64,000 nucleotides of DNA from positions 372,001 through 436,000 of the forward strand of contig NZ_CP014692.1 of assembly GCF_002005445.1 (NCBI RefSeq). The letters are read 5' to 3'. A program made the translations under genes and the position numbers. Positions 1 to 64,000 of the stretch are shown here, in pieces. The notes below the pieces were generated by a model. It ran no database searches. It saw only the letters and a program-made list of their open reading frames with translations, and was not told the origin of the DNA. The first letter of the stretch is position 1. Every line of letters starts with the position of its first letter. This stretch comes from Acetobacter aceti. GTDB taxonomy: Bacteria; Pseudomonadota; Alphaproteobacteria; Acetobacterales; Acetobacteraceae.

Positions 1-1
1 C

Positions 2-367
2 ATCCTCGGGATGCTGCCGGGCATGGGCAAGATGAAGGACATGGTGGACGAGAAGAAACTCGACACCACGATCTTCAAGAAGCATCAGGCCATCATTTCC
101 TCCATGACCAAGGGCGAACGCAAGACGCCGGACATCATCAAGGCGTCGCGCAAGAAGCGTATCGCCGCCGGGTCTGGAACCACAGTTCAGGACGTCAACA
201 AGCTGCTCAAGCAGTTCGATGACATGTCCACCATGATGAAGCGGGTCAACAAGCTCGGGCTGAAAGGCCTGATGCGGCAGGCCTCCGCGCTCATGTCCGG
301 GGGCGGCATGCCGGGAGGTCCCGGCGGCTTCCCCGGTGGTCCCGGTGGCCGGCCTCCCTTCGGCTGA
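2..367 (+). CDS. ffh: Signal recognition particle protein Ffh, C-terminal part (5' end outside window)
   Basis: This is the last 121 codons of an open frame that enters from the left edge. It shows the methionine-rich M domain that binds 4.5S RNA and signal peptides: an LPGMGKMKD stretch, a TKGERKTPDII motif, an SRKKRIAAGSG RNA-binding helix and a helix full of Met. A glycine/proline tail closes the protein, as in other alphaproteobacterial Ffh. The GTPase (NG) domain lies outside the window. Ffh delivers nascent membrane proteins to the FtsY receptor. The next gene, rpsP, starts 43 bases downstream on the same strand, and ffh-rpsP-rimM-trmD-rplS is a common order in this class. Confidence 0.95.
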   Translation: MLGMLPGMGKMKDMVDEKKLDTTIFKKHQAIISSMTKGERKTPDIIKASRKKRIAAGSGTTVQDVNKLLKQFDDMSTMMKRVNKLGLKGLMRQASALMSGGGMPGGPGGFPGGPGGRPPFG

Positions 368-410
368 CCTGTCCCCTTCTTACCTTTTCTGGCTTTACCG
401 GAGTAGTTGA

Positions 411-764
411 ATGAGCCTTAAAATCCGCCTTGCACGCGCTGGTGCAAAGAAGCGTCCTTACTACCACATCGTGATCGCTGACAGCCGTTCACCACGCGAT
501 GGTCGCTTCATCGAGAAGGTTGGCGCGTACAACCCGATGCTGCCGTCCGACCACGCAGAGCGCGTGAAGCTGCTCAACGAGCGCATCACCCACTGGCTGT
601 CCCAGGGCGCTCAGCCGACCGACCGCGTTGCCCGCTTCCTCGGCAATGCCGGCCTGATCGCCAAGCCGACCTGGAACGAGCAGCCGAAGCAGGCTGCGCC
701 GAAGAAAAAGGCCCAGGCCCGTGCGAAAGCCGCTGCCGCCGCTGCTGAAGCTGCAGCAGCCTGA
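411..764 (+). CDS. rpsP: 30S ribosomal protein S16
   Basis: The 117-residue product begins [20 protein letters not shown], the conserved S16 start, and contains the family motif [20 protein letters not shown]16 binds 16S rRNA in the small subunit and is needed for its assembly. The C-terminal 30 residues are an alanine/lysine-rich extension typical of alphaproteobacterial S16. A GGAG lies about eight bases before the ATG. The gene sits between ffh and rimM on the same strand and is probably co-transcribed with them. Confidence 0.97.
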
Positions 765-794
765 GTCTGAAAGACCGGAAGACGCTTTTTCGCC

Positions 795-1334
795 ATGACA
801 GACGGACGCATCCAGATCGGAGTTATAGGGAGGCCGCACGGTGTGCGCGGGCTTGTGCATGTGCACAGCTCCGCCACCGATGAGGCTTCGCTTGTCTCCT
901 ATGGCGTGCTCACGGACGATCATGGCGAGCGCTGGACTCTGAGCTGGCGTTCGGGCGGTGTGGCGGAACTGCGCGACGCGCAGGGAAAGCCGCTTGCCGA
1001 CCGGACGGCGGCGCAGGCGCTGGTCAACCGCAAGCTCTATGTCAGCCGTGACGTGCTGCCCGAGCCGGACGAGGACGAGTTCTATCACAGTGACCTGCTT
1101 GGTCTGGAGGCTGTGGAGGATGGCGCTTCGATCGGGAGGGTTGTCACAGTGCATGATTATGGCGCTGGAACGAGCCTTGAGCTCGATACCGGCCTGATCC
1201 TGCCGTTCTCCAGAGTGTGTGTGCCTGAAATAGATTTTCCCAATCGTCGCATGACCATCGTGCGACCGGTTGAGGTGATCGGTGAGGAGGAGCACGCACC
1301 GAAAGAGAAAACGGCAAAAGGCGCTGGGGCATGA
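795..1334 (+). CDS. rimM: Ribosome maturation factor RimM
   Basis: The 179-residue product has the RimM layout: an N-terminal beta-barrel beginning [17 protein letters not shown] (residues 6-22), then a PRC-barrel around [18 protein letters not shown] (about 93-110) and the [16 protein letters not shown] ending. RimM binds S19 in the 30S head during late 16S rRNA maturation. The start lies 30 bases after rpsP, and the stop overlaps the trmD ATG by four bases, so rimM and trmD are translationally coupled. Confidence 0.95.
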
Positions 1335-2059
1335 GCTGGACGGCGACGATCCTCACCCTGTTCCCCGAGATGTTTCCGGGACCGCTCGGCCAGTCACTGG
1401 CCGGTCGGGCGCTGGAAAACGGAACGTGGAACTGCGATGTGCGCGACCTGCGGGCCTTCGGGCTCGGACGTCACAACGCCGTGGACGACACACCCTTCGG
1501 GGGCGGTGCGGGCATGGTGATGCGCGCGGACGTGGTGGACACGGCGCTGGACTCCGTCTCACGGCAGGATGGCGCTCCGTGCGTCTACCTGACTCCGCGT
1601 GGTCGTCCGCTGGCCCAGGCCGATATCCGTCGTTACGCGATGGGGCCGGGCGTGACCCTGCTCTGCGGGCGTTACGAAGGTGTGGACGAGCGCGTTCTGG
1701 AAGCACGTTCCATCGAGCAGGTCTCGATCGGGGATTATGTGCTTTCGGGTGGGGAGACGGCGGCGCTGGTGCTGCTGGACGCCTGCGTGCGTCTGCTGCC
1801 CGGCGTCATGGGCTCTGCGGAAAGCGGTGTCGAGGAAAGCTTTTCCGACGGTCTTCTTGAATATCCTCACTATACCCGCCCCGCCGAATGGCAGGGCCGC
1901 TCGGTGCCGGACGTCCTCCTGTCCGGAAACCACGCGGCCATCGCCCGCTGGCGGCGCGAACAATCCGAGCGGGTCACGCGCGAGCGTCGGCCCGACCTGT
2001 GGGCAGCCCATCTGTCGCACAGTTCCAGACCATCCGTTCAGGAAGGACAGTCCCTATGA
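1331..2059 (+). CDS. trmD: tRNA (guanine-37-N1)-methyltransferase TrmD
   Basis: The 242-residue product starts with the TrmD motif [14 protein letters not shown]. It carries the [14 protein letters not shown] and [13 protein letters not shown] segments that form the trefoil-knot S-adenosylmethionine site, then [11 protein letters not shown] and a C-terminal tRNA-binding domain with HYTRPAEW. It methylates G37 next to the anticodon and so prevents +1 frameshifting. The start overlaps the rimM stop and its own stop overlaps the rplS ATG, both as ATGA. Confidence 0.96.
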
Positions 2060-2451
2060 ACATCATCCAGCAGTACGAGGCCGACGAAATCGCCCGCCTC
2101 ACCGCCATTCGTGCAGTTCCTGAGTTTCAGGCTGGCGACACCGTCCGCGTGTCCGTCCGCGTGAAGGAAGGCGAGCGCGAGCGCGTTCAGGCTTACGAAG
2201 GCGTTGTCATCGCCCGCTCCAACAAGGGCCTGAACAGCAACTTTACAGTTCGCAAGATCTCCAATGGTGAAGGCGTGGAGCGTGTATTCCCGCTCTATGC
2301 GCCGACGCTTGCCGAAATCGCAGTCGTCCGTCGCGGCAAGGTCCGTCGCGCGAAGCTGTATTATCTGCGTGGCCGTAGCGGCAAGTCCGCTCGTATCGCC
2401 GAGCGTCCCCGTGACACAGCTCCGGCTGCCAAGACAAAAGCCAGCGCCTGA
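2056..2451 (+). CDS. rplS: 50S ribosomal protein L19
   Basis: The 131-residue product begins [15 protein letters not shown] and holds the L19 core [20 protein letters not shown] and [15 protein letters not shown], followed by [22 protein letters not shown]19 lies at the interface of the ribosomal subunits. An in-frame open stretch extends upstream to 1888, but it lies inside trmD. The ATG at 2056 overlaps the trmD stop and matches the family start, so it is chosen. It is the last gene of the ffh-rplS run and is followed by a strong hairpin. Confidence 0.96.
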
Positions 2452-2462
2452 TCTTGTTCAGG

Positions 2463-2499
2463 GTCTGTCCGGGAGATTTTTAGGAACTCCCGGACAGAC
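2463..2499 (+). terminator. Hairpin after rplS
   Basis: A perfect 13-base inverted repeat (2463-2475 and 2487-2499, arms GTCTGTCCGGGAG/CTCCCGGACAGAC) with an 11-base loop begins 12 bases after the rplS stop. The loop is T-rich, but no T run follows the stem, so it is an atypical terminator or an RNA-stabilising end for the ribosomal operon. Confidence 0.6.
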
Positions 2500-3029
2500 A
2501 GGCTTCCAACGCTGATTTCAAAGCGTTTCATCAGTCAAGACTGATGGATGTGACGACGCGCCATGCGGTCGCGGGGAATGACCTGCATCGTGTTGTGGCG
2601 TTTCTGAACCTCTTCCCACACAGGAAACGTTCACTTTCCTTACAAAAGATGATGTGGATTCTTCTCAGGAGGAAGCCGGGGCGTTCTGTTGTTTCTGAAT
2701 CATAGTCATCATCGTCAGCGGCTCGCGCCTTGTCGGTGACAAGGGGCGCCGGGACTCACTGTGCTCATTGCAGCCTGCCATGGAAGATGTTTTCAGGACA
2801 CAGTGTTCGTACAACGGCTTAACAGTTCCTTTTTAGGTGGATGCTGGTTGGATATCTTCAGCAGCCATACATAGTTTTGACTGAATGAGCCCGACCGAAG
2901 CCCGGATGATCAGCATTTCACAGCGACAGAACAACAACGCAGCAAAGTCTGACTGACGCGACATCCGGAAAGTCACTCTCTCCACCCATTCATGACGGAT
3001 CAGGCAGCGGAGCGTCCTTGCTTCTGTTC
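2500..3029. other. Gene-free stretch between rplS and the DUF763 gene
   Basis: About 530 bases separate the rplS hairpin from the end of the opposing DUF763 gene. Open frames here are short and lack recognisable products or ribosome sites. No tRNA, 4.5S, RNase P or tmRNA signature was recognised. The middle part (2735-2800) is GC-rich and could fold, but nothing definite is claimed. Confidence 0.4.
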
Positions 3030-4373
3030 TCAGGAAGTCAGCGCAAAGCGGGGCGGTCTGCGTTTTTTCTCAGCCGTGGTTTGGCCAGCCTTGTCTGCCA
3101 GAGTCTGGGGTCGTCGTACGGTCTTCATCTTCGATGCCGGCTCCCAGCCAAACACACTTCGGCCTCCATACTCATGCGAGCGCGCTTTTTCAGTCGCAAT
3201 ATGCTCATCCAGTGACGGTCCCGTGACCCATTGCTCAAGACGCCGCGCCTGAGCGTCCAGCCTTCTGATCGCATCCAGCCGTTCATCATTTCCCAGATGC
3301 GCCTGTTCCACGGCTCCTTTCAGCATGGCAATCGTGCGGTCATACACGTCTGTCGGCACGGGGAAGGGGTGGCGGTCCTTGCCTCCATGCGCCATGGAGA
3401 ACCGGGCCGGATCAGCGAAACGACAGGGCGTTCCGTGCACAACTTCCGCCACCATGGCCAGCGCCTCCACGGTTCTCGCGCCCACCCCAGGGGTCAGCAG
3501 AAGATCCTGAAAATCCTCAGGCCCCCGATCCGCCGCTGCGGCAAGGGCGCCATGCAGGCGGCGGATCATCACGTCGCCTGATCTCACGTCGTGATGTTCA
3601 GGCATTACCAGATGCGGCAACAGGCCCTGCTCAGGTCCGCTCGGTTCCGCTGTATCCCGGTCCGCGGCTCTTAGCGCCGACACTTCACGGATTACCTTGT
3701 CCGGTCCCAGATCACGCAGCAGATCCAGTTGGGCGACACGACTCCTGTCGGCGCGCCTGTCCGCAAGATTAACGATATTTCCAAGCGGTTTCCCATCAAT
3801 GGCGCTGTGGGGGTCGGTAACGAAGCTGGTCAGCCCTTCAGACAGCCAGTGATAGCGACGGGCATAACGACTCTCTCCGTTCATTCCCTGCTGGACAACC
3901 ACCCAGCGGCCATCATCCGCCAGAACAAAGCTGTGCAGATACAGGTCAAAGCCGTCCTGAACCGCAGCGCTATCCACCTTGGCGACCAGGCGGCTGGCTC
4001 TGGCGAGCGCCGCGCCATCCAGTCCGGTCATGTCCGCTATAGCGGTCAGCTCATCGGGCGTATGACGTGAATGCCGACCGCGCCCGCCACAGACATGCAG
4101 GCCCAGTTCTCCCGACAAAGGGGCCAGTCCACGCTTGAGAGCGCCCATTACGCTCGTTGTGATGCCGGAAGAATGCCAGTCCATACCCATGACAGCGCCG
4201 AAAGACTGGAACCAGAAGGGATGAGCCAGACGGCGCAGGAATTCGTCGCGTCCATAATGGTGAATAATGGCTTGCGCAATCACGGCGCCCAGACTGCTCA
4301 TGCGATCCGCAAGCCATTGCGGCACGCGCCCGCCATGCAGTGGCATATCAGCGCTTCCGGACCGACGCGTCAT
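3030..4373 (-). CDS. DUF763 domain-containing protein
   Basis: The 447-residue product begins MTRRSGSADMPLHGGRVPQW, the start characteristic of DUF763 proteins. Other family hallmarks are visible: HPFWFQSFGAVMGMDWHSSG, LGLHVCGGRG and GVGARTVEALAMVAEVVHG. The last resembles a helix-hairpin-helix nucleic-acid binding motif (G-V-G-x-R-T). The biochemical function of DUF763 is not established. The C-terminus is basic (KKRRPPRFA). The gene stands alone, opposed to rplS and divergent from the glycosyltransferase at 4603. Confidence 0.85.
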   Translation of the reverse strand: MTRRSGSADMPLHGGRVPQWLADRMSSLGAVIAQAIIHHYGRDEFLRRLAHPFWFQSFGAVMGMDWHSSGITTSVMGALKRGLAPLSGELGLHVCGGRGRHSRHTPDELTAIADMTGLDGAALARASRLVAKVDSAAVQDGFDLYLHSFVLADDGRWVVVQQGMNGESRYARRYHWLSEGLTSFVTDPHSAIDGKPLGNIVNLADRRADRSRVAQLDLLRDLGPDKVIREVSALRAADRDTAEPSGPEQGLLPHLVMPEHHDVRSGDVMIRRLHGALAAAADRGPEDFQDLLLTPGVGARTVEALAMVAEVVHGTPCRFADPARFSMAHGGKDRHPFPVPTDVYDRTIAMLKGAVEQAHLGNDERLDAIRRLDAQARRLEQWVTGPSLDEHIATEKARSHEYGGRSVFGWEPASKMKTVRRPQTLADKAGQTTAEKKRRPPRFALTS

Positions 4374-4602
4374 GTCATTTCATCCTGTTCTGGAATGTGC
4401 TCGATTTTTAAAAGATTTTTGTAACATTTTATCTCTGCGGGCGATGTCTGTCCGGCTCTGGTTTTCTCCCTCTGCCGGTGTGGAGGCTTGCGTCCTTCCA
4501 TGAAACCGCGTTTATAACTTTTAACACTTCTACGGCTTTTGGAAAAATTTCCTTAACGATATATCTCGGTCAATCTCTCAATCTGGGTCGTCAATATACT
4601 CC

Positions 4603-6051
4603 GTGAAAATCGCTTTGGCATTGTTCGTAAAGAACGAAATACAGGATATTGCTGGCTGGATCTCCTGGCATCTGGCTCTCGGTGTGGACAAGATATTCAT
4701 CTATGATGACCACTCGACTGACGGCACTTTCGAGTTTCTAAAAATTGTTTCCGAAGTCTATAATATTGAACTTCATCGTACGAATACTCAAGCTATTGCA
4801 GATTTTTATTATCGTCAGACAACCTCCTATGAAGAAGCCTGCTGGAAGGCGAGGGGGAACTATGACTGGATCATGTGTCTGGATGGCGACGAATATGTCT
4901 CTCTGGAGAAAGCCAACAGTCTTTCCGAGTTTCTGGAGGATTTTTCCGATTTCAACGGCGTCGTGCTGAACTGGCGCTTCTATGGCAGCAGCGGGCGTGT
5001 CCTCCGTCCACGTATTCCGGCCTATGAAGCTTACACAGCGCATTGCAAACCGGATTTCAAGGACTGTGAGATCGGAAAGGTTTTTATAAGGCCGGAAGAT
5101 TATACCTTCACATACGAAAATCCTCATTATTTTCGGCTGCATGATGAGCGTTACGCCAATGCTGTCGGCCATCCGGTTCCATCACCCATCAACACAAAGG
5201 ACATTGTCTGGGCGGGAGCCTGCGTCAATCATTACCTCGTTCGTTCCATGGAACATTATATCGATCGCATCCGGAAGCGTTACGGTTCCGATCTGCAAAA
5301 CTCCACGGCTTATTGGGATCATTTCAATCGCAACGAGATCTCCGGGCATGAACGTCCGGAGATTGTTGAAAAAGCAAACGCCATTCTGGCCCGCATTCGG
5401 GAAGCCTGCCTGAATCATTATCTTCAGAATATTTCAGGTGGGCGTCTTCTGCCTTACGGCAATCCGGCGGCGGCATGGTATCTCACGATCAGACGGGAGG
5501 GATGTCACACGCTCTCCCTTGATGCCTCGGATGCGCGTGCGGTGCTGGCTCGCCCGGGGATGGGAGACGGCACCCAGCCGCTCTCCGCGGCGATCTATGC
5601 TGATTCGCCGTGGACTGTTTACCTGTTCAACGAAAAGGGTGGACACATCTCAAGTGTCCCGTTCCGGATCAAGGGGGATCCTGTCGCCCGGACCGTTTTC
5701 ACATACGCACTGCAGAAGAACGACGCTGTCGAGAGCTGGACACTGCGCGCTCCGCGCAAGCAGCGATATCTTGCCATTGCGCCTCTACAGGAGGGAGGGC
5801 AGGTGTCAGCCGACAGCCAGGGATGGGGACATCATGAACAGTATCGTCTGGTCATGAAATCCTACCATCCACCAATGCTCTCCGCCTGTCCGGGATCCCT
5901 TGAGAACAGGGAGGATTTTTTCCACTATCTCCGGAGCAACAGGGACAGGATGACCTGTGACGATTTCATGCTGGCTTTCAGCACGTTGCCAGAAACATGC
6001 CGGGCCGAACTGACGCAGGAAGAGCACGGCAGAGCCATCAGCTGGATCTGA
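4603..6051 (+). CDS. Glycosyltransferase family 2-like protein (Glyco_tranf_2_4/GT92 type)
   Basis: The 482-residue product begins MKIALALFVKNEIQDIAGWI and continues with DKIFIYDDHSTDGTFEFL. Together these are the nucleotide-sugar binding start of the 'we-have-been-here' GT2/GT92 type. The metal-binding DxD is D94-G-D96-E in DWIMCLDGDEY. The family domain covers roughly residues 1-270; the remaining 200 residues are not recognised. The start is GTG without a clear ribosome site, but the protein start matches the family. The 229 bases upstream are AT-richer than the flanks. It probably adds a sugar to a surface polysaccharide or protein; the acceptor is unknown. Confidence 0.8.
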   Translation: MKIALALFVKNEIQDIAGWISWHLALGVDKIFIYDDHSTDGTFEFLKIVSEVYNIELHRTNTQAIADFYYRQTTSYEEACWKARGNYDWIMCLDGDEYVSLEKANSLSEFLEDFSDFNGVVLNWRFYGSSGRVLRPRIPAYEAYTAHCKPDFKDCEIGKVFIRPEDYTFTYENPHYFRLHDERYANAVGHPVPSPINTKDIVWAGACVNHYLVRSMEHYIDRIRKRYGSDLQNSTAYWDHFNRNEISGHERPEIVEKANAILARIREACLNHYLQNISGGRLLPYGNPAAAWYLTIRREGCHTLSLDASDARAVLARPGMGDGTQPLSAAIYADSPWTVYLFNEKGGHISSVPFRIKGDPVARTVFTYALQKNDAVESWTLRAPRKQRYLAIAPLQEGGQVSADSQGWGHHEQYRLVMKSYHPPMLSACPGSLENREDFFHYLRSNRDRMTCDDFMLAFSTLPETCRAELTQEEHGRAISWI

Positions 6052-6182
6052 CCGTTCAATCGAGCGGGGACTGAAGAGTGATGCCGCCCTGCGGTATGAC
6101 CGAACTAAAAATAACTGGGGTAGTGGGACATGCGTCTTGTTGTAAGGAACTCAGGGTAAAGTCCTGCAACCGGCTGTCCGTG

Positions 6183-6219
6183 CTGTCGGGTGTTCGTGCC
6201 GCAGCAAGACACCCGACAG
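6183..6219. terminator. Hairpin between the glycosyltransferase and pstS
   Basis: A perfect 11-base inverted repeat, CTGTCGGGTGT at 6183-6193 and ACACCCGACAG at 6209-6219, has a 15-base loop. It lies between two converging genes and could end transcription from either side. It has no clear T run. Confidence 0.45.
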
Positions 6220-6245
6220 ACAGGCAGAAAACCCTTTTCCGCAAT

Positions 6246-6269
6246 CGCCCCGGACCAAAGCCCGGAGCG
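6246..6269 (-). terminator. Hairpin 13 bases after pstS
   Basis: On the minus strand an 8-base stem with one G-T pair and an 8-base loop begins 13 bases beyond the pstS stop. It is the likely 3' end of the pstS transcript, without a convincing T tract. Confidence 0.45.
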
Positions 6270-6282
6270 GTCCGTCAAAGTC

Positions 6283-7299
6283 TTATTTCTTGCCTGGGTA
6301 ACCAGCTTCGATCTTCTGCTTCACGCTTTCCGGCAGAGCGACATAGTCAAGCTTCTGAGCCGTTGCGTCGCCGGTGCGGAAGGAGTGGTCGAAGAACTTG
6401 TAAACAGCCTCGGCGCGACCAGCGTCTTTCGGGTTGGTCGGAACCAGCACGAATGTTGCGGAAACGATCGGCCACACGTTCTTGCCTGCGCCGTTCAGCA
6501 GATCGACAGCGAAGTGCGGGGCATGGTCCCAGTCAGCCGAAGCAGCCGCTGCGGAGAAGCTGCCGAGATCCGGAGTGACGAACTCGCCATCCTTGTCCTG
6601 AAGCTGGACGGTCGGGATGCTGTTGCGGCGTGCATAGGCATACTCGACGTAACCAATGCCACCTTCGGTCGCACGCACAGAAGAGCCAACACCGTCATTG
6701 CCGCGGGCGCCAGCGCCGCCAGCCCACTGAACCGATGTGGCTGCGCCGACCTGATCTTTCCAGTCAGCGGACATCTTGGTCAGATAGGATGTAAACACGA
6801 AGGTCGTGCCGGAACCGTCAGCGCGATGCACAGGAGCAATGGCAACGTCCGGAAGAGAAACGCCCGGGTTGAGAGCTGCGATCTTCGGGTCATTCCAGTT
6901 GGAGATCTTGCCGAGATAGATGTCCGCAAGCACGGCGCCTGTCAGCTTCAGCTGATTGGAAGCAATACCCGGAACATTGACGATCGGCACGATGCCGCCG
7001 ATGACGGTCGGGAACTGATAAAGAGCGGCAGATGTCAGCTTGCTGTCAGCCATCGGGGCGTCGGACGCGCCGAAATCGACCGTACGGGCTGTCACCAGAT
7101 TCTGGCCAGCGCTTGAACCAACGCTCTGATAGTTCAGGGAAACGCCAGTTGCCGACTTCGCACCGTCACCCCATGCCTGATAGATCGGCGCCGCGAAGCT
7201 GGAACCAGCACCTGTGATATCGGCAGCACATGCCTGATGCGCCATGACCGGCGCAGCCGTCAGCAGAAGAGCGGTGAGAAAACGGGTTTTGTTGAGCAT
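6283..7299 (-). CDS. pstS: Phosphate ABC transporter, periplasmic phosphate-binding protein PstS
   Basis: The 338-residue product has a signal peptide (MLNKTRFLTALLLTAAPVMA... ending near QACAA) and then the PstS phosphate-site start DITGAGSSFAAPIYQAWGD. SVGSSAGQNLV, VDFGASDAPMADSKL and HRADGSGTTFVFTSYL provide the other phosphate-contacting residues. It captures phosphate for the PstCAB pump. The frame opens at 7353, but the ATG at 7299 has a GGAG at proper distance and gives the expected signal peptide. Unusually, it is the last gene of the pst/pho cluster, separated from phoR by 188 bases that contain a Pho-box-like site, so it probably has its own phosphate-controlled promoter. Confidence 0.96.
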   Translation of the reverse strand: MLNKTRFLTALLLTAAPVMAHQACAADITGAGSSFAAPIYQAWGDGAKSATGVSLNYQSVGSSAGQNLVTARTVDFGASDAPMADSKLTSAALYQFPTVIGGIVPIVNVPGIASNQLKLTGAVLADIYLGKISNWNDPKIAALNPGVSLPDVAIAPVHRADGSGTTFVFTSYLTKMSADWKDQVGAATSVQWAGGAGARGNDGVGSSVRATEGGIGYVEYAYARRNSIPTVQLQDKDGEFVTPDLGSFSAAAASADWDHAPHFAVDLLNGAGKNVWPIVSATFVLVPTNPKDAGRAEAVYKFFDHSFRTGDATAQKLDYVALPESVKQKIEAGYPGKK

Positions 7300-7360
7300 T
7301 CCCAACTCCATTGAAATAGCGCAGCAGCCGAGGGGGCAAGGCCGCTCATGCATCGCTCTA

Positions 7361-7379
7361 CCTCACGCAACCCGTGAGG
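7361..7379. repeat. Inverted repeat in the pstS leader
   Basis: CCTCACG (7361-7367) and CGTGAGG (7373-7379) form a perfect 7-base stem with a 5-base loop, 62 bases before the pstS ATG and just downstream of the Pho-box candidate. It could be an mRNA leader hairpin or a protein site. Confidence 0.4.
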
Positions 7380-7383
7380 GAAA

Positions 7384-7401
7384 ATGATGTCTTGATGACA
7401 A
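7384..7401 (-). promoter_or_regulatory. Pho-box-like direct repeat upstream of pstS
   Basis: Read on the minus strand, the site is TTGTCAT-caag-ACATCAT. This is the 7+4+7 layout of the PhoB recognition box (two CTGTCAT-like units 11 bases apart); the first unit is one base from consensus and the second weaker. It lies about 85 bases before the pstS start, and the PhoB homologue is encoded in the same cluster. Binding by PhoB is an inference. Confidence 0.5.
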
Positions 7402-7487
7402 TAGGCCGGAGACTGGCACCGATGTCCCGTCTTTGCCAGACTGCAGGAAAGTCGGTATCCGGCTTGTACAGGGCTTGTATGCCGCAT

Positions 7488-8666
7488 TCATATTCGGGGA
7501 GCTTCCCGTCCGGAGGGCAGCCAGACCTCGCACCGCGTGCCATGCCCGATCCGGCTTCTGATTTCCAGACACCCGTCATGCCGATCCACGATATGCCGGA
7601 CAATGGCCAGTCCCAGACCATAACCCGAGGCGGGAGCATTGCGATGTCCCTCGACCCTGTAGAAACGCTCGGTCAGACGAGGCAGATGCTCCTCGGCGAT
7701 ACCAACGCCGTTATCCTCGACAACAAACACCACGCCGGGACGGCCAAGCAGGACCTTTTGCCCGGCGGACAATAAAATTCTCACGGAACGTCCATCCGTG
7801 CCTGCATATTTCACGGCGTTCTCGACGAGATTCACAATGACCCGGATAATCTGTTCCTGATCTCCGGGAACAGGGATGTCCGCAACCTCTGTCTCCAGTT
7901 GAACATGTTTTGCAGCACACAGGCTGCTCAGTTCATCGCGGACAAGCTCGATGACATGTTTTGCGTCCATGCTGCCCCGTGGTTTGCGGTGCTCCAGCAT
8001 CTCGGCGCGGGACAACTCCAGCAACTGCTCGATCAGACGCTGCATCCGGTGCGCCTGGCCCGCCATGATCGCCAGAAACTGCTGCTGCGCGGCAGGATCG
8101 TCAGCGGCTGGTCCGCGCAGGGTTTCAATGAATCCGATCAGCGCTGTGAGAGGTGTGCGTAACTCGTGGCTCGCATAAGCCACAAAATCGGAACGCATTC
8201 TCTCGACAGCGTCACGCTCTGAACAGTCTGTCAGAATAGCCAGAATGTGCGCGGGTCCGGTCGCCAGCACTTCGGGCAGCAGACGAAGATCGACCCGCAC
8301 GACACGCCGTACCGGCACCGTCAGCACAAACTCGGCGCTGGCCTTGACCGTGACGCCATTGAGGTGCCGCATGGAGGAAAACACGTCCGGATAACGCATG
8401 ATCGTGCCGAGCGTATCGCCAAACGCTTCACGAGCTTCAATGTTGGCGAAACGGAGCGCGCCGTGGCCATCCAGAAGAACGGCGGCTTCTGGAAGAAGGT
8501 CGAGCACTTCTTCCAGGGACACCGAGGATGTGCCGACCTCTTCCCGCCGGGCCCGCACGCTTCCCGGCAGCATGCGGGACAGGCTGCGCCCCCGGATGAA
8601 CCAGCCGGCGAAGCTGCCTGTCAGCCAGACGGGAACCAGACAGGCTGCAATTTCTGCCGCCGTCAT
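7488..8666 (-). CDS. phoR: Phosphate regulon sensor histidine kinase PhoR
   Basis: The 392-residue product has one N-terminal membrane segment (about 6-24) and a PAS-like region (50-150). The dimerisation/phosphoacceptor helix ASHELRTPLTALIGF has His167. The kinase domain shows the N box NLVENAVKYA, the G1 box VVEDNGVGIAEEHLP, the F box ERFYRV and the G2 box GYGLGLAIV. It phosphorylates PhoB, encoded directly upstream (30-base gap), when phosphate is scarce. The short single-span N-terminus is usual for PhoR, which senses phosphate through PstSCAB-PhoU rather than through a periplasmic domain. Confidence 0.93.
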   Translation of the reverse strand: MTAAEIAACLVPVWLTGSFAGWFIRGRSLSRMLPGSVRARREEVGTSSVSLEEVLDLLPEAAVLLDGHGALRFANIEAREAFGDTLGTIMRYPDVFSSMRHLNGVTVKASAEFVLTVPVRRVVRVDLRLLPEVLATGPAHILAILTDCSERDAVERMRSDFVAYASHELRTPLTALIGFIETLRGPAADDPAAQQQFLAIMAGQAHRMQRLIEQLLELSRAEMLEHRKPRGSMDAKHVIELVRDELSSLCAAKHVQLETEVADIPVPGDQEQIIRVIVNLVENAVKYAGTDGRSVRILLSAGQKVLLGRPGVVFVVEDNGVGIAEEHLPRLTERFYRVEGHRNAPASGYGLGLAIVRHIVDRHDGCLEIRSRIGHGTRCEVWLPSGREAPRI

Positions 8667-8696
8667 GCGTCGTCATATCCGAAAAATGCCGGGATA

Positions 8697-9407
8697 TTAT
8701 TCGCCTTCGCTATCCAGCGCGTAACCGGCCGACCGTACTGTGCGGATCAGATCCTTCTCGTCAGGCCCGTTGATCTCCTTGCGGAGCCGCCGGATATGCA
8801 CGTCCACTGTGCGGATTTCGACATGGATGTTCTCGCCCCAGATCGAACGCAGGATTTCCTCACGTGAAAAGACCCGCCCCGGGCGGCGCATGAAAAACTC
8901 AAGCAGCCGGAACTCCGTGGGGCCAAGCTGGACGGAGCGGCCGCCGCGTTCCACGCGGTGTTTGACCAGATCCAGCACGATGTCCTCAAACGCCAGCATT
9001 TCCGCAGGCGTCTGTGTCCGGCGCAGAAGCGCCCGCATTCTGGCTTCCAGAGTCGCCATGCTGACCGGCTTGGTCAGATAGTCATCAGCACCGGTCTCAA
9101 GTCCACGGATCGCATCCGTCTCTTCGGCTCGAGCTGTCAGCATGATGATCGGCAGTTCGTGGCCACCCGGCGCGGCCCTGAAACGACGGCAAAGGTCAAG
9201 TCCGGTCACTCCGCCGGGAAGCATCCAGTCCAGCAGGACCAGAGCCGGACGGAAGCTGGAAAAGGCAGTCTGCGCAGACTCGCCATCTCCGGCCACTTCG
9301 ACCCGATATCCCTGCTTTTCGAGGTTATAGCGCAGCATGACCTGCAGGGCAGGGTCATCCTCCACGACAAGGATACGCAATCCACTGTTAGCGGATGTCT
9401 CTGACAT
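8697..9407 (-). CDS. phoB: Phosphate regulon response regulator PhoB
   Basis: The 236-residue product is an OmpR/PhoB-type regulator. The receiver domain has the acidic pocket E16-D17-D18, phosphoacceptor D60 in LVLLDWMLP and K113 in DYLTKPVS. The C-terminal winged helix (about 135-230) includes LGPTEFRLLEFFMRRPGRVFSR and EIRTVDVHIRRLR, close to the classical PhoB DNA-binding helix. It would bind Pho boxes such as those proposed before pstC and pstS. It lies between phoU and phoR on the same strand with gaps of 8 and 30 bases. Confidence 0.94.
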   Translation of the reverse strand: MSETSANSGLRILVVEDDPALQVMLRYNLEKQGYRVEVAGDGESAQTAFSSFRPALVLLDWMLPGGVTGLDLCRRFRAAPGGHELPIIMLTARAEETDAIRGLETGADDYLTKPVSMATLEARMRALLRRTQTPAEMLAFEDIVLDLVKHRVERGGRSVQLGPTEFRLLEFFMRRPGRVFSREEILRSIWGENIHVEIRTVDVHIRRLRKEINGPDEKDLIRTVRSAGYALDSEGE

Positions 9408-9415
9408 CGTGTTCC

Positions 9416-10114
9416 TCAGGAAGCAGGATAACTGCGACCGCCACGGGGACGGACGGCAGGAAGCATTTCGCCTGTCACGGCATAATAAACACGCTCGGCG
9501 ATATTGGTCGTATGATCGCCGATGCGCTCAAGGTTCTTCGCCACAAACAGCAGATGGATGCAGGTCCCGATATTGCGGGGATCTTCCATCATATAGGTCA
9601 TCAGTTCACGGAACATCGCCGTATAAAGCTCATCGACCGCCGTATCGGACTGCCAGACCGCGACAGCCCCATCCCGGTCCTTGGTCGTCAGGGCATCAAT
9701 GGCGCGGCGCAGATTGTTCTGCACCAGATGTCCCATATTCCGCAGGCCCACCAGTGAGATATTGCCTTCCGACTCGAGCTTCATGGCGCGACGCGCAATG
9801 GAGGAGGCGTAATCGCCAATCCGCTCCAGATCCCCGGTGATTTTGAGGGCGGCGACAATCGTGCGGAGATCGACTGCCATAGGCGAGCGCAGGGCGAGAA
9901 TACGGATGGCCAGAGCTTCCGCCTCACGCTCCAGCTCGTCGACTTCCGGATCAAGTTCGGGCGCTTCGAGAGCGGCTTCCTCATCACCATCCACTACGGC
10001 CTTGACGGCCTGCGCTGTCTGGCGCTCGACCAGACCTCCCATGCGCGCCATCAGGCTGCCGAGATGTTCAAGTTCCTGTTCGTAGCTTTTGACGGTATGC
10101 GTGGATTCAGTCAT
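9416..10114 (-). CDS. phoU: Phosphate signalling protein PhoU
   Basis: The 232-residue product is all-helical, with the two PhoU repeats and their metal-binding E/D clusters: LDPEVDELEREAEALAIRILAL (about 61-82) and the MEDPRNIGTCIHLLFVAKNLERIGDHTTNIAE segment near the end. RIGDYA and RIGDHT are the paired signature turns. PhoU links the Pst transporter to PhoR and keeps the regulon off when phosphate is plentiful. The frame opens further upstream, but the ATG at 10114 follows a GAGGAG and matches the family length. Confidence 0.95.
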   Translation of the reverse strand: MTESTHTVKSYEQELEHLGSLMARMGGLVERQTAQAVKAVVDGDEEAALEAPELDPEVDELEREAEALAIRILALRSPMAVDLRTIVAALKITGDLERIGDYASSIARRAMKLESEGNISLVGLRNMGHLVQNNLRRAIDALTTKDRDGAVAVWQSDTAVDELYTAMFRELMTYMMEDPRNIGTCIHLLFVAKNLERIGDHTTNIAERVYYAVTGEMLPAVRPRGGRSYPAS

Positions 10115-10127
10115 CGCCCTGCTCTCC

Positions 10128-10919
10128 TCAGCCAAATCGACCGGTGATGTAATCCTGCGTCCGGGTTTCTTTCGGAGCGGTGAACATGCGGTCAGTGCTG
10201 TCCATTTCCACCAGCTCACCAAGATAGAAGAACGCGACCTGATCGGCGCAACGCGCCGCCTGCTGCATATTGTGCGTCACAATGGCGATCGTGAACTCTT
10301 TCTTGAGTTCATCAAGCAGTTCCTCGATGCGGGCCGTGGAGACCGGGTCGAGAGCGCTTGTCGGTTCGTCAAGCAGGACGACTTCGGGACGGGTGGCGAT
10401 CGTGCGGGCAATGCAGAGACGCTGCTGCTGACCGCCGGACAATGCGGTCGCCGAGGCTTTCAGGCGATCCTTCACCTCCGCCCACAGGGCGACGCGGCGC
10501 AGCACATCCTCGACCCGACCGTCCATCTCGGAGCGGGAGAGTTTTTCGTGCAGTTTCACGCCAAAGGCGATGTTGTCATAGATCGACATCGGAAACGGCG
10601 TGGGTTTCTGGAAGACCATCCCCACACGGGCGCGCAGCCGGTTGAGATCAATGCCCTGACCGATGACGTTGCGGCCGTCAAACAACACTTCGCCGGTGGC
10701 GCGCTGGCCGGGATACAGATCATACATCCGGTTGAGAACACGGAGCAGCGTAGATTTGCCGCAGCCGGAAGGACCGATCATGCCGGTGACCTTGCGGGGG
10801 GCGAAATCCATGGAGATGTTGCGGAGGGCCTTGTGCTCTCCATAGTAAAAATCGAGCGACTTTACGGAAATAGCCGGTTTTTCCGCCGCAGCCTGTCCGT
10901 TGCCTGTCTGGGTGGTCAT
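10128..10919 (-). CDS. pstB: Phosphate ABC transporter ATP-binding protein PstB
   Basis: The 263-residue product is an ABC ATPase with Walker A GPSGCGKS (49-56), the signature LSGGQQQRL (160-168) and Walker [14 protein letters not shown] (180-192). The family-specific [12 protein letters not shown] and [24 protein letters not shown] stretches mark it as PstB. It powers phosphate import through PstC/PstA. The ATG at 10919 is preferred over an upstream in-frame start inside pstA. The pstA stop is four bases upstream. Confidence 0.96.
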
Positions 10920-10923
10920 TCGT

Positions 10924-11814
10924 TTATGCTCCCTTGCGGCCAAAGCCGACACGGACAAGAATATTGATGATCAGGACGCCCAGCGTGACCAGTAGCGCAC
11001 CGGTCCATGCAAGCTGGACCCAGTCGTCAAACGCGGACCCTGCATACTGGTAAATGGTGACCGGAAGGCTGGCCATCGGCTGGGTCAGACGGACGGACCA
11101 GTCCAGATTGCCGAGAGAAGTAAACAGGAGCGGAGCCGTCTCACCGGCCACACGGGCCACCGCCAGCAGCACGCCGGTCAGCACACCTGTGCGGGCCGCA
11201 CGCAGGCAGATGAAGAGAATGACCCGCCACTTGGACGCGCCCAGCCCGATGCCGGCTTCCCGGAGGGACACAGGCACCAGACGCAGCATGTCTTCGGTCG
11301 TGCGCACCACGATCGGGAGCGCCAGAATCGCCAGAGCCAGCGAGCCCGCAAGGCCGGAAAACTGCCCTGTCGGCACGACGACCAGTTCATAGATGAACAG
11401 GCCGATCAGGATCGAGGGAGCGGACAGCAGCATGTCCGAGACGAAGCGCGTGGTGCTGGCCATCCAGCCGCGTCCATAATCGGCCAGATAGATGCCACAC
11501 ATCATGCCGATCGGCGCACCGATGAGAATCGATACGAATGTCTGGATCAGGCTTCCGACGATGGCGTTCGCCAGACCGCCGTTCAGTCCCGGGGAAGCTG
11601 TCGAGTGCGTGAAGGTGACCAGCGACAGACCACCTGCGCCCCGTGCGACCAGCGTGAACAGAATGGAACCAAGGGCGATCAGGGCAATCGAGGTGGCGCC
11701 GATGCTGAGCGCGGTCGCCAGACGATCCATAATCCGGCGACGCAATGCCAGCGAACCGTCCACTTTCCAGCCATCGGTCACCACAGGCTGCATTGTTTCG
11801 TTCGTCCGAGTCAT
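10924..11814 (-). CDS. pstA: Phosphate ABC transporter permease PstA
   Basis: The 296-residue inner-membrane permease has six predicted membrane segments. The cytoplasmic EAA loop [19 protein letters not shown] docks PstB, and [12 protein letters not shown] and [22 protein letters not shown] are PstA-typical. The ATG at 11814 lies just after the pstC stop (one base between). It forms the phosphate channel together with PstC. Confidence 0.95.
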
Positions 11815-11815
11815 T

Positions 11816-12829
11816 TCACCGCCCTTCCTTCTTGCCGGATACGCCCAGCAGAACACGGGAAATCGCCAATGCAATGAAGGACAGTCCCATCAGGATCGCA
11901 CCCAGCGCCATCAGCGCCGAAAGCTTGACACTGCCTGCCGGGCTTTCGGGGAACTCAAGAGCGATCAGGGAGGCGATGGTGTTACCCGGTGCGAACAGGG
12001 ACCAGCCGATCTTGTTCGCGTTGCCGATCACGAAGGTGACCGCCATCGTCTCGCCCATCGCACGACCCATGCCGAGGACGACACTGCCGACGACAGCGCT
12101 TCTGGACCATGGCAGGATGACGCTGCGCATCACTTCCCAGCGCGTGGCGCCCAGGCCGAAGCCGCTTTCCTTCAGCACTGCCGGAATGGACGTGAAGACA
12201 TCGCACATGACGGCTGTGACGAACGGCATGATCATGACGGCGAGGATGAGGCCGCCGGTCATCAGGCCTGTGCCGAACGGTGCGCCGGCGACCAGCGCAC
12301 CGATAGCCGGAATATGACCGAACCAGTGGCTCAGGGTGGGCTGCACATAGCGGGCGATCAGCGGCACGATAACAAAAAAGCCCCACATACCGAAGATGAT
12401 GGAGGGGACCGCCGCGAGAAGCTGTACGGCCATGCCGACAATCGCCGCCACACGGGCGGGGGCCATCTGGGTCAGCCAGAACGCCGCGCCGAAGGCGAGC
12501 GGAACCGCGACCACAAGGCCGATCAGACTTGTGGCAATCGTGCCGAAGACGGGAGCCAGCGCGCCAAAATGCTGGGTAACAGGGTTCCAGACGGATGTTG
12601 TGAAAAAGGACAGTCCGAATGTCCCGAACGCCTGCACTCCTCCGCCGATCATGACGATAATGATCCCGCCAAGCAGCAGCAGGACACCCACACCGGCTGC
12701 CGTCACCATCCAGCGGAAAATGGAATCTCCACTCAGGCTCGATCCGGCTTCGAGCACCGCCTCGTGCGCTTCTGTGTTTTCCGGCGGCTTTCCGGAAACT
12801 GTTCCAGCCGTCCGCGCTATACCGTTCAT
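11816..12829 (-). CDS. pstC: Phosphate ABC transporter permease PstC
   Basis: The 337-residue permease is the first gene of the cluster. It has an N-terminal cytoplasmic stretch of about 40 residues, then six membrane segments with the EAA loop KESGFGLGATRWEVMRSVILP, GRAMGETMAVTFVIGN and the PstC-typical FGMWGFFVIVPLIARY. The 273 bases upstream hold two ATGACAT repeats that may be a PhoB site. Together with PstA it forms the membrane channel of the high-affinity phosphate importer. Confidence 0.95.
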   Translation of the reverse strand: MNGIARTAGTVSGKPPENTEAHEAVLEAGSSLSGDSIFRWMVTAAGVGVLLLLGGIIIVMIGGGVQAFGTFGLSFFTTSVWNPVTQHFGALAPVFGTIATSLIGLVVAVPLAFGAAFWLTQMAPARVAAIVGMAVQLLAAVPSIIFGMWGFFVIVPLIARYVQPTLSHWFGHIPAIGALVAGAPFGTGLMTGGLILAVMIMPFVTAVMCDVFTSIPAVLKESGFGLGATRWEVMRSVILPWSRSAVVGSVVLGMGRAMGETMAVTFVIGNANKIGWSLFAPGNTIASLIALEFPESPAGSVKLSALMALGAILMGLSFIALAISRVLLGVSGKKEGR

Positions 12830-12898
12830 GGATCAGGCGCTCCGCTCTCTGATACGGCCCGACCATTACTGAACGGTCATCAACCGGGCAACCGTGGA

Positions 12899-12920
12899 AT
12901 GACATGAGGGTTCATGACAT
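12899..12920 (-). promoter_or_regulatory. Pho-box-like direct repeats upstream of pstC
   Basis: ATGTCAT occurs twice on the minus strand (plus-strand ATGACAT at 12899-12905 and 12914-12920), 70-91 bases before the pstC ATG. Each copy differs from CTGTCAT by one base, but the copies are 15 rather than 11 bases apart. This fits either a diverged Pho box or overlapping half sites (CCCTCAT lies between them). Its position before the pst operon supports a PhoB role. Confidence 0.45.
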
Positions 12921-13103
12921 TTTTATTTCGTCTTTTCCATAAAGCCCGGCTGACCGGCCTTTCCCCTCACTTCACCTTTGCGGATAGATGTATTTTTAAT
13001 GAGCATATGATCTCGCGAAAATAGATTCCTTTACGATTTTCTCCTGCTCCGCTCATGTCGTATGATGAAGGACAAATGGCGTGACAGCTGGGATACAGTC
13101 AGT

Positions 13104-13382
13104 ATGGCGACACATCGGAAAATCATGACAACAGGAGCAGCGGCGCTGCTGGTCGGGACAGTGTCAGCCTGTGCCGATGGGCGGCCAGACAAGGCGCCCC
13201 GGATCGGCATGGCCAACCCGGCTTCGGTTTACTGTAAAAAAATCGGCGGTCGTCTCGAATTGCAACAGGGACCGGATGGCGTCCACGGCATCTGCCATTT
13301 ACCGGACGGCACGTCCATGGAGGAGTGGGCGCTGTTCCGCCGCGACCATTCCAAGCCAGTGGGAGGAAGTGACACTCAATGA
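13104..13382 (+). CDS. DUF333-type small lipoprotein
   Basis: The 92-residue product has a short lipoprotein signal ending in VSAC, so the mature form would start at the lipidated Cys. The rest matches the DUF333 pattern (annotated elsewhere as 'putative hemolysin'): ANPASVYCKKIGGRLEL, then ICHLPDGTSMEEWALFRRD. The family's function is unknown. The frame opens at 13062; the ATG at 13104 is chosen because it gives a compact signal peptide, but the start is uncertain. Its stop overlaps the ATG of the nitroreductase gene, so the two are coupled. Confidence 0.75.
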   Translation: MATHRKIMTTGAAALLVGTVSACADGRPDKAPRIGMANPASVYCKKIGGRLELQQGPDGVHGICHLPDGTSMEEWALFRRDHSKPVGGSDTQ

Positions 13383-14203
13383 GCAACGACCGATTTAAAG
13401 CACTCTGGGAAGAACGCTACGGGAGCGGAGTGCCTGTTCCACTCGTGACGTCCGATCCGGTCACGGAAAGCCTCATGGCCCATCGCACAGTGCGCGCCTA
13501 CCTGAACACGCCATTGCCCGAAGGAGCGCTGGAAGCCGCTATCGCCGCCGCGCAGTCGGCGTCGTCCTCCAGCAACATGCAGATCTGGAGCGTGGTGGCG
13601 GTCGAGGATCAGGCTCGCAAGGACAGGCTGGCGACGCTGGCTGGCAATCAGGCCCATATCCGGCAGGCGCCGCTGCTTCTGATCTGGCTGATCGACTTCG
13701 GGCGACTGAAACGGATCGGTGACGCCAAAGGCAAATCGACGGAGAATCTGGAGTATCTCGACACATTCATGGTCGGCGCGGTGGATACGGGCATTGCCGC
13801 GCAGAACGCTGTCGCATCCTTTGAGGCTGCCGGTCTTGGCGTCGTCTATCTCGGTGGAATGCGCAACAACAGCGAGGCTGTGGCGAAAGAACTCAATCTG
13901 CCGCCCCTGACAGCCGTTGCGTTCGGCCTGAGTGTCGGTTTTCCTGACCCGACCAGACCGGCGCATATCAAGCCCCGTCTTGCTCCCTCGGTCGTGCTGC
14001 ATCGGGAACAGTATGATGCGACAGGCGAGCAGGAGAGTGTTGCTCACTATAATGATATGTATGCCGCTTTCCAGAAAGCGGAAGGTCTGCCCGGGAAGCG
14101 CTGGGTGGATGCGACATTGCCGCGTCTGGAATCCCCAAAGGCGCTGCATGGGCGCGAACGACTGCGGGATGTTCTGGAAAAGCAGGGATTTGGTTTGCGG
14201 TAA
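13379..14203 (+). CDS. NAD(P)H-dependent nitroreductase family oxidoreductase (NfsA-like)
   Basis: The 274-residue product is a flavin-dependent nitroreductase. HRTVRAYLNTPLPEGALEAAIAAAQSASSSSNMQIWSV contains the FMN-binding Arg and Ser/Asn residues, and AAGLGVVYLGGMRNN, LNLPPLTAVAFGLSVGFPD and KPRLAPSVVLHREQY follow as in NfsA/FRP-type enzymes. The substrate in the cell is unknown (quinones, nitroaromatics or flavin). Its start overlaps the preceding lipoprotein gene by four bases. Confidence 0.88.
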   Translation: MSNDRFKALWEERYGSGVPVPLVTSDPVTESLMAHRTVRAYLNTPLPEGALEAAIAAAQSASSSSNMQIWSVVAVEDQARKDRLATLAGNQAHIRQAPLLLIWLIDFGRLKRIGDAKGKSTENLEYLDTFMVGAVDTGIAAQNAVASFEAAGLGVVYLGGMRNNSEAVAKELNLPPLTAVAFGLSVGFPDPTRPAHIKPRLAPSVVLHREQYDATGEQESVAHYNDMYAAFQKAEGLPGKRWVDATLPRLESPKALHGRERLRDVLEKQGFGLR

Positions 14204-14273
14204 CGTCGCCGGGGGGGAGTGCTTAGACAGAAGAGAAGCCGAGACTGTCGCTTCCCTTCTGTTTTAACAAGCC

Positions 14274-14322
14274 GGGATCAAGGGGGGCTGTGTCCTTTTG
14301 CAGGGTTCGGACAAAGCCCTGA
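14274..14322. repeat. Intergenic repeat, copy A
   Basis: This 49-base GC-rich stretch resembles the one at 43201-43250: both begin GGGATCAA, pass through a run of G, a CTTT and a GGGT block and end CAAAG-CC-GA. By eye roughly three quarters of positions agree with small gaps. Both copies lie between converging genes, just beyond the 3' end of a minus-strand gene, which suggests a dispersed intergenic element. Confidence 0.5.
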
Positions 14323-14374
14323 AAAGCCGTTTCGCCTGTTCTGTGAACAAGTCGAGGTCGACATAATGCACTCG

Positions 14375-14402
14375 GGAGCCGGATCTCTTCGGAACCGGCT
14401 CC
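14375..14402. terminator. Hairpin between converging genes
   Basis: GGAGCCGG (14375-14382) and CCGGCTCC (14395-14402) form a perfect 8-base stem with a 12-base loop, 14 bases beyond the stop of the Tim44-like gene. It is a likely factor-independent end for that minus-strand transcript, without a T run. Confidence 0.5.
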
Positions 14403-14415
14403 TGACAGGCTGTGT

Positions 14416-15354
14416 TCAGCGTGTCTGCTGAATGGCGGACAGAAGCCAGCCACCACCGGATGACGGACGCACGAACGTCCACAGCTCCGTCACTGTGACC
14501 GGGTCGGCGGAACTGCCGCTGACCACACGCCCCATCATGTCGGTTGTCAGGTCGATCAGGCTGTAACGCAGCGCCACCGTGGCGTAGTCGTAGCCGTTTT
14601 CAGACCAGGCTTCAGACAGATCGCCCTGAAGAAAACGGACATCAGACACGACGTTCCGTTCTCCACGGCTCGCCAGCCCTGCCAGTTCCTGATTGAAGTA
14701 ACTGACCATCTCCGGCGTCGCCATGCCCTGCAGGGCCGGGATGTTCTGCTGCGTCCAGGCGGCCTGCACGTTCAGCAGAAGCTGCTGGAAAGCCTGATAA
14801 TCCTGCGAGCCGATCTGGATGGTGCGCTGATTGCCGGAGGAGAGAGGGCCAGCGTTCCGTGCCGGAGCAAATCCACCACCATGACCGCTGGACATGCCGC
14901 CGTTCTGTCTGCGCATGAACAGGCCGAACAGCCAGCGCACAAGGAAAACACCCAGAGCGATCTGGATCAGAAGGCCGATAAACCCGAAGAGCCCATGGAC
15001 GCCGCCCATCAGACCATGGCCGGACATCAGGCCAAACAGTCCTGCGCCCAGAAGTCCACCGGCAAAGCCTGTCAGAAAGGGATGGCGCGACGGTTGCCGC
15101 ATCATGCCGTTATTATAGGCTGGTGCGCCGTAAGTATTGTTTCCGTAAGCGGGCGCCTGCTGGGGGGCGATCGAACGCTCCATCGGGGCCGCACCATAGG
15201 GCGAGGTCCGGGTCGGAGCGGGGGCGGACCATGTCCGGCTGCCACGGCTTCCCATGGAGCCGCCATTGCCCGGACGCGCGTCCGCAATGCCTGAGAACGA
15301 TGCGAGGGAGAGCGCAAGAACCACCGCTGTCGTCAGAACGGGGCGAGTCTTCAT
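14416..15354 (-). CDS. Tim44-like domain membrane protein
   Basis: The 312-residue product has an N-terminal signal or membrane segment (residues 5-26) and a low-complexity linker rich in G, S, P, Y and M (28-90). Two glycine-rich membrane stretches follow (95-150, FAGGLLGAGLFGLMSGHG and FGFIGLLIQIALGVFLV). The C-terminal Tim44-like domain (about 175-310) includes DYQAFQQLLLNVQAAWTQQN, TPEMVSYFNQELA and a closing WTFVRP. Bacterial members of this group are inner-membrane proteins of unsettled role. It is the most downstream gene of a minus-strand series but is 88 bases from pmbA. Confidence 0.85.
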   Translation of the reverse strand: MKTRPVLTTAVVLALSLASFSGIADARPGNGGSMGSRGSRTWSAPAPTRTSPYGAAPMERSIAPQQAPAYGNNTYGAPAYNNGMMRQPSRHPFLTGFAGGLLGAGLFGLMSGHGLMGGVHGLFGFIGLLIQIALGVFLVRWLFGLFMRRQNGGMSSGHGGGFAPARNAGPLSSGNQRTIQIGSQDYQAFQQLLLNVQAAWTQQNIPALQGMATPEMVSYFNQELAGLASRGERNVVSDVRFLQGDLSEAWSENGYDYATVALRYSLIDLTTDMMGRVVSGSSADPVTVTELWTFVRPSSGGGWLLSAIQQTR

Positions 15355-15442
15355 GAGAGTCAGGGGTCAGTCTCCGGTAAATCAGGGGCGGGTCTCGCAG
15401 GAAAGGGTCCTGCTCCACCCCTTTGAACGGTTAAGGTCTGTC

Positions 15443-16801
15443 TCAGTTTCCGGCGATGCTCATGGCGTCGATACGGATTGTCGGGGCATCGGACCCGAAA
15501 CGGAAGGACAGATCGTCAGCCACTTGTAGACGGCCAAACATGTCCAGAAGATTGCCGGCAACTGTGAATTCGGCAATCGGTTTAGCCAGTTGTCCGTTGC
15601 GGATCATGAAACCGGAGGCGCCACGGCTGTAATCGCCCGTCAGCCCGTTGATCGACGAGCCCATCATCTCGGTGACATATACGCCTTCTGCAATGTCAGA
15701 GATGAGATCGGCGGGAGAAATGGTTCCGGGTGCAAAATACAGGTTGGAAACACTCGGGGACGGAGGAGACGATGTCCCCCGGCTCGCCCGTCCGTTGGTG
15801 GTGAGGCCAAGCTGACGCGCACTCCGGCAGTCGAGCAGCCAGTGCTGCAAAACGCCATCTGCGACAAGTTCCAGAGGCTCGCAGGCGACACCCTCGCCAT
15901 CGAACGGCTTGGAACGCAGGCCGCGCTGTCTGTGCGGATCATCCAGCACACGGATACCGGGCGCAAAGATCCGCTGCCCCATCTTCTCTTTCAGAAACGA
16001 GGTGCCGCGGGCAATCGCCGCGCCGTTGATCGCGCCCGTCAGATGGCCGAGCAGTCCATTGGAGACACGCGGCGCATACACCACCGGCATGGTGCCGGTG
16101 CGCGGCTGAGTCGGATTGAGACGCGCCACCGCATTGCGACCGGCGTTCGCGCCGATCAGCGCGGGATCTTCCAGATCGGACAGATAGACGGTGGAATGAA
16201 AGTCCCAGTCCCGCTGCATGCCCGTTCCCTGACCGGCGAGCGCGCTCATGGAGAGGGAATTGCGTGTGCGTTCGTAATATCCGGCAACGCCCGCCGTGCT
16301 TGCCAGCGCGACAAGACTACGGCCCCATGTGGCGCTGGCTCCGGCTGAATTCGTCACGCCTTCAACGGCATGCGCCGCTTCCTCGGTGGTGCGGGCGCGT
16401 GCAAGCAGTTCTTCAGCCGTCGGCTCGGTCTTGTCGACGAGATCGAGAGTGTTGTCGGTCAGACGCCCAATCAGCGGAATCCCTTCCGGCAGACCGGCAT
16501 AACCGTCTTCGGGTAGAACATGCGCCATGGCCAGCGCCTGATCGACCAGTGCGTCGAAGCGGCCCCTGTCCAGCGTCGATGTCGAGACAATGGCCGAACG
16601 CTTGCCGACAAAAACCCGCAGACCAAGATCGGTCGTCTCGGAGCGTTCCAACTCTTCAGTGACACCATTTCTGACGCTCACACCGAGCGACGTGCTGCCA
16701 ACGCAGATCGTGTCCGCCGCATCGGCACCCTTCTTCCGGGCCAGTTCGGCAAGCTCGCAGGCAAGATCGAGAGGAACCAGAGTGGGCGTGGAGTCTGTCA
16801 T
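15443..16801 (-). CDS. pmbA: PmbA/TldE metalloprotease-complex subunit
   Basis: The 452-residue product fits the TldD/PmbA family: LGVSVRNGVTEELERSETTDLGLRVFVGKR near the start, PRVSNGLLGHLTGAINGAAIARGTSFLKEK in the middle and GLTGDYSRGASGFMIRNGQLAKPIAEFTVAGN near the end. It lacks the zinc-binding HExxxH of TldD, as PmbA/TldE does. TldD-TldE degrades unfolded peptides and processes some ribosomally made peptides. No tldD is visible in the window. Its ATG overlaps the stop of the M16 peptidase gene. Confidence 0.9.
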   Translation of the reverse strand: MTDSTPTLVPLDLACELAELARKKGADAADTICVGSTSLGVSVRNGVTEELERSETTDLGLRVFVGKRSAIVSTSTLDRGRFDALVDQALAMAHVLPEDGYAGLPEGIPLIGRLTDNTLDLVDKTEPTAEELLARARTTEEAAHAVEGVTNSAGASATWGRSLVALASTAGVAGYYERTRNSLSMSALAGQGTGMQRDWDFHSTVYLSDLEDPALIGANAGRNAVARLNPTQPRTGTMPVVYAPRVSNGLLGHLTGAINGAAIARGTSFLKEKMGQRIFAPGIRVLDDPHRQRGLRSKPFDGEGVACEPLELVADGVLQHWLLDCRSARQLGLTTNGRASRGTSSPPSPSVSNLYFAPGTISPADLISDIAEGVYVTEMMGSSINGLTGDYSRGASGFMIRNGQLAKPIAEFTVAGNLLDMFGRLQVADDLSFRFGSDAPTIRIDAMSIAGN

Positions 16802-18063
16802 GCAGCCAGTCGTCCTTGCAGGGTGTCGAGCGTCATCACGCCATCAATCGGGCCGATCGACGCCAATGTTGGCTGACCACTGAAAATCTTTGCGGCCACC
16901 CGGCAGATATCCTCAGGCGTCACCGCGTCGATCCTGGCGACCGTTTCCGCAATCGGAATCAGGCGACCGAAGATCTGAAGCTGACGCGCGATCTGCTCGC
17001 AGCGGCTGCCGGTGCTTTCCAGCGACATGAGCAGCGAGGATTTGAGCTGCGCCCGGGCGCGGGACAGTTCGTCCATGCCGACCGACTGCTGCACCTTCTG
17101 GAGTTCCGCCAGCGTCACCGGGATCAGTTCGCGTGCTTCTTCTCCACCCGTTCCGGCGTAGACGCCGAACAGACCACCATCAAGGAACGGGGTGGTGAAG
17201 GAATAGACCGAGTAGACCAGCCCGCGCTTCTCACGGATTTCCTGAAACAGGCGGGACGACATGCCACCGCCCAGCAGGGTCGAGAGCAGCAGGGCCGCGT
17301 GATAGTCCGGATCACCATAGCGGACGCTCGGAAAGCCGAGCAGGATGTGCGCCTGATCCAGATCCTTGCCCAGACGGAACTCGCCGCCTGTATAGCGACC
17401 GGGCATGCGATCCGGTACGGCGCCTGTCGGCAGGTCGGCGAAGTGACGGCTGACCCGCTCGACCACATCGTCATGATGCAGGTTGCCCGCCGCCGCGACG
17501 ACGATGTTCTGTGTCGTGTAATGCGTCCGCATGTAGGACATCAGCGTCTCGCGGTTCATCTCGCGGATCAGCCCTTCCGGGCCAAGCGTCGGCATGCCCA
17601 TCGGCTGGCCGGTGAAGGCCGTTTCCTGAAAATGGTCGAAGATGATGTCGTCCGGCGTGTCGTTCGCCTGACCGATTTCCTGAAGAATCACGCCACGCTC
17701 ACGCTCGACTTCCTCGGGCAGGAAGGTCGAATGCGTCAGGATGTCGCCGATGATGTCGACGCCGAGCGGCAGGTCTTCCTTGAGCAGCTTGACGTAATAG
17801 GCCGTCTGCTCGCGGGCCGTGTAGGCGTTGATGTGGCCGCCGACATTCTCGATCTCTTCGGCGATCCGGGCCGCCGAGCGGGTCGTTGTTCCCTTGAACG
17901 CCATATGTTCGAGAAAGTGGGAAACACCGTTCTCTTCGGGGCGCTCATTGCGCGTGCCGGTGGCGACATAAGCGCCGAATGACACAGTTTCGACGCGGTC
18001 CATGCGTTCTGTGACGACCGTCAGGCCGGAGGGAAGGCGTGTCTGCTGAATGGGGTCGGTCAT
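16798..18063 (-). CDS. M16 family zinc peptidase (processing-peptidase-like)
   Basis: The 421-residue product has the inverted zinc motif HFLEH (49-53) with the distal glutamate E129 in RGVILQEI. The C-terminal R/Y pair region LLGGGMSSRLFQEIREKRGLVYSVYSF is that of an active M16B subunit. Proteins of this type resemble the mitochondrial processing peptidase beta subunit and usually act on short or unfolded peptides. The ATG at 18063 follows AGGA. It overlaps the pmbA start by four bases, pairing two peptidases in one unit. Confidence 0.9.
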   Translation of the reverse strand: MTDPIQQTRLPSGLTVVTERMDRVETVSFGAYVATGTRNERPEENGVSHFLEHMAFKGTTTRSAARIAEEIENVGGHINAYTAREQTAYYVKLLKEDLPLGVDIIGDILTHSTFLPEEVERERGVILQEIGQANDTPDDIIFDHFQETAFTGQPMGMPTLGPEGLIREMNRETLMSYMRTHYTTQNIVVAAAGNLHHDDVVERVSRHFADLPTGAVPDRMPGRYTGGEFRLGKDLDQAHILLGFPSVRYGDPDYHAALLLSTLLGGGMSSRLFQEIREKRGLVYSVYSFTTPFLDGGLFGVYAGTGGEEARELIPVTLAELQKVQQSVGMDELSRARAQLKSSLLMSLESTGSRCEQIARQLQIFGRLIPIAETVARIDAVTPEDICRVAAKIFSGQPTLASIGPIDGVMTLDTLQGRLAA

Positions 18064-18078
18064 GAGCGTCCTGAAAGG

Positions 18079-18102
18079 GAAGTGGCGGGAAATCGCCACT
18101 TC
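18079..18102. terminator. Hairpin between thrC and the M16 peptidase gene
   Basis: GAAGTGGCG (18079-18087) and CGCCACTTC (18094-18102) form a perfect 9-base stem with a 6-base loop in the 50-base gap between thrC and the downstream peptidase gene. It could partially end or process the thrC transcript; no T run follows. Confidence 0.5.
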
Positions 18103-18113
18103 TGAGATGAGAA

Positions 18114-19514
18114 TCAGCTTCTGTTGGAGAGAACGGCTGACCTTACGGCGTCTTCAACGGTTCCGAGCGCGTTGTCCACGACGCGGAAACGCTCCTCACG
18201 GTCGAACAGGTCGGCGAGCGACGGAGGCAGCGCCGGGGTGATGCCCGTGGCAGCGCGCATCGCGTCCGGGAATTTTGCCGGATGCGCGGTCGCCATGGCG
18301 ACCATTGGCACACCGGGTTCACGGAACTTCCGTCCGGCTGTGATGCCGATGACGGTGTGAGGGTCGGCAAGATACTGGCTGTTCTGATGCACTGAACGGA
18401 TCTGGGCTTCCGTCTCTTCATCATCAAGGGCGAGACCCGAGAAAAGCGTGTGAATCGACTCCCACACTTTCGCTGGCACGTCCATCTTTCCGGTCGAGCG
18501 GAAGCCGGTCATCAGGGCAGCGCAGGCTTCGGCGTCACGACCAAGGAACTCGAACAGCAGCCGCTCGAAGTTCGACGACACCTGAATGTCCATCGACGGC
18601 GACAGGCTGGGTACGACCTGACGGGCTGACATGTCGTTGCTGTCAAGGAAGCGCGTCAGAATATCGTTGCGGTTCGACCCGACGCAGAGGTGCCTGATCG
18701 GCAGTCCCATCTGCTTCGCGACCCAAGCCGCCAGCACATTGCCGAAATTGCCGGTGGGAACGGCGAACGAGACCTCCCGGTCCGGCGCGCCAAGCGCCAG
18801 CGCGGAATAGACATAATAGGGAATCTGCGCGGCGATACGCGCCCAGTTGATCGAGTTGACCGCAGACAGCCTCATGTCCTGACGGAACGGCGCATCGGCG
18901 AACATCGCCTTCACCATGTCCTGACAGTCATCGAACGTGCCCTTGAGGGCGAGGTTGGTGATGTTGCTGTCCAGCACCGTCGTCATCTGGCGACGCTGCA
19001 CGTCGGAGGTGCGGCCTTCCGGATGCAGGATCACAACCGTCAGACGGTCACGGCCACGGCAGGCTTCGATTGCGGCGGAACCGGTGTCGCCGGAGGTTGC
19101 GCCGACGATGGTGACGCGCTGGTCGCGCTCGGTCAGGACGTGGTCGAACAGACGTCCCAGAAGCTGAAGCGCCATGTCCTTGAAGGCCAGCGTCGGACCA
19201 TGGAACAGTTCCTGCACATACAGCCCGTCCTCGATCTGGGTCAGCGGCACGATGGCGGCGTGATCGAACTGCGAATAGGCGTCCCGGCAGAAACCGAGCA
19301 GCGTGTCGTGGTCGATCGATCCGGCGGTGAAGGGCGCAATGATTTTCGCGGCCAGTTCCGGATAGGGGAGCGCCCGCATGGCGCGCCATTCATCGGCGGA
19401 AAACCGGGGCCATGATTCCGGCATGTAAAGCCCGCCATCCTCGGCGAGCCCGGCCAGCAGGATATCGGAGAAGGAATGGACCGGGGCCTTGCCACGGGTG
19501 GAGACGTATTTCAT
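18114..19514 (-). CDS. thrC: Threonine synthase
   Basis: The 466-residue product converts O-phosphohomoserine to threonine with pyridoxal phosphate. The Schiff-base lysine is K112 in FHGPTLAFKDMALQLLG, and the phosphate loop is seen in VGATSGDTGSAAIEACRG and VPTGNFGNVLAAW. The start MKYVSTRGKAPVHSFSDILLAGLAEDGGLYMPE is characteristic. The ATG at 19514 is used rather than the open-frame start at 19595. The enzyme belongs to the longer, bacterial/fungal type of threonine synthase. Confidence 0.96.
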   Translation of the reverse strand: MKYVSTRGKAPVHSFSDILLAGLAEDGGLYMPESWPRFSADEWRAMRALPYPELAAKIIAPFTAGSIDHDTLLGFCRDAYSQFDHAAIVPLTQIEDGLYVQELFHGPTLAFKDMALQLLGRLFDHVLTERDQRVTIVGATSGDTGSAAIEACRGRDRLTVVILHPEGRTSDVQRRQMTTVLDSNITNLALKGTFDDCQDMVKAMFADAPFRQDMRLSAVNSINWARIAAQIPYYVYSALALGAPDREVSFAVPTGNFGNVLAAWVAKQMGLPIRHLCVGSNRNDILTRFLDSNDMSARQVVPSLSPSMDIQVSSNFERLLFEFLGRDAEACAALMTGFRSTGKMDVPAKVWESIHTLFSGLALDDEETEAQIRSVHQNSQYLADPHTVIGITAGRKFREPGVPMVAMATAHPAKFPDAMRAATGITPALPPSLADLFDREERFRVVDNALGTVEDAVRSAVLSNRS

Positions 19515-19554
19515 GCGCTTTCTATAACCGGTCTGGAGCGAAGCGGGGAGGGGA

Positions 19555-20697
19555 CTATTTGCGAAGAACGTCAGAAGTCGCGTCTTCGGGGACATGGAAG
19601 CTGTAAACGGTCACAGGCCACTGCACCGTCGCCTGCCCGTTCTGGAAGCGTGCGGCCTGATCAAGTTGCGCGGCCGGCACGAAAAGCGTGCTGCCGGACG
19701 GGGCCGTGGACAGGGAGAGACCACCCGGCCACTTCAGGCGGGGATCGGTGATCAGATGATGCGGAATCCGTCCCGGCGTGTAGCTGTTGATGCTGCCGGT
19801 GGTGACGTCAGACCAGTACAGCGTGCCATCCGGTCCGACCGTAAGTCCGCCGAGCGCGTGGGTTTTGTACCAGAGCGTGGCGCTTTCCTGTAACGCCGTG
19901 TTCGTCGAATCCGGATCGTCGAACAGACGCGTCGCTATACGATAGAGCGGTCCGCAGTAGGATTGCACATACAGCCACTGACCGTCCGGACTGATGGCGA
20001 TCAGGGTGGCGTCGATGGCCAGAGGTCGTCCATCCCGCGCTTTCACCGTGCCGTTCGGCGTTTCGATCGGTCGCTTGGCTGTCAGCCCTTCGACGTGATC
20101 GAGAAAACGTCGTGCGACACCGCTCTCAAGATCGATGACCAGAATCCCCGGCACGCCCGAATCCGCGACATAGGCTGTCTGCCCATGCACGGCGATGCCT
20201 GCCAGAATACTGCCGTCCCGCAGCGCATCCGCTGAAACGGGAAAAGAGCGTTTCACCAGACCTGTGGAGGGATCAATCTGGATCAGTTTCGCAGGTGCTT
20301 CCGGTTTGGCCTCACGGTCGGGGACGCCGCTATCGACAAGCCAGAGCGTGCCGTCAGCAGCCCGCGTCATACTGGTCAGGGCGACAAAGCGTCTGGCCGG
20401 GTCACCTTCCGCCGCATTCCAGCCTGCATCGGGGTAGGGGACAGGTGCGCCACCGGCTGTCGCGATGCTGAGTTGCGGACCCGGATTGCCGAGCCAGCGC
20501 GGGGCTTCCAGCACCAGCCTGCCATCGGGCAGGGCGATCACGGACTCCCATATCTGGGAGGGCGACGTCACGACAGGTGTCAGATCAGCAGCCGTCGCCT
20601 CGGGCTTTTCCGGCATGGGGACCGCCAGAGCCGAGGTGGAGAATGTCGCCAGAGCAGGGGACAGTGACAGACAGGTGACGAGAAGCAGCCGTTTCAT
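19555..20697 (-). CDS. Secreted Yellow/major-royal-jelly-type beta-propeller protein
   Basis: The 380-residue product begins with a signal peptide (MKRLLLVTCLSLSPALATFSTSALA). The body reads like a six-bladed propeller of the MRJP/Yellow or gluconolactonase type: QIWESVIALPDGRLVLEAPRW, WLVDSGV, AYVADSGVPGILVIDLESG, ISPDGQWLYVQSYCGPLYRI and THALGGLTVGPDGTLYWSDVT. Bacterial members are exported and of unknown substrate. An alternative in-frame ATG at 20721 would add eight residues. It is 40 bases upstream of thrC on the same strand, with no obvious pathway link. Confidence 0.8.
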   Translation of the reverse strand: MKRLLLVTCLSLSPALATFSTSALAVPMPEKPEATAADLTPVVTSPSQIWESVIALPDGRLVLEAPRWLGNPGPQLSIATAGGAPVPYPDAGWNAAEGDPARRFVALTSMTRAADGTLWLVDSGVPDREAKPEAPAKLIQIDPSTGLVKRSFPVSADALRDGSILAGIAVHGQTAYVADSGVPGILVIDLESGVARRFLDHVEGLTAKRPIETPNGTVKARDGRPLAIDATLIAISPDGQWLYVQSYCGPLYRIATRLFDDPDSTNTALQESATLWYKTHALGGLTVGPDGTLYWSDVTTGSINSYTPGRIPHHLITDPRLKWPGGLSLSTAPSGSTLFVPAAQLDQAARFQNGQATVQWPVTVYSFHVPEDATSDVLRK

Positions 20698-20772
20698 GGC
20701 AGAGAGTTTCACCCTGTTCATGTCCTCTGACAACACCTCTCGATTGCGGTCCTGACGCGCAGGGAATTTCTA

Positions 20773-22071
20773 TCAGGCAGTCAGTGCCGTCGGATTGGCC
20801 AGCGCCAGCCCTTCCGCCACGGAGACGAACTCACCACCGAGTTCGACCTTGTCCGCGCCGAACCGCTGGATGAACAGTTCCCGCACAGCAGGCACGAACG
20901 AGGTGCCACCGGTAAGAAACACGCGGTCGATCTGGTCCGGCGTCAGGTTCGAACGCTCAATGGCAAGATCAATGGCATCTCCGAACTGCGCCAGATCGGG
21001 GGCGATCCAGCGTTCGAAATCGGTACGCTGGATCGTCTCCTCGATCCTGAGTCCTTTCTGCGAGAAGCGAAGTACGGCGCTGTCTTCGGAAGACAGGGTG
21101 CGCTTGGCGGCTGACACGGCGTTGTAAAGCAGCTGCCCGTTCTGTTCTCGGATCAGTTCGACCAGATTCATCAGCCGTTCAGGCTGGGAGGCCGTGCGGG
21201 CCACCTCGGCAATCTCGTTCAGAATGCGCGGGGTCCGCATCAGGGACAGACGATGCCAGCGGGCAAGAGACGTGTACCATTCGATCGGCACCGGCAGCGG
21301 TTCGCCACCCATGATGCGGAAGGTGCAGTCGCGGCCCAGAAACGGCGCAACCACATGATCGATGATCCGCGTGTCGAACTGGTCCCCGGCCAGCCCCACG
21401 CCCGCGTAACCCAGAGCCTGCGTGTGCTGCGCTGATCCGGGTTCGAAACGCAGAACCGAGAAATCGCTCGTGCCGCCGCCAAAATCCCCGACCAGCACCG
21501 TTGCCGGATGATTGAGGCGATGCGCGAACTTCCACCCTGCGGCTTCCGGCTCAAGCATGATGGAGATTTCAGGAAACCCGGCTTCGGAGAGACTGACTCT
21601 CAGTCGTGCTTCTCCAAGGTCATCATCCGCAGTGTCGCCGACAAAACGCACGGGACGTCCGACCGTCACCGCACAGTCCTGCGGCGCAAGGTCCGCCAGT
21701 TTCATCAGTTCCTGAAGGAAAGAGGCGATCAGTGTTTCCAGAGGAACCCGCTGCCCGAAAAGCTGGGTTTCCCGGAAGCTGGCCTGCGCCAGATAGGACT
21801 TCATCGACATGATCAGCCGGGTTTCCGTCGGGTCGTCGAGATAGGCTTCGACGGCGGCTTCCCCAACGGCGCGTTCGGTCTGGCGACGTCCTCCCGTCAG
21901 ATCCTGCCACAGCGCCAGCAGGGTGCGGCAGGTGTCTGCGGTGTCTCCTCCGGGCGTCGGAAAACGCACGGTCCGCGTATCGCCGTTCCCGTTCCGCAGA
22001 ACGATGACGCTGTTCGTTGTGCCGAAATCGATGCCCAGTCTGACGGGAGGGGAGGAAGAGCCGTTTTTCAT
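20773..22071 (-). CDS. Hsp70-family chaperone-like protein (YegD type)
   Basis: The 432-residue product has the actin/Hsp70 ATPase fold: phosphate 1 RLGIDFGTTNSVIVLR, phosphate 2 VLVGDFGGGTSDFSVLRF and adenosine motif RVFLTGGTSFVPAVRELF. It stops after the nucleotide-binding domain, with no substrate-binding lid, as in E. coli YegD. Its clients are unknown. A GTG at 22095 would add eight residues but sits directly against an AGGAGG, so the ATG at 22071 is listed; the start is unsure. It lies 46 bases downstream of the EAL-like gene. Confidence 0.88.
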   Translation of the reverse strand: MKNGSSSPPVRLGIDFGTTNSVIVLRNGNGDTRTVRFPTPGGDTADTCRTLLALWQDLTGGRRQTERAVGEAAVEAYLDDPTETRLIMSMKSYLAQASFRETQLFGQRVPLETLIASFLQELMKLADLAPQDCAVTVGRPVRFVGDTADDDLGEARLRVSLSEAGFPEISIMLEPEAAGWKFAHRLNHPATVLVGDFGGGTSDFSVLRFEPGSAQHTQALGYAGVGLAGDQFDTRIIDHVVAPFLGRDCTFRIMGGEPLPVPIEWYTSLARWHRLSLMRTPRILNEIAEVARTASQPERLMNLVELIREQNGQLLYNAVSAAKRTLSSEDSAVLRFSQKGLRIEETIQRTDFERWIAPDLAQFGDAIDLAIERSNLTPDQIDRVFLTGGTSFVPAVRELFIQRFGADKVELGGEFVSVAEGLALANPTALTA

Positions 22072-22117
22072 GAGCGGGGACTTAAAAGCTGGCACTCCTC
22101 CTGTCCACGCCTGATGA

Positions 22118-22936
22118 TCATGATGCGCGTTTTCTTTTCCGTGCGACCGATCGGTCCGTCTTCTGGTCTTTCAGGAAATCGATCGGGGACTGAGGTTTCC
22201 CAAGCATGTTTCCACGGCCTTCCTGACATTGGATGGTCTGTAGAAAATGAAGGATTTCAGCTGTGTCCACACCTTCCGCCCGCGTATTCAGCCCGAAATC
22301 GATTCCCAACTGCACAACGGCCCGGGCGATGCTCTGGCCTGCCTGAAGATGAGTGGGATCGTCGTGACAGAAAAGGTGTCGGTCCAGCTTCACGTCTGTC
22401 AGCAGGCCGGAAAGGGTTCTGTCCCGAAGAAGGGAAAGACTTGTAAGGCCTGTCCCGAAGCCGGAGAGTACAAGTCCGACGCCCGCGTCCCGCAGGGCGG
22501 CGAGAGAGTAAATCAGGACATCACTGTCGACGGCCAGACTGGCTTCCGTGAATTCGAGATCCAGTTTCGATGCTGGCAACTGCTGGTCGGACAGGGCGGT
22601 GACGAGGTGATCCAGCAGGTCCACCGGGAATGCCTCCGGGGTTTCGACCGGCAGGGCCAGACGGCAGTGAGGCGGGAATTCTGCCGCCATTCTGCATCCT
22701 TCCAGCAGAAGCGGCAGCCAGAAAGGTTCCTTCTGGCGCCGCCGCAGAGTCATGCGCCCGGATGTCAGGGATGGTGGAGAGCAGAGGTCGCCACCCACCA
22801 CAGTCAATGTCGAAAGCGAAAAGCGCGGTACAATACTGAAACTAATCTCAGTTCTCTGTCGTGTATGCGTTCCTGCCGTATGCGACGCAAGACGGTGAGT
22901 GGTCTCCGGGCGACCAGAAGCAGGTGTAACAGGCAA
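22118..22936 (-). CDS. Degenerate EAL-domain protein
   Basis: The last ~230 residues align by eye with an EAL (cyclic-di-GMP phosphodiesterase) domain: LDLEFTEASLAVDS (for ELEITES), GVGLVLSGFGTGLTSLSLLRD (for VxIAIDDFGTGYSSL), LLTDVKLDR (for LKIDR) and AEGVDTAEILHFLQTIQCQEGRG (for AEGVETxEQ...CQGxG). Key catalytic residues are missing: the EAL triplet is GDL, the metal-binding DD of DDFGTG is SG, and KID is KLD. It is therefore probably not a phosphodiesterase but a possible c-di-GMP or protein-binding module. The first ~30 residues are doubtful and the true start is uncertain. Confidence 0.72.
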   Translation of the reverse strand: MPVTPASGRPETTHRLASHTAGTHTRQRTEISFSIVPRFSLSTLTVVGGDLCSPPSLTSGRMTLRRRQKEPFWLPLLLEGCRMAAEFPPHCRLALPVETPEAFPVDLLDHLVTALSDQQLPASKLDLEFTEASLAVDSDVLIYSLAALRDAGVGLVLSGFGTGLTSLSLLRDRTLSGLLTDVKLDRHLFCHDDPTHLQAGQSIARAVVQLGIDFGLNTRAEGVDTAEILHFLQTIQCQEGRGNMLGKPQSPIDFLKDQKTDRSVARKRKRAS

Positions 22937-23885
22937 AAAGGCTCTCCCGGTAAAGCAGATCGCCTGAGACGTTAGACGCAGCAGGTAACTTTCTGGTAAA
23001 TTATGAGAATTCTGATAAAAATAACCATGACGAAATTGATGTTACCTGAATGTGAAAGCTGAGTGGTCTGCGGCAGAAATTCATATTTGCGGGATTTGAC
23101 CCGGAAGCAGGAGGCTGTTTGCAGGCATCATAGCGTGTGCCGCCTGCGCCACATACGGAGAGAAGGCAGCCGCTCTTGCTCGCTATAAGCAAAATCCGGG
23201 GTCGCTCTCCGCCGCAGGGCGAGCATTGAGACTCAGACCTCATTTGGGGAGATGGAAGAGAAGCGGATCGTGATCGGGGTGAGCTTGGGCATAGTGGTCG
23301 TATCGCATTGGCTGATATCGTCACTCTATCCAGTCTTACGAAGGGACTCTCGATCAGACGGTTTTGTTTTCCGGATTTCCCCAACGGAATGCTGGCGATG
23401 ATAGTCCGGTCCGGGAACGGTGATCTGATCAGGCTCTACGGGCGGTTTCTTTCTTGGGTCACCGATGGTCTCTTCTGTCTGGCCGTGAGAATCTGGAAGG
23501 GACACATCTGACTGTTTCGGATCACCGCTCTGTGCCTGATGCCATGTCCGGTTTCGGGTTCAGTCCGCTTTGTGTGTCCGATATGCCGGAGAGTAGCTCG
23601 CTTTTGAGCAGAAGGCTGCTGCCCGGTGTACCTCGGGCGCGCCACGTCCGTCCTCAGGCGCTTCCAGTAGCCGTCTGTTCTGTCAATGCCGTAAAAACCA
23701 TGTCCTGCGCTTCGATTCCCCTTCCGTCCTCCGATTCAGGGCGGGATCAGGCCCTGACTTCGGATCTGTTCCCCTGCTTCAGCGCATCCTACGTCTTAAA
23801 ACAGTAACGAAATCATAACCCAAATAAAGATTAATATTAAGTAAACGCTCTGCAAGCTAAAGACACACCAGAGCAAAGAATCATA
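22937..23885. other. Gene-poor stretch of about 950 bases
   Basis: Between the EAL-like gene and phospholipase C no convincing gene is seen. Open frames (127 residues on the minus strand at 23001-23384, 117 on the plus strand at 23454-23807) have low-complexity compositions rich in S, R, P and C, no family motif and no good ribosome site. The last 80 bases before the phospholipase ATG are AT-rich and presumably hold its promoter. A decayed element or an unrecognised RNA cannot be excluded. Confidence 0.4.
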
Positions 23886-25976
23886 ATGTCTGATACAAAC
23901 CGCAGAAACTTTATGAAGCTGATGGCGGGAGGCGGGACCATTGGAACCCTTCCTCTCAGCATAAAAAAGGCGCTGGCAACACCGGCCAACAACACGACCC
24001 GCTCCATCGAGGATGTCGAGTACGTCATTTTCCTCATGCAGGAAAACAGGTCGTTTGATCACTATTATGGTATGTTGCAGGGGGTTCGCGGCTTCAATGA
24101 TCCGCGCGTCGCGTCGCGAAATGCGACACAGAGCGTGTGGGAGCAGCCGCAGGGTTCATCCGTGGTGATGCCGTTCCATCCCACGGCGCCAGACCTTGGG
24201 CTGGCTTTCGTGGCGGACCTTGCCCATGACTGGGAAAGCACGCATGCGGCCTGGAATGGTGGTTCATGGGATGGCTGGATTGCAGCCAAGACCACGACGT
24301 GCATGGCGCATATGGAACGCTCTGATATTCCATTTCATTATGCTCTGGCCGATGCTTTTACAATCTGTGATGCCTATCACTGCTCGCTTATGGGCTCCAC
24401 TGATCCCAACCGCTATTACATGTGGACCGGCTGGGTCGGCAACGATGGCAAAGGTGGCGGTCCTGTCGTTGACAACGCTGAGGCGGGCTATTCCTGGACC
24501 ACCTACCCCGAGCGTCTGCAGGCCGCCGGCGTTACCTGGAAAGTCTATCAGGATATCGGTACCGGGCTGACCGCAGCAGGAAGCTGGGGCTGGACCAGCA
24601 ACGCCTATATCGGGACATACGGGGACAGCTCACTGCTGTATTTCAATCAGTACCGCAACGCGGATGATTCCTCGCCGCTCGCCCAGTATGGACGGACCGG
24701 CACCAATATCGCTCAGTCCGGCACTCTTTTTGATATTCTGAAAAGTGATGTCGAATCCGGAAATCTGTCACAGGTGTCATGGATTGTCGCGCCTGAAGCC
24801 TATTCAGAGCACCCGAACTGGCCGCCGAATTACGGCGCATGGTATGTCTCTCAGGTTCTGGACATCCTCACGGCAAACCCTGACGTCTGGAGCAAAACCG
24901 TTGTTTTTCTCACATTTGACGAGAATGACGGCTTCTTCGACCACGTTATTCCTCCCGCGCCTCCACCGGCCGCAGGGCGTGGCAAATCGACCGTTTCCAT
25001 AGAAAACGAGATATTTCCGGGAACATCGTCAAAAAGTTCCGGACCTTACGGTTTTGGGCCGCGCGTGCCGATGACAGTCATTTCTCCATGGACGCGGGGT
25101 GGCTGGGTCAACTCACAGGTGTTCGACCATACCTCGATGATCCGGTTTCTGGAGAAGCGTTTCGGTTCACTGTCACCCAATCTGACGGAACCCAATATCA
25201 CGCCCTGGCGTCGTGTCGTTTCAGGCGACCTGACCTCGATCTTTAACTTCCAGACGCCCAATGAAGATCTCGCTTCACTCCCTTCTACAACTGGCTATGT
25301 CCCGCCGGATCAGAACCGTCATTCCAGCTACGTACCAAGCGTGCCCACCACGCAGACTGTTCCGCAGCAGGAAAGCGGCGTCAGACCGGCGCGTGCTCTG
25401 CCTTATGATCTGCACACGCAATTCACGCCGTCATCCTCTACCGGAATGGCGACACTGAAATTCGTGAACAGTGGTGAGGCTGGCGTGGTCTTTCATGTTC
25501 GTGATCTCAACGGCGCTTTCCTGCCCCGCTATTTTACGGTTGAAGCCGCCAAATCCCTCTCCGACACATGGATCGTGAACAGCGGCAGCAGCTACAATCT
25601 GGAAACACACGGCCCGAACGGATTCTTCCGCGCCTATCGCGGCACACTCGGCGGTGCGGCGCATTCTTCTGCGCTGGCGATCTCCACGCAGTCCAACCGC
25701 ACTGCCAGGATGCTGATCATCGAACTGATCAATGAAGGCGCCTCAGCGCTCACGCTGACCTTCAGGGATGCCTATGCCTCGACGCAGATGAAGCCGGTGG
25801 TTCTCGCCGCTCATGGCTCTCATCCGCTGGTCGTCTCGGCCCGGAGCACAAGCGGCTGGTATGATGTCACGATAACGGCTGCTGAAGACAGCACTTTTCG
25901 GGCCCAGATCGCTGGGCATCTCGAAAACGGTCAGCCCAGCATCACCGATCCACTGATGGGCGGCGTCACAGTCTGA
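23886..25976 (+). CDS. Phospholipase C (phosphoesterase family), Tat-exported
   Basis: The 696-residue product starts with a twin-arginine signal (NRRNFMKLMAGGG, R6-R7). It carries the catalytic start of bacterial non-haemolytic/haemolytic PLC: VEYVIFLMQENRSFDHYYGMLQGVRGFNDPR. Further metal and substrate residues lie in VVFLTFDENDGFFDHVIPP and RVPMTVISPWTRGGWV. Two C-terminal PLC beta domains (about 500-690, KFVNSGEAGVVFHVRDL and YDVTITAAED) complete the usual layout. It would hydrolyse phosphatidylcholine or related lipids in the periplasm or outside. A relation to the phosphate regulon is possible, but no Pho box is evident upstream. Confidence 0.92.
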   Translation: MSDTNRRNFMKLMAGGGTIGTLPLSIKKALATPANNTTRSIEDVEYVIFLMQENRSFDHYYGMLQGVRGFNDPRVASRNATQSVWEQPQGSSVVMPFHPTAPDLGLAFVADLAHDWESTHAAWNGGSWDGWIAAKTTTCMAHMERSDIPFHYALADAFTICDAYHCSLMGSTDPNRYYMWTGWVGNDGKGGGPVVDNAEAGYSWTTYPERLQAAGVTWKVYQDIGTGLTAAGSWGWTSNAYIGTYGDSSLLYFNQYRNADDSSPLAQYGRTGTNIAQSGTLFDILKSDVESGNLSQVSWIVAPEAYSEHPNWPPNYGAWYVSQVLDILTANPDVWSKTVVFLTFDENDGFFDHVIPPAPPPAAGRGKSTVSIENEIFPGTSSKSSGPYGFGPRVPMTVISPWTRGGWVNSQVFDHTSMIRFLEKRFGSLSPNLTEPNITPWRRVVSGDLTSIFNFQTPNEDLASLPSTTGYVPPDQNRHSSYVPSVPTTQTVPQQESGVRPARALPYDLHTQFTPSSSTGMATLKFVNSGEAGVVFHVRDLNGAFLPRYFTVEAAKSLSDTWIVNSGSSYNLETHGPNGFFRAYRGTLGGAAHSSALAISTQSNRTARMLIIELINEGASALTLTFRDAYASTQMKPVVLAAHGSHPLVVSARSTSGWYDVTITAAEDSTFRAQIAGHLENGQPSITDPLMGGVTV

Positions 25977-25985
25977 CGCGGCTTG

Positions 25986-26019
25986 GGCGTTCACGTCGTC
26001 TGCCGGTCGCGTGAACGCC
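25986..26019 (+). terminator. Terminator after phospholipase C
   Basis: GGCGTTCACG (25986-25995) and CGTGAACGCC (26010-26019) form a perfect 10-base stem with a 14-base loop, followed by ATTCTTTCC. It starts 10 bases beyond the phospholipase stop and separates it from the AIDA-Hint gene, which must therefore have its own promoter or rely on read-through. Confidence 0.65.
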
Positions 26020-26068
26020 ATTCTTTCCCCTGCCTTCCGATACTCACGATCTGGAAACGATAAGCCCC

Positions 26069-29000
26069 ATGACGACCATTTCCTCCGGCTCCTCCGTCGA
26101 TGTGACATCCGGCACAACCAGCTCCGACATGATCATTCTCAGTGGTGGCACCGGCATCATTGACAATGGCGCAACGGGCAGCGGCACCCGAATCCAGGCA
26201 GGAGGCCGGGAAGTCGTCATGTCCGGCGGCGTGGAAAATGGCGCGCTGATCAGCGGAGGCATACTGGCCGTTGTCAGCGGGGGAACCCTTTCGGGAGGCA
26301 CCGCCACGGATGGAGGCTCCGTTGCCGTCGCGGAGGGGGGGACGGAAAATGGCCTTGCTCTGGCGAGCGGCATCGAAATGGTGATTGGCGGCTCTTCGCT
26401 GCTGGCGAATGTTGGCGCTGACTCGATTCAGGTGTTGCAGTCCGGCGGCACGGCAAAGGGTGCGGATGTTTCCGGTCAGCAACTGATTGGCTCAGGAGGC
26501 GTGTCGCAGAACGCGGTCATCGAGAGCGGCGGTGTCGACGTCGTGCAGGCTGACGGCATGACCGTCGGGACCACCATCATGGGCTATGGTGGTGAAATCG
26601 TTAGCTCCGGTGGCGTTTCAGAAAATGCGATGCTGGTGGATGACGGCGCGATGGAGACGGTCAGCGCTGGCGGCGCCCTGATCTCCGCTTCACTTTATGC
26701 CGGAACAACCGTTGTGGCGGATGGCGGCGTTGAGAGCGCTTCCCTGCTACAGGGAGGCACGGAAACGGTTCAGTCCGGTGGTTCATCCCTGAATACCACA
26801 ATTGCCTGGGGCGGCGCTGAAACTGTGGAAGACGGTGGAGCCGTTCTCTCCGCTGTCGTGCAGGAAGGAGGCAAGCTCCAGCTTGATCAGGGAGCGGTGG
26901 CCATCGATACGGACATCCAGTCCGGTGGTGAGCAGACACTGGCGTCCGGTGCTGTAACCTCCAATGTCACGGTCGAGAATCAGGGACTTCTGATCGTTGA
27001 TGACGTGTCGGCTGTTCGGGACGCAACGCTACAGGGCGGTGCCCGGATCGATATCGCTGATATTGCGTGGAATGCTTCCGAGACCGTTACGATCACGACG
27101 GATAAAGGACTCGTGATCACTGACGGGTCTTCCTCATGGACAATCGATCTCGCCAATATGAGTGGCGGCATGCAGGCTTCCCTGTCCGCTGCGGATGACG
27201 GCAGCGTTCTCGTCACCACTGCTGCGAGTCAGGTGACGTCCGGGGGCGTGATCGGCAACGGGAGTATCGGCGTCGTCTCCTCCGGCATGACCGCGTCGAG
27301 CATGGAGATCGCAAGCGGCGGTACGGAAATCGTGCAGGCTGGCGGCACGGCGGTTGGGACAGTCATCGACGGCGGTGGCGCGGAATACGTCCTGTCGAAC
27401 GGCATGCTTATCAACGCGACTCTTGCCGCAGGTGCGCAGGAAATTCTGGTTTCAGGCGCACAGGTCAGCGCGACCGTCATCCAGAGTGGCGCGGCTGAAA
27501 TCATCGTCTCCGGCGCGACGGCCACTGGCGCGGACGTACAGGCGGGAGGCGCTCAGGTTGTCTCTTCAGGCGGCACGACCATCAATCTCACCATCGAGAG
27601 CGGTGGCAGCGCGACCATTGCTGCGGAAGGCGCGACCAATCGCGGCGGCACCGCCATCAATACGACCGTGAAAAGCGGTGGTACTATCGCCTTCGGGCAT
27701 AACGGGGTCGAAATCGTCTCGGGTGGCACGGACTCCGGCGTGACGATCAATGACGGATGGGAACAGATCCAGACAGGCGGCACAGCGTTCAATGACATTC
27801 TGATCGGTGGCACTTATGCGGGTGTCGTCGGCGGAACCGATGTTGGACTGATCATGTCCGGTGGCGGCAATCGGGAATATGTGGGGTCTGACCCGCTGAC
27901 AGGGGCGATCGGCGCGGGTCTCTCCGAACAGACGGCGGTGGGCAGCGGCTCAACCCAGTATGTCTATGCTCAGGGCGCCTCCGTCGATGCACAGATTGCG
28001 GGTATCCAGACCGTCTCTTCCGGCGGAGAGGTGATCGGCGCCACGATTCTGGCTGGAGGTTCCGCCTCTGTCGCGGGCACATCCTTCAACATGACGGTTG
28101 CAACCGGCGGGAACGCCACCATCCTATCCGGCGCAATCGAAATCGTGTCGTCCGGCACGGATTCCGGTGTGACGCTGTCGGGCGGCGTTCTCGAAGTGAT
28201 GACGGGCGGCGTCGCCACTGGTGACATGCTGATCGCGGGTGCGCAGGCTGGTGTCGCTGGCGGCACGGCCATCGGTCTCTCACTCTCCGACGGGGCTACG
28301 GAAACGGTCGGTTTCGACACGCACACCAGCGCTGTCGCGGCCGGTGTTTCTTCCGACACAAAGATCGGTGCATCCGCCATTCAGACTGTCGGTTCGGGCG
28401 GCACAGCCATCGGCGCTGATATCGTCTCCGGTGGCGCGGAAATCGTCCTGTCGGGCGGTCTCAGTTCCGCGGTGGACATTGAAACCGGTGGTGTGCTCAT
28501 TGCCGACGACGCCTCGGAAATTGTTTCGGCTGCTCTTGGTTCAGGAGGCAGCATCAATATCCGCGATCAGGCATGGACCAGCGGTGCGACCGGCTCCATC
28601 GACAGCGACGGCACGCTGACCGTTACGGAAGGCGGCAGGAACTGGACCCTGAACCTTTCCCCGCGCGAAGCGGGCGCGACGGTCGAACTGTCCGCTGCGT
28701 CGGACGGCAGCACGCTGATCAGCGTCTCGGATCTTCCTCCCGGCTTTTTTGCCGACACGCTGGTTTCCTCCGGCGCCATCCTTGACGTGAAGTCGGGACA
28801 GACAGTGTCCAGCATCGCCGTTCTCAGTGGTGGCACTGAAATCGTTGAAAGCGGGGGCCATGCCTCCGCCACTACGGTCATGGGCAACGCTGTCGTCTCG
28901 CAGGGTGGCGTCGATGTGGGAATGATCATCAGCAGCGGTGGCAGCGCCAGCATCGCCGCAGGCGGTACGACGGTCAATATGACCGTTCTCAGCGGAGGAT

Positions 29001-31171
29001 CGGCGACATACGGGCACAACGGGATTGAAATCGTCTCGGGCGGCACGGACGCCAATGTCTCTCTCTCCAACGCTTACGTGGATGTGGAAACGGGCGGCAC
29101 GTCCTTCGGGGACATGCTGCTCGACAACACATGGGGCGGGGTTGTCGGCGGCACGGACATCAACACGACGATCAGGGGCGCGGGCAGCCGGGAGACGGTC
29201 GGGTATGACCTGCGCACGAAAGCCAGCGGCAAAGGGGCGTCGATCAGCACGCAGATCGGCAGCGGCGCGACCCAGACCGTTTATAGCGGCAGCACCGCCA
29301 CCAGCGCGGTGGTGTCCGCGGGCGGCACGGAAATCATCATGTCCGGCGGCACGGCGGTTTCCACCGTCGTGCTCAGCGGTGGTATGGAGATCGTCTCCAG
29401 TGGCTCGAATGGCGGGACGTCGATCAACACGACGGTGGAAACCGGCGGCACGATCATCATGTATCATGACGCCGTTGAAATCGTATCCGGCGGCACGGAT
29501 CTCAACGTCACGCTTGATGATGGCTGGGTCGATATCCAGTCCGGCGGCACCTCGTTCAATGACAGGCTGACCGACGGAACGTGGGAGGGCGTCGTCGGCG
29601 GCACCAACATCGACATGACGATGGTTGATGACGGCAACATCGAATATGTCGGATATGACCGTCTGACCGGAGCGACCGGTTCCGGTCTTTCCATTCACAC
29701 CACCATCGGCAGTGGCTCGACACAGGTTGTCGAGGCTCAGGGCACGGCGACAGGCGCTGTCGTCCAGAGTGGCGGCACGCAGATCGTGCAGTCCGGCGGT
29801 ATTGCGACCGACACACTCATCCAGTCTGGCGGCACGGCTTTTGTCTCGGCGGGCGCTGAGGTCAGTGGATTGCACCTTGATAGCGGGGCGGTCCTGTCCA
29901 CCGCCGATGCGCAGACGCTTTCCGGCCTGTCCGTTGATAACGGCGCGACAGTGGTGCTGGAGGATGTCGCCTGGGACAGCGCCGTGGCGGCCAGCATAAA
30001 CAGCGCCGGTGATCTGGTGGTTGAAAGCGGCGGCAGTTCATGGACTGTCGATCTTGGCGAGGGAACATTCGGCGGAACCGTCGAACTGTCTTCCGGGGCC
30101 AATGGCGGTCTTGATGTCGAATTGACCTGCTTTCTCGCAGGCGCGCTGATCCAGATGGCCGATGGCACGGAGAAACTGGTCGAGACCATCAAACAGACTG
30201 ATCAGGTCGTGGCTTTTACGCAGAATGGTGAAGAGAGCCGTTCCGTCATCTGGGCCGGTCGCATGCGGCATACCGTAAAAACCGATCTGCCTGACGACAG
30301 CGCAGGCTGGCCTGTCCGGATTGCGGCCGGCGCTCTCGGCGAAAGCGTGCCACACTCGGATCTTCTGGTTACACCGGAACATTGCCTGCTGATTGAGGAT
30401 CGTTTCGTGCCGGTCCGTATGCTCGTGAACGGACGCACCATACGTTACGATCGTACTCTTCCTGTCTATGACTACTATCATATCGAGACAGACAGCCATT
30501 CCGTGATCCGGGCCAGTGGCGTGCTGACGGAAAGCTTCCTCGATACCGGCCACAGGCGCACTTTCACACAGGATGGCAGGCTCGCCACGATCGGCAGTCG
30601 GATTCTGGACTGGCAGACAGATGCTGCGGCGCCCCTGAATACGGATCGTGGTTTTGTGGAGCCACATTATCGGGCTATCGAAAGCCGGGCTATCCAGTCG
30701 GGTGTGTCGGTTGAAGAAAAGACCGTAAGGATCACGCACGAGCCGGATCTGAAAATTGTGCTGCCGTCCGGCGAAGAGATCAGATCCCGGAGCGGCCTGG
30801 ACACTGATACCGTGTTCTTCGCGTTGCCTGCCGGAGCGCATGATGTCAGGATCGTCTCACGGGCTGCGCGCCCTGCGGATATGATCGGCCCGTTCCTTGA
30901 TGATCGACGTCAGCTTGGCGTCTGTGTCGGTCAAATCACCCTTTATCAGGCTGGCATCGCGCATTCAGTGACGTCACATCTCGAACAGTCTGCATTGCCG
31001 GGATGGCATGCGCCTGAAGGCGACAGATGCTGGACCGACGGAGCGGCGGCTCTGTCGCTCGGCGACGCCGAGATCGACAGGGGCGGTCTTCTCGCGCTTC
31101 AGATCGTTGCTGGTGGGCCATGGCCTGTTTCTGAAGAAGTGGAACAGGATAAGGATCACCGGGCGGCGTGA
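26069..31171 (+). CDS. AIDA-type repeat adhesin with C-terminal Hint domain
   Basis: The 1700-residue product is built for its first ~1350 residues from ~19-residue beta-helical repeats of the AIDA/autotransporter strand-loop-strand type (pattern ...V.SGG....T.I..GG...). The array is broken by three 75-80-residue spacer modules (residues about 309-385, 811-887 and 1272-1352) and contains four copies of a 91-residue higher-order module. Residues 1354-1500 form a Hint_2-like (Hedgehog/intein) domain: C1354 in TCFLAGALIQMADGTEKLVE is the expected nucleophile, and T1435-P-E-H1438 is the block-B TxxH. About 200 uncharacterised residues follow. There is no signal peptide and no autotransporter beta-barrel, so the export route is unknown. 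The stop overlaps the start of a heptosyltransferase gene, which suggests that the repeats are glycosylated on Ser/Thr. Confidence 0.88.
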   Translation: MTTISSGSSVDVTSGTTSSDMIILSGGTGIIDNGATGSGTRIQAGGREVVMSGGVENGALISGGILAVVSGGTLSGGTATDGGSVAVAEGGTENGLALASGIEMVIGGSSLLANVGADSIQVLQSGGTAKGADVSGQQLIGSGGVSQNAVIESGGVDVVQADGMTVGTTIMGYGGEIVSSGGVSENAMLVDDGAMETVSAGGALISASLYAGTTVVADGGVESASLLQGGTETVQSGGSSLNTTIAWGGAETVEDGGAVLSAVVQEGGKLQLDQGAVAIDTDIQSGGEQTLASGAVTSNVTVENQGLLIVDDVSAVRDATLQGGARIDIADIAWNASETVTITTDKGLVITDGSSSWTIDLANMSGGMQASLSAADDGSVLVTTAASQVTSGGVIGNGSIGVVSSGMTASSMEIASGGTEIVQAGGTAVGTVIDGGGAEYVLSNGMLINATLAAGAQEILVSGAQVSATVIQSGAAEIIVSGATATGADVQAGGAQVVSSGGTTINLTIESGGSATIAAEGATNRGGTAINTTVKSGGTIAFGHNGVEIVSGGTDSGVTINDGWEQIQTGGTAFNDILIGGTYAGVVGGTDVGLIMSGGGNREYVGSDPLTGAIGAGLSEQTAVGSGSTQYVYAQGASVDAQIAGIQTVSSGGEVIGATILAGGSASVAGTSFNMTVATGGNATILSGAIEIVSSGTDSGVTLSGGVLEVMTGGVATGDMLIAGAQAGVAGGTAIGLSLSDGATETVGFDTHTSAVAAGVSSDTKIGASAIQTVGSGGTAIGADIVSGGAEIVLSGGLSSAVDIETGGVLIADDASEIVSAALGSGGSINIRDQAWTSGATGSIDSDGTLTVTEGGRNWTLNLSPREAGATVELSAASDGSTLISVSDLPPGFFADTLVSSGAILDVKSGQTVSSIAVLSGGTEIVESGGHASATTVMGNAVVSQGGVDVGMIISSGGSASIAAGGTTVNMTVLSGGSATYGHNGIEIVSGGTDANVSLSNAYVDVETGGTSFGDMLLDNTWGGVVGGTDINTTIRGAGSRETVGYDLRTKASGKGASISTQIGSGATQTVYSGSTATSAVVSAGGTEIIMSGGTAVSTVVLSGGMEIVSSGSNGGTSINTTVETGGTIIMYHDAVEIVSGGTDLNVTLDDGWVDIQSGGTSFNDRLTDGTWEGVVGGTNIDMTMVDDGNIEYVGYDRLTGATGSGLSIHTTIGSGSTQVVEAQGTATGAVVQSGGTQIVQSGGIATDTLIQSGGTAFVSAGAEVSGLHLDSGAVLSTADAQTLSGLSVDNGATVVLEDVAWDSAVAASINSAGDLVVESGGSSWTVDLGEGTFGGTVELSSGANGGLDVELTCFLAGALIQMADGTEKLVETIKQTDQVVAFTQNGEESRSVIWAGRMRHTVKTDLPDDSAGWPVRIAAGALGESVPHSDLLVTPEHCLLIEDRFVPVRMLVNGRTIRYDRTLPVYDYYHIETDSHSVIRASGVLTESFLDTGHRRTFTQDGRLATIGSRILDWQTDAAAPLNTDRGFVEPHYRAIESRAIQSGVSVEEKTVRITHEPDLKIVLPSGEEIRSRSGLDTDTVFFALPAGAHDVRIVSRAARPADMIGPFLDDRRQLGVCVGQITLYQAGIAHSVTSHLEQSALPGWHAPEGDRCWTDGAAALSLGDAEIDRGGLLALQIVAGGPWPVSEEVEQDKDHRAA
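26993..27221 (+). repeat. Spacer module 1 inside the AIDA-Hint protein
   Basis: This encodes residues about 309-385. It has the same plan as the two spacers further on: VDD.., ..GG.I.I.D.AW.., a WT.DL segment and L.AA.DGS.L. It interrupts the short repeats. Confidence 0.55.
27701..27976 (+). repeat. 91-residue module, copy 1
   Basis: This encodes residues 545-636, from NGVEIVSGGTDSGVTINDGW to VGSGSTQYVYAQG. It shares EIVSGGTD, GGT.F.D, GVVGGTD, a V.(S/Y)D..T core and a closing GSG(S/A)TQ with the copies at 28130, 29018 and 29468. Confidence 0.75.
28130..28399 (+). repeat. 91-residue module, copy 2 (most diverged)
   Basis: This encodes residues 688-777, from GAIEIVSSGTDSGVTLSGG to IQTVGSG. 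It keeps EIVSSGTD, TGDMLI, AGVAGGTAIG, ETVGFDTHT and the closing SAIQTV, with more substitutions than the other three copies. Confidence 0.7.
28499..28729 (+). repeat. Spacer module 2 inside the AIDA-Hint protein
   Basis: This encodes residues about 811-887, with the same plan as spacer 1: IADDASEIV, GGSINIRDQAW, RNWTLNLSP and VELSAASDGSTL. Confidence 0.55.
29018..29290 (+). repeat. 91-residue module, copy 3
   Basis: This encodes residues 984-1074, from NGIEIVSGGTDANVSLSN to GSGATQTVYSG. It includes GGTSFGDMLLDNTWGGVVGGTD and ETVGYDLRTKASGKG. Confidence 0.75.
29468..29743 (+). repeat. 91-residue module, copy 4
   Basis: This encodes residues 1134-1225, from DAVEIVSGGTDLNVTLDDGW to GSGSTQVVEAQG. 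It is closest to copies 1 and 3 (GGTSFNDRLTDGTWEGVVGGTN, EYVGYDRLTGATGSG). Confidence 0.75.
29882..30124 (+). repeat. Spacer module 3, directly before the Hint domain
   Basis: This encodes residues about 1272-1352: LSTADAQTLSGL, GATVVLEDVAWDS, SSWTVDLGEG and VELSSGANGG, ending two residues before the Hint cysteine. It is the third copy of the spacer plan. Confidence 0.55.
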
Positions 31172-32376
31172 GCAACGAGACTGACGTTAAAAACCATCTG
31201 ACGGAAAAACCGGATGTCGCACACACTGTGGCATCCGTTCTCAGTCAGGCAGGTCCGGACGGCATCCGCTACGATTTTCAGGATGGATGCCGTGTATTCT
31301 GTCCTCCCGGTCATGACTGGCGCGTGGTCATGCATGACCGGGAAACACGGAATGTCCTGTTCAATCACACCTGTCAGGGTGGTTATCTCCGTTCATCGAG
31401 ACGCTCTTTCGTCTCATTTGGACTGGAGGTTTTTAAAAATGGCAGTCTTGTTTTTGCTCACGACTATAACGCGGCGAGCAGAGACGTTCTGATCGATATG
31501 TCTCTGGGCGCGCTGGGAGACCATCTGGCGTGGATGGGGCAGGTTGAGCGTTTTCGGAAAAAACATGGATGCCGACTGACCTGTATCATGCGCGGTCCTC
31601 TCATTGATCTTCTTGCGCCCGCACATCCGGAAATCCGTATGGTTCCGAAAGAGCAATGCGAAAAGGCCGGATTTTATGCCGCCTACAAGGTGGCTGTGTT
31701 CTACAATGATGACGCAGGGGATTTTCAGCCCTGTGATTATCGGCAGGTCGGGTTGTGCGCGACGGCGGCATGGATACTCGGCCTTCCTCCACAGGAAATC
31801 CGCCCGGTTATTCCGCCCGTGAGTGACGTCAGACCGATTGAAAAGCCCTATGTGTGCATCGCGGTGCAGGCGTCGGGGCAGGCAAAATACTGGAACAATC
31901 CGCGCGGCTGGCGGGAAGTCGTGACATTCCTGAAACAGGCGGGATACGAGGTTATTTGTATCGATAGATTACCTGAAAATGGCTCGGGTCTGACATGGAC
32001 AGCCATGCCGAACGGTGTTCAGGATGAAACGGGTGACCGTCCGCTGGCCGAGCGGGCCTGGTGGCTCCATCACGCGGACTTTTTCATCGGTCTTTCCAGT
32101 GGACTGGCGTGGCTGGCCTGGACGGTGAGGTGCCGGGTGGTCATGATTTCGGGATTCACTGAAATATTCAATGAATTTCAGACACCATGGCGGGTCATCA
32201 ACAAGAACGTCTGCAATGGGTGCGCCAACGATGTACGCCTGAAATTCGACTCTTCGGATTTTTTCTGGTGCCCACGACACAAGGGCACAACGCGGCAGTT
32301 TGAATGTACGCGCATGATTACAGCCCATCAGGTGATCGGTCATATTGATACAATAAGAGACAATATAAACGTCTGA
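31168..32376 (+). CDS. Autotransporter strand-loop-strand O-heptosyltransferase (Aah/TibC family)
   Basis: The 402-residue product matches the bacterial autotransporter heptosyltransferases. It has an N-terminal beta-rich region with DGIRYDFQDGCRVFCPPGHDWRVVM and IDMSLGALGDHLAWM, then a GT9-like core including VCIAVQASGQAKYWNNPRGWREVV, ADFFIGLSSGLAWLAWTV and MISGFTEIFNEFQTPWRV. A four-cysteine finger follows at C349-x2-C352-x15-C368-x11-C380. In this family the four cysteines hold an iron ion, and the enzyme moves heptose from ADP-heptose to Ser in AIDA-type repeats. The GTG start overlaps the stop of the AIDA-Hint gene (GTGA), making that protein the obvious acceptor. ADP-heptose synthesis genes are not in the window. 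Confidence 0.9.
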   Translation: MSNETDVKNHLTEKPDVAHTVASVLSQAGPDGIRYDFQDGCRVFCPPGHDWRVVMHDRETRNVLFNHTCQGGYLRSSRRSFVSFGLEVFKNGSLVFAHDYNAASRDVLIDMSLGALGDHLAWMGQVERFRKKHGCRLTCIMRGPLIDLLAPAHPEIRMVPKEQCEKAGFYAAYKVAVFYNDDAGDFQPCDYRQVGLCATAAWILGLPPQEIRPVIPPVSDVRPIEKPYVCIAVQASGQAKYWNNPRGWREVVTFLKQAGYEVICIDRLPENGSGLTWTAMPNGVQDETGDRPLAERAWWLHHADFFIGLSSGLAWLAWTVRCRVVMISGFTEIFNEFQTPWRVINKNVCNGCANDVRLKFDSSDFFWCPRHKGTTRQFECTRMITAHQVIGHIDTIRDNINV

Positions 32377-32590
32377 ACACAGATCGGGTTCAGGTATTGC
32401 TCTACCGTCCTTTCAGGAGATCCTGCCTGTAAAGGCTCGTTCCCCTGCCAGAAGGGCCATACGATGATCTTTCGCCGGAGTGTCGCGGTTCTGAGCCCTG
32501 TCATTCGACGCCGACGGGAGACGGCGTAACCTGCACACCACTTCCTTCAAACTGAACCAGGCCCGTCAGCGGCCCGGCGCGCTTTCGAAA

Positions 32591-32612
32591 AAAACGGGAA
32601 CTCCCCCGTTTT
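32591..32612 (+). terminator. Hairpin between the heptosyltransferase and radical SAM genes
   Basis: AAAACGGG (32591-32598) and CCCGTTTT (32605-32612) make an 8-base stem with a 6-base loop, ending in T residues. It lies 215 bases after the heptosyltransferase stop and only 38 bases before the next ATG, so it may be the end of the first transcript or a leader hairpin of the second. The rest of the 274-base gap shows no gene. Confidence 0.5.
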
Positions 32613-32650
32613 GATCGTGATCAGCTGTTTTATCTGAGGAATGCTCCCTT

Positions 32651-34252
32651 ATGACCGACAGCTGCAAGATCCTGATGATCTTTCCGCTTTTCAACTCAGG
32701 TTCGTTCTGGAACTACAGGGAAGCCTGTGAACTGACCGGTGCGCGCTATCCGGCGGCCCCTCTCGGTCTGATCACGGTGGCTGCCCTGCTTCCGGAGAAC
32801 TGGAACGTCAGGCTGATCAATCGCAACACGGAACTTCTGACGGAAGAGGATTTCGCCTGGGCGGATATGGTGATGACCGGGGGAATGCTGCCGCAGAGAA
32901 ACGATGCCCTGCATATCATCGAGACATGCCGGGCCAAGGGTAAGCCTGTGGTGGTCGGAGGCCCTGACGTCACATCCAGCCCGGACATCTATAAGGCCGC
33001 AAATTTTCAGGTTCTCGGTGAGGCCGAGGAGATCATGGTCAATTTCATCTCCGCGTGGCGCAGTGGTGATACGGAGGGTGTTTTTGAAGCGCCCATGGGG
33101 AAGACGGATGTCACGAAAAGCCCCCTGCCGCGCTTTGATCTTCTGAAGCTGGATCAGTATCTGCATGTCGGGATTCAGTTCTCGCGCGGATGTCCGTTCA
33201 GCTGTGAATTCTGCGACATCATTGAGCTGTATGGGCGTGTGCCGCGCACCAAGACGACCGGACAGGTCATGGCGGAACTGGAAGCGCTCCATGCCCTCGG
33301 TTATCGCGGGCATGTCGATTTTGTGGATGACAACCTGATCGGCAACAAAAAGGCGCTCAGGAAATTTCTGCCTGACCTGAAGCGCTGGCAGAACGAAAAG
33401 CGCTTTCCGTTCGAGTTTTCGACTGAAGCGTCCATCAACCTTGCCGATGATGCCGAACTGCTGAAGGATCTTGCCGACAGCAATTTCTTCGCCGTGTTCG
33501 TGGGCATCGAAAGCCCGGACACCGACACGCTGGTCATGACGCAGAAAAAGCAGAACACCCGCCGGAGTCTGCAGCAGAGTATCGAGACCATCCACGGCGC
33601 CGGAATTTTCGTGAACGCCGGTTTCATTGTGGGCTTCGACAGCGAAAAAGGCAGCGTCGCTTCCGGCATGATCGAGTGTATCGAAGATACGTCGATCCCT
33701 GTCTGCATGGTCGGTCTGCTTTACGCCCTGCCGACCACGCAGTTGACACGTCGACTGCTGGCGGAGGAGCGTCTCTTTGTGGATGACGGCCAGACGCAGT
33801 CGGGCGACCAGTGCACGGCCGGTCTGAACTTTGAGACCAGCCGCTCACGCCGGGATGTGCTGGACGATTACCGGACGGTGCTCAGAACAATCTATGAGCC
33901 GACCGCCTATTTCGGTCGTGTGCGGAGACTGGGCCGGATGCTCAGACGCTCCCGCGTGCATCGGATGATCAAGGGAGATCTCCGCAGCTTCTTCAGGCTG
34001 CTCTTCCGCATTCACCGTGCTGGTCCGGGCTCAGCGGGACAATTCTGGCGGATGCTGGCCGATTGTGCCGTGCATAACCCGAAAGCGTTGCCCTATGTGG
34101 TCATGACAAGCGCGCTGTATCTGCACCTTGGTCCGTTTGCGCGTCAGGTCATTCAAGAGATTGATCAGGAGATTCTCAATATCGAGCAGGGTCGCTGGCA
34201 GGCTCCCCCTCTGCGGAAGAAGGCCCTTGAGGAAGAACTCCAGCCTGCATGA
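32651..34252 (+). CDS. B12-binding-domain radical SAM protein (DUF4070 type)
   Basis: The 533-residue product has an N-terminal cobalamin-binding-like domain (residues 1-150: KILMIFPLFNSG, PLGLITVAALLP, ADMVMTGGMLPQR, KPVVVGGPDVTS). The radical SAM core follows, with C181-x3-C185-x2-C188 in SRGCPFSCEFCDI holding the 4Fe-4S cluster. VDFVDDNLIGNK and FEFSTEASINLADD then lead to a C-terminal DUF4070-like region. The family includes the hopanoid C-2 methylase HpnP but also many enzymes of unknown substrate, and no hopanoid genes are adjacent. A methyl transfer or rearrangement on a lipid or small molecule is possible. Confidence 0.85.
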   Translation: MTDSCKILMIFPLFNSGSFWNYREACELTGARYPAAPLGLITVAALLPENWNVRLINRNTELLTEEDFAWADMVMTGGMLPQRNDALHIIETCRAKGKPVVVGGPDVTSSPDIYKAANFQVLGEAEEIMVNFISAWRSGDTEGVFEAPMGKTDVTKSPLPRFDLLKLDQYLHVGIQFSRGCPFSCEFCDIIELYGRVPRTKTTGQVMAELEALHALGYRGHVDFVDDNLIGNKKALRKFLPDLKRWQNEKRFPFEFSTEASINLADDAELLKDLADSNFFAVFVGIESPDTDTLVMTQKKQNTRRSLQQSIETIHGAGIFVNAGFIVGFDSEKGSVASGMIECIEDTSIPVCMVGLLYALPTTQLTRRLLAEERLFVDDGQTQSGDQCTAGLNFETSRSRRDVLDDYRTVLRTIYEPTAYFGRVRRLGRMLRRSRVHRMIKGDLRSFFRLLFRIHRAGPGSAGQFWRMLADCAVHNPKALPYVVMTSALYLHLGPFARQVIQEIDQEILNIEQGRWQAPPLRKKALEEELQPA

Positions 34253-34404
34253 CCCTGTTGATGGGATCATCTATGTGAGGGGTTTCGCTGCGGGATGCCC
34301 TCACGCCATTCGTAGCGCACGCGACCCGATGCTGATGGTGTCAGATACCTTGAACGGGAAGAAACAGAGAGGTTCGGCTCATGCGCTCGGCAAGGGAGGA
34401 GAAC

Positions 34405-34596
34405 GTGGAAAAGGTTCTGATGTATCGCGGTAAGGATTTCTACGAGAAAGGCATCGCGCCGACTGGCGAATGGAGCTGTCTCGCGGTCCCGGATCTTTCC
34501 GGTCTGGAACTCGCTCCCGATATGCCGTTCCCTGTGGGGCGCCCGCCGGAGAAACAGAGGTCTGGAATTCGCGAAGTCGATAGAGAATTTGGCTGA
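34405..34596 (+). CDS. Small hypothetical protein
   Basis: This is a 63-codon frame starting with GTG. It is preceded by GGGAGGAG at three bases, one of the strongest ribosome sites in the window. The product (MEKVLMYRGKDFYEKGIAPTG...) is charged, has no membrane segment and matches nothing recognised. It is followed 34 bases later by a good terminator hairpin, which supports a real transcript. An upstream in-frame ATG exists at 34381. Confidence 0.5.
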   Translation: MEKVLMYRGKDFYEKGIAPTGEWSCLAVPDLSGLELAPDMPFPVGRPPEKQRSGIREVDREFG

Positions 34597-34630
34597 GTAT
34601 CCAGCCGGACGCTCAGCGTCGATCGGAGAA

Positions 34631-34664
34631 GGTCTCCGCCATGAGGCGGGGACCTTGTATATTT
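34631..34664. terminator. Hairpin between the small ORF and leuD
   Basis: GGTCTCCGCC (34631-34640) and GGCGGGGACC (34645-34654) form a 10-base stem with one G-T pair and an ATGA loop, followed on the + strand by TTGTATATTT. It fits a terminator for the small + strand gene and touches the stop of leuD, so it may serve both directions. Confidence 0.6.
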
Positions 34665-35284
34665 CAGACAGCAATCTTGGGGAACCAGGGCTCGTCCTGC
34701 TTCCGTTTGTCTTCGAACGTCTCGATGGCGTTTTCGCGCTTCAGCGTCTGACCAATATCATCCAGTCCTTCAAGCAGCAGATGCTTGCGCAGTGGATCAA
34801 TCTCGAAGCTGATTTCCTGTCCGTCCGGGCGGATGACTACCTGACGGGCCAGATCGACCGTGATCCGGCTGTTTGAACCCTGCGAGGCGTCGCCCATCAG
34901 CATATCGCAGACTTCGCGCGGCAGGCGGATCGGCAGGATGCCGTTCTTGAAGCTGTTATTGAAGAAGATGTCGGCAAAGGACGGTGCGATCACGCAGCGG
35001 ATGCCGAAATCGAGCAGCGCCCAGGGCGCATGTTCACGAGAGGAACCGCAGCCGAAATTCTCGTGCGTCACAAGAATCTCCGCCTTGCGGTAAGGCTCCC
35101 TGTTCAGCACGAAATCAGGGTTTTCCGAGCCGTCCGGGTGATAGCGCATACTGTCGAACGCATGCACGCCAAGACCGGTGCGCTTCGTCGTCTTGAGGAA
35201 GCGGGCCGGAATGATCTTGTCCGTGTCGATATTGGCTTCGGGCAGAGGCGCCGCGATAGCCGTCAGAGTGGTGAATTTCTCCAT
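34664..35284 (-). CDS. leuD: 3-isopropylmalate dehydratase small subunit
   Basis: The 206-residue product is the swivel subunit of isopropylmalate isomerase in leucine synthesis. It begins [31 protein letters not shown] and contains [40 protein letters not shown], the hallmark substrate-recognition segment. It forms a heterodimer with LeuC, encoded 24 bases upstream on the same strand. Confidence 0.97.
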
Positions 35285-35308
35285 CGGTTTCGTCCTTCTC
35301 TGCCGAAA

Positions 35309-36715
35309 TCAGTTCGTAAGTTCGCGGGCGTCGGTCAGCACGCCGGTCACCGCCGCCGCCGCCGCCATCGCGGGTGACAGCAGATGCGTACGGCCACCCG
35401 GCCCCTGACGCCCCTCGAAGTTACGGTTCGAGGTCGAGGCGCAACGCTGGCCCGGCGTCAGCTTGTCCGGGTTCATGCCGAGGCACATGGAGCAGCCTGC
35501 CTCACGCCATTCGAAACCGGCGTCGAGGAACACGCGGTCCAGACCCTCTTCCTCGGCCTGCGCCTTCACCAGACCGGAGCCCGGCACGATCATCGCCCGC
35601 ACGCCATCAGCGACCTTGCGACCGGCGGCGATGGACGCCGCCGCCCGCAGATCCTCAATACGGCTGTTGGTGCAGGAGCCGATGAACACCACATCGACCG
35701 GCGTGCCGGCGATCTTCTGTCCGGCTTTCAGGTCCATGTAATCCAGCATGCGTACAAGCTGCGCGCGCTTGGCCTCATCAGGCTCATTCGCCGGATCAGG
35801 TACTGTGCCATTGATCGGCAGCACCGTTTCCGGGCTGGTGCCCCATGTCAGACAAGGCTCGATCTCTTCGGCGCGCAGGCTAATGACGGTGTCGTAGACA
35901 GCGCCTTCGTCGGTGGCGAGCGTCTTCCAGTAAGCGACCGCCTGATCGTAGCCTTCACCCTTGGGCGCGAAGCGACGGCCTTTCACATAGTCGAACGTCG
36001 TTTCATCGGGAGCGATCAGACCGCCGCGGGCGCCAGCTTCGATCGCCATGTTGCAGACCGTCATGCGGCCCGCCATGTCCAGCCCGCGAATGGCGGAGCC
36101 GCAGAATTCGATGACATGACCCGTGCCGCCAGCCGTACCGATTTTGCCGATGATTGCCAGCACGACGTCCTTCGCCGTCACGCCGGGAGCGAGAGCGCCT
36201 TCGACGGCGATTTTCATGTTTTTGGCGGGCTTCTGAAGGATGGTCTGCGTCGCCATCACATGCTCGACTTCGGACGTGCCGATGCCGAACGCCAGCGCAC
36301 CCATCGCGCCGTGCGTGGACGTATGGGAGTCGCCGCAGACGATGGTCATGCCCGGCAGCGAGATACCCTGCTCGGGACCGACCACATGCACGATGCCCTG
36401 ATTGGCCGACAGCAGCGGGAAATACGGAACGCCGAATTCGCGGACGTTGCGCTCCAGCGTCTCGATCTGGTTGCGGCTTTCCGGCTCCTCGATTGGCTGC
36501 GTCCGGTCGGATGTCGGGACGTTGTGATCCACCACGGCGATCGTGTTCTCGGGATGACGCAGCTTGCGTCCAGCCAGACGCAGCCCCTCGAACGCCTGCG
36601 GACTGGTCACCTCATGCACAAGGTGACGGTCGATATACAGGATGGCGGTCCCGTCCTCGAGAGTATCGACAACGTGGTTGTCCCAGATTTTGTCGAACAG
36701 AGTACGCGGTGACAT
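35309..36715 (-). CDS. leuC: 3-isopropylmalate dehydratase large subunit
   Basis: The 468-residue product is the catalytic aconitase-type subunit that isomerises 2- to 3-isopropylmalate. The 4Fe-4S cluster cysteines are visible in [15 protein letters not shown] and in [12 protein letters not shown], with [28 protein letters not shown] as a further family motif. The ATG at 36715, six bases after an AGGA, is chosen over an upstream in-frame TTG. It is probably transcribed together with leuD. Confidence 0.97.
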
Positions 36716-37031
36716 GGCCAATCCTGATTATCCCGAAATGAAGCAGACCTTTGCTCCCCGGCCATGCGGACCGTCAAGTTCGGTCTTGCGCACCGATGAT
36801 GCGCGCAGGGCAGCGGAAGCTTATCCTTATATAGCATACTATTCGGCAGTTTCGACATGCCGATGCCCGACAGGAGCGTCGAGCCATCAGCAGGCCGAAA
36901 GACCGGCTCCATCCGCCGGGGATTGCTGACCGGGTATATCCGGTCGGATCATGGCTGTTGAAAGCGGAGTGATCGTCCCTGCTTCCTGTTCTGTCGTGCG
37001 GACGTCTCGTGCCACAGCAGAGGTATGACCC
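36716..37031. other. Upstream region of leuC
   Basis: This 316-base gap lies between the methyltransferase-like gene and leuC. On the minus strand an AT-rich stretch around 36825-36845 (containing TATGCTATATAAGG) is a plausible -10 area for leuC. No leucine-rich leader peptide or attenuator was recognised. Confidence 0.35.
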
Positions 37032-37655
37032 TCAGAACACCAAGGGTAGCAGCTTCCACCTGACCCCTTTCGCCCACTCGGTCCACTCCCTGTTGGTCAG
37101 CAGCATCTTTTCCTCTGCCCTGATCCTCATGATCTGCATCCACCAGGTGAAGAAGAGGGCCGCCGTATTACGAGCCGTGGGATATTGCAGGAGAAAAGCC
37201 ATCTGCATCAGCAGGTAACCGGCATACATCGGGTGCCGGACCAGTTTGTAGGGGCCGCCTGTTTTCAGTTGTCGAGAGGCGGCGATGATTCCGAAGCTTT
37301 CACGCAACGACAGCTTTGCCGAGAGGCTGAGCAGGATACCTGTCAGGGCCAGACCGCCACAAACCACGGTGGGGAGGAGGGATGTCGCGTGCGGTGTCGC
37401 GACAACCAGCAGGCTGGCATAGGTTCCCATGACAGCCACCAGCCAGTCCCGCCAGTCGCGGCTGACAGGCCCCGGTCGCCGCATGGCTGTAAAGGCCATG
37501 TCGAGCAGGGCTTCCGCCATGTAGAGGCTCGCCACGAAGGTATGGGTTACAAAGACTGGCGTGAAATTCGCATAGACGAAGTAACAGCCGGTGCCGAGAA
37601 GCAGGGTTTTTTCACCCAGTTCGATCAGGGAGGCGCAAGGTTTGGAAAGAGGCAT
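37032..37655 (-). CDS. Isoprenylcysteine carboxyl methyltransferase-like membrane protein
   Basis: The 207-residue product has about four to five membrane segments. The C-terminal motif GGPYKLVRHPMYAGYLLMQMAF, followed by a final RAEEKMLL, is the SAM-binding signature shared by ICMT and phospholipid N-methyltransferases. In bacteria such proteins are mostly of unknown substrate. It stands upstream of leuC on the same strand, but the gap of over 300 bases argues against one operon. Confidence 0.75.
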   Translation of the reverse strand: MPLSKPCASLIELGEKTLLLGTGCYFVYANFTPVFVTHTFVASLYMAEALLDMAFTAMRRPGPVSRDWRDWLVAVMGTYASLLVVATPHATSLLPTVVCGGLALTGILLSLSAKLSLRESFGIIAASRQLKTGGPYKLVRHPMYAGYLLMQMAFLLQYPTARNTAALFFTWWMQIMRIRAEEKMLLTNREWTEWAKGVRWKLLPLVF

Positions 37656-37719
37656 GTTTCATCGCTGACATAGTCTCCCTATATTATGAAACATCCCGGT
37701 AAATTTTTGATTGCCTGAA

Positions 37720-37767
37720 ATAATAAAAAGGTGAGGCGCTTCTCCCGTCGAGAAAACGCCTCACCTT
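37720..37767 (-). terminator. Terminator of the TPR gene
   Basis: An 11-base perfect stem (AAGGTGAGGCG at 37728-37738 and CGCCTCACCTT at 37757-37767) has an 18-base loop. Read on the minus strand it is followed by a T-rich run (TTTTTATTATTT), a classical intrinsic terminator 43 bases after the stop of the TPR gene. Confidence 0.75.
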
Positions 37768-37809
37768 CATTACAAGACCCGCCCTGCGGGAGTGTCATGG
37801 AAGAGCAGG

Positions 37810-39591
37810 CTATTTGTGTGTAGGAGGGGCGACGACGTCCTGGACCGGAAATTTGGTTCCGGTGTCAGCCGTTCTGGAAAAATCCAGAGCGGACTGGATG
37901 CGTTGCAGATCATCCGCCTCGGGCTTCAGGCCGAGGGCGACATTCCACTGATCAACGGCTTCTGTTTTCCGTCCGAGATCCCAGTAAGCCACGCCCAGAT
38001 GATAATTCACTTCCGGGTCGAGCGGCGTCTGTTCGGCGGCCCGTTCGATCAGTTCCGCCCCTTGAGGCAGATTGCCGGAACGCAGCAGAACCCAGCCAAG
38101 ACTGTCGCGGATGGCGGCGTCATCGGGGTCCAGAGCGAGAGCCCGTCTCAGGAGTTCGGTCGCTTCAGTCAGATGAAGGCCTCGCTGCGCCCAGCCATAT
38201 CCGAGAAAGTTCAGCAGCATCGGCTCGTCAGGCACCATTTTGCGGGCTTCCTGAAGATCCGCTTCGGCTTTCGGCCAGTTGTTGGTGCGTTCATAGGCTG
38301 CGGCCCGCTCGAACAGCAGGGTCCAGTCGAGAGTCTGACTGGCGCGGGCGTTGGTGATCGCCTTGCTGAACGCGTCAATCGCCGCTGGCCAGTCCTTGCT
38401 CTCGGCAAGTATTGTGCCGAGCGAGCGGATCGGCAGCACGAGGTTCGGCGCATCGTGGGCCAGATGCTCCAGCTTCATGCGGGCATCTGCGTGATTGCCG
38501 AGCTGATCCTCCAGCATCGCCACGCGATATTGTGCGACACGTGTCAGAGGGTTGGTGTCGGGCAGGTCCTTCAGAACCGCGATGGCGATATCCTTGTGTC
38601 CCAGACTTTCTTCAATCTCCGAGAGCATCAGGCGGGCAATGGCCAGCGTCGGGTCAAGGGTCAGCGCCATGCGCAGCATCATCGCCGAGGCGATGTTGAT
38701 CTGCTGCATGCTGTCTACTTCCGGCGCGTGGAGAGCCTGCTGGCGGAGAATGAAGGCGACCAGCACATAAGCATGCGCCACGCCGTCACGTGCGGTCGGC
38801 ACGGGAGGAGTGTCGATCGAAGCCTGCAACTCGGGCTCGGCGAGGGACAGGACGGTGTCGCTGCCTGTCGCGGCACGAAGGAGCGTGCGGGCCTCGCTCT
38901 GGTGTCCTGTCTGCCACAGAAGGTTGGCGCGCGCCCGGTTGATCAGCAGATCGCTCGCAGGGAAAAGCTGGTTGGCCCTGTCGAACAGCGTCCTGGCCTG
39001 GGCGGTGTCTCCGGCAAGAAGAGCGATCAGCGCGGCGTGACCGACATAAAAAGGCGCCGCGGGAGATGTGCTGTATTTTGCCGATGTGAGAAGCGCAATG
39101 GCGTCCGTGTATTTCTTCTCGCCAGCCAGACACCATGCCTGCAAAAGAGGGGACAGGATGTTGGTCAGGGCGTCGGAAGGCATGCTGCGATAAGCCGCAG
39201 ACGCTTCTGCCCAGCGGTCATGCAGCACGGCGTCATTGCCGAGGACAAAAGCGGTCAGAATGCTGCGGCCGCCTGTTTTGGCCAGTGTCTGGTGCGCCAG
39301 ATCCACGGCGTTGGGCGCACCGGCGAGCGCCGCTTCCGAGAAAGCCTGCCTGAGCAGTTCCGCATTGTCCGGATCTTTCGCCAGAGCCGCGCTGTAGGCC
39401 TGGGCTGCTGTCGCGTAGTCGTTGGCGCGTGCGGCGATGAGCCCCACCATGAAGTCCGGAGCGTCGATAGGCACGAATGGGGTCGCGTCAGTCTTTTGTG
39501 GGGCTGTCGGAGTCTTCTGTCCCGCGGCTATCGCGCTGCTGGACAGAAAAGAGGCCAGCAGCAGGGCGGACAGGACAGGACGAATTGGCAT
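37810..39591 (-). CDS. Exported tetratricopeptide-repeat protein
   Basis: The 593-residue product has a signal peptide (MPIRPVLSALLLASFLSSSAIAAG), then a run of TPR units over most of its length. Clear examples are ANDYATAAQAYSAALAKDPDN, DNAELLRQAFSEAALAG, YDWAQRGLHL-type helices and DPEVNYHLGVAYWDLGRKTEAVDQW near the end. TPR proteins act as protein-binding scaffolds, here probably in the periplasm; the partner is unknown. The frame stays open to 40170, but the ATG at 39591 is the only start giving a signal peptide. It is divergent from the uracil-DNA glycosylase gene. Confidence 0.85.
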   Translation of the reverse strand: MPIRPVLSALLLASFLSSSAIAAGQKTPTAPQKTDATPFVPIDAPDFMVGLIAARANDYATAAQAYSAALAKDPDNAELLRQAFSEAALAGAPNAVDLAHQTLAKTGGRSILTAFVLGNDAVLHDRWAEASAAYRSMPSDALTNILSPLLQAWCLAGEKKYTDAIALLTSAKYSTSPAAPFYVGHAALIALLAGDTAQARTLFDRANQLFPASDLLINRARANLLWQTGHQSEARTLLRAATGSDTVLSLAEPELQASIDTPPVPTARDGVAHAYVLVAFILRQQALHAPEVDSMQQINIASAMMLRMALTLDPTLAIARLMLSEIEESLGHKDIAIAVLKDLPDTNPLTRVAQYRVAMLEDQLGNHADARMKLEHLAHDAPNLVLPIRSLGTILAESKDWPAAIDAFSKAITNARASQTLDWTLLFERAAAYERTNNWPKAEADLQEARKMVPDEPMLLNFLGYGWAQRGLHLTEATELLRRALALDPDDAAIRDSLGWVLLRSGNLPQGAELIERAAEQTPLDPEVNYHLGVAYWDLGRKTEAVDQWNVALGLKPEADDLQRIQSALDFSRTADTGTKFPVQDVVAPPTHK

Positions 39592-39950
39592 GATGGTGAG
39601 GTGCCTCCGACGATGTGTGAACGGGATGGTGGCATCCCGTGGCAGTAACGGCCATGAGAAAGATTTAACCCGGCAAGAGCGATAGGCCAACCACGAGCCT
39701 GTATGGCTGATGAAGTTTGAAAAAAGATGGAAGGTAAGAAAGGGGGCGGGTTCGTCACGACCCGGTGATCGACAGAATGGAGCACGGCATCCTGCTGCGC
39801 GTTGGCCTGATTGCCGGGTGCGGGTCAATGCCTTGCGTGCGGGATTGTCCTGTAGCCTTGGTGGCGCTCGCTTATGATTGGGCTGTGGCGATCTTTTCCG
39901 GGCAGGGGGACGCGTAGCCACTCTTTCTCTATAGTGACCGTGCGGAGAAG
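39592..39950. other. Divergent promoter region
   Basis: These 359 bases lie between the TPR gene (minus) and the uracil-DNA glycosylase gene (plus). Only shadow frames are present. It presumably holds both promoters; no operator or RNA gene was recognised. Confidence 0.4.
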
Positions 39951-40805
39951 GTGGAGAATCTGGTGACCATGGACGCTGGTGCGGTTGCGGCGCTGCTGGA
40001 GTTGCAGATTGAGTGGGGAGTCGATGTCCTGCTGGATGAGGAGCCGCACGACCGTTTTGCCGAGTGGAAGACCGAACAGGCGTCACGAACGGTTCATCAG
40101 GCCGCCCCGCTTCCTGAGCTCTCCGGGGGGATTGCTGACAGGCGAGCCCCTGAAAAGAGCGCTGAACCACAACAGCCGTCCGGGCTATTGTATGGTCATG
40201 ATGCCGCCTTGCTGGCGCTGAACGGGATTGCGACCATTGAGGCGTTGGAAAAAGCCATTGACGGTTTCGCGGCCTGCACTCTGAGGGACACGGCGACTCA
40301 CACCGTTCTGGCGCGTGGACCGGCTGGGGCGCGCGTCATGGTGATCGGGGACGCACCGGATGCCGATGAGGACAGGAGTGGCGTTGTTTTTTCGGGAGAA
40401 TCCGGGGCGCTCCTGACCCGTATGCTCGCCTCGATCGGACGGACCCGTGAGGAGATGATTCTGGCTCCTGCGATTCCCTGGCGTCCACCGGGCGGGCGTC
40501 CCCCGTCTCCCGCCGAGGTTGCGCAGTGTCTGCCGATACTTCTCAGGAGTATAGCACTCTACCAGCCTGAAAGACTGCTTCTGTGCGGCGGTCTGGCGAC
40601 CCGGATGATTCTTGGTCCTGACGTGAATCCTGCCCGCGCCCGGGGGCGTTGGCGTACGACGTCATGGGGTTCGGAAGGCGGCCCGCAAAGGCCGGTCATG
40701 GCGATGAGACACCCCTCACAGTTGCGGGCGGGTGCGAGCGCTCGCCGCCAGATATGGGATGATATGTTGTTACTTGCGGTAACACTTGATGATGTTGTGA
40801 ATTAA
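39951..40805 (+). CDS. Uracil-DNA glycosylase, family 4-like
   Basis: The 284-residue product resembles the alphaproteobacterial uracil-DNA glycosylases. It has an N-terminal ~90-residue extension, then FAACTLRDTATHTVLARGPAGARVMVIGDAPDADEDRSG (compare the family GEAPGxxED motif), GALLTRMLASIG, ILAPAIPWRPPGGRPPSPAE and a late MAMRHPSQL, the usual HPS motif. It removes uracil from DNA to start base excision repair. The GTG at 39951 follows GGAGAAG directly; an ATG at 39969 is an alternative start. Confidence 0.88.
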   Translation: MENLVTMDAGAVAALLELQIEWGVDVLLDEEPHDRFAEWKTEQASRTVHQAAPLPELSGGIADRRAPEKSAEPQQPSGLLYGHDAALLALNGIATIEALEKAIDGFAACTLRDTATHTVLARGPAGARVMVIGDAPDADEDRSGVVFSGESGALLTRMLASIGRTREEMILAPAIPWRPPGGRPPSPAEVAQCLPILLRSIALYQPERLLLCGGLATRMILGPDVNPARARGRWRTTSWGSEGGPQRPVMAMRHPSQLRAGASARRQIWDDMLLLAVTLDDVVN

Positions 40806-40999
40806 GTGGCGTAATAGTGGAATAATGAAGGCTGACGGACAGGAATAGACTCAGGTAGAAGCATCTCTCTACCATGTGTGATAATCATGGGAATTCAGGC
40901 GTTTGCAAGCGGTATTCCTGAGTGAAGCTTGTCTGTTGTCGCGCGATGATTGTCAGCAAGCTTGCATTTTCCTGTGGGAACTTATAGACCCCCGCCACC

Positions 41000-42973
41000 A
41001 TGCGAGCCATAGGCCATATTTCTCACTCGATCGCCGCCAGGTTTCTGCTTGCCGGCGCTGCCCTGCTGACGGGAGCATCCTTCGCTAGTGCGCGGCCGCT
41101 GCCGGTTCCCCCAGACGGAGGGGGATCCCGGTCAGCGCACGACGGCCATGGAAGCGATGAAGTCGCCATGGCCGTATCGCGTCTGCCCTATGGCGGCCCC
41201 GATGATGAGGCTGTTGCGCTGCCGCGTCCGCTCTCTTCTGACATGGCGACTCTCGTGCGGGCTATTTTCCGGCTTCAGCGGCAGAGCGCCTTCAGTGAAG
41301 CTCTGGCCAGCACGACCCGTCTGACCGACACCACCCTGCTCGCCGACATTCTGGCTGAAAGAATTCTCAGCCCATCCTATCATCCCACCCCGGCGGAAAT
41401 GAGACGCTGGCTGCATGACCACGCTGACATGGCGGATGCACCGGCGGTCTATAACCGTCTGGCGTCGTTATCGGAGCGTGGAGTTCCCCTTCCTGCGGCG
41501 CCCTCGCTCGCCATGCTGGGTGGCGCACATGCAGGAAACGCCAACGGATCGATGGACCGGGCGTTTGTCCGGAATATCCTGCTGGACCGCACGGTCATGG
41601 AACGCGCCGCTCTCGGCGCAAAAGGTGCGGACAGCGCCCTGCATCTGATTGCGATCACGCCGGGAATGACGCCGCCCTACGCGGCCCAGCTGGGTGGTGA
41701 AGTGGCGCAGGCTCTTCTGAGTCAGGGCGCTTTTGCGGATGCGGAAAAGATCGGGCGCGAGGCTTTCCGTCGCGGCAACGGGAAAGTTGGCTTCCCTGCC
41801 TATATGGCCGGGCTGGCGACCTGGTCCCAGGGACGCAAGGCAGAAGCCGTTGTCCTGTTCGAGACAGCCTCCCGCGCGCCCCTCGTAACACCCGAACTGA
41901 TTTCAGCGGCGGCTTTCTGGGCAGCTCGCGGTCATCAGGAACTCGGCGAGACGACCTCCTTCCGGCCCTGGCTACAGCGGGCTCAGGCCGCCCCGACCAG
42001 TTTTTACGGCTTGCTGGCGCGGCGCATGATGGAGCGCGTTCCGCATCATGTGATGCGTGACGGCGCTATGCAGAATGCGGCTCTTGAAGTGTCGGCGGAT
42101 GCCGCGCCTTCCGAACCGCTCCTGACAGAAATCGATGTGGAAGCCGTGGGCGCTACCCTCGTGGGGCGTCGCGTGTTCGCCCTGATGCAGGTGGGCGAGC
42201 AGGAGCGGGCGGAGCAGGCGCTTCGTCGCTACTGGCCCCAGATTGTGCATGATACGGCGCTGGCGCAGTCTTTCCAGCTGGTGGCCGCTGCCGCCGGGCT
42301 GAATGATCTGGCGCTGGAAATGGCGGATTCCATCCAGTCCATGGAACAGTCTTCCGGCAAGCATGGCGAGCATCTGCCGCTGCCGGCCCTGCATCCACGC
42401 CACGGTTTCACCGTTGATCCGGCGCTGGTGTATGCGTTGACCCGTCTGGAATCCAATTTTGATCCGGGAGCCGTCTCCGGCGCCGGGGCGCACGGTCTGA
42501 TGCAGATCCAGCCCGGAACGGCAGGGTTTGTCACCGGTCAGGCGGACCGGTTCGCGTCTTCACCGCAGGTGCTGCACGATCCGGGTCTTAATCTGGAAAT
42601 CGGACAGCGTTATGTGAAGTATCTGGCCCATCTGAGCTGGGCGGGGCAGGCGGCGCCGGAAGGCGGCGACCTGATCCGTCTGCTGGCAAGCTACAACGCC
42701 GGACCGGGTGCGATTTCCCACTGGGAGACGAGCGCGGGCGTGTCTGAAGATCCGCTGCTCTATATGGAGCGCCTGCCGAACGCGCAGACGCGGGCCTATG
42801 TCACACAGGCGTTTTCCTATCTGTGGACCTATGCTGATCGGCTTGATCTGCCGACACCATCTCTGGAGGCTCTGGCGGATGGCGAATGGCCGGGCTTCGG
42901 ACCGGAACTCCAGCTTGCGTCCCCGGCACGTTTACATGTGGCCTTTGCAAACATCTCTCCGACCATTCACTGA
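41000..42973 (+). CDS. Soluble lytic murein transglycosylase
   Basis: The 657-residue product has a signal segment (about residues 12-31, ARFLLAGAALLTGASFASA) and a long superhelical middle part (about 70-460). The C-terminal GH23 domain has catalytic E484 in LTRLESNFDPGAVSGAGAHGLMQIQPGTAG and continues LNLEIGQRYVKYLAHL and LLASYNAGPGAISHWE. It cleaves peptidoglycan glycan strands to 1,6-anhydro products in the periplasm, like E. coli Slt70. The 194-base gap before it holds no gene. Confidence 0.93.
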   Translation: MRAIGHISHSIAARFLLAGAALLTGASFASARPLPVPPDGGGSRSAHDGHGSDEVAMAVSRLPYGGPDDEAVALPRPLSSDMATLVRAIFRLQRQSAFSEALASTTRLTDTTLLADILAERILSPSYHPTPAEMRRWLHDHADMADAPAVYNRLASLSERGVPLPAAPSLAMLGGAHAGNANGSMDRAFVRNILLDRTVMERAALGAKGADSALHLIAITPGMTPPYAAQLGGEVAQALLSQGAFADAEKIGREAFRRGNGKVGFPAYMAGLATWSQGRKAEAVVLFETASRAPLVTPELISAAAFWAARGHQELGETTSFRPWLQRAQAAPTSFYGLLARRMMERVPHHVMRDGAMQNAALEVSADAAPSEPLLTEIDVEAVGATLVGRRVFALMQVGEQERAEQALRRYWPQIVHDTALAQSFQLVAAAAGLNDLALEMADSIQSMEQSSGKHGEHLPLPALHPRHGFTVDPALVYALTRLESNFDPGAVSGAGAHGLMQIQPGTAGFVTGQADRFASSPQVLHDPGLNLEIGQRYVKYLAHLSWAGQAAPEGGDLIRLLASYNAGPGAISHWETSAGVSEDPLLYMERLPNAQTRAYVTQAFSYLWTYADRLDLPTPSLEALADGEWPGFGPELQLASPARLHVAFANISPTIH

Positions 42974-43157
42974 TTTGTCTTCAATGTGTCCGGTCTGAAG
43001 GCGGGACTCCATCAGCGTGTTGAGCGCAGGAACTGGTGGGTGATCACCTGCTTTGGAAAGGTGACACTCAGGAAGCGCCTGAGAGGAACCTGTCAGTCAG
43101 CTTTTCAGAAAGTTTGACAAACAGGAAGATCAGGCAAGGGCTCTGACCTTTTATCCG

Positions 43158-43178
43158 GAAGGGGTCACAGACCCCTTC
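43158..43178. terminator. Hairpin after the lytic transglycosylase
   Basis: GAAGGGGT (43158-43165) and ACCCCTTC (43171-43178) form a perfect 8-base stem with a 5-base loop in the gap between two converging genes. It lies 185 bases from the transglycosylase stop and has no strong T run. Confidence 0.45.
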
Positions 43179-43200
43179 ACCCCTTATAATTGAACAGGTC

Positions 43201-43250
43201 GGGATCAAAGGGGCCGGGTCGCTTTGTGGGGTGTGTGGGCAAAGTCCCGA
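43201..43250. repeat. Intergenic repeat, copy B
   Basis: This 50-base GC-rich element is similar to 14274-14322 in sequence and in orientation. It ends three bases before the stop of the SGNH hydrolase gene, again just beyond the 3' end of a minus-strand gene. Confidence 0.5.
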
Positions 43251-43253
43251 GCC

Positions 43254-43877
43254 TTAAATCCCCGTCAGCTCGACAATCCACCGCGCCACGGCTTCGCCAA
43301 GCAGCTTATAGCCGAAATCGCCCAGATGCAGACCGTCAGGAGAGAGCGCCTCACGGGTCATGTCATATTCGGCGCACCATGACTTCATCAGCGCGTAGCG
43401 GTTGAAAAACGGGATGTTCATCTCGGTGGCGAGTGCTGGCACCGCATCCCGGAAAGCCGGGAAGTTCGGGAGCTCTTCCATCATCCTGCACCACTGCGGC
43501 CCGATCATGCCCAGATCGCAGCCGTCCGCCCGACGCAGGCTCTCCAGATCATCGCGGGTCTGATCAATGAAGCTGGAGACAGGTTTTTCTTTCCACACAT
43601 CGTTGGTGCCGCCCTGCCAGATCACCAGATCGGCGCGATCGTCAATCACTTCCTGAAGCCGGGCATGCATTTCCTCGGCCCCGTTGCCGCCAATCCCGCG
43701 ATTGATGATGGTGACACCGTTCGGCATGAAGGGCTGTAGCGTCCGCTCCACAACCGGACACAGCCCGTTCTCAGGCGCGCTTGCGCCGATGCCCTCGACC
43801 GTGGACGAGCCGAACAGGCAGATCTTCACGGAGGAGCCAGCCTGCAATAGCCGGGTCAGACGGGGAAAATGGCTCAT
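43254..43877 (-). CDS. SGNH/GDSL-type hydrolase
   Basis: The 207-residue product shows the SGNH blocks: ICLFGSSTVEGIGA (block I, catalytic Ser), IINRGIGGNGAEEM (block II Gly), VIWQGGTNDVW (block III Asn) and LSPDGLHLGDFGYKLL (block V Asp and His). The fold removes acyl or acetyl groups from lipids and glycans. There is no signal peptide, so it acts in the cytoplasm unless exported otherwise. The ATG at 43877 follows AGGAAC; an upstream in-frame GTG at 43910 has no ribosome site. It lies 57 bases downstream of opgC on the same strand. Confidence 0.88.
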   Translation of the reverse strand: MSHFPRLTRLLQAGSSVKICLFGSSTVEGIGASAPENGLCPVVERTLQPFMPNGVTIINRGIGGNGAEEMHARLQEVIDDRADLVIWQGGTNDVWKEKPVSSFIDQTRDDLESLRRADGCDLGMIGPQWCRMMEELPNFPAFRDAVPALATEMNIPFFNRYALMKSWCAEYDMTREALSPDGLHLGDFGYKLLGEAVARWIVELTGI

Positions 43878-43934
43878 CGTATAGGTTCCTGTGTCTTTGG
43901 GCGTCGTCACCGCGGTAGAGGCGGATGGAGCGGG

Positions 43935-45143
43935 TCAGGAGGCGGCATGCCGCTTCGGCTCTGATGACTTCATCATCTCACGCGCCCGGTTACGTTTACG
44001 CTCGTAGACAACCGTCACACAGTAGAGAATCCACAGGCCTGCAATGTTGATCACGATCTGGAACAGCCAGCCTTCCCCGAATGTGGTGAAGATCAGGCGA
44101 CCGATCAGATCGAGCACGGTACCGACCGTAAAGACCTCCAGCGAATGGCGTCCACACAGCGCCAGCGCCTGTCCCAGCCATGTTTCCGAGAACTGCCGGG
44201 CCAGTTGCGAAGACTGCACGAGATAGAAAATGGACAGGACATCGAGCAGTCGCAGGGGCGCCAGCGTGCTCTTGTCGGGAGAGGGCAGGGTGAGCGGACG
44301 AATGGTCGGCAGCCCCCACTGCGTCCATGGAAAAGCCTCCAGCAGCGAGAACATCAGGTAGCCCCCGCAAAGGATTTTCAGCCAGGAAAAGGAGGGCAGG
44401 TTCCCGTTGTGGCGACCGGCCTCAATGGCGCCGCATGCGCCCAGCACGAAGAGGAACTGCCATGCCAGCGGGTCGAAATACCAGCCATCGGGATCAAGCC
44501 AGTTGGGAAAATTGACACTGGGGTCGATGTTGATCAGCAGCCACAGGGCGAAACTCAGCCCCAGTGCGAGAAAACGGTTGAACCGGATCACGCAGAACAT
44601 CAGCGGAAAGGCCGCCAGAAGCACCATGTAAAGCGGCAGGATGTTCAGGTTGGACGGCAGCGCATCCAGCAGAAAGACACGCCAGAAATTGGAAAGACCA
44701 TGCGCCAGTTCAGGCTCAAGAAAATCGACGGGAACAGGCGTGAAATTGCGCCATGTCCGGACGATGACGACAAAGGCTATCATCATCATCGTCTGGGCGA
44801 TGTAGAGTTTTCCGCAGCGCACGGCGATCTTGCGGAGAGTCTCAGCCAGTCCGTATTTCGGAAATCCACGCCCGTAAGCCAGCCACGAAGCATATCCGGC
44901 CAGCAGCACGAAAATCTCCGCGGCGTCGGCAAAGCCAAGATTCCGGATGGTCAGCCGGTTGAGGAGGTTCTGTGGCATGTGGTCCACGAACATCATCAGC
45001 AGGGCAATGCCGCGCAGGGCGTCGACACGGTGATCACGACTGCGTTTGACAGCAGGCGGAGTGCTCAGGGTGACCGTGGCCTTGTCGGTCCGGCCTCCTG
45101 AAGGGTGGCCGGAGAGAGGAAAAGAGGAGGGCGTGGCGGTCAT
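43935..45143 (-). CDS. opgC: OpgC-type membrane acyltransferase
   Basis: The 402-residue integral membrane protein has about ten predicted spans. It begins its core with RDHRVDALRGIALLMMFVDHMPQNLLNRLTIRNLGFADAAEIFVLLAGYASWLAYG, which is the OpgC start. OpgC transfers succinyl groups to osmoregulated periplasmic glucans. No opgG/H glucan synthase is nearby, so the acceptor here is uncertain and could be another surface glycan. The following SGNH hydrolase gene suggests matched addition and removal of acyl groups. Confidence 0.85.
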   Translation of the reverse strand: MTATPSSFPLSGHPSGGRTDKATVTLSTPPAVKRSRDHRVDALRGIALLMMFVDHMPQNLLNRLTIRNLGFADAAEIFVLLAGYASWLAYGRGFPKYGLAETLRKIAVRCGKLYIAQTMMMIAFVVIVRTWRNFTPVPVDFLEPELAHGLSNFWRVFLLDALPSNLNILPLYMVLLAAFPLMFCVIRFNRFLALGLSFALWLLINIDPSVNFPNWLDPDGWYFDPLAWQFLFVLGACGAIEAGRHNGNLPSFSWLKILCGGYLMFSLLEAFPWTQWGLPTIRPLTLPSPDKSTLAPLRLLDVLSIFYLVQSSQLARQFSETWLGQALALCGRHSLEVFTVGTVLDLIGRLIFTTFGEGWLFQIVINIAGLWILYCVTVVYERKRNRAREMMKSSEPKRHAAS

Positions 45144-45451
45144 GTCCTGTCCTGCATGGTGACGGCAATGGAGTGGTCGCCAGAAGTCCGCACTCTATAG
45201 CAACCATACACGGAAGCGTGAGGCCCCCTTCCGAGCCGCGAGGCGCATTTTTCGGCGACGCTGGTATCCATGCAACATCTTTCATGGTGAGGTCGTCGGC
45301 GTGGGATCGATCTGACGGGCAGGGAGCTTCCACAGTATGACCGGGAATGCTTTATGAGACGTTCCGGAGCAGGATTGGTATCATGCCATCTGGTCGTTCC
45401 AGGCCGTAGACGCCATATACACAGGTCACAGCAGACAAAAGAGGCGATGTC
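45144..45451. other. Divergent gap between opgC and mrp
   Basis: These 308 bases between two divergent genes hold only short shadow frames. No hairpin, operator or RNA gene was recognised; promoters for both genes are expected here. Confidence 0.35.
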
Positions 45452-46588
45452 ATGGCCGAGCAGCGGGTTCCCTCGCGTGAGGAAATCGAGACAGTCATCA
45501 GGGGCGTCATCGTGCCGGCCAGCGAGGGAGCGGCCAGTGATCAGTCCCTTCTGGAGGTTGGACACATTGAGTCCTGCCAGGTAGCTGGCGGACGTATCCG
45601 GCTGACACTGGCCGTTCCCTCTTCCCTTGCGCAGCCGCTTGAAAAAAGCGCTTCAGGAGCTGAGCTGGCGCTGGACAGGGCCTTTCCGGAATGGCGCGCG
45701 AGCGTGCTGCTGACAGCCCATCGCCCGACCGCGGCGCCCCGGCCGGAGGCGAGAGCCGGAGGCGGTCATAGACCGTTGGGGGGTGTGGGAAACAAAGATA
45801 CCGAGGCAGGCCCGCTGCTGCCTCAGGTCGGGGCGGTGATCGCCGTGTCGTCCGGCAAGGGCGGCGTCGGTAAATCGACCACCGCCGTCAATCTGGCGGC
45901 CGGACTGGCGCTGGAAGGACTGTCGGTCGGGCTGATGGACGCCGATGTCCACGGTCCCTCGCTGCCGCGTATGCTCGGCATCAGCGGCAAGCCCGAAGTG
46001 CGCGACGGCAAGCTGATCCCGGTTGAGGCGTGGGGGCTGCGCGCCATGTCCATCGGCATGCTGGTCGATGAGACACAGGCGATGGTCTGGCGCGGCCCGA
46101 TGGTGATGGGGGCGATCGGCCAGCTTCTCGGCGATGTCGCGTGGGGTGCGCTGGACGTTCTGGTGATCGACATGCCGCCGGGAACGGGAGACGCGCAGCT
46201 TACGCTGGCGCAGAAAGCCGTCCTGAGCGGGGCAATCATCGTCTCGACACCGCAGGACATTGCCCTGCTGGATGCGCGACGCGGTGTGGCGATGTTCGAG
46301 AAGACCCGCGTGCCGGTTCTGGGGCTTGTCGAGAACATGTCCTATTTCTGCTGCCCGAACTGCAATCACCGCACGGAACTGTTCGGTCACGGCGGCGCTC
46401 GGGAAGAAGCGCGACGGCTCGATGTGCCGTTTCTCGGCGAAATTCCGCTGCTGGCCGATATCCGCCTCAGCGCCGACGAGGGAGCGCCGATTGTGGTGCG
46501 AGCACCGGAGAGCGAGGCCGCGAAGGCCTACCGCTCACTCGCGGCTGGCGTGGCCGGAGTTGTGCGGAAACTGCCACGCAGACGGTAA
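45452..46588 (+). CDS. apbC: Iron-sulfur cluster carrier protein Mrp/ApbC
   Basis: The 378-residue product has an N-terminal MIP18-like (DUF59) domain (about 5-90), a linker rich in A, R, P and G, and a P-loop ATPase. The deviant Walker A is VSSGKGGVGKST (132-143). The Mrp signatures MDADVHGPSLPRMLG and DVLVIDMPPGTGDAQLTLAQ are present, and the cluster-binding CxxC is C301-PN-C304 in SYFCCPNC. It binds and transfers 4Fe-4S clusters to apoproteins such as LeuC. Confidence 0.95.
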   Translation: MAEQRVPSREEIETVIRGVIVPASEGAASDQSLLEVGHIESCQVAGGRIRLTLAVPSSLAQPLEKSASGAELALDRAFPEWRASVLLTAHRPTAAPRPEARAGGGHRPLGGVGNKDTEAGPLLPQVGAVIAVSSGKGGVGKSTTAVNLAAGLALEGLSVGLMDADVHGPSLPRMLGISGKPEVRDGKLIPVEAWGLRAMSIGMLVDETQAMVWRGPMVMGAIGQLLGDVAWGALDVLVIDMPPGTGDAQLTLAQKAVLSGAIIVSTPQDIALLDARRGVAMFEKTRVPVLGLVENMSYFCCPNCNHRTELFGHGGAREEARRLDVPFLGEIPLLADIRLSADEGAPIVVRAPESEAAKAYRSLAAGVAGVVRKLPRRR

Positions 46589-46645
46589 TCACGGTCTGAG
46601 AACAGGTATATTTTTTGCTCTTTTTTTGAGATGGCGCTTTACGTT

Positions 46646-46663
46646 AATATTTAACCAAATATT
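46646..46663. promoter_or_regulatory. AT-rich inverted repeat upstream of the second Hint gene
   Basis: AATATTT (46646-46652) and AAATATT (46657-46663) form a perfect 7-base inverted repeat around AACC, 66 bases before the ATG at 46729, in an AT-rich island (46605-46680). It could be an operator or part of the promoter. Confidence 0.4.
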
Positions 46664-46728
46664 GGCGTCCATGTCATTTTGTTAACGGTTCGGCGGTGGG
46701 CGCATCAGCAGGTTTGAGGAATGCCCTG

Positions 46729-48663
46729 ATGTCGAGTGTAACAAATGGCGGTTCTGTTTCGGGCGCATCCACCAGTTCCGGGGATGTGACGCAGAATGTC
46801 GATTCCGGAAATGGGCGCATTGTCACCACGGTTGGAAGCGGAGGAGTGGTGACGTCCGCTGTCCTGGGGGCTTCGGCAGAGACCTACGCAAGAGAAGATC
46901 TTGTTGTGGAATCAGGGGGAGCGTCCTTTTTCACGTCGGTCACTCCAGCCAATTCAGCCAGTGTCATCGTCCGTAATGCAATAGTGCAGGAGGATGTGTA
47001 CGGGCTCAGCACCAGCGCCGTTTTTTCCACGACCATCGCGGAAATACAGAATAACGTTCATGGATGGGGTGGCGGCGCTGAAGTCTATTCGGCGAGCCAG
47101 TATGTTCATGCTGGCGGAGAGTCTTACGGCGCGACATTTGCAGGAGCGCCGGGTGGCAGTTTTCTTCCTAATCAGAACGATCCCTATTGGGGTTACACGC
47201 CGATTACCTATTCCGCCGCTGATGCGACGCAATATGTTGAGTCTGGCGGACTGGCGAAAAATACGACGTTGAACGCCTATTCTGAGCAGATCGTATCCGG
47301 CGGCGTCGCGCGTCTTACGATGGTCAACAGGAGCGGGGAGCAGATTGTCTCCTCTGGGGGTTCAGTTGTCGATACGATGGTCAACAGCGGTGGAAAGCAG
47401 ACAGTCTCTTCCGGCGGTTCAGCCACCCATACAACCCTCAACGCCTACGGCTCGTCCTTTGTCGCATCGGGCGGCACGGCGATTAACGTGGATGTCGGCT
47501 CCGGCGGTGTTCTGAGCGCAGGCAGTGGCGCGACGCTGACCGACATCACGCTCGAGAACGGCGGCAGGCTGGACGTGTCGAAAGACACCCTGTTCACGGA
47601 CCGGATCGCGCTCAATGGCGGCACGATCGACATCACGGACCTGACAGGTTCCGGGACACCGGATTACACATTCAGCGGCGACAACAGGCTGACCATCACC
47701 CGTGACGGCGTCAGCGAAACGCTCCTGTTTGACGGCGTCTATGATCCGACCAAACTGTTCGTCACGACCGATACTGATGGCAGCACGCTGATCGACTACG
47801 GTACGCCCGCGCCGTGCTACTGCCCCGGTACGCTGATCGCCACGGCGGAGGGTGAAACTCCCGTCGAGGCGCTGGAAATCGGTGATCTGGTCCGCACGGC
47901 ATCCGGCGCGCTGCGTCCCATCCGCTGGATCGGTCGCCGCGCCTATGACGGTGTGTTCGCCCGCGGCAATCCGGACCTGATCCCCGTGACCTTCGAGAAA
48001 GGGTCGCTGGGCCACAATCTGCCGAAGCGGGCGCTGACAGTCTCGCCGCTGCACGCCATGTTCGTGGAAAGGTATCTGATCCCGGCGCACTGTCTGGTGA
48101 ACGGCGGCTCCATCCATTTCGCCAGTATCGGCGAGCGGGTGGAATATATCCACATCGAGCTTGAAAGCCACGATCTCCTGCTGGCCGAGGGCGCTCCGTC
48201 CGAGAGCTTCGTCGATGACGGCTCGCGCGGCATGTTCCACAACGCGGGTACATTTGCAGAGCTTTATCCGGACGCGGAGACCGTCGAGGCGGTCTATTGC
48301 GCGCCACGTCTGGAAGACGGCACGATGCTGGAACATATCCGCGACCGTCTGTCGGCCCATACCGGTAGCGTTGTGCGCCAGCACACGGCGGGCAGCTCTG
48401 TGCGGCTGGGCCTGCTGGCTTCTGACAGGGAGCGTCTGCTGTGCGGCTGGGCTGTTGACCTGCTGACGCCGTCCGAGCCTGTGGCGTTGGAAGTGCTGCT
48501 GAACGGGCGTGTTCTCGGTATGACGCTGGCCGATGGTCCGAGCGGCGTGGTGAGCAACGGTGCGGCTGCCTACGGCTTCACGTTCGGTCTGCCGCGTGGG
48601 ATCACGACCGCGAGCGGCGCGTTCTCGCTGCGGGCTGTGTCGTCCATGAAAGCAGCGGCCTGA
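46729..48663 (+). CDS. Hint-domain repeat protein (second, smaller copy)
   Basis: The 644-residue product has an irregular N-terminal half with about six AIDA-like repeats (residues about 170-290: QYVESGGLAKNTTL, EQIVSSGGSVVDTMV, KQTVSSGGSATHTTL and others). A spacer follows with GGTIDITDLT and TDTDGSTLIDYG. The Hint_2 domain begins at C363 (CYCPGTLIATAEGETPVEALEIGD) and contains the block-B S439-P-L-H442. An FHN is seen late in the domain (GMFHNAG), as in many Hint_2 proteins. There is no clear signal peptide and no barrel. The ATG at 46729 follows GAGGAA; an upstream in-frame GTG lacks a ribosome site. It shares the plan, but little sequence, with the protein at 26069. Confidence 0.85.
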   Translation: MSSVTNGGSVSGASTSSGDVTQNVDSGNGRIVTTVGSGGVVTSAVLGASAETYAREDLVVESGGASFFTSVTPANSASVIVRNAIVQEDVYGLSTSAVFSTTIAEIQNNVHGWGGGAEVYSASQYVHAGGESYGATFAGAPGGSFLPNQNDPYWGYTPITYSAADATQYVESGGLAKNTTLNAYSEQIVSGGVARLTMVNRSGEQIVSSGGSVVDTMVNSGGKQTVSSGGSATHTTLNAYGSSFVASGGTAINVDVGSGGVLSAGSGATLTDITLENGGRLDVSKDTLFTDRIALNGGTIDITDLTGSGTPDYTFSGDNRLTITRDGVSETLLFDGVYDPTKLFVTTDTDGSTLIDYGTPAPCYCPGTLIATAEGETPVEALEIGDLVRTASGALRPIRWIGRRAYDGVFARGNPDLIPVTFEKGSLGHNLPKRALTVSPLHAMFVERYLIPAHCLVNGGSIHFASIGERVEYIHIELESHDLLLAEGAPSESFVDDGSRGMFHNAGTFAELYPDAETVEAVYCAPRLEDGTMLEHIRDRLSAHTGSVVRQHTAGSSVRLGLLASDRERLLCGWAVDLLTPSEPVALEVLLNGRVLGMTLADGPSGVVSNGAAAYGFTFGLPRGITTASGAFSLRAVSSMKAAA

Positions 48664-48674
48664 GCCAGCCCCTC

Positions 48675-50645
48675 ATGACCGGTCCGCTCTATCGCGCCTT
48701 TCTTGATCGGGCGGATCGGTATGTCATCGAAGGATGGGCGAGGGATGAGACGGACCCGTTTACGCCCGTCCCGCTCGCCGTTTTCCGTGATGGCGTGCAG
48801 GTTGCGGAACTGGCCGCCGAAAGCTGGCGCGAAGACCTTGTGGAGCCCGGACATAGCGATGGCTATTGCGCCTTTCGTCATGTCTGGGTGCCGCCGCTGC
48901 CGGAGAACGATTTTTCACGGATCGAAGTGAGACTTCCGAACGGAGAGCAGATCAGTGGCTCTCCGGTTTTCGTGCCCGCGCCGACGGATGAGCAGACCGT
49001 ACTGGGGATGCGGGGCGCGATCGACATTCTCGATCACGAGCGGGTCGCCGGGTGGATACGAGACGAGGATCGGCCCGAACGTGCCGTTGGAGTGACGGTT
49101 CTGCTCGACGGGCAGGAAGTCGCCTTTCTGAAAGCCAACAGCTTCCGCCGTGATCTTCGTGATCTGGGTTTGGGAAGCGGGCGCTATGGCTTCGAGTTTC
49201 TGTTTACGTTTCCGCCGGACCCGCTCACGGCGCATACTGTCGAAATCCACCCTGATACAGGTTCGCCTTTTCCTGAAGGTGCGAAAATCCTGCCAGCGGC
49301 AGAGGGTTTTTTCGATCAGGCCATGATGAATCTCGCCCATCGCGAAATTGGTGGGTTGCGCGATGTGGAGAAGATCCGGACGGCTGCTGATTTTCTGGCG
49401 TCCTGTCTGGAGACGCTCAGGAGGAAGGATGCGGAAGGCACGTTGGGATTGGGGTCCCGACGTGAAATCCGTCGTCTGCGCCGGCAGGAGGCCAATCGTA
49501 CCGTCACGGTGCAGCGTCAGGTGCTGGTGATTGACGATCAGACCCCTGATGCGCGGCGTGATGCGGCCTCGGTGGCGCTGCTGTCGCACATGAAAGCCAT
49601 GCAGGCGGCGGGGCTGAAAGTGTTCTTCACGCCAGGTCTCATTCCCGGCTGTCGTGAGGACGTTCTCGCTTTACTTGAAGAGCAGGGGATTACAGTTCTC
49701 AGGCCGCCCTTATGGGAGTCGGTCGAGGCCATTCTCAGACAGGCGGGCGAGGCGTTTGAGCTCATCTATCTGCATCGCCTCGGCAATGCGTCGGCCTATC
49801 TGGAACTGGCGCGACGTCTCTGTCCGATGGCGCGGATCATATGGTCCGTGGCGGATATCGACAGTCTCCGTCTACGGCGACAGGCGCAGGTCGAGCAGCG
49901 GCCTGAACTGACTCTTCTCGCCGCCCAGAGCGAAGCGCGAGAGCGTATGATCACATGGCGCGCCAATGTGGTGATCACCCATTCGGATGAGGAGACGGCG
50001 CGCATCAGGGAAGGCGTGCCATCCTGCGCCGCTGTCACCGTGCGTTGGGCGGTTCCTGTCGGAAAGACGATGTATCGTCCGGCGAAACGGGACAGGATCG
50101 TTTTTCTCGGCCATTTCGGTCACGCACCCAATCGGGATGCTGTCCGCTGGCTGGCTACGGAGATTGTACCCGCCCTGCGTCGTCTGAATCCCTCGCTGGC
50201 GATCACGGTTTTCGGTTCGGGCATGACGGCGGAAACCCTGTCTTTTGCCTGTGATGGACTGACGTTCGCGGGTTATGCGCCGGAGCTCCCTCGTGTTTTC
50301 GCAGCGGCGCGGCTGATGGTCGCGCCGCTGCGTTTTGGTGCGGGCATCAAGGGCAAGATTCTGGAAAGCTGGGCGCATGGCGTCCCGGTTCTGATGACGC
50401 CAATGGCGGCGGAAGGTCTGCCGCTTCTGGCTGCTCAGCGTTCCTGTGTAGCGCCTGCGGAGACGGCGGCGTTTGTTGCTGCTCTTGCGGCGTTATGGGG
50501 CGATGAAGACAGGCTGAAAGAGCAGTCTGCTCTGGGGCGAAAATTGCTCAGAGCGTCTTTTGCGGAAAAATCGGTTGAAGCAGAAATGGCGCAGGCTTTG
50601 TCAGCCGCTTTTGCTGGTAAGGGCATGAAGAGCGGGAGCCTGTAG
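48675..50645 (+). CDS. Group-1 (GT4-type) glycosyltransferase with two N-terminal beta repeats
   Basis: The 656-residue product starts with two related domains (about 6-100 and 112-205), each with a VxGWxRD...P..V.V..DG..VA......R.DL...G...G...F pattern. A helical linker follows, then a GT4-type transferase (about 280-645): a Rossmann half with QVLVIDDQTPDARRDAAS, then RDRIVFLGHFGHAPNRDAVRWLATEIVPALR, TFAGYAPELPRVFAAARLMVAPLRFGAGIKGKILESWAHGVPVLMT. The Lys and Glu of the donor site are in IKGKILESWAHG. It begins 11 bases after the Hint gene, so the two are in one operon and the Hint protein may be its acceptor. Confidence 0.87.
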   Translation: MTGPLYRAFLDRADRYVIEGWARDETDPFTPVPLAVFRDGVQVAELAAESWREDLVEPGHSDGYCAFRHVWVPPLPENDFSRIEVRLPNGEQISGSPVFVPAPTDEQTVLGMRGAIDILDHERVAGWIRDEDRPERAVGVTVLLDGQEVAFLKANSFRRDLRDLGLGSGRYGFEFLFTFPPDPLTAHTVEIHPDTGSPFPEGAKILPAAEGFFDQAMMNLAHREIGGLRDVEKIRTAADFLASCLETLRRKDAEGTLGLGSRREIRRLRRQEANRTVTVQRQVLVIDDQTPDARRDAASVALLSHMKAMQAAGLKVFFTPGLIPGCREDVLALLEEQGITVLRPPLWESVEAILRQAGEAFELIYLHRLGNASAYLELARRLCPMARIIWSVADIDSLRLRRQAQVEQRPELTLLAAQSEARERMITWRANVVITHSDEETARIREGVPSCAAVTVRWAVPVGKTMYRPAKRDRIVFLGHFGHAPNRDAVRWLATEIVPALRRLNPSLAITVFGSGMTAETLSFACDGLTFAGYAPELPRVFAAARLMVAPLRFGAGIKGKILESWAHGVPVLMTPMAAEGLPLLAAQRSCVAPAETAAFVAALAALWGDEDRLKEQSALGRKLLRASFAEKSVEAEMAQALSAAFAGKGMKSGSL

Positions 50646-50839
50646 CCGGAAGTTTTGGGTGAAGCCTGTTCCAGGATCTCTGGATTGTGTCTTCTCCTGA
50701 AAAGATGTTTCAGATTTTTGCAAGCATATCCAAAAACGGTATGGCTGCTCCCGAGAGTTTTGTCCCAGGCTCCACAAAGGGACGCAGCCCCATCAGTCCC
50801 ATCAAAAGACAACATTCAGAATTTTCTGACTGTTACCAA

Positions 50840-51277
50840 TCAGTTGGCCGGTCCGGAGGCTTTCAGCGTCGCGGCATTGAGTTGCTGGTGCAAGGACAGG
50901 CCGTGCGCCATTTTCGCCGCGTCGGTCGGCGCCATGGCAATGCCGACAGGCCCATAGGCAGGATGCTGAAACGCAAGAATCGATCCTTGTGTCTCCGGAT
51001 CAAGCTGCAGCGCCCAGTTGGTGCGACGTACCGGCGTGAAGGGAACGCCTTCGATGGGTGGAATCTCGGTGCCGATCATGGCCTGATGAACCGTTCCGAG
51101 CCCGGAGATCAGATCAGCAACCTGAGCAACATTAAGGTCCAGAACGATTTTCTTGCGGCCGGATGTGATGGTCAGGGAAGCCAGCTTGAGGTCATTGGAT
51201 GCCGAAATATGAATATGAGGGTCTTTGACGGGTTCCTCAGGAACTGGAGTGTTCTTGGGGGTCGGTTTCTTGCTCAT
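50840..51277 (-). CDS. Conserved-looking hypothetical protein
   Basis: The 145-residue product starts MSKKPTPKNTPVPEEPVKD, is cytoplasmic in character and has no membrane segment or known motif. It alternates beta-like segments (KLASLTITSGRKKIVLDLNV, SILAFQHPAYGPVGIAMAP) and a short helix. Frame length, composition and position downstream of ispE on the same strand (128-base gap) support a real gene. No function is proposed. Confidence 0.6.
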   Translation of the reverse strand: MSKKPTPKNTPVPEEPVKDPHIHISASNDLKLASLTITSGRKKIVLDLNVAQVADLISGLGTVHQAMIGTEIPPIEGVPFTPVRRTNWALQLDPETQGSILAFQHPAYGPVGIAMAPTDAAKMAHGLSLHQQLNAATLKASGPAN

Positions 51278-51405
51278 TTTTCGGCCAGCCTTTCTTGCTG
51301 ATCAAGGTGACCTGAAACAGGTTTTTCAGGAGGTTGCTCGGCTCAGTATAAAGCTGTTTTCTCTATGAGAGAAACACTCTTTCAGGCTGGCGGCGGAGTT
51401 GGGCG

Positions 51406-52272
51406 TTACAGGACAGGCCCCGCCCAGATCCACCAGTCATTCTGCTGTTCCTGCCTGAGCAGGCTTCCGGCGGCTTCCGCGCTTTCGGCTGTGTCGAACA
51501 GACCGAAGCATGTAGCGCCGGAACCGCTCATCCGGCTGAGAAGGCAGCCCGGCAATGCGCCGATGGCGTCCAGAACAATGCTGATGGACGGGCAGAGTGC
51601 GCAGGCGGGCGGCTCAAGGTCGTTGCTGAGACGCTGAAGATCGTCCGTCATGGCTGTGGCGGACGGCCACCCGGTCGGCAGGATGGCGTCACCTGAAAAA
51701 GCAGCGTTGCGCGCCTTGAAAATCGCAGGCGTGGAAACGGCCTCACCGCAGTTCACGAGCACTATGCCACAGGCTGGCAAGGTTGGCGCCGGATCAAGCT
51801 GCTCGCCAATGCCGCGCATCAGGATTGGCTTCTGGACCAGACAGACGGGCACATCCGCTCCCAACTGCTCGGCGATCGACAGAAGACGCTGTTCCGGCGT
51901 GCCGAGAGCCAGAACCCGGTCCACAAGACGGAGTGTGGCGGCTGCATCGGCTGATCCACCTCCGATACCTGACGCGACCGGCAGGTTTTTTTCGAGAACG
52001 AGGCGGCCGGTGAGCGGGGTGTCGCCGCTCTCTGTCAGCAGGCGCGCCGCCCGAATGACAAGGTTGTCGTCGGTGGCTTCCGCGGCGAGCTTCCGCCCGA
52101 AGGGGCCGGTCAGTTCAAGCGACAGAGGGGTTGCGGAAGGCACATAAGTGAGCTGGTCCGCAGCTCCCGCGAACACCACCAGACTGTCGAGCAGATGGTA
52201 GCCATCCGGCCTTTTGCCCGTGACATGCAGGTAGAGATTGATTTTCGCATGGGCTGCTTCTGTATGACTCAC
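51406..52272 (-). CDS. ispE: 4-diphosphocytidyl-2-C-methyl-D-erythritol kinase
   Basis: The 288-residue product is a GHMP kinase of the non-mevalonate isoprenoid pathway. It shows AHAKINLYLHVTGKRPDGYHLLDSLVVF at the start, the ATP loop LPVASGIGGGSADAAATLR and a C-terminal LLSRMSGSGATCFGLF. It phosphorylates CDP-methylerythritol. The start codon is GTG. Isoprenoids made here also feed hopanoid synthesis. Confidence 0.95.
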   Translation of the reverse strand: MSHTEAAHAKINLYLHVTGKRPDGYHLLDSLVVFAGAADQLTYVPSATPLSLELTGPFGRKLAAEATDDNLVIRAARLLTESGDTPLTGRLVLEKNLPVASGIGGGSADAAATLRLVDRVLALGTPEQRLLSIAEQLGADVPVCLVQKPILMRGIGEQLDPAPTLPACGIVLVNCGEAVSTPAIFKARNAAFSGDAILPTGWPSATAMTDDLQRLSNDLEPPACALCPSISIVLDAIGALPGCLLSRMSGSGATCFGLFDTAESAEAAGSLLRQEQQNDWWIWAGPVL

Positions 52273-52510
52273 GGGTTCATCCGGCTGTTGTGGGATCGGC
52301 CTGCCTTGGTTTAGCGCAGCTTGGCGGATGGCGCGAGATATGAACAGGCCGGTTCCGGTATGTGCCGCGTTTCACCAATAATACAGGACCAGAAGAAACT
52401 ATTGCCCTTATTTAGCGTTGTGTTTCTGTAGAATAGAGTCGCTCAGTGCAGGTATGGCGTGTGGAAGCCAGCCGGTTTCAGTCACGAAGAGCGCTTATCT
52501 GGAGGCCGGC

Positions 52511-54373
52511 TTGTCTGAGACTGTGTATAGAAACGCCACCCTGTTTGATGGTCTTGGGGGAGCGCCGGTCGAGTCCGATATTTTCGTGCGGGATGGTGTT
52601 GTCGCCGCCGTCGGGCAAGCCCTTCCCGCTTCGAAGGAGGCAGTGGAAATTGAATGTCGAGGGCTCTGGCTGCTGCCGGGCATGCTCGATATCCATACCC
52701 ATCTCGATCTGGAAGTGGAACTGACGCCCGGCCTCCCGGAAGTCGTGAGGCACGGAACGACCACTGTCGTGATCGGCAACTGCTCGATTGGTGTGACCTA
52801 CGGCAACCAGCGTCGCAATGGTGAGGATCCAATTGTGGATTGCTTTGCCCGGGTGGAAAATATCCCCCGTGCCGTTCTGGTAAAAGTGGCTGAACACTGT
52901 AGCTGGAACAGTTCCGGCAGTTATCTGGATCATCTCAGGTCATTGCCGCTTGGTGTGAATATCGCGCCGCTCCTCCCGCATTCCATGGTGCGGATTGAGG
53001 CGATGGGTCTGACCGGATCGGTTTCCCGAAAACCAACGGCTGCGGAACTGCGGCAGATGGAGCGGCTGGTGGAGACGGCCATGGAAGAGGGATATGTCGG
53101 TCTGTCCACGGATGCGCTCCCCTTCCATTTTCTCGCCAATTCTCCGAACAAGAAAAGTAAAATACCAACCCAGTATGCTGAATTTTCAGAAATAAAACGT
53201 CTTTTATCCGTTGTCCGGCGTTTTGGACGAGTCTGGCAGGCGACACCGCCGAAAGACGATGTTGTCGCCGCAGTCAGAGGGTTTCTGCTGACCAGTCGAC
53301 GTCTTTACCGGCGTGCGCTGAAGACATCCGTTCTGGCAGCCCTTGATCTGCGAACCAACCAGTTGGCTTACAGACTCTGCCTTATGCTGGCTCGCATACT
53401 CAATTCAAAAATCATTGGTGGACACTTCCATTTTCAGGCTTTGTCGGCACCTTTCAGAATCTGGAGCGATGGCGCCATCAATCCGGTCGCGGACGAACTG
53501 CCGGAACTCCGTGCTCTGAATGAGCTTGAGCTGGATGATCGAAAGGAACGTCTCCGGATTTTGAATGATCCCCAGTGGGAAAAGAATTTTTGTCGCATGT
53601 GGATGAAGGGCAGGGAAGGGTTGTCACTTGCCCGGCTGATGCGATGGCTCCGTCTTGATCATGTTGTTCTGAGCCGCTCTCTCGCAGACATGAATGTCGT
53701 GGAGTGTCCGCTTCCACACTGGTGCGGCAAGACTCTGAAAGAACCCTATCGCCGACTGCAACTGTGGCGGACATCGGGAGGACGTTACGGAGCGGAGAAC
53801 GCTGCCGAGGCGGAACTGTTCAGGAAAGCGCGGGATTCTGTGCAGAACGACGCGTTGTTCCTGCTGTTTCTGTTGCGTGAATGGGATACTGCGCTGCGCT
53901 GGAATACTGTTATTGCAAATAATAATCCCGATATCCTCAGGCATCTTCTGTTTCACCCCATGACGCTCCCGGGCTTTAACGACAGTGGTGCGCATCTTGC
54001 GAATATAGCTTTTTACGATGGCAACCTGCGCACCCTGAAGATCGCGCAGGAGGATGGAGCCGTCCGGGTTGCCGAGAGCATCATGCGTCTGACCTCCATT
54101 CCGGCTGAATTTTTCGGTCTGGATGTCGGCGTCATCCGCACAGGCGCCAAGGCGGATCTGTGTCTCATCGACCCGGAAGCGCTCCGTTTGTGGAATCCCG
54201 AGCAGACCTGTGAATTACAGGAACGGTCGGAACTGGGGTGTCGCGCCATGGTCAACCGGCCAGTGGGCGTCGTTCGGGAGGTTATGGTGTCAGGACGGCG
54301 TGTCTGGATCGAGGGCGAGTATGCGGACGGTCTGGGCGCGATGTCTTATGGTTCGGTGCTGCGTGCCCGCTGA
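52511..54373 (+). CDS. Amidohydrolase-family protein (N-acyl-D-amino-acid deacylase-like)
   Basis: The 620-residue product starts with a metal-dependent hydrolase core: TVYRNATLFDGLGGAPVESDIFVRDGVVAAVG, then the metal-binding HxH in GMLDIHTHLDLEVEL, HGTTTVVIGNCSIG and a late MTLPGFNDSGAHLANI with the conserved Asp. GAKADLCLIDP leads to the closing beta sandwich. A ~150-residue middle region (about 235-385) is not familiar. The frame is open from 52418, but the TTG at 52511 has a perfect GGAGG five bases upstream and gives the normal family start; an ATG at 52454 is the alternative. Confidence 0.78.
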   Translation: MSETVYRNATLFDGLGGAPVESDIFVRDGVVAAVGQALPASKEAVEIECRGLWLLPGMLDIHTHLDLEVELTPGLPEVVRHGTTTVVIGNCSIGVTYGNQRRNGEDPIVDCFARVENIPRAVLVKVAEHCSWNSSGSYLDHLRSLPLGVNIAPLLPHSMVRIEAMGLTGSVSRKPTAAELRQMERLVETAMEEGYVGLSTDALPFHFLANSPNKKSKIPTQYAEFSEIKRLLSVVRRFGRVWQATPPKDDVVAAVRGFLLTSRRLYRRALKTSVLAALDLRTNQLAYRLCLMLARILNSKIIGGHFHFQALSAPFRIWSDGAINPVADELPELRALNELELDDRKERLRILNDPQWEKNFCRMWMKGREGLSLARLMRWLRLDHVVLSRSLADMNVVECPLPHWCGKTLKEPYRRLQLWRTSGGRYGAENAAEAELFRKARDSVQNDALFLLFLLREWDTALRWNTVIANNNPDILRHLLFHPMTLPGFNDSGAHLANIAFYDGNLRTLKIAQEDGAVRVAESIMRLTSIPAEFFGLDVGVIRTGAKADLCLIDPEALRLWNPEQTCELQERSELGCRAMVNRPVGVVREVMVSGRRVWIEGEYADGLGAMSYGSVLRAR

Positions 54374-54588
54374 AACAGGCGGATTCAGGGGCGGCGCCGG
54401 CAGTCCGCCGCTGGCGAAGGAGCCTTCAACCAGCTTTTTAGATTGTTTTTTTGTGTTAAAATCACTGTGGCTATTGTGACTGCTGACAGGTTGTTTCTCT
54501 GCCTGTAAGCTTAATACAGTCTGTGTCATGTTGTGGAAGACGGTGTGTTCCTGCGTGGCGCACATTATGAGGATTGAAAGGGTGTTCG

Positions 54589-55092
54589 ATGAGGTGGCTT
54601 TGCGTTCTGGCGGGAGCTCTTGCGATGAGCGTCGCTGTTGCGGCGCATGCTGAAGACTATGGTCAGCAGGTCAAAAAGGCGAAATTTCTGACCATCAAGG
54701 ATGCCAGGCCCGTTGCCATCTCCAGTGCCGAAAGCCTGCGGAGTGTCGGGAATCTGGAATTCCGGGATGGAAAATATATTGATGATTGCAATCATCCTGT
54801 GACGCCTCGCAGCATCACGCTGGATGTCGGAAAAGCTTTGCCTGATGTAAGGGCTGTTTTCCTTGAGGATAGTGCCTGCTATGGAGCGGGTGGAAGCAGT
54901 CTGACCCTTCTTGATGGAAATGACCGGGTGATCTGGCAGGATAATGCAGCAGGTGTTGCTGTTCTCGCGACGGTGCATGACAAGGTCAGGGATCTTGCTT
55001 TTGGAGAGACCGGTTCGGCGTTCGCTGTGTGGCAGTGGAATGACAGCGGTCACGTCTATGAATTGCTGGAGAATGTTGAACTGCCGAACTGA
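54589..55092 (+). CDS. Secreted hypothetical protein
   Basis: The 167-residue product has a clear signal peptide (MRWLCVLAGALAMSVAVAAHA) and a mature part of about 145 residues that looks mostly beta. It has two cysteines (DDCNHPV and DSACYGAG) that could pair. No family is recognised. The ATG at 54589 follows AAAGGG and gives the signal peptide; an in-frame TTG lies 15 bases upstream. The 215-base gap before it contains GC-rich inverted repeats and a T run (54437-54451) that may end the amidohydrolase transcript. Confidence 0.65.
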   Translation: MRWLCVLAGALAMSVAVAAHAEDYGQQVKKAKFLTIKDARPVAISSAESLRSVGNLEFRDGKYIDDCNHPVTPRSITLDVGKALPDVRAVFLEDSACYGAGGSSLTLLDGNDRVIWQDNAAGVAVLATVHDKVRDLAFGETGSAFAVWQWNDSGHVYELLENVELPN

Positions 55093-55132
55093 TGGTGTCA
55101 TCAATATTCCGGATATCAGTTCGCCTCTGAAA

Positions 55133-55152
55133 ATCTCCTGATGTCAGGAGAT
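55133..55152. terminator. Bidirectional hairpin between converging genes
   Basis: ATCTCCTG (55133-55140) and CAGGAGAT (55145-55152) form a perfect 8-base stem with an ATGT loop between the secreted hypothetical gene and the alpha/beta hydrolase gene, overlapping the latter's stop. On the minus strand it is followed by TTTTC. Confidence 0.55.
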
Positions 55153-56130
55153 GAAATGTTTCTGACGCATCCATTCATGAGCCATTTCCGGCCAGACAGC
55201 AGTGTCTGTGCCGGGGCGTCCCAGACCAAAGCCATGTCCCCCGTTTCTGAAAAGATGTCTGACTACATCAACATTGTTGTCCTGGCAGGATTTTTCCAGA
55301 ATAGCAGTATTCTCGGCGCTTGCGATGCGGTCGTCCGCCGCCTGCACGAGAAAAAAAGGTGGATCGCCGCGCTTTACATAAGTTTGCATTGACCAGTCGA
55401 TACTGTCCTGTTCCGTCGGATGGTCACCAATCAGCATCCGACGCGTGGCTGTATGCTGGTAGGGCGGTTCCAGAGTGACCACAGGATAGGCGAGCAGACT
55501 GAGAGCAAGGGTGGCGGACATGGTGTCGTACATGTCGACCGGCTGATAGGTTTTCCATTCCGGCCGGATCGCACACGTCCCCATCAGATGTCCGCCGGCG
55601 GAAAACCCGAGAGCGCCGATCCTTGATGGATCGATCCCGAATGCTTTTGCATGGCCGCGCACAAGACGGATGGCGCGCTGGGCATCCTGAAAGGGAGCCA
55701 GATGGCCATCTTTCCAGTGTTCTCCAGGAAGTCTGTATAACAGGACGAAGGCGGTAATGCCGAGCGAGGTCAGCCACTGGGCGGGAAGGACACCTTCTTT
55801 TCTGATCTGGATATACCGATAGCCACCCCCTCCTGCGACGATGATGGCTGCGCCGTTGGGGCGCTCCGGTCGATGGACGCTCAGTGTGGGAGTGGCGATA
55901 TTTGTCAGCGCTCCATGTGGCGACAGTCTTGGCATGCCCTGTGGGCCGCCGCCGTCAGGGGGCATGCCGTCCCACAGGGGGATATGCAGGTCATCTTCAG
56001 GCAGGGCTTCTTCTGGGTATCCGGCCGCGCCTGAATGGAAGTCATAGGAAGCGCGAGAACAGCGGGTCAGAAACGGCGCTGTCAGTGTGGCGGCGGCATT
56101 CAGTGTGAAAAGCCTGCGTTTCAACAGCAT
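55144..56130 (-). CDS. Alpha/beta hydrolase (acetyl esterase/lipase type), exported
   Basis: The 328-residue product begins MLLKRRLFTLNAAATLTAPFL, a short export signal with an RR pair that suggests Tat. The hydrolase core has an oxyanion region AAIIVAGGGGYRYIQIRKEG, the nucleophile elbow GALGFSAGGHLMG, an acid in FFLVQAADDRIAS and the final His in FRNGGHGFGLG. These are the features of BD-FAE-like carbohydrate or acyl esterases. The substrate is unknown. The gene is downstream of the GT61 gene on the same strand, with an 86-base gap. Confidence 0.85.
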   Translation of the reverse strand: MLLKRRLFTLNAAATLTAPFLTRCSRASYDFHSGAAGYPEEALPEDDLHIPLWDGMPPDGGGPQGMPRLSPHGALTNIATPTLSVHRPERPNGAAIIVAGGGGYRYIQIRKEGVLPAQWLTSLGITAFVLLYRLPGEHWKDGHLAPFQDAQRAIRLVRGHAKAFGIDPSRIGALGFSAGGHLMGTCAIRPEWKTYQPVDMYDTMSATLALSLLAYPVVTLEPPYQHTATRRMLIGDHPTEQDSIDWSMQTYVKRGDPPFFLVQAADDRIASAENTAILEKSCQDNNVDVVRHLFRNGGHGFGLGRPGTDTAVWPEMAHEWMRQKHFIS

Positions 56131-56216
56131 ATACTAACCACTCCGTATCTCTGGCGATCGTTGTGTCGCTGGCTGTTGCCGAGAGTCAGATCATCACTGA
56201 TTTGACTCTTCCGGAC

Positions 56217-58331
56217 TCAGGCTTCGTACAGGTGGTCTCGTGCCTGGTTCTCGGCTTCAACAACTCTGAAAAACTCTTCCAGTTTCTTTGGTGTGAATGA
56301 AAAGAAGGTATTGTTCCTGTCATCCTTCTGCTCCTTGTCGGGAAAAACAAGAACATTTCTGTCGCGATAGATACGGCCGATATTGGCCTGAATCTGATTG
56401 AGCGGATTGAGTGTCCCGATCGTCATGCCATGCTGATTATAGACGGAAGCGTGCTGAGCCGAACCATGCTCGCCAATCTGACATCTCGTCTCAGCCACGA
56501 GCCGGATCTGCTCTTCGATGGAGAGTGTTTCAGGCTGAACGATTTCATACCCTCTCTCTCTGGCCATCTCTTCAAATGTGTCCTGCTGTTCGAAGACACG
56601 CTGAAATGTTTTATTGGGTTCCCACGCCTTGCGGGAAAGGCAGATTTTTCTCCAGGGTCTGATCTCTTCGGAGACGAGACCTTCGTAACATTCCTTGATA
56701 AACTTATGGTACATGTAAGACATGTTGACATACGACGGGATGATTGCGTCGGAGAACGTGAGAAATTCTTTCACATGATCAAAAAACAGAAATGATTCTG
56801 ATGGAATGCCTGCAACGGTATTCAGCAGTTTGCGACCCCAGGAGGGAGTTTCTGAAGTAATAACGATCTTTCTTTTGCGAAACTCTTCTTCTCCCAGAAG
56901 TTTTTGAGCGACTTTCAGACGGGGGATGTCATCAACGAGATAATGCCCGTAGCATCCATAACCTGCCCCGAAGGCGACAATGACCGGTTCTTCCACATGA
57001 CGGACATTTTCTGCCTGATCAAGACTTTTCCAATGTCCAGCAAGAGTTTCCTGTTCCGTAACAAAGGAAAGATAGGCTTCAAGACGAAGGAATTTTCCTT
57101 TTGACCAGTAGCTTCCATGGCCACTCAGTCCCAGGTCATTGACCTGAAAAATATTCAGCTGTGGAATGGCGGCAGGATTTCTTGTTTGTCTGTAAGCCTC
57201 AGGTTTTGAAGTGTTTCCGACGATTGTCACGTTGTCGCTTGGCGGAAAATAACAACCGGGCATGGAATTTATGAGTTTGCAGGTGGAAATATCAGATTTT
57301 ATGGTATTGCGACTGGCGAAACCGACAATGTTGACTCGTTTGAAGTGAATTCCATTGTCACGATATGGAATATCCTCTTCCTCAGGTGTTGATTCAATAA
57401 AGCTGTCATACACTTCCGCATCAATCAGAGTGATGCTGTCTTTTGATATGGCGTCTGGTTCTGTCGAGAAGGAATCAAGGATGAAAGCCTGAAAAGCATA
57501 TTTGGAAGTGATAAGATTGTAGTCGAGAGGAATTGCATGACGGATACAATGCTCTACATAGGCTACGACACGTTCGATATAGGCTTTGATCAGGGAATTG
57601 TCTGGTCTGGAGCAAAAAAAGCTCTTGTCCAGAAAACCTTCTCTTTCGATAATACCAAGACCGCGGGCGCAGTTCACGATCGGTGAAATGTTGGCTCGGG
57701 CAACGGAGTGGATGTCAACGGAAACGCCACCTTCCTTATACAGGGACAGCAGCAGGAAAAAATCTGATTCAGCCTGAGGGATTTCCAGACGATCAAAAAT
57801 AGAGGTGATATCATCGCCGAAGTTTAACGATATATAATCACGGGCCATAGGCTTGTTGTAGCAGGTATAAAGAGCCGATCTGTTCTTGTTGAAGAAGCCG
57901 ACATTCTCGATATATTCGCGCGTGTAATGCTCGGGATTATGCCGCATCTGCCTGATAAGGCTCGGGATGGAGGCGAACCTGTTATCGTAGATGTCGAATT
58001 CTTTCGAAAAATACTCTTTTGAGCTGCTCACCGTCTTCCTGAAATAAGGAAGTATTTCATTCCATGTGACGCCTTTTTCCCGAGCCGTGACATACGCCAG
58101 CTTTGCGAGATTGGGCTCATGTCCGGTGGAGGCTTCTGATTTCAAAAGCGCTACACAGGATGCATGCACTTCCTGCAGACAGTTTTCGCCGTGCAGGTAA
58201 ATATCACGAAGATACGTCTCGGCGGTATTTTTCAGGAATCCCTGTGATTCATTGATCAGCCGGAAAAGAATATTTCTGGAGGTTTCTGATTTCCATGCGG
58301 ACAGATCCTCACGAGATTCTTCAATAAACAT
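56217..58331 (-). CDS. Two-domain glycosyltransferase: GT32-like N-terminus, GT61 C-terminus
   Basis: The 704-residue product is longer than usual single transferases. Residues about 450-690 form a DUF563/GT61 domain (VIVAFGAGYGCYGHYLVDDIPRLKVAQ, CLSRKAW, CQIGEHGSAQHASVYNQHGMTIGTLNP). Residues 150-330 contain LYKEGGVSVDIHS (198-209), which resembles the GT32 motif YxxGGxYxDxD but with His in place of the second Asp, so this half may be inactive or altered. The first ~140 residues are helical and unrecognised. Codon use and the flanks are distinctly AT-richer than neighbouring genes, suggesting acquisition. An AGGAG precedes the ATG. Confidence 0.75.
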   Translation of the reverse strand: MFIEESREDLSAWKSETSRNILFRLINESQGFLKNTAETYLRDIYLHGENCLQEVHASCVALLKSEASTGHEPNLAKLAYVTAREKGVTWNEILPYFRKTVSSSKEYFSKEFDIYDNRFASIPSLIRQMRHNPEHYTREYIENVGFFNKNRSALYTCYNKPMARDYISLNFGDDITSIFDRLEIPQAESDFFLLLSLYKEGGVSVDIHSVARANISPIVNCARGLGIIEREGFLDKSFFCSRPDNSLIKAYIERVVAYVEHCIRHAIPLDYNLITSKYAFQAFILDSFSTEPDAISKDSITLIDAEVYDSFIESTPEEEDIPYRDNGIHFKRVNIVGFASRNTIKSDISTCKLINSMPGCYFPPSDNVTIVGNTSKPEAYRQTRNPAAIPQLNIFQVNDLGLSGHGSYWSKGKFLRLEAYLSFVTEQETLAGHWKSLDQAENVRHVEEPVIVAFGAGYGCYGHYLVDDIPRLKVAQKLLGEEEFRKRKIVITSETPSWGRKLLNTVAGIPSESFLFFDHVKEFLTFSDAIIPSYVNMSYMYHKFIKECYEGLVSEEIRPWRKICLSRKAWEPNKTFQRVFEQQDTFEEMARERGYEIVQPETLSIEEQIRLVAETRCQIGEHGSAQHASVYNQHGMTIGTLNPLNQIQANIGRIYRDRNVLVFPDKEQKDDRNNTFFSFTPKKLEEFFRVVEAENQARDHLYEA

Positions 58332-58576
58332 TTCTTCTCCTGCCCCAGACTGTGCGGACTTCAGATAAGGAACTATTAAAAATAGAAAGGTAAATTACCA
58401 ATAATTACTTACAAAGCAATAATATTTATATTTTTATCGATTATTTATCAAAAAAATACCGAAAAATAAAATCATGAATATCGCGATAAATATTTATTGG
58501 GAAGACATCCGGTCCCGTTCATGGTCATCAGTTCAAAATCTGGGGCGAGGACAGCGTTGTGGATAAAGCGGGGGCT
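58332..58576. other. AT-rich upstream region of the GT61 gene
   Basis: These 245 bases, especially 58375-58500, are far richer in A+T than the rest of the window, with runs such as TAATATTTATATTTTTA. They contain the promoter of the minus-strand glycosyltransferase gene and follow the end of ctaA. AT islands of this kind in GC-rich genomes often mark transferred DNA or silencer targets. Confidence 0.5.
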
Positions 58577-59692
58577 TCACCACCGCTTCCGTCTGGCCCC
58601 CCGAAGCGTGTGCATGGCAAATACGCCAATGCCAAGCAGAATTGCGGCGAATGTCTGATGAACAGTTCCTGCCCATGCAGGTACAACCAGCAGCAGCGTC
58701 GTGACGCCCAGAGCGTACTGAATCAGCACGGCCCATCCCAGCAATGCGACGGCGGCGTGGGCGCGTGTTGTCAGTTTTGTTTTCATGCCTGTGAGAACTG
58801 TCAGGCCAATTGCCAGCGCCGTCACTGTCGCCAGAAGGCGGTGATCGAACTGCACCGCCGGAATGTTGGCGATCCAGTTATACCAGAACGGGCTGAGCTT
58901 GGCGTACCCTTCCGGGATCAGATGGCCATCCATCAGGGGGAACGTGTTGAAGACGAACCCGGCATGGGTGCCCGCCGTAAAGCCTCCCGCCACAATCGTC
59001 AGGCCGATCAGGCCGAGGGCCGCGTGCAGGACGCTGCGGGTCCGGCGCGCACCAGCCATATCAGGCAGGACTTCCGGCTCGGGAAAACGCACCGAGAGCG
59101 CTGTCCACAGGATCGCGACATACAGAAGGAGCGCCATGCCAAGATGCAACACAAGCCTCACCGGCTCGACCGCCGTACTGTCCGCGCGGAAGCCTGACGC
59201 CACCATGAACCAGCCGATCGCTCCCTGAAGTCCGCCAAGCATAAAGAAGACCAGCAGACGGATCACCAGCCCACGGGTCAGCGCTTTTCTGAAAGCAAAA
59301 AACGCCAGACCTCCGAGCAGGTTGATGCCCATCAGCCGCCCCCAGAAACGGTGGATCCATTCCAGCCAGAAAATCTGCTGGAAGCCGGCCAGCCCAAATC
59401 CGTCATGCAGAATCTTGTACTGCGGGATGCCCTGATAAAGAGCGAACTCATGCTCCCACTGGGCATGCGTCAGCGGAGGAATGATTCCTGTCAGCGGACG
59501 CCATTCCATGATCGACAGACCCGAGCCGGTCAGGCGAGTCGCGCCGCCGAGGGCGATCATGCCGAGCAGCATGACGCAGATGCTCAGCAGCCAGTTGGAA
59601 ACATGGCGGCGATCACGCAGCCTCATGCCGTCACCAGCCTGTATGGCGTCGATTGAGGAAGAGGCTGAGGCAGGGGAGGACGTATTGGACAT
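58577..59692 (-). CDS. ctaA: Heme A synthase (COX15/CtaA)
   Basis: The 371-residue membrane protein has eight predicted spans. Haem-ligand histidines and family motifs are visible: [73 protein letters not shown] and [10 protein letters not shown]. It oxidises the C8 methyl of haem O to make haem A for aa3-type oxidases. It stands alone, divergent from the VTT-domain gene. Confidence 0.95.
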
Positions 59693-59747
59693 TTCGTCGG
59701 TTTAACGCGCTCTTGCAACCGTGGGCAAGGAGGTGTTACCGCGCGCC

Positions 59748-60512
59748 ATGAGCGAAAGCCCGATGTCAGATCCGACAGAAATGCACGACGGACAGATCCC
59801 GCCAGAGCAGGAGAAGGATTCCGGGAACCAGACGGTCCCATCCGCACTTTCTCTCCTCCGTCCGGCCGTCATGTTGATCGTCCTTCTGGGCGGCGCGATT
59901 GCCTTGCGGGAAGTGCCCGCGCTCCATGATCTGCTCAATGACACAGCCCAGCTCCGTCAGGGTGTTTCCGGGCGTCTCTGGTTCTGTCTCGCCGGAACGC
60001 TCTGGTGCCTCTTTGGCCTGCCACGCCAGATCCTGTGTTTCGCGGCTGGTGTGGCGTACGGTCTGGCTGAAGGAACGGCGTTCGCGACGTTGAGTACCGT
60101 CGCGGGCTCAGTGCTGTGCTGGGCCTGGGCGCGATGGGGCGCGCACAACTGGGCGCGGGAGACCATGGCGCGCAGGAAACATCAGGGAAAAGGTGGCATT
60201 CTCATGCGTTACGGAGAGCGAGTCGCCGGAATGCTTGATCGCCATCCGTTCGAGACGATTGTTACCCTGCGCCTGCTGCCGGTTGGGTCGGCGCTGCTGC
60301 TCAACCTGTTTGCGGGCCTGTCCGCTGTCGCCCTGCTGCCTTTTACAACCGCGACGCTGGTGGGAAGTCTTCCGCAAAGCCTCATTTTTGTTCTGCTGGG
60401 GTCAGGCGCGCAGTTTGGCGGTGTGGGGCGGACACTCATTGCCGTGGCGCTTTTCGCAGTTTCCGGTGTTCTGGGATACCGGCTGCTCAGACGCCTTGCC
60501 CGTAAGCGGTAG
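59748..60512 (+). CDS. TVP38/TMEM64 (VTT-domain) membrane protein
   Basis: The 254-residue protein has an N-terminal hydrophilic stretch (about 35 residues) and five to six membrane segments. The VTT/SNARE-associated core includes FGLPRQILCFAAGVAYGLAEGTAFATLSTVAGSVLCWAWARW and LRLLPVGSALLLNLFAGLSAVALLPFTTATLVGSLPQSLIFVLLG. Proteins of this family may move lipids between membrane leaflets; substrates are unknown in most bacteria. AAGGAGG lies 14 bases before the ATG at 59748, which is long; a GTG at 59721 is the other possible start. Confidence 0.82.
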   Translation: MSESPMSDPTEMHDGQIPPEQEKDSGNQTVPSALSLLRPAVMLIVLLGGAIALREVPALHDLLNDTAQLRQGVSGRLWFCLAGTLWCLFGLPRQILCFAAGVAYGLAEGTAFATLSTVAGSVLCWAWARWGAHNWARETMARRKHQGKGGILMRYGERVAGMLDRHPFETIVTLRLLPVGSALLLNLFAGLSAVALLPFTTATLVGSLPQSLIFVLLGSGAQFGGVGRTLIAVALFAVSGVLGYRLLRRLARKR

Positions 60513-60815
60513 GCCGGTTTTTCGTCTGACCATCAGCCATGCACTGCGACAGGCTGCATCATGTTTTTCGCCTGTTGCTCCACAACGACGCAAGTGTTCC
60601 TGCCGTCACAATGATGGAAAGCATCAGAAAAACTCACCTTACCCCTTGCAGAGAAGCAAAGCGGGACGCTAGGAGCAGCAGGACACGCCATAACTCTTTA
60701 TTTTTGTATGGCGTGCAGGATCCAAAGTCACCGTCACGTTGTCCGTGGCCGCGTCTGTCATAAATCCGCAAGCTTTTGCCCAGACATCACCAGACCACAA
60801 CATCCGGGAAATGGC
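60513..60815. other. Gap before the MFS transporter
   Basis: These 303 bases separate two + strand genes. Only short frames without ribosome sites are present. A CCGGTTTTTCG directly after the VTT gene might be a weak end signal. Nothing else was recognised. Confidence 0.35.
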
Positions 60816-62099
60816 ATGGCCGCTAACGCCCAGCCTCAGCAGCCTTCATCACGACACAGGTATGAAGTCCAGTCGACAACGCCCTGGTGGTTGCCGGTTC
60901 TGCTCGGATTCCTGACGGCTGTCGGTCCCATCTCGACGGACATCTATCTGCCGGCGTTCCCTTCGATGGTGCAGACGCTGCATACGAGTCTGTCGTCCGT
61001 GCAGATGACGCTGTCCATCTGGTTCGTCGGGCTCGCCATCGGACAGTTGACGGTCGGTCCTCTCTCGGACCGGTTCGGACGGCGCATGCCGCTGATCGCC
61101 GGGAATGTCATTTTCGCAGTCTGCTCGGCTGTCTGTGCGGCTGCACCGGATATCGTGACCTTCAGCATTGCCCGTTTCGTCGCCTCGATCGGGGCGTCGG
61201 CCAGTCTGGTCATCCCGACCGCCTGCGTGCGCGATCTGGTGCCGGATCAGCGGGCGGGAGCGCGCATGATGTCCCGTCTCGTGATGGTCATGGGTGTGGT
61301 GCCGATTCTCGCTCCGATGCTCGGCGGGATTGTGGTGACCTTCGTATCGTGGCGGGTGATCTTCTGGGCGTCCGCGGCGTACGGGCTCCTCTGCGTGCTG
61401 CTGGTTCTGCGTATGCTGCCGGAAACGCTGGACCACGAGCACCGTCTGCGCCTGCCGCCCATCACGCTGATGACACGTTACATCGTGCTCCTCCGTCATC
61501 GCGCCTTTCTCTCGCACGCGATGATCGCCGCTTTCTCGACCTTTCTGTCGTTCAGCTACCTGACGGCTGCGTCACCGGTTTTCATCAACGGTTTCCATTT
61601 TACGCCGTTCCAGTTCTCGATGCTGTTTGGTCTGTTCGCCGTGTTCATGATCGGCGCGTCCCAGGTCAACGGCGCTCTGGTCAGCCGGTTTGACCCTCAT
61701 AAAATCCTCTCCGTCGCCATCTGTATTTCCCTTGTCGGCAGTCTGCTGCTGACGGCGATTGCGTTCTGGCTGAACGTCCATCCCGGCTCCGGGCACGGTC
61801 TGTCGCTGATGGTGGTTCCTGTCATCATGGCCATGCTGCTCACGCTCAGCCCCACCGGCGTGATCTATCCGAACGCCACGATGGGCGCTCTGGCGGATCA
61901 GGCCCGTGTCGCAGGCACGGCGTCCGCTCTGGCGGGCACGATGCAATATGTGTTCGGCGCGATCGCGGGTGTTCTCGTAGGATTGCTGTCGGGCATGCCG
62001 TTCTTTGGTGAACAGACGCCTCTGCCGATGGCCATCGGCATGGCGATGGGTGCGGTAGCCATGCTTTTATGCCTCCCGATGCGCCCGGCTGTCCGATAG
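60816..62099 (+). CDS. MFS multidrug exporter, Bcr/CflA type
   Basis: The 427-residue protein has twelve membrane segments. It carries the DHA1 signatures WLPVLLGFLTAVGPISTDIYLPAFPSM (motif D1 of the Bcr/CflA group), GQLTVGPLSDRFGRRMPLI (motif A) and GASASLVIPTACVRDL (motif C region). It would export drugs or metabolites with proton antiport. The frame is open from 60708, but the ATG at 60816 after CCGGGAA fits the family start. Confidence 0.9.
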   Translation: MAANAQPQQPSSRHRYEVQSTTPWWLPVLLGFLTAVGPISTDIYLPAFPSMVQTLHTSLSSVQMTLSIWFVGLAIGQLTVGPLSDRFGRRMPLIAGNVIFAVCSAVCAAAPDIVTFSIARFVASIGASASLVIPTACVRDLVPDQRAGARMMSRLVMVMGVVPILAPMLGGIVVTFVSWRVIFWASAAYGLLCVLLVLRMLPETLDHEHRLRLPPITLMTRYIVLLRHRAFLSHAMIAAFSTFLSFSYLTAASPVFINGFHFTPFQFSMLFGLFAVFMIGASQVNGALVSRFDPHKILSVAICISLVGSLLLTAIAFWLNVHPGSGHGLSLMVVPVIMAMLLTLSPTGVIYPNATMGALADQARVAGTASALAGTMQYVFGAIAGVLVGLLSGMPFFGEQTPLPMAIGMAMGAVAMLLCLPMRPAVR

Positions 62100-62368
62100 G
62101 GTCCGCCCTTCGGGCAGGGATAGGGCGCAGCGCGGTTCGGGCCGGTGGTGCGTGATCAGTCCGGGCCGGTTCGGGCTGTAAAGGGGAAACGGCCTTCCTG
62201 GCGATCGAGACATGCAGGCGGATGTCAGCGGTGCAGATCATGCCGCAGATGGAATGATAACAGGAAAAAACTGTCTGCTGACTGCCACGTCTGTATAAAG
62301 AAGACCTTGACGCACGGCGTGATATGGCAGTGCTATGCCGCACGCGCCACTCTCTGACGGGATAAAAG

Positions 62369-64000
62369 ATGGCTCGCCATCCTGCCAAACGGGCCCATGT
62401 TCTTGCACTTCTGGGCGCCGCGCTGCTGATTGTGACTTTCGGAACCCTGGCCATGCAGCTGGGTAATGAAATGGCGCGGCATGGCCAGATGGACCGTCAG
62501 AGCGCGAGCGCTGACCAGATTCTCCGCTCGCTGGACCGGGAAATTGAACAGGCCCGTATCTGCCGTTTCGCGTGGCTCGCCACGTATGATGAGACCCAGC
62601 GCCAGTGCTTCCACGATGCTCTCGGCCAGATCAATGTGATCAGAGGCGATTTTCCCTCCGTGGAGCACGTTCAGGAGCGTCTGAACCGGATCCGTCCGGC
62701 CAGTCTGGATGAGCTGAAAACGTCTCTGGACACGATTTCAAAATGGGAAGCCTCCGACGACAGCACGCTAAGTCGTCCCGAAACCGATACCATCCTCTCC
62801 AGAACTGACGCAGCCCTCATCAGCCTGACCAGCGTCGATACGGCACGGCGCGAGGGACGTCTTGCCGACATGCTCCGCAACACGAGCTGGCAGAAACGGC
62901 TTGATGCGATCGGCATCATTATCGGCGTGCTGATCATGGTGACGGCCGGGTGGATTCTGGACAGGACTTCGCTTGCAGCCGCGCGTGCCGAGGGGCGCAG
63001 CCGCAATCTCGCGCTTCAGCTTCGGGCCGTGCTCGACAGTCTGGCCATCGGCGTCGCTGTCTTCGGGACTGACGGTCAGCTTCGTCACTGGAATGACCGG
63101 CTTGGCTCCATACTCGGTCTCGACGAGGGCGTTCTCCGCCCGGGTCTGTCATATGACGATCTTAGCGACGCCCTTGTTGTCGATGGGCAGCCGCTGCTCG
63201 AGCCTTTCACCCATGTGGAACATGCGCTCCAGCGTGGCGAATCGGCCCCGCCGGTCATGGTCGAGTGCAAGGGCATCAACGGTGCGGATCTTGAGCTCTG
63301 CCGGACCCTGTTCTTCGCCTCGGATGATGTTCTGCATGCGGAGGATCGCCGGGGCTTCGTGCTGACGGCCAACGACATCACGCTCCGGCTGCGCAGCGAA
63401 CGGGCTCTGGGTGAATCACAGAAACTGCGCGCGGTCGGGCAGCTCACAGCAGGGATAGCTCACGATTTCAAAAATCTTCTGACCGTCATTCTGGGCAACA
63501 TTGAACTCGCTACGGAAGCCAGCGAGGCTTCGGACAGTGAACGGCGACAGCATTGTCTGGATGCCGCGGCGCATGCGGCCAGACGCTCCGAAACCCTGAC
63601 CGGTCAGTTGCTGTCCTTTACCCGTCGGGACAGACCGGCCCCGGATACCGTCGCCCTGGCCGACATTTTCGCTCTGACCAATGGCCTGCTTGCGCGCGTG
63701 ATCGGCCCCCGCATTACTGTCGAGTGCGGAGGAGCCAAAGACATCTGGCATGTGCAGGTCAATCCGGCCCAGCTGGAAAGCGCCCTGCTCAACCTCGCCA
63801 TCAACGCCCGGGACGCCATGCCGGGTGGTGGCAGGGTCAGCATCTGCGCCAGCAATGCGTCATTCCCGACGGCCGTCGACCTGCTGTCGCTGCCTGTCGA
63901 CGCCAATCGTGGCCTGCGCGTTTCGTCCGAGCCGACTCCGTTGCCTGCCGGAGCATGGGTGAGGGTGGATGTCACTGACGATGGCTGCGGGATGGGCCCG
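62369..64000 (+). CDS. Sensor histidine kinase, 3' end outside window
   Basis: 544 codons are visible without a stop. Residues 10-30 and about 183-202 are membrane spans flanking a ~150-residue periplasmic helical sensor. A PAS-like domain follows (about 222-345, LRAVLDSLAIGVAVFGTDGQLRHWNDRL). The phosphoacceptor helix QLTAGIAHDFKNLLTVILGNIEL carries H365. The ATPase domain shows the N box ALLNLAINARDAMPGGG and the G1 start VTDDGCGMGP at the edge. The HDFKNLL variant (HDFNNLL is usual) marks the HWE/hybrid-type kinases that often carry a C-terminal receiver, which would lie beyond the window. GGGAT precedes the ATG weakly. The 269-base gap before it holds no gene. Confidence 0.88.
   Translation, partial: MARHPAKRAHVLALLGAALLIVTFGTLAMQLGNEMARHGQMDRQSASADQILRSLDREIEQARICRFAWLATYDETQRQCFHDALGQINVIRGDFPSVEHVQERLNRIRPASLDELKTSLDTISKWEASDDSTLSRPETDTILSRTDAALISLTSVDTARREGRLADMLRNTSWQKRLDAIGIIIGVLIMVTAGWILDRTSLAAARAEGRSRNLALQLRAVLDSLAIGVAVFGTDGQLRHWNDRLGSILGLDEGVLRPGLSYDDLSDALVVDGQPLLEPFTHVEHALQRGESAPPVMVECKGINGADLELCRTLFFASDDVLHAEDRRGFVLTANDITLRLRSERALGESQKLRAVGQLTAGIAHDFKNLLTVILGNIELATEASEASDSERRQHCLDAAAHAARRSETLTGQLLSFTRRDRPAPDTVALADIFALTNGLLARVIGPRITVECGGAKDIWHVQVNPAQLESALLNLAINARDAMPGGGRVSICASNASFPTAVDLLSLPVDANRGLRVSSEPTPLPAGAWVRVDVTDDGCGMGP

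Follow-up and report, generated by a model that had tools for sequence, protein, structure and literature searches.

A recurrent gene pair of an AIDA-repeat Hint protein and a BAHT heptosyltransferase in Acetobacter aceti and its relatives: a predicted acceptor and its enzyme

Introduction

Can a heptosyltransferase of the Aah/TibC type (BAHT) serve an acceptor that is not built as an autotransporter, and what would a Hint domain contribute to such an acceptor? This question is raised by two overlapping genes in a stretch of 64,000 nucleotides of Acetobacter aceti (contig NZ_CP014692.1, positions 372,001 to 436,000), here called the window. The closest systems are TibC-TibA and Aah-AIDA-I of Escherichia coli, which have in common with this locus the enzyme family, with its iron finger, catalytic residues and TibC N-terminal domain, as well as the type of acceptor repeat and the adjacency of the two genes. 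The differences concern the acceptor. Unlike TibA and AIDA-I, the repeat protein of A. aceti (P0001) shows neither a recognisable signal peptide nor a barrel, and a Hint domain and a beta domain form its C-terminus; furthermore, its gene comes first, whereas BAHT genes often precede the autotransporter gene, according to the sections of PMC4358343 used here. An initial annotation of the DNA had proposed a heptosylated, possibly self-cleaving adhesin, and in the following sections we describe the evidence that bears on this proposal.

The overlapping gene pair

The two genes and their parts are located as follows.

26069 to 31171, plus strand: P0001, AIDA-repeat Hint protein of 1700 aa, predicted heptose acceptor (ORF list, profile matches, A. 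sicerae orthologue)
26069 to 30124, plus strand: strand-loop-strand repeat region of P0001, residues 1-1352, Cys-free and rich in Gly, Ser and Thr (TIGR04415, Cys count)
30125 to 30547, plus strand: Hint_2 domain of P0001, residues 1353-1493 (PF13403, conservation in 56 domains, AlphaFold model)
30626 to 31168, plus strand: C-terminal, mostly-beta domain of P0001, residues 1520-1700 (model pLDDT 87.5)
31168 to 31171, plus strand: GTGA stop/start overlap of P0001 and P0002 (junction sequence; same four-base overlap in A. sicerae)
31168 to 32376, plus strand: P0002, Aah/TibC-type (BAHT) heptosyltransferase of 402 aa (TIGR04414, PF21129 TibC_1st, Glyco_transf_9, TibC structures 4rap and 4rb4)
32212 to 32307, plus strand: iron-finger stretch of P0002 with C349, C352, C368 and C380 (alignment to TibC)

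Both open reading frames and their GTGA overlap, as first annotated, were confirmed by the ORF coordinates and the junction sequence, and the overlap suggests that the two genes are translationally coupled. Acetobacter sicerae LMG 1531 has kept both genes together with the four-base overlap, and its orthologue of P0001 is 92% identical over the whole length. The dN/dS values of this comparison (0.14 for P0001, 0.13 for P0002) point to purifying selection on both proteins. Their dS values of 0.29 and 0.27 compare with 0.63 and 0.56 for the neighbouring phospholipase and radical SAM genes, respectively, and this low common dS is consistent with a pair that has been exchanged or constrained as a unit.

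The heptosyltransferase

By its sequence, P0002 clearly belongs to the BAHT family. It scores 548.3 bits against the curated equivalog model TIGR04414 (cut-off 200; model positions 2-374 of 374), its domains in the profile search are PF21129 TibC_1st and Glyco_transf_9, and the nearest solved structure is that of TibC, a dodecamer (4rap, E 3.6e-110; also 4rb4). The family search that had been proposed together with the initial annotation therefore bears out the assignment to the Aah/TibC type, and the four-Cys iron finger is equally evident from the alignment, in which C349, C352, C368 and C380 correspond to TibC C339, C342, C358 and C370. D118 and K240 align with the catalytic residues D110 and K230 of TibC, mutants of which were used as catalytically inactive or sugar-binding-deficient variants (eLife 2014, PMC4358343, in the sections used here). 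These residues are nearly invariant in an alignment of P0002 with 188 of 196 BAHT ORFs (the other 8, none longer than 330 aa, were excluded; some genomes are in both of the samples described below): K230 and C339/342/358 (TibC numbering) occur in 189/189 rows, C370 in 188 (one gap) and D110 in 187 (two gaps).

The position of TibC P300 is occupied by Ser in P0002 (residue 310) and in 175 of the 189 rows, with Ala in 9 and Gly in 5; Aah likewise has Ser here (S294), whereas TibC has Pro. As reported in the same parts of PMC4358343, TibC P300S uses both ADP-D,D-heptose and ADP-L,D-heptose, and the S294P exchange makes Aah D,D-selective. P0002 is therefore expected to take both forms. A search for the gmhA and hldE genes of the precursor pathway, which had also been proposed, succeeded in part: HldE domain II (182.4 bits, cut-off 181.5) and HldD (369.5, cut-off 274.6) are found in the host genome, but the best GmhA match (169.2 bits) stays below its cut-off of 209.45. 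The same genome encodes three BAHTs and seven repeat proteins.

The Hint domain: cleavage or structure

P0001 matches Hint_2 (PF13403) over residues 1353-1493 with 104.1 bits, and the AlphaFold model of this region, aligned to BIL, intein and Hedgehog structures, has the Hint fold. Cys1354 occupies the Cys1 position and is the predicted nucleophile of an N-S acyl shift, and T1435-P-E-H1438 forms the block B motif; among 56 Hint domains, Cys1 is present in 55 (one gap) and H1438 in all. The modelled fold, Cys1 and the T-x-x-H block are thus common to P0001 and the BIL and Hedgehog-type Hint domains. Self-splicing inteins and type A BIL domains, in contrast, end in a His-Asn pair with Cys, Ser or Thr behind it, whereas P0001, whose domain is of the Hint_2 family, has no His-Asn in residues 1470-1520 and carries a conserved E-[ST] motif near the intein end. 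Of the 38 relatives aligned, 7 have His-Asn near the Hint end, within the part corresponding to residues 1479-1510; in none of these does Cys or Thr follow, and in one (L030) Ser does not follow directly. The missing pair indicates that full splicing chemistry is absent in P0001; N-terminal self-cleavage is plausible.

A confident model of the P0001 C-terminus shows a Hint domain followed by the beta domain, for which no Pfam family at E <= 0.1 and no confident PDB match was found. Hint modules are found on many passengers, including repeats, subtilase, nuclease and lectin, and this variety would also suit a function in export or anchoring. Together with the lack of His-Asn, it lends some weight to a reading in which heptosylation takes place as proposed while the Hint domain, despite its retained active-site residues, does not cleave and serves in structure or export. 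We consider this possible, if somewhat doubtful, as a purely structural domain need not retain the nucleophile and the Cys1 and His positions are conserved almost without exception.

Recurrence of the pairing

The proposed survey of relatives for the gene pair was carried out on 299 Acetobacteraceae genomes (the family sample). TIGR04414 matched over its cut-off in 87 of these, the AIDA profile PF16168 (E <= 0.001) in 74 and Hint_2 in 228. AIDA and BAHT occur together in 70 genomes, AIDA without BAHT in 4, BAHT without AIDA in 17 and neither in 208, so that a BAHT is found in 70/74 genomes with AIDA versus 17/225 without (Fisher p 1.7e-46, ignoring shared ancestry). Hint_2 is present in 85 of the 87 BAHT genomes. 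One of the four AIDA-only genomes, G114, contains a BAHT fragment under the cut-off.

Gene neighbourhoods were compared in 100 stretches round BAHT genes, taken from among the TIGR04414 matches listed and covering 75 genomes and 33 genera; the host genome was kept apart, and 17 merged stretches (fragments, or additional loci of genera already sampled) are omitted. A repeat or Hint ORF lies within 1 kb of the BAHT in 40 of these loci, and none does in the other 60. The 40 comprise 26 with a Hint ORF (24 genomes, 14 genera), 10 with a repeat ORF that is open at the end of the stretch or contig, and 4 with a complete repeat ORF lacking a full Hint domain. By a simple estimate, chance would place a Hint gene within 1 kb at about 1-2 per 100 loci, against the 26 observed. 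The enzyme gene comes first in 21 of the Hint-bearing loci, the acceptor gene in 4, and one is divergent, with gaps and orders at L138, L158, L170, L190 and L194 distorted by over-long ORF starts. The acceptor-first order of P0001 and P0002 is accordingly a minority arrangement; a four-base overlap occurs in five of the 26 loci, all of them enzyme first.

In a second sample, 64 BAHT loci from genome contigs, a Hint ORF lies within 1 kb in four (L041, L048, L058 and L062), which belong to Acetobacter sicerae, a Rhodospirillales MAG, a Methylorubrum populi MAG and a Proteobacteria MAG. The two samples overlap, since L048 has the gene coordinates of locus L148 of the family sample. The attribution to acetic acid bacteria consequently needs widening: the pair does recur in Acetobacteraceae, but it is also found in the M. 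populi MAG and two other MAGs. On the sequence evidence, P0001 and P0002 are a real and recurrent acceptor/enzyme pair, the acceptor role being predicted.

Some BAHTs probably have distant or other substrates, because 60/100 loci have no acceptor within 1 kb and 17/87 BAHT genomes have no AIDA match. Could the same hold for P0002, which would then modify another acceptor or a small molecule, the overlap with P0001 being incidental? An AMP-binding-ligase cluster lies near the BAHT in 23/173 loci and a PKS cluster in 17/173, mostly without a repeat protein (one representative of each cluster was identified by Pfam). The same cluster content is reported in the parts of PMC8776678 used here, and the three BAHTs and seven repeat proteins of the host genome would allow several pairings. 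We nevertheless regard this explanation as improbable, given the near-constant presence of a BAHT in AIDA genomes, the 26 loci adjacent to Hint proteins and the low dS that P0001 and P0002 share relative to their flanks, as if co-inherited.

A predicted acceptor without autotransporter parts

The repeats of P0001 are of the AIDA/TibA kind, with 66.7 bits against PF16168 (4 stretches) and 154 bits against TIGR04415 (14 stretches). Residues 1-1352 contain 0 Cys, and the first 1340 residues consist of 19% Gly, 12% Ser and 11% Thr. Profile searches of the P0001 sequence gave neither a barrel family nor an ESPR match, and residues 1-40 contain no K/R. The earlier statement that this AIDA-repeat acceptor ends in a Hint domain and not in a barrel thus holds, with PF16168 and PF13403 both matched. 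A barrel in cis is largely refuted by the modelled C-terminus and the lack of a barrel family match.

In the host genome as a whole, PF03797 and TIGR01414 found no match. Both profiles do recognise barrels of E. coli and Caulobacter, and both miss many: of the BAHT acceptors from other taxa that bear a signal, PF03797 matched 1/6 (L054, not L047, L050, L059, L090 or L092) and TIGR01414 1/4 (L092, not L050, L054 or L059), for which reason the genome-wide absence is weak evidence by itself. All 55 TIGR04415 matches listed for the host genome, from 150 scored of 176 first-look candidates, fall in ORFs with Hint_2, which are 7 of its 9 full Hint ORFs.

Signal regions were assessed by a crude hydropathy test, with no dedicated predictor, that looks for a hydrophobic 12-mer behind at least two K/R in the first 70 residues and is blurred by several over-long ORF starts. 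No signal-like region was found in 34 Hint proteins (8 of the host genome, of which two lack repeats, and 26 adjoining BAHTs in the family sample) or in the 3 of the second sample, in which 16/28 non-Hint acceptors were signal-like; among repeat proteins of the family sample without visible Hint it was 1/13 (L179, without a Pfam match). P0001 itself is flagged at residue 58, within the repeats, despite its lack of K/R in residues 1-40. A C-terminal F, W or Y is typical of barrels, and among complete proteins it ends 2/33 Hint proteins, 0/3 Hint proteins of the second sample, 15/19 non-Hint acceptors of that sample and 0/4 repeat proteins without visible Hint in the family sample. BAHT acceptors thus seem to be of two kinds, one with a signal peptide and a barrel-like end, mostly in Burkholderiales, Neisseriales and enterobacteria, and one without a signal, in Acetobacteraceae and Bradyrhizobium.

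That P0001 is nevertheless an AIDA-type autotransporter, as its repeats could suggest, with a barrel that was overlooked or comes in trans from a gene escaping both profiles, is very improbable in view of its confidently modelled Hint and beta domains, the lack of an ESPR match and of early K/R, and the absence of barrel matches in the genome.

Proposed mechanism

We propose that P0001 is modified while still in the cytoplasm, P0002 moving heptose from ADP-heptose onto serines of the repeats, and that the gene overlap would keep the production of both proteins together. The predicted heptosylation of P0001 by P0002 is very likely. Since P0001 has no recognisable signal region and ends in Hint and beta domains and not in a barrel, its export would follow a route independent of Sec and type V secretion, most likely via a type I exporter. 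By eye, no such exporter was recognised among the ORFs at 20-38 kb of the window, and an HlyB-type ATPase exceeds its cut-off in only 5 of the 299 Acetobacteraceae genomes; ABC and HlyD genes adjoin a Hint protein in L034, and HlyB/HlyD exceed their cut-offs at the Bradyrhizobium BAHT locus L044. An N-S acyl shift in the Hint domain would then probably sever P0001 ahead of Cys1354, thereby freeing the Cys-free repeat rod of about 1350 residues or transferring it to a nucleophile, with the Hint and C-terminal beta domains left behind. The rod may serve as a heptosylated surface or matrix adhesin. Taken as a whole, this account, from cytoplasmic heptosylation to the adhesin rod, appears fairly probable to us.

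A second type of glycosyltransferase next to AIDA-Hint proteins

A related system is located further downstream in the window.

46696 to 48663, plus strand: second AIDA-Hint protein, 655 aa as listed (PF16168 and PF13403)
48675 to 50645, plus strand: group-1 (GT4-like) glycosyltransferase of 656 aa, directly behind the second AIDA-Hint gene and homologous to regions fused behind Hint elsewhere in the genome

Two AIDA-Hint proteins of the host genome, L032 (1219 aa) and L029 (2623 aa), carry a GT4-like PF13692 domain behind Hint in one chain, the L029 gene being divergent from the second BAHT, and two further ones adjoin a separate GT4-like gene, one of these pairs being that of the window (46696-50645). 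A fused AIDA-Hint-GT4-like protein is encoded at 938977-942636 of the genome. The best 120 of 193 homologues of the Hint-GT part of L032 (query included) combine PF13403 and PF13692 in 112 cases and PF16168 as well in 37; other passengers among them are nuclease, subtilase, lectin and GH16. Such fusions in the databases resemble P0001 and P0002 in that AIDA repeats are followed by Hint and accompanied by a glycosyltransferase, and they differ in that the transferase is group-1/GT4-like and in the same polypeptide, whereas P0002 is a separate BAHT. The GT4-like transferase is unrelated to BAHT, and its link to AIDA-Hint proteins is unexpected.

A fusion is a usual hint of two parts acting together, and Hint proteins with dedicated transferases therefore look like a general theme. 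It is conceivable, though rather unlikely, that the Acetobacteraceae Hint domain is part of a general glycosylate-then-release cassette, in which secreted rods and enzymes are glycosylated first, by a transferase (BAHT or GT4-like) encoded next door or fused behind Hint, and cleavage then parts the finished passenger from transferase or tail, perhaps with a lipid serving as the nucleophile that takes up the new carboxyl end, in the way that Hedgehog uses sterol. Hopanoids are abundant in acetic acid bacteria.

Relation to earlier reports and significance

The combination had initially been thought undescribed, which is true in part. The AIDA-Hint architecture is common in databases (PF16168 with PF13403 in 38 of 120 homologues listed), under names such as 'Hint domain-containing protein' and 'autotransporter passenger strand-loop-strand repeat protein'. 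O-heptosyltransferase genes and, for Asaia, hint-domain proteins have been reported in beta-group PKS clusters of Acetobacteraceae (PMC8776678), which matches the present case in both protein families and in the bacterial family; in the parts of that paper used here, both are treated as accessory genes of polyketide clusters and no acceptor/enzyme pair is proposed. In the open-access literature searched, we found no paper on the pairing of an AIDA-Hint acceptor with a BAHT.

BAHT enzymes were named for, and have been studied on, the autotransporters of pathogens. Here they are found outside pathogens, in 14 genera of our sample, next to predicted acceptors that have an intein-like tail and no autotransporter parts, which suggests that the sugar-coating system also serves a second type of client that has hardly been described. 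If confirmed, the pairing would change the client range of the BAHT family and its name, would make protein heptosylation a trait of acetic acid bacteria, and would give the Hint domains of secreted bacterial proteins a testable role. The fused passenger-Hint-GT4-like proteins would allow the link between Hint processing and glycosylation to be tested within one polypeptide.

AIDA-Hint proteins and GT4-like glycosyltransferases

The window contains a second gene for an AIDA-Hint protein, followed after 11 bases by the start of a group-1 (GT4-like) glycosyltransferase gene. These two parts are encoded by separate genes in the window, and are joined in one fused protein at two other loci of the same genome (L029 and L032). 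The genes and single polypeptides concerned are:

Window 46696-50645, second AIDA-Hint gene and group-1 (GT4-like) glycosyltransferase gene
L032:6978-10637, single polypeptide, AIDA repeats, Hint, GT4-like domain
L029:5235-13106, single polypeptide of the same domain order
L158:4853-8308, single polypeptide of the same domain order
L145:11070-18932, single polypeptide of the same domain order

Among the database homologues listed for the Hint-GT part of the L032 protein, Hint and GT4-like domain occur together in 112 of 120, and the passengers vary.

Gene neighborhoods

Two genes flank the pair formed by the AIDA-repeat Hint protein P0001 and its overlapping heptosyltransferase P0002:

Window 23886-25976, same strand as P0001, phosphocholine-specific phospholipase C (TIGR03396, 812 bits)
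Window 32651-34252, B12-binding radical SAM protein with DUF4070

The phospholipase C gene ends 92 bases upstream of P0001. The radical SAM protein scores below all NCBIfam cut-offs listed (best PhpK, 80 of 600 bits), and its gene recurs beside the pair, among the loci compared, only in A. sicerae.

In Bradyrhizobium, the loci of the Aah/TibC-type heptosyltransferase family (BAHT) L042-L045, L067 and L071 also have genes for an ABC exporter, HlyD and an FkbM methyltransferase, and the exporter pair of L044 scores above the HlyB and HlyD cut-offs. A signal-less repeat protein is present at the same six loci. An ORF of 998 aa (L043:1765-4761) weakly matches a cadherin-like domain and the Pfam family named Tox-PLDMTX. 

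At L034:1-6181, a C39-peptidase ABC exporter, HlyD and a 130-aa protein whose N-terminus is of the GG type, as judged by eye, adjoin a 578-aa Hint protein that lacks AIDA repeats.

Other BAHT genes stand in tandem (L197, L202, L214, L215 and similar loci); their neighbors encode a polyketide synthase together with an AMP-binding ligase, and no repeat or Hint ORF was found in these fetched stretches. The third BAHT of the A. aceti genome (L037:8017-9363) likewise showed no Hint or repeat ORF within the 18 kb fetched.

A subset of Hint domains

The P0001 Hint domain is without F-H-N near its end. This motif lies close to the end of the Hint domain in L030, L031, L033, L136, L138 and L185, and may mark a Hint subfamily with different chemistry.
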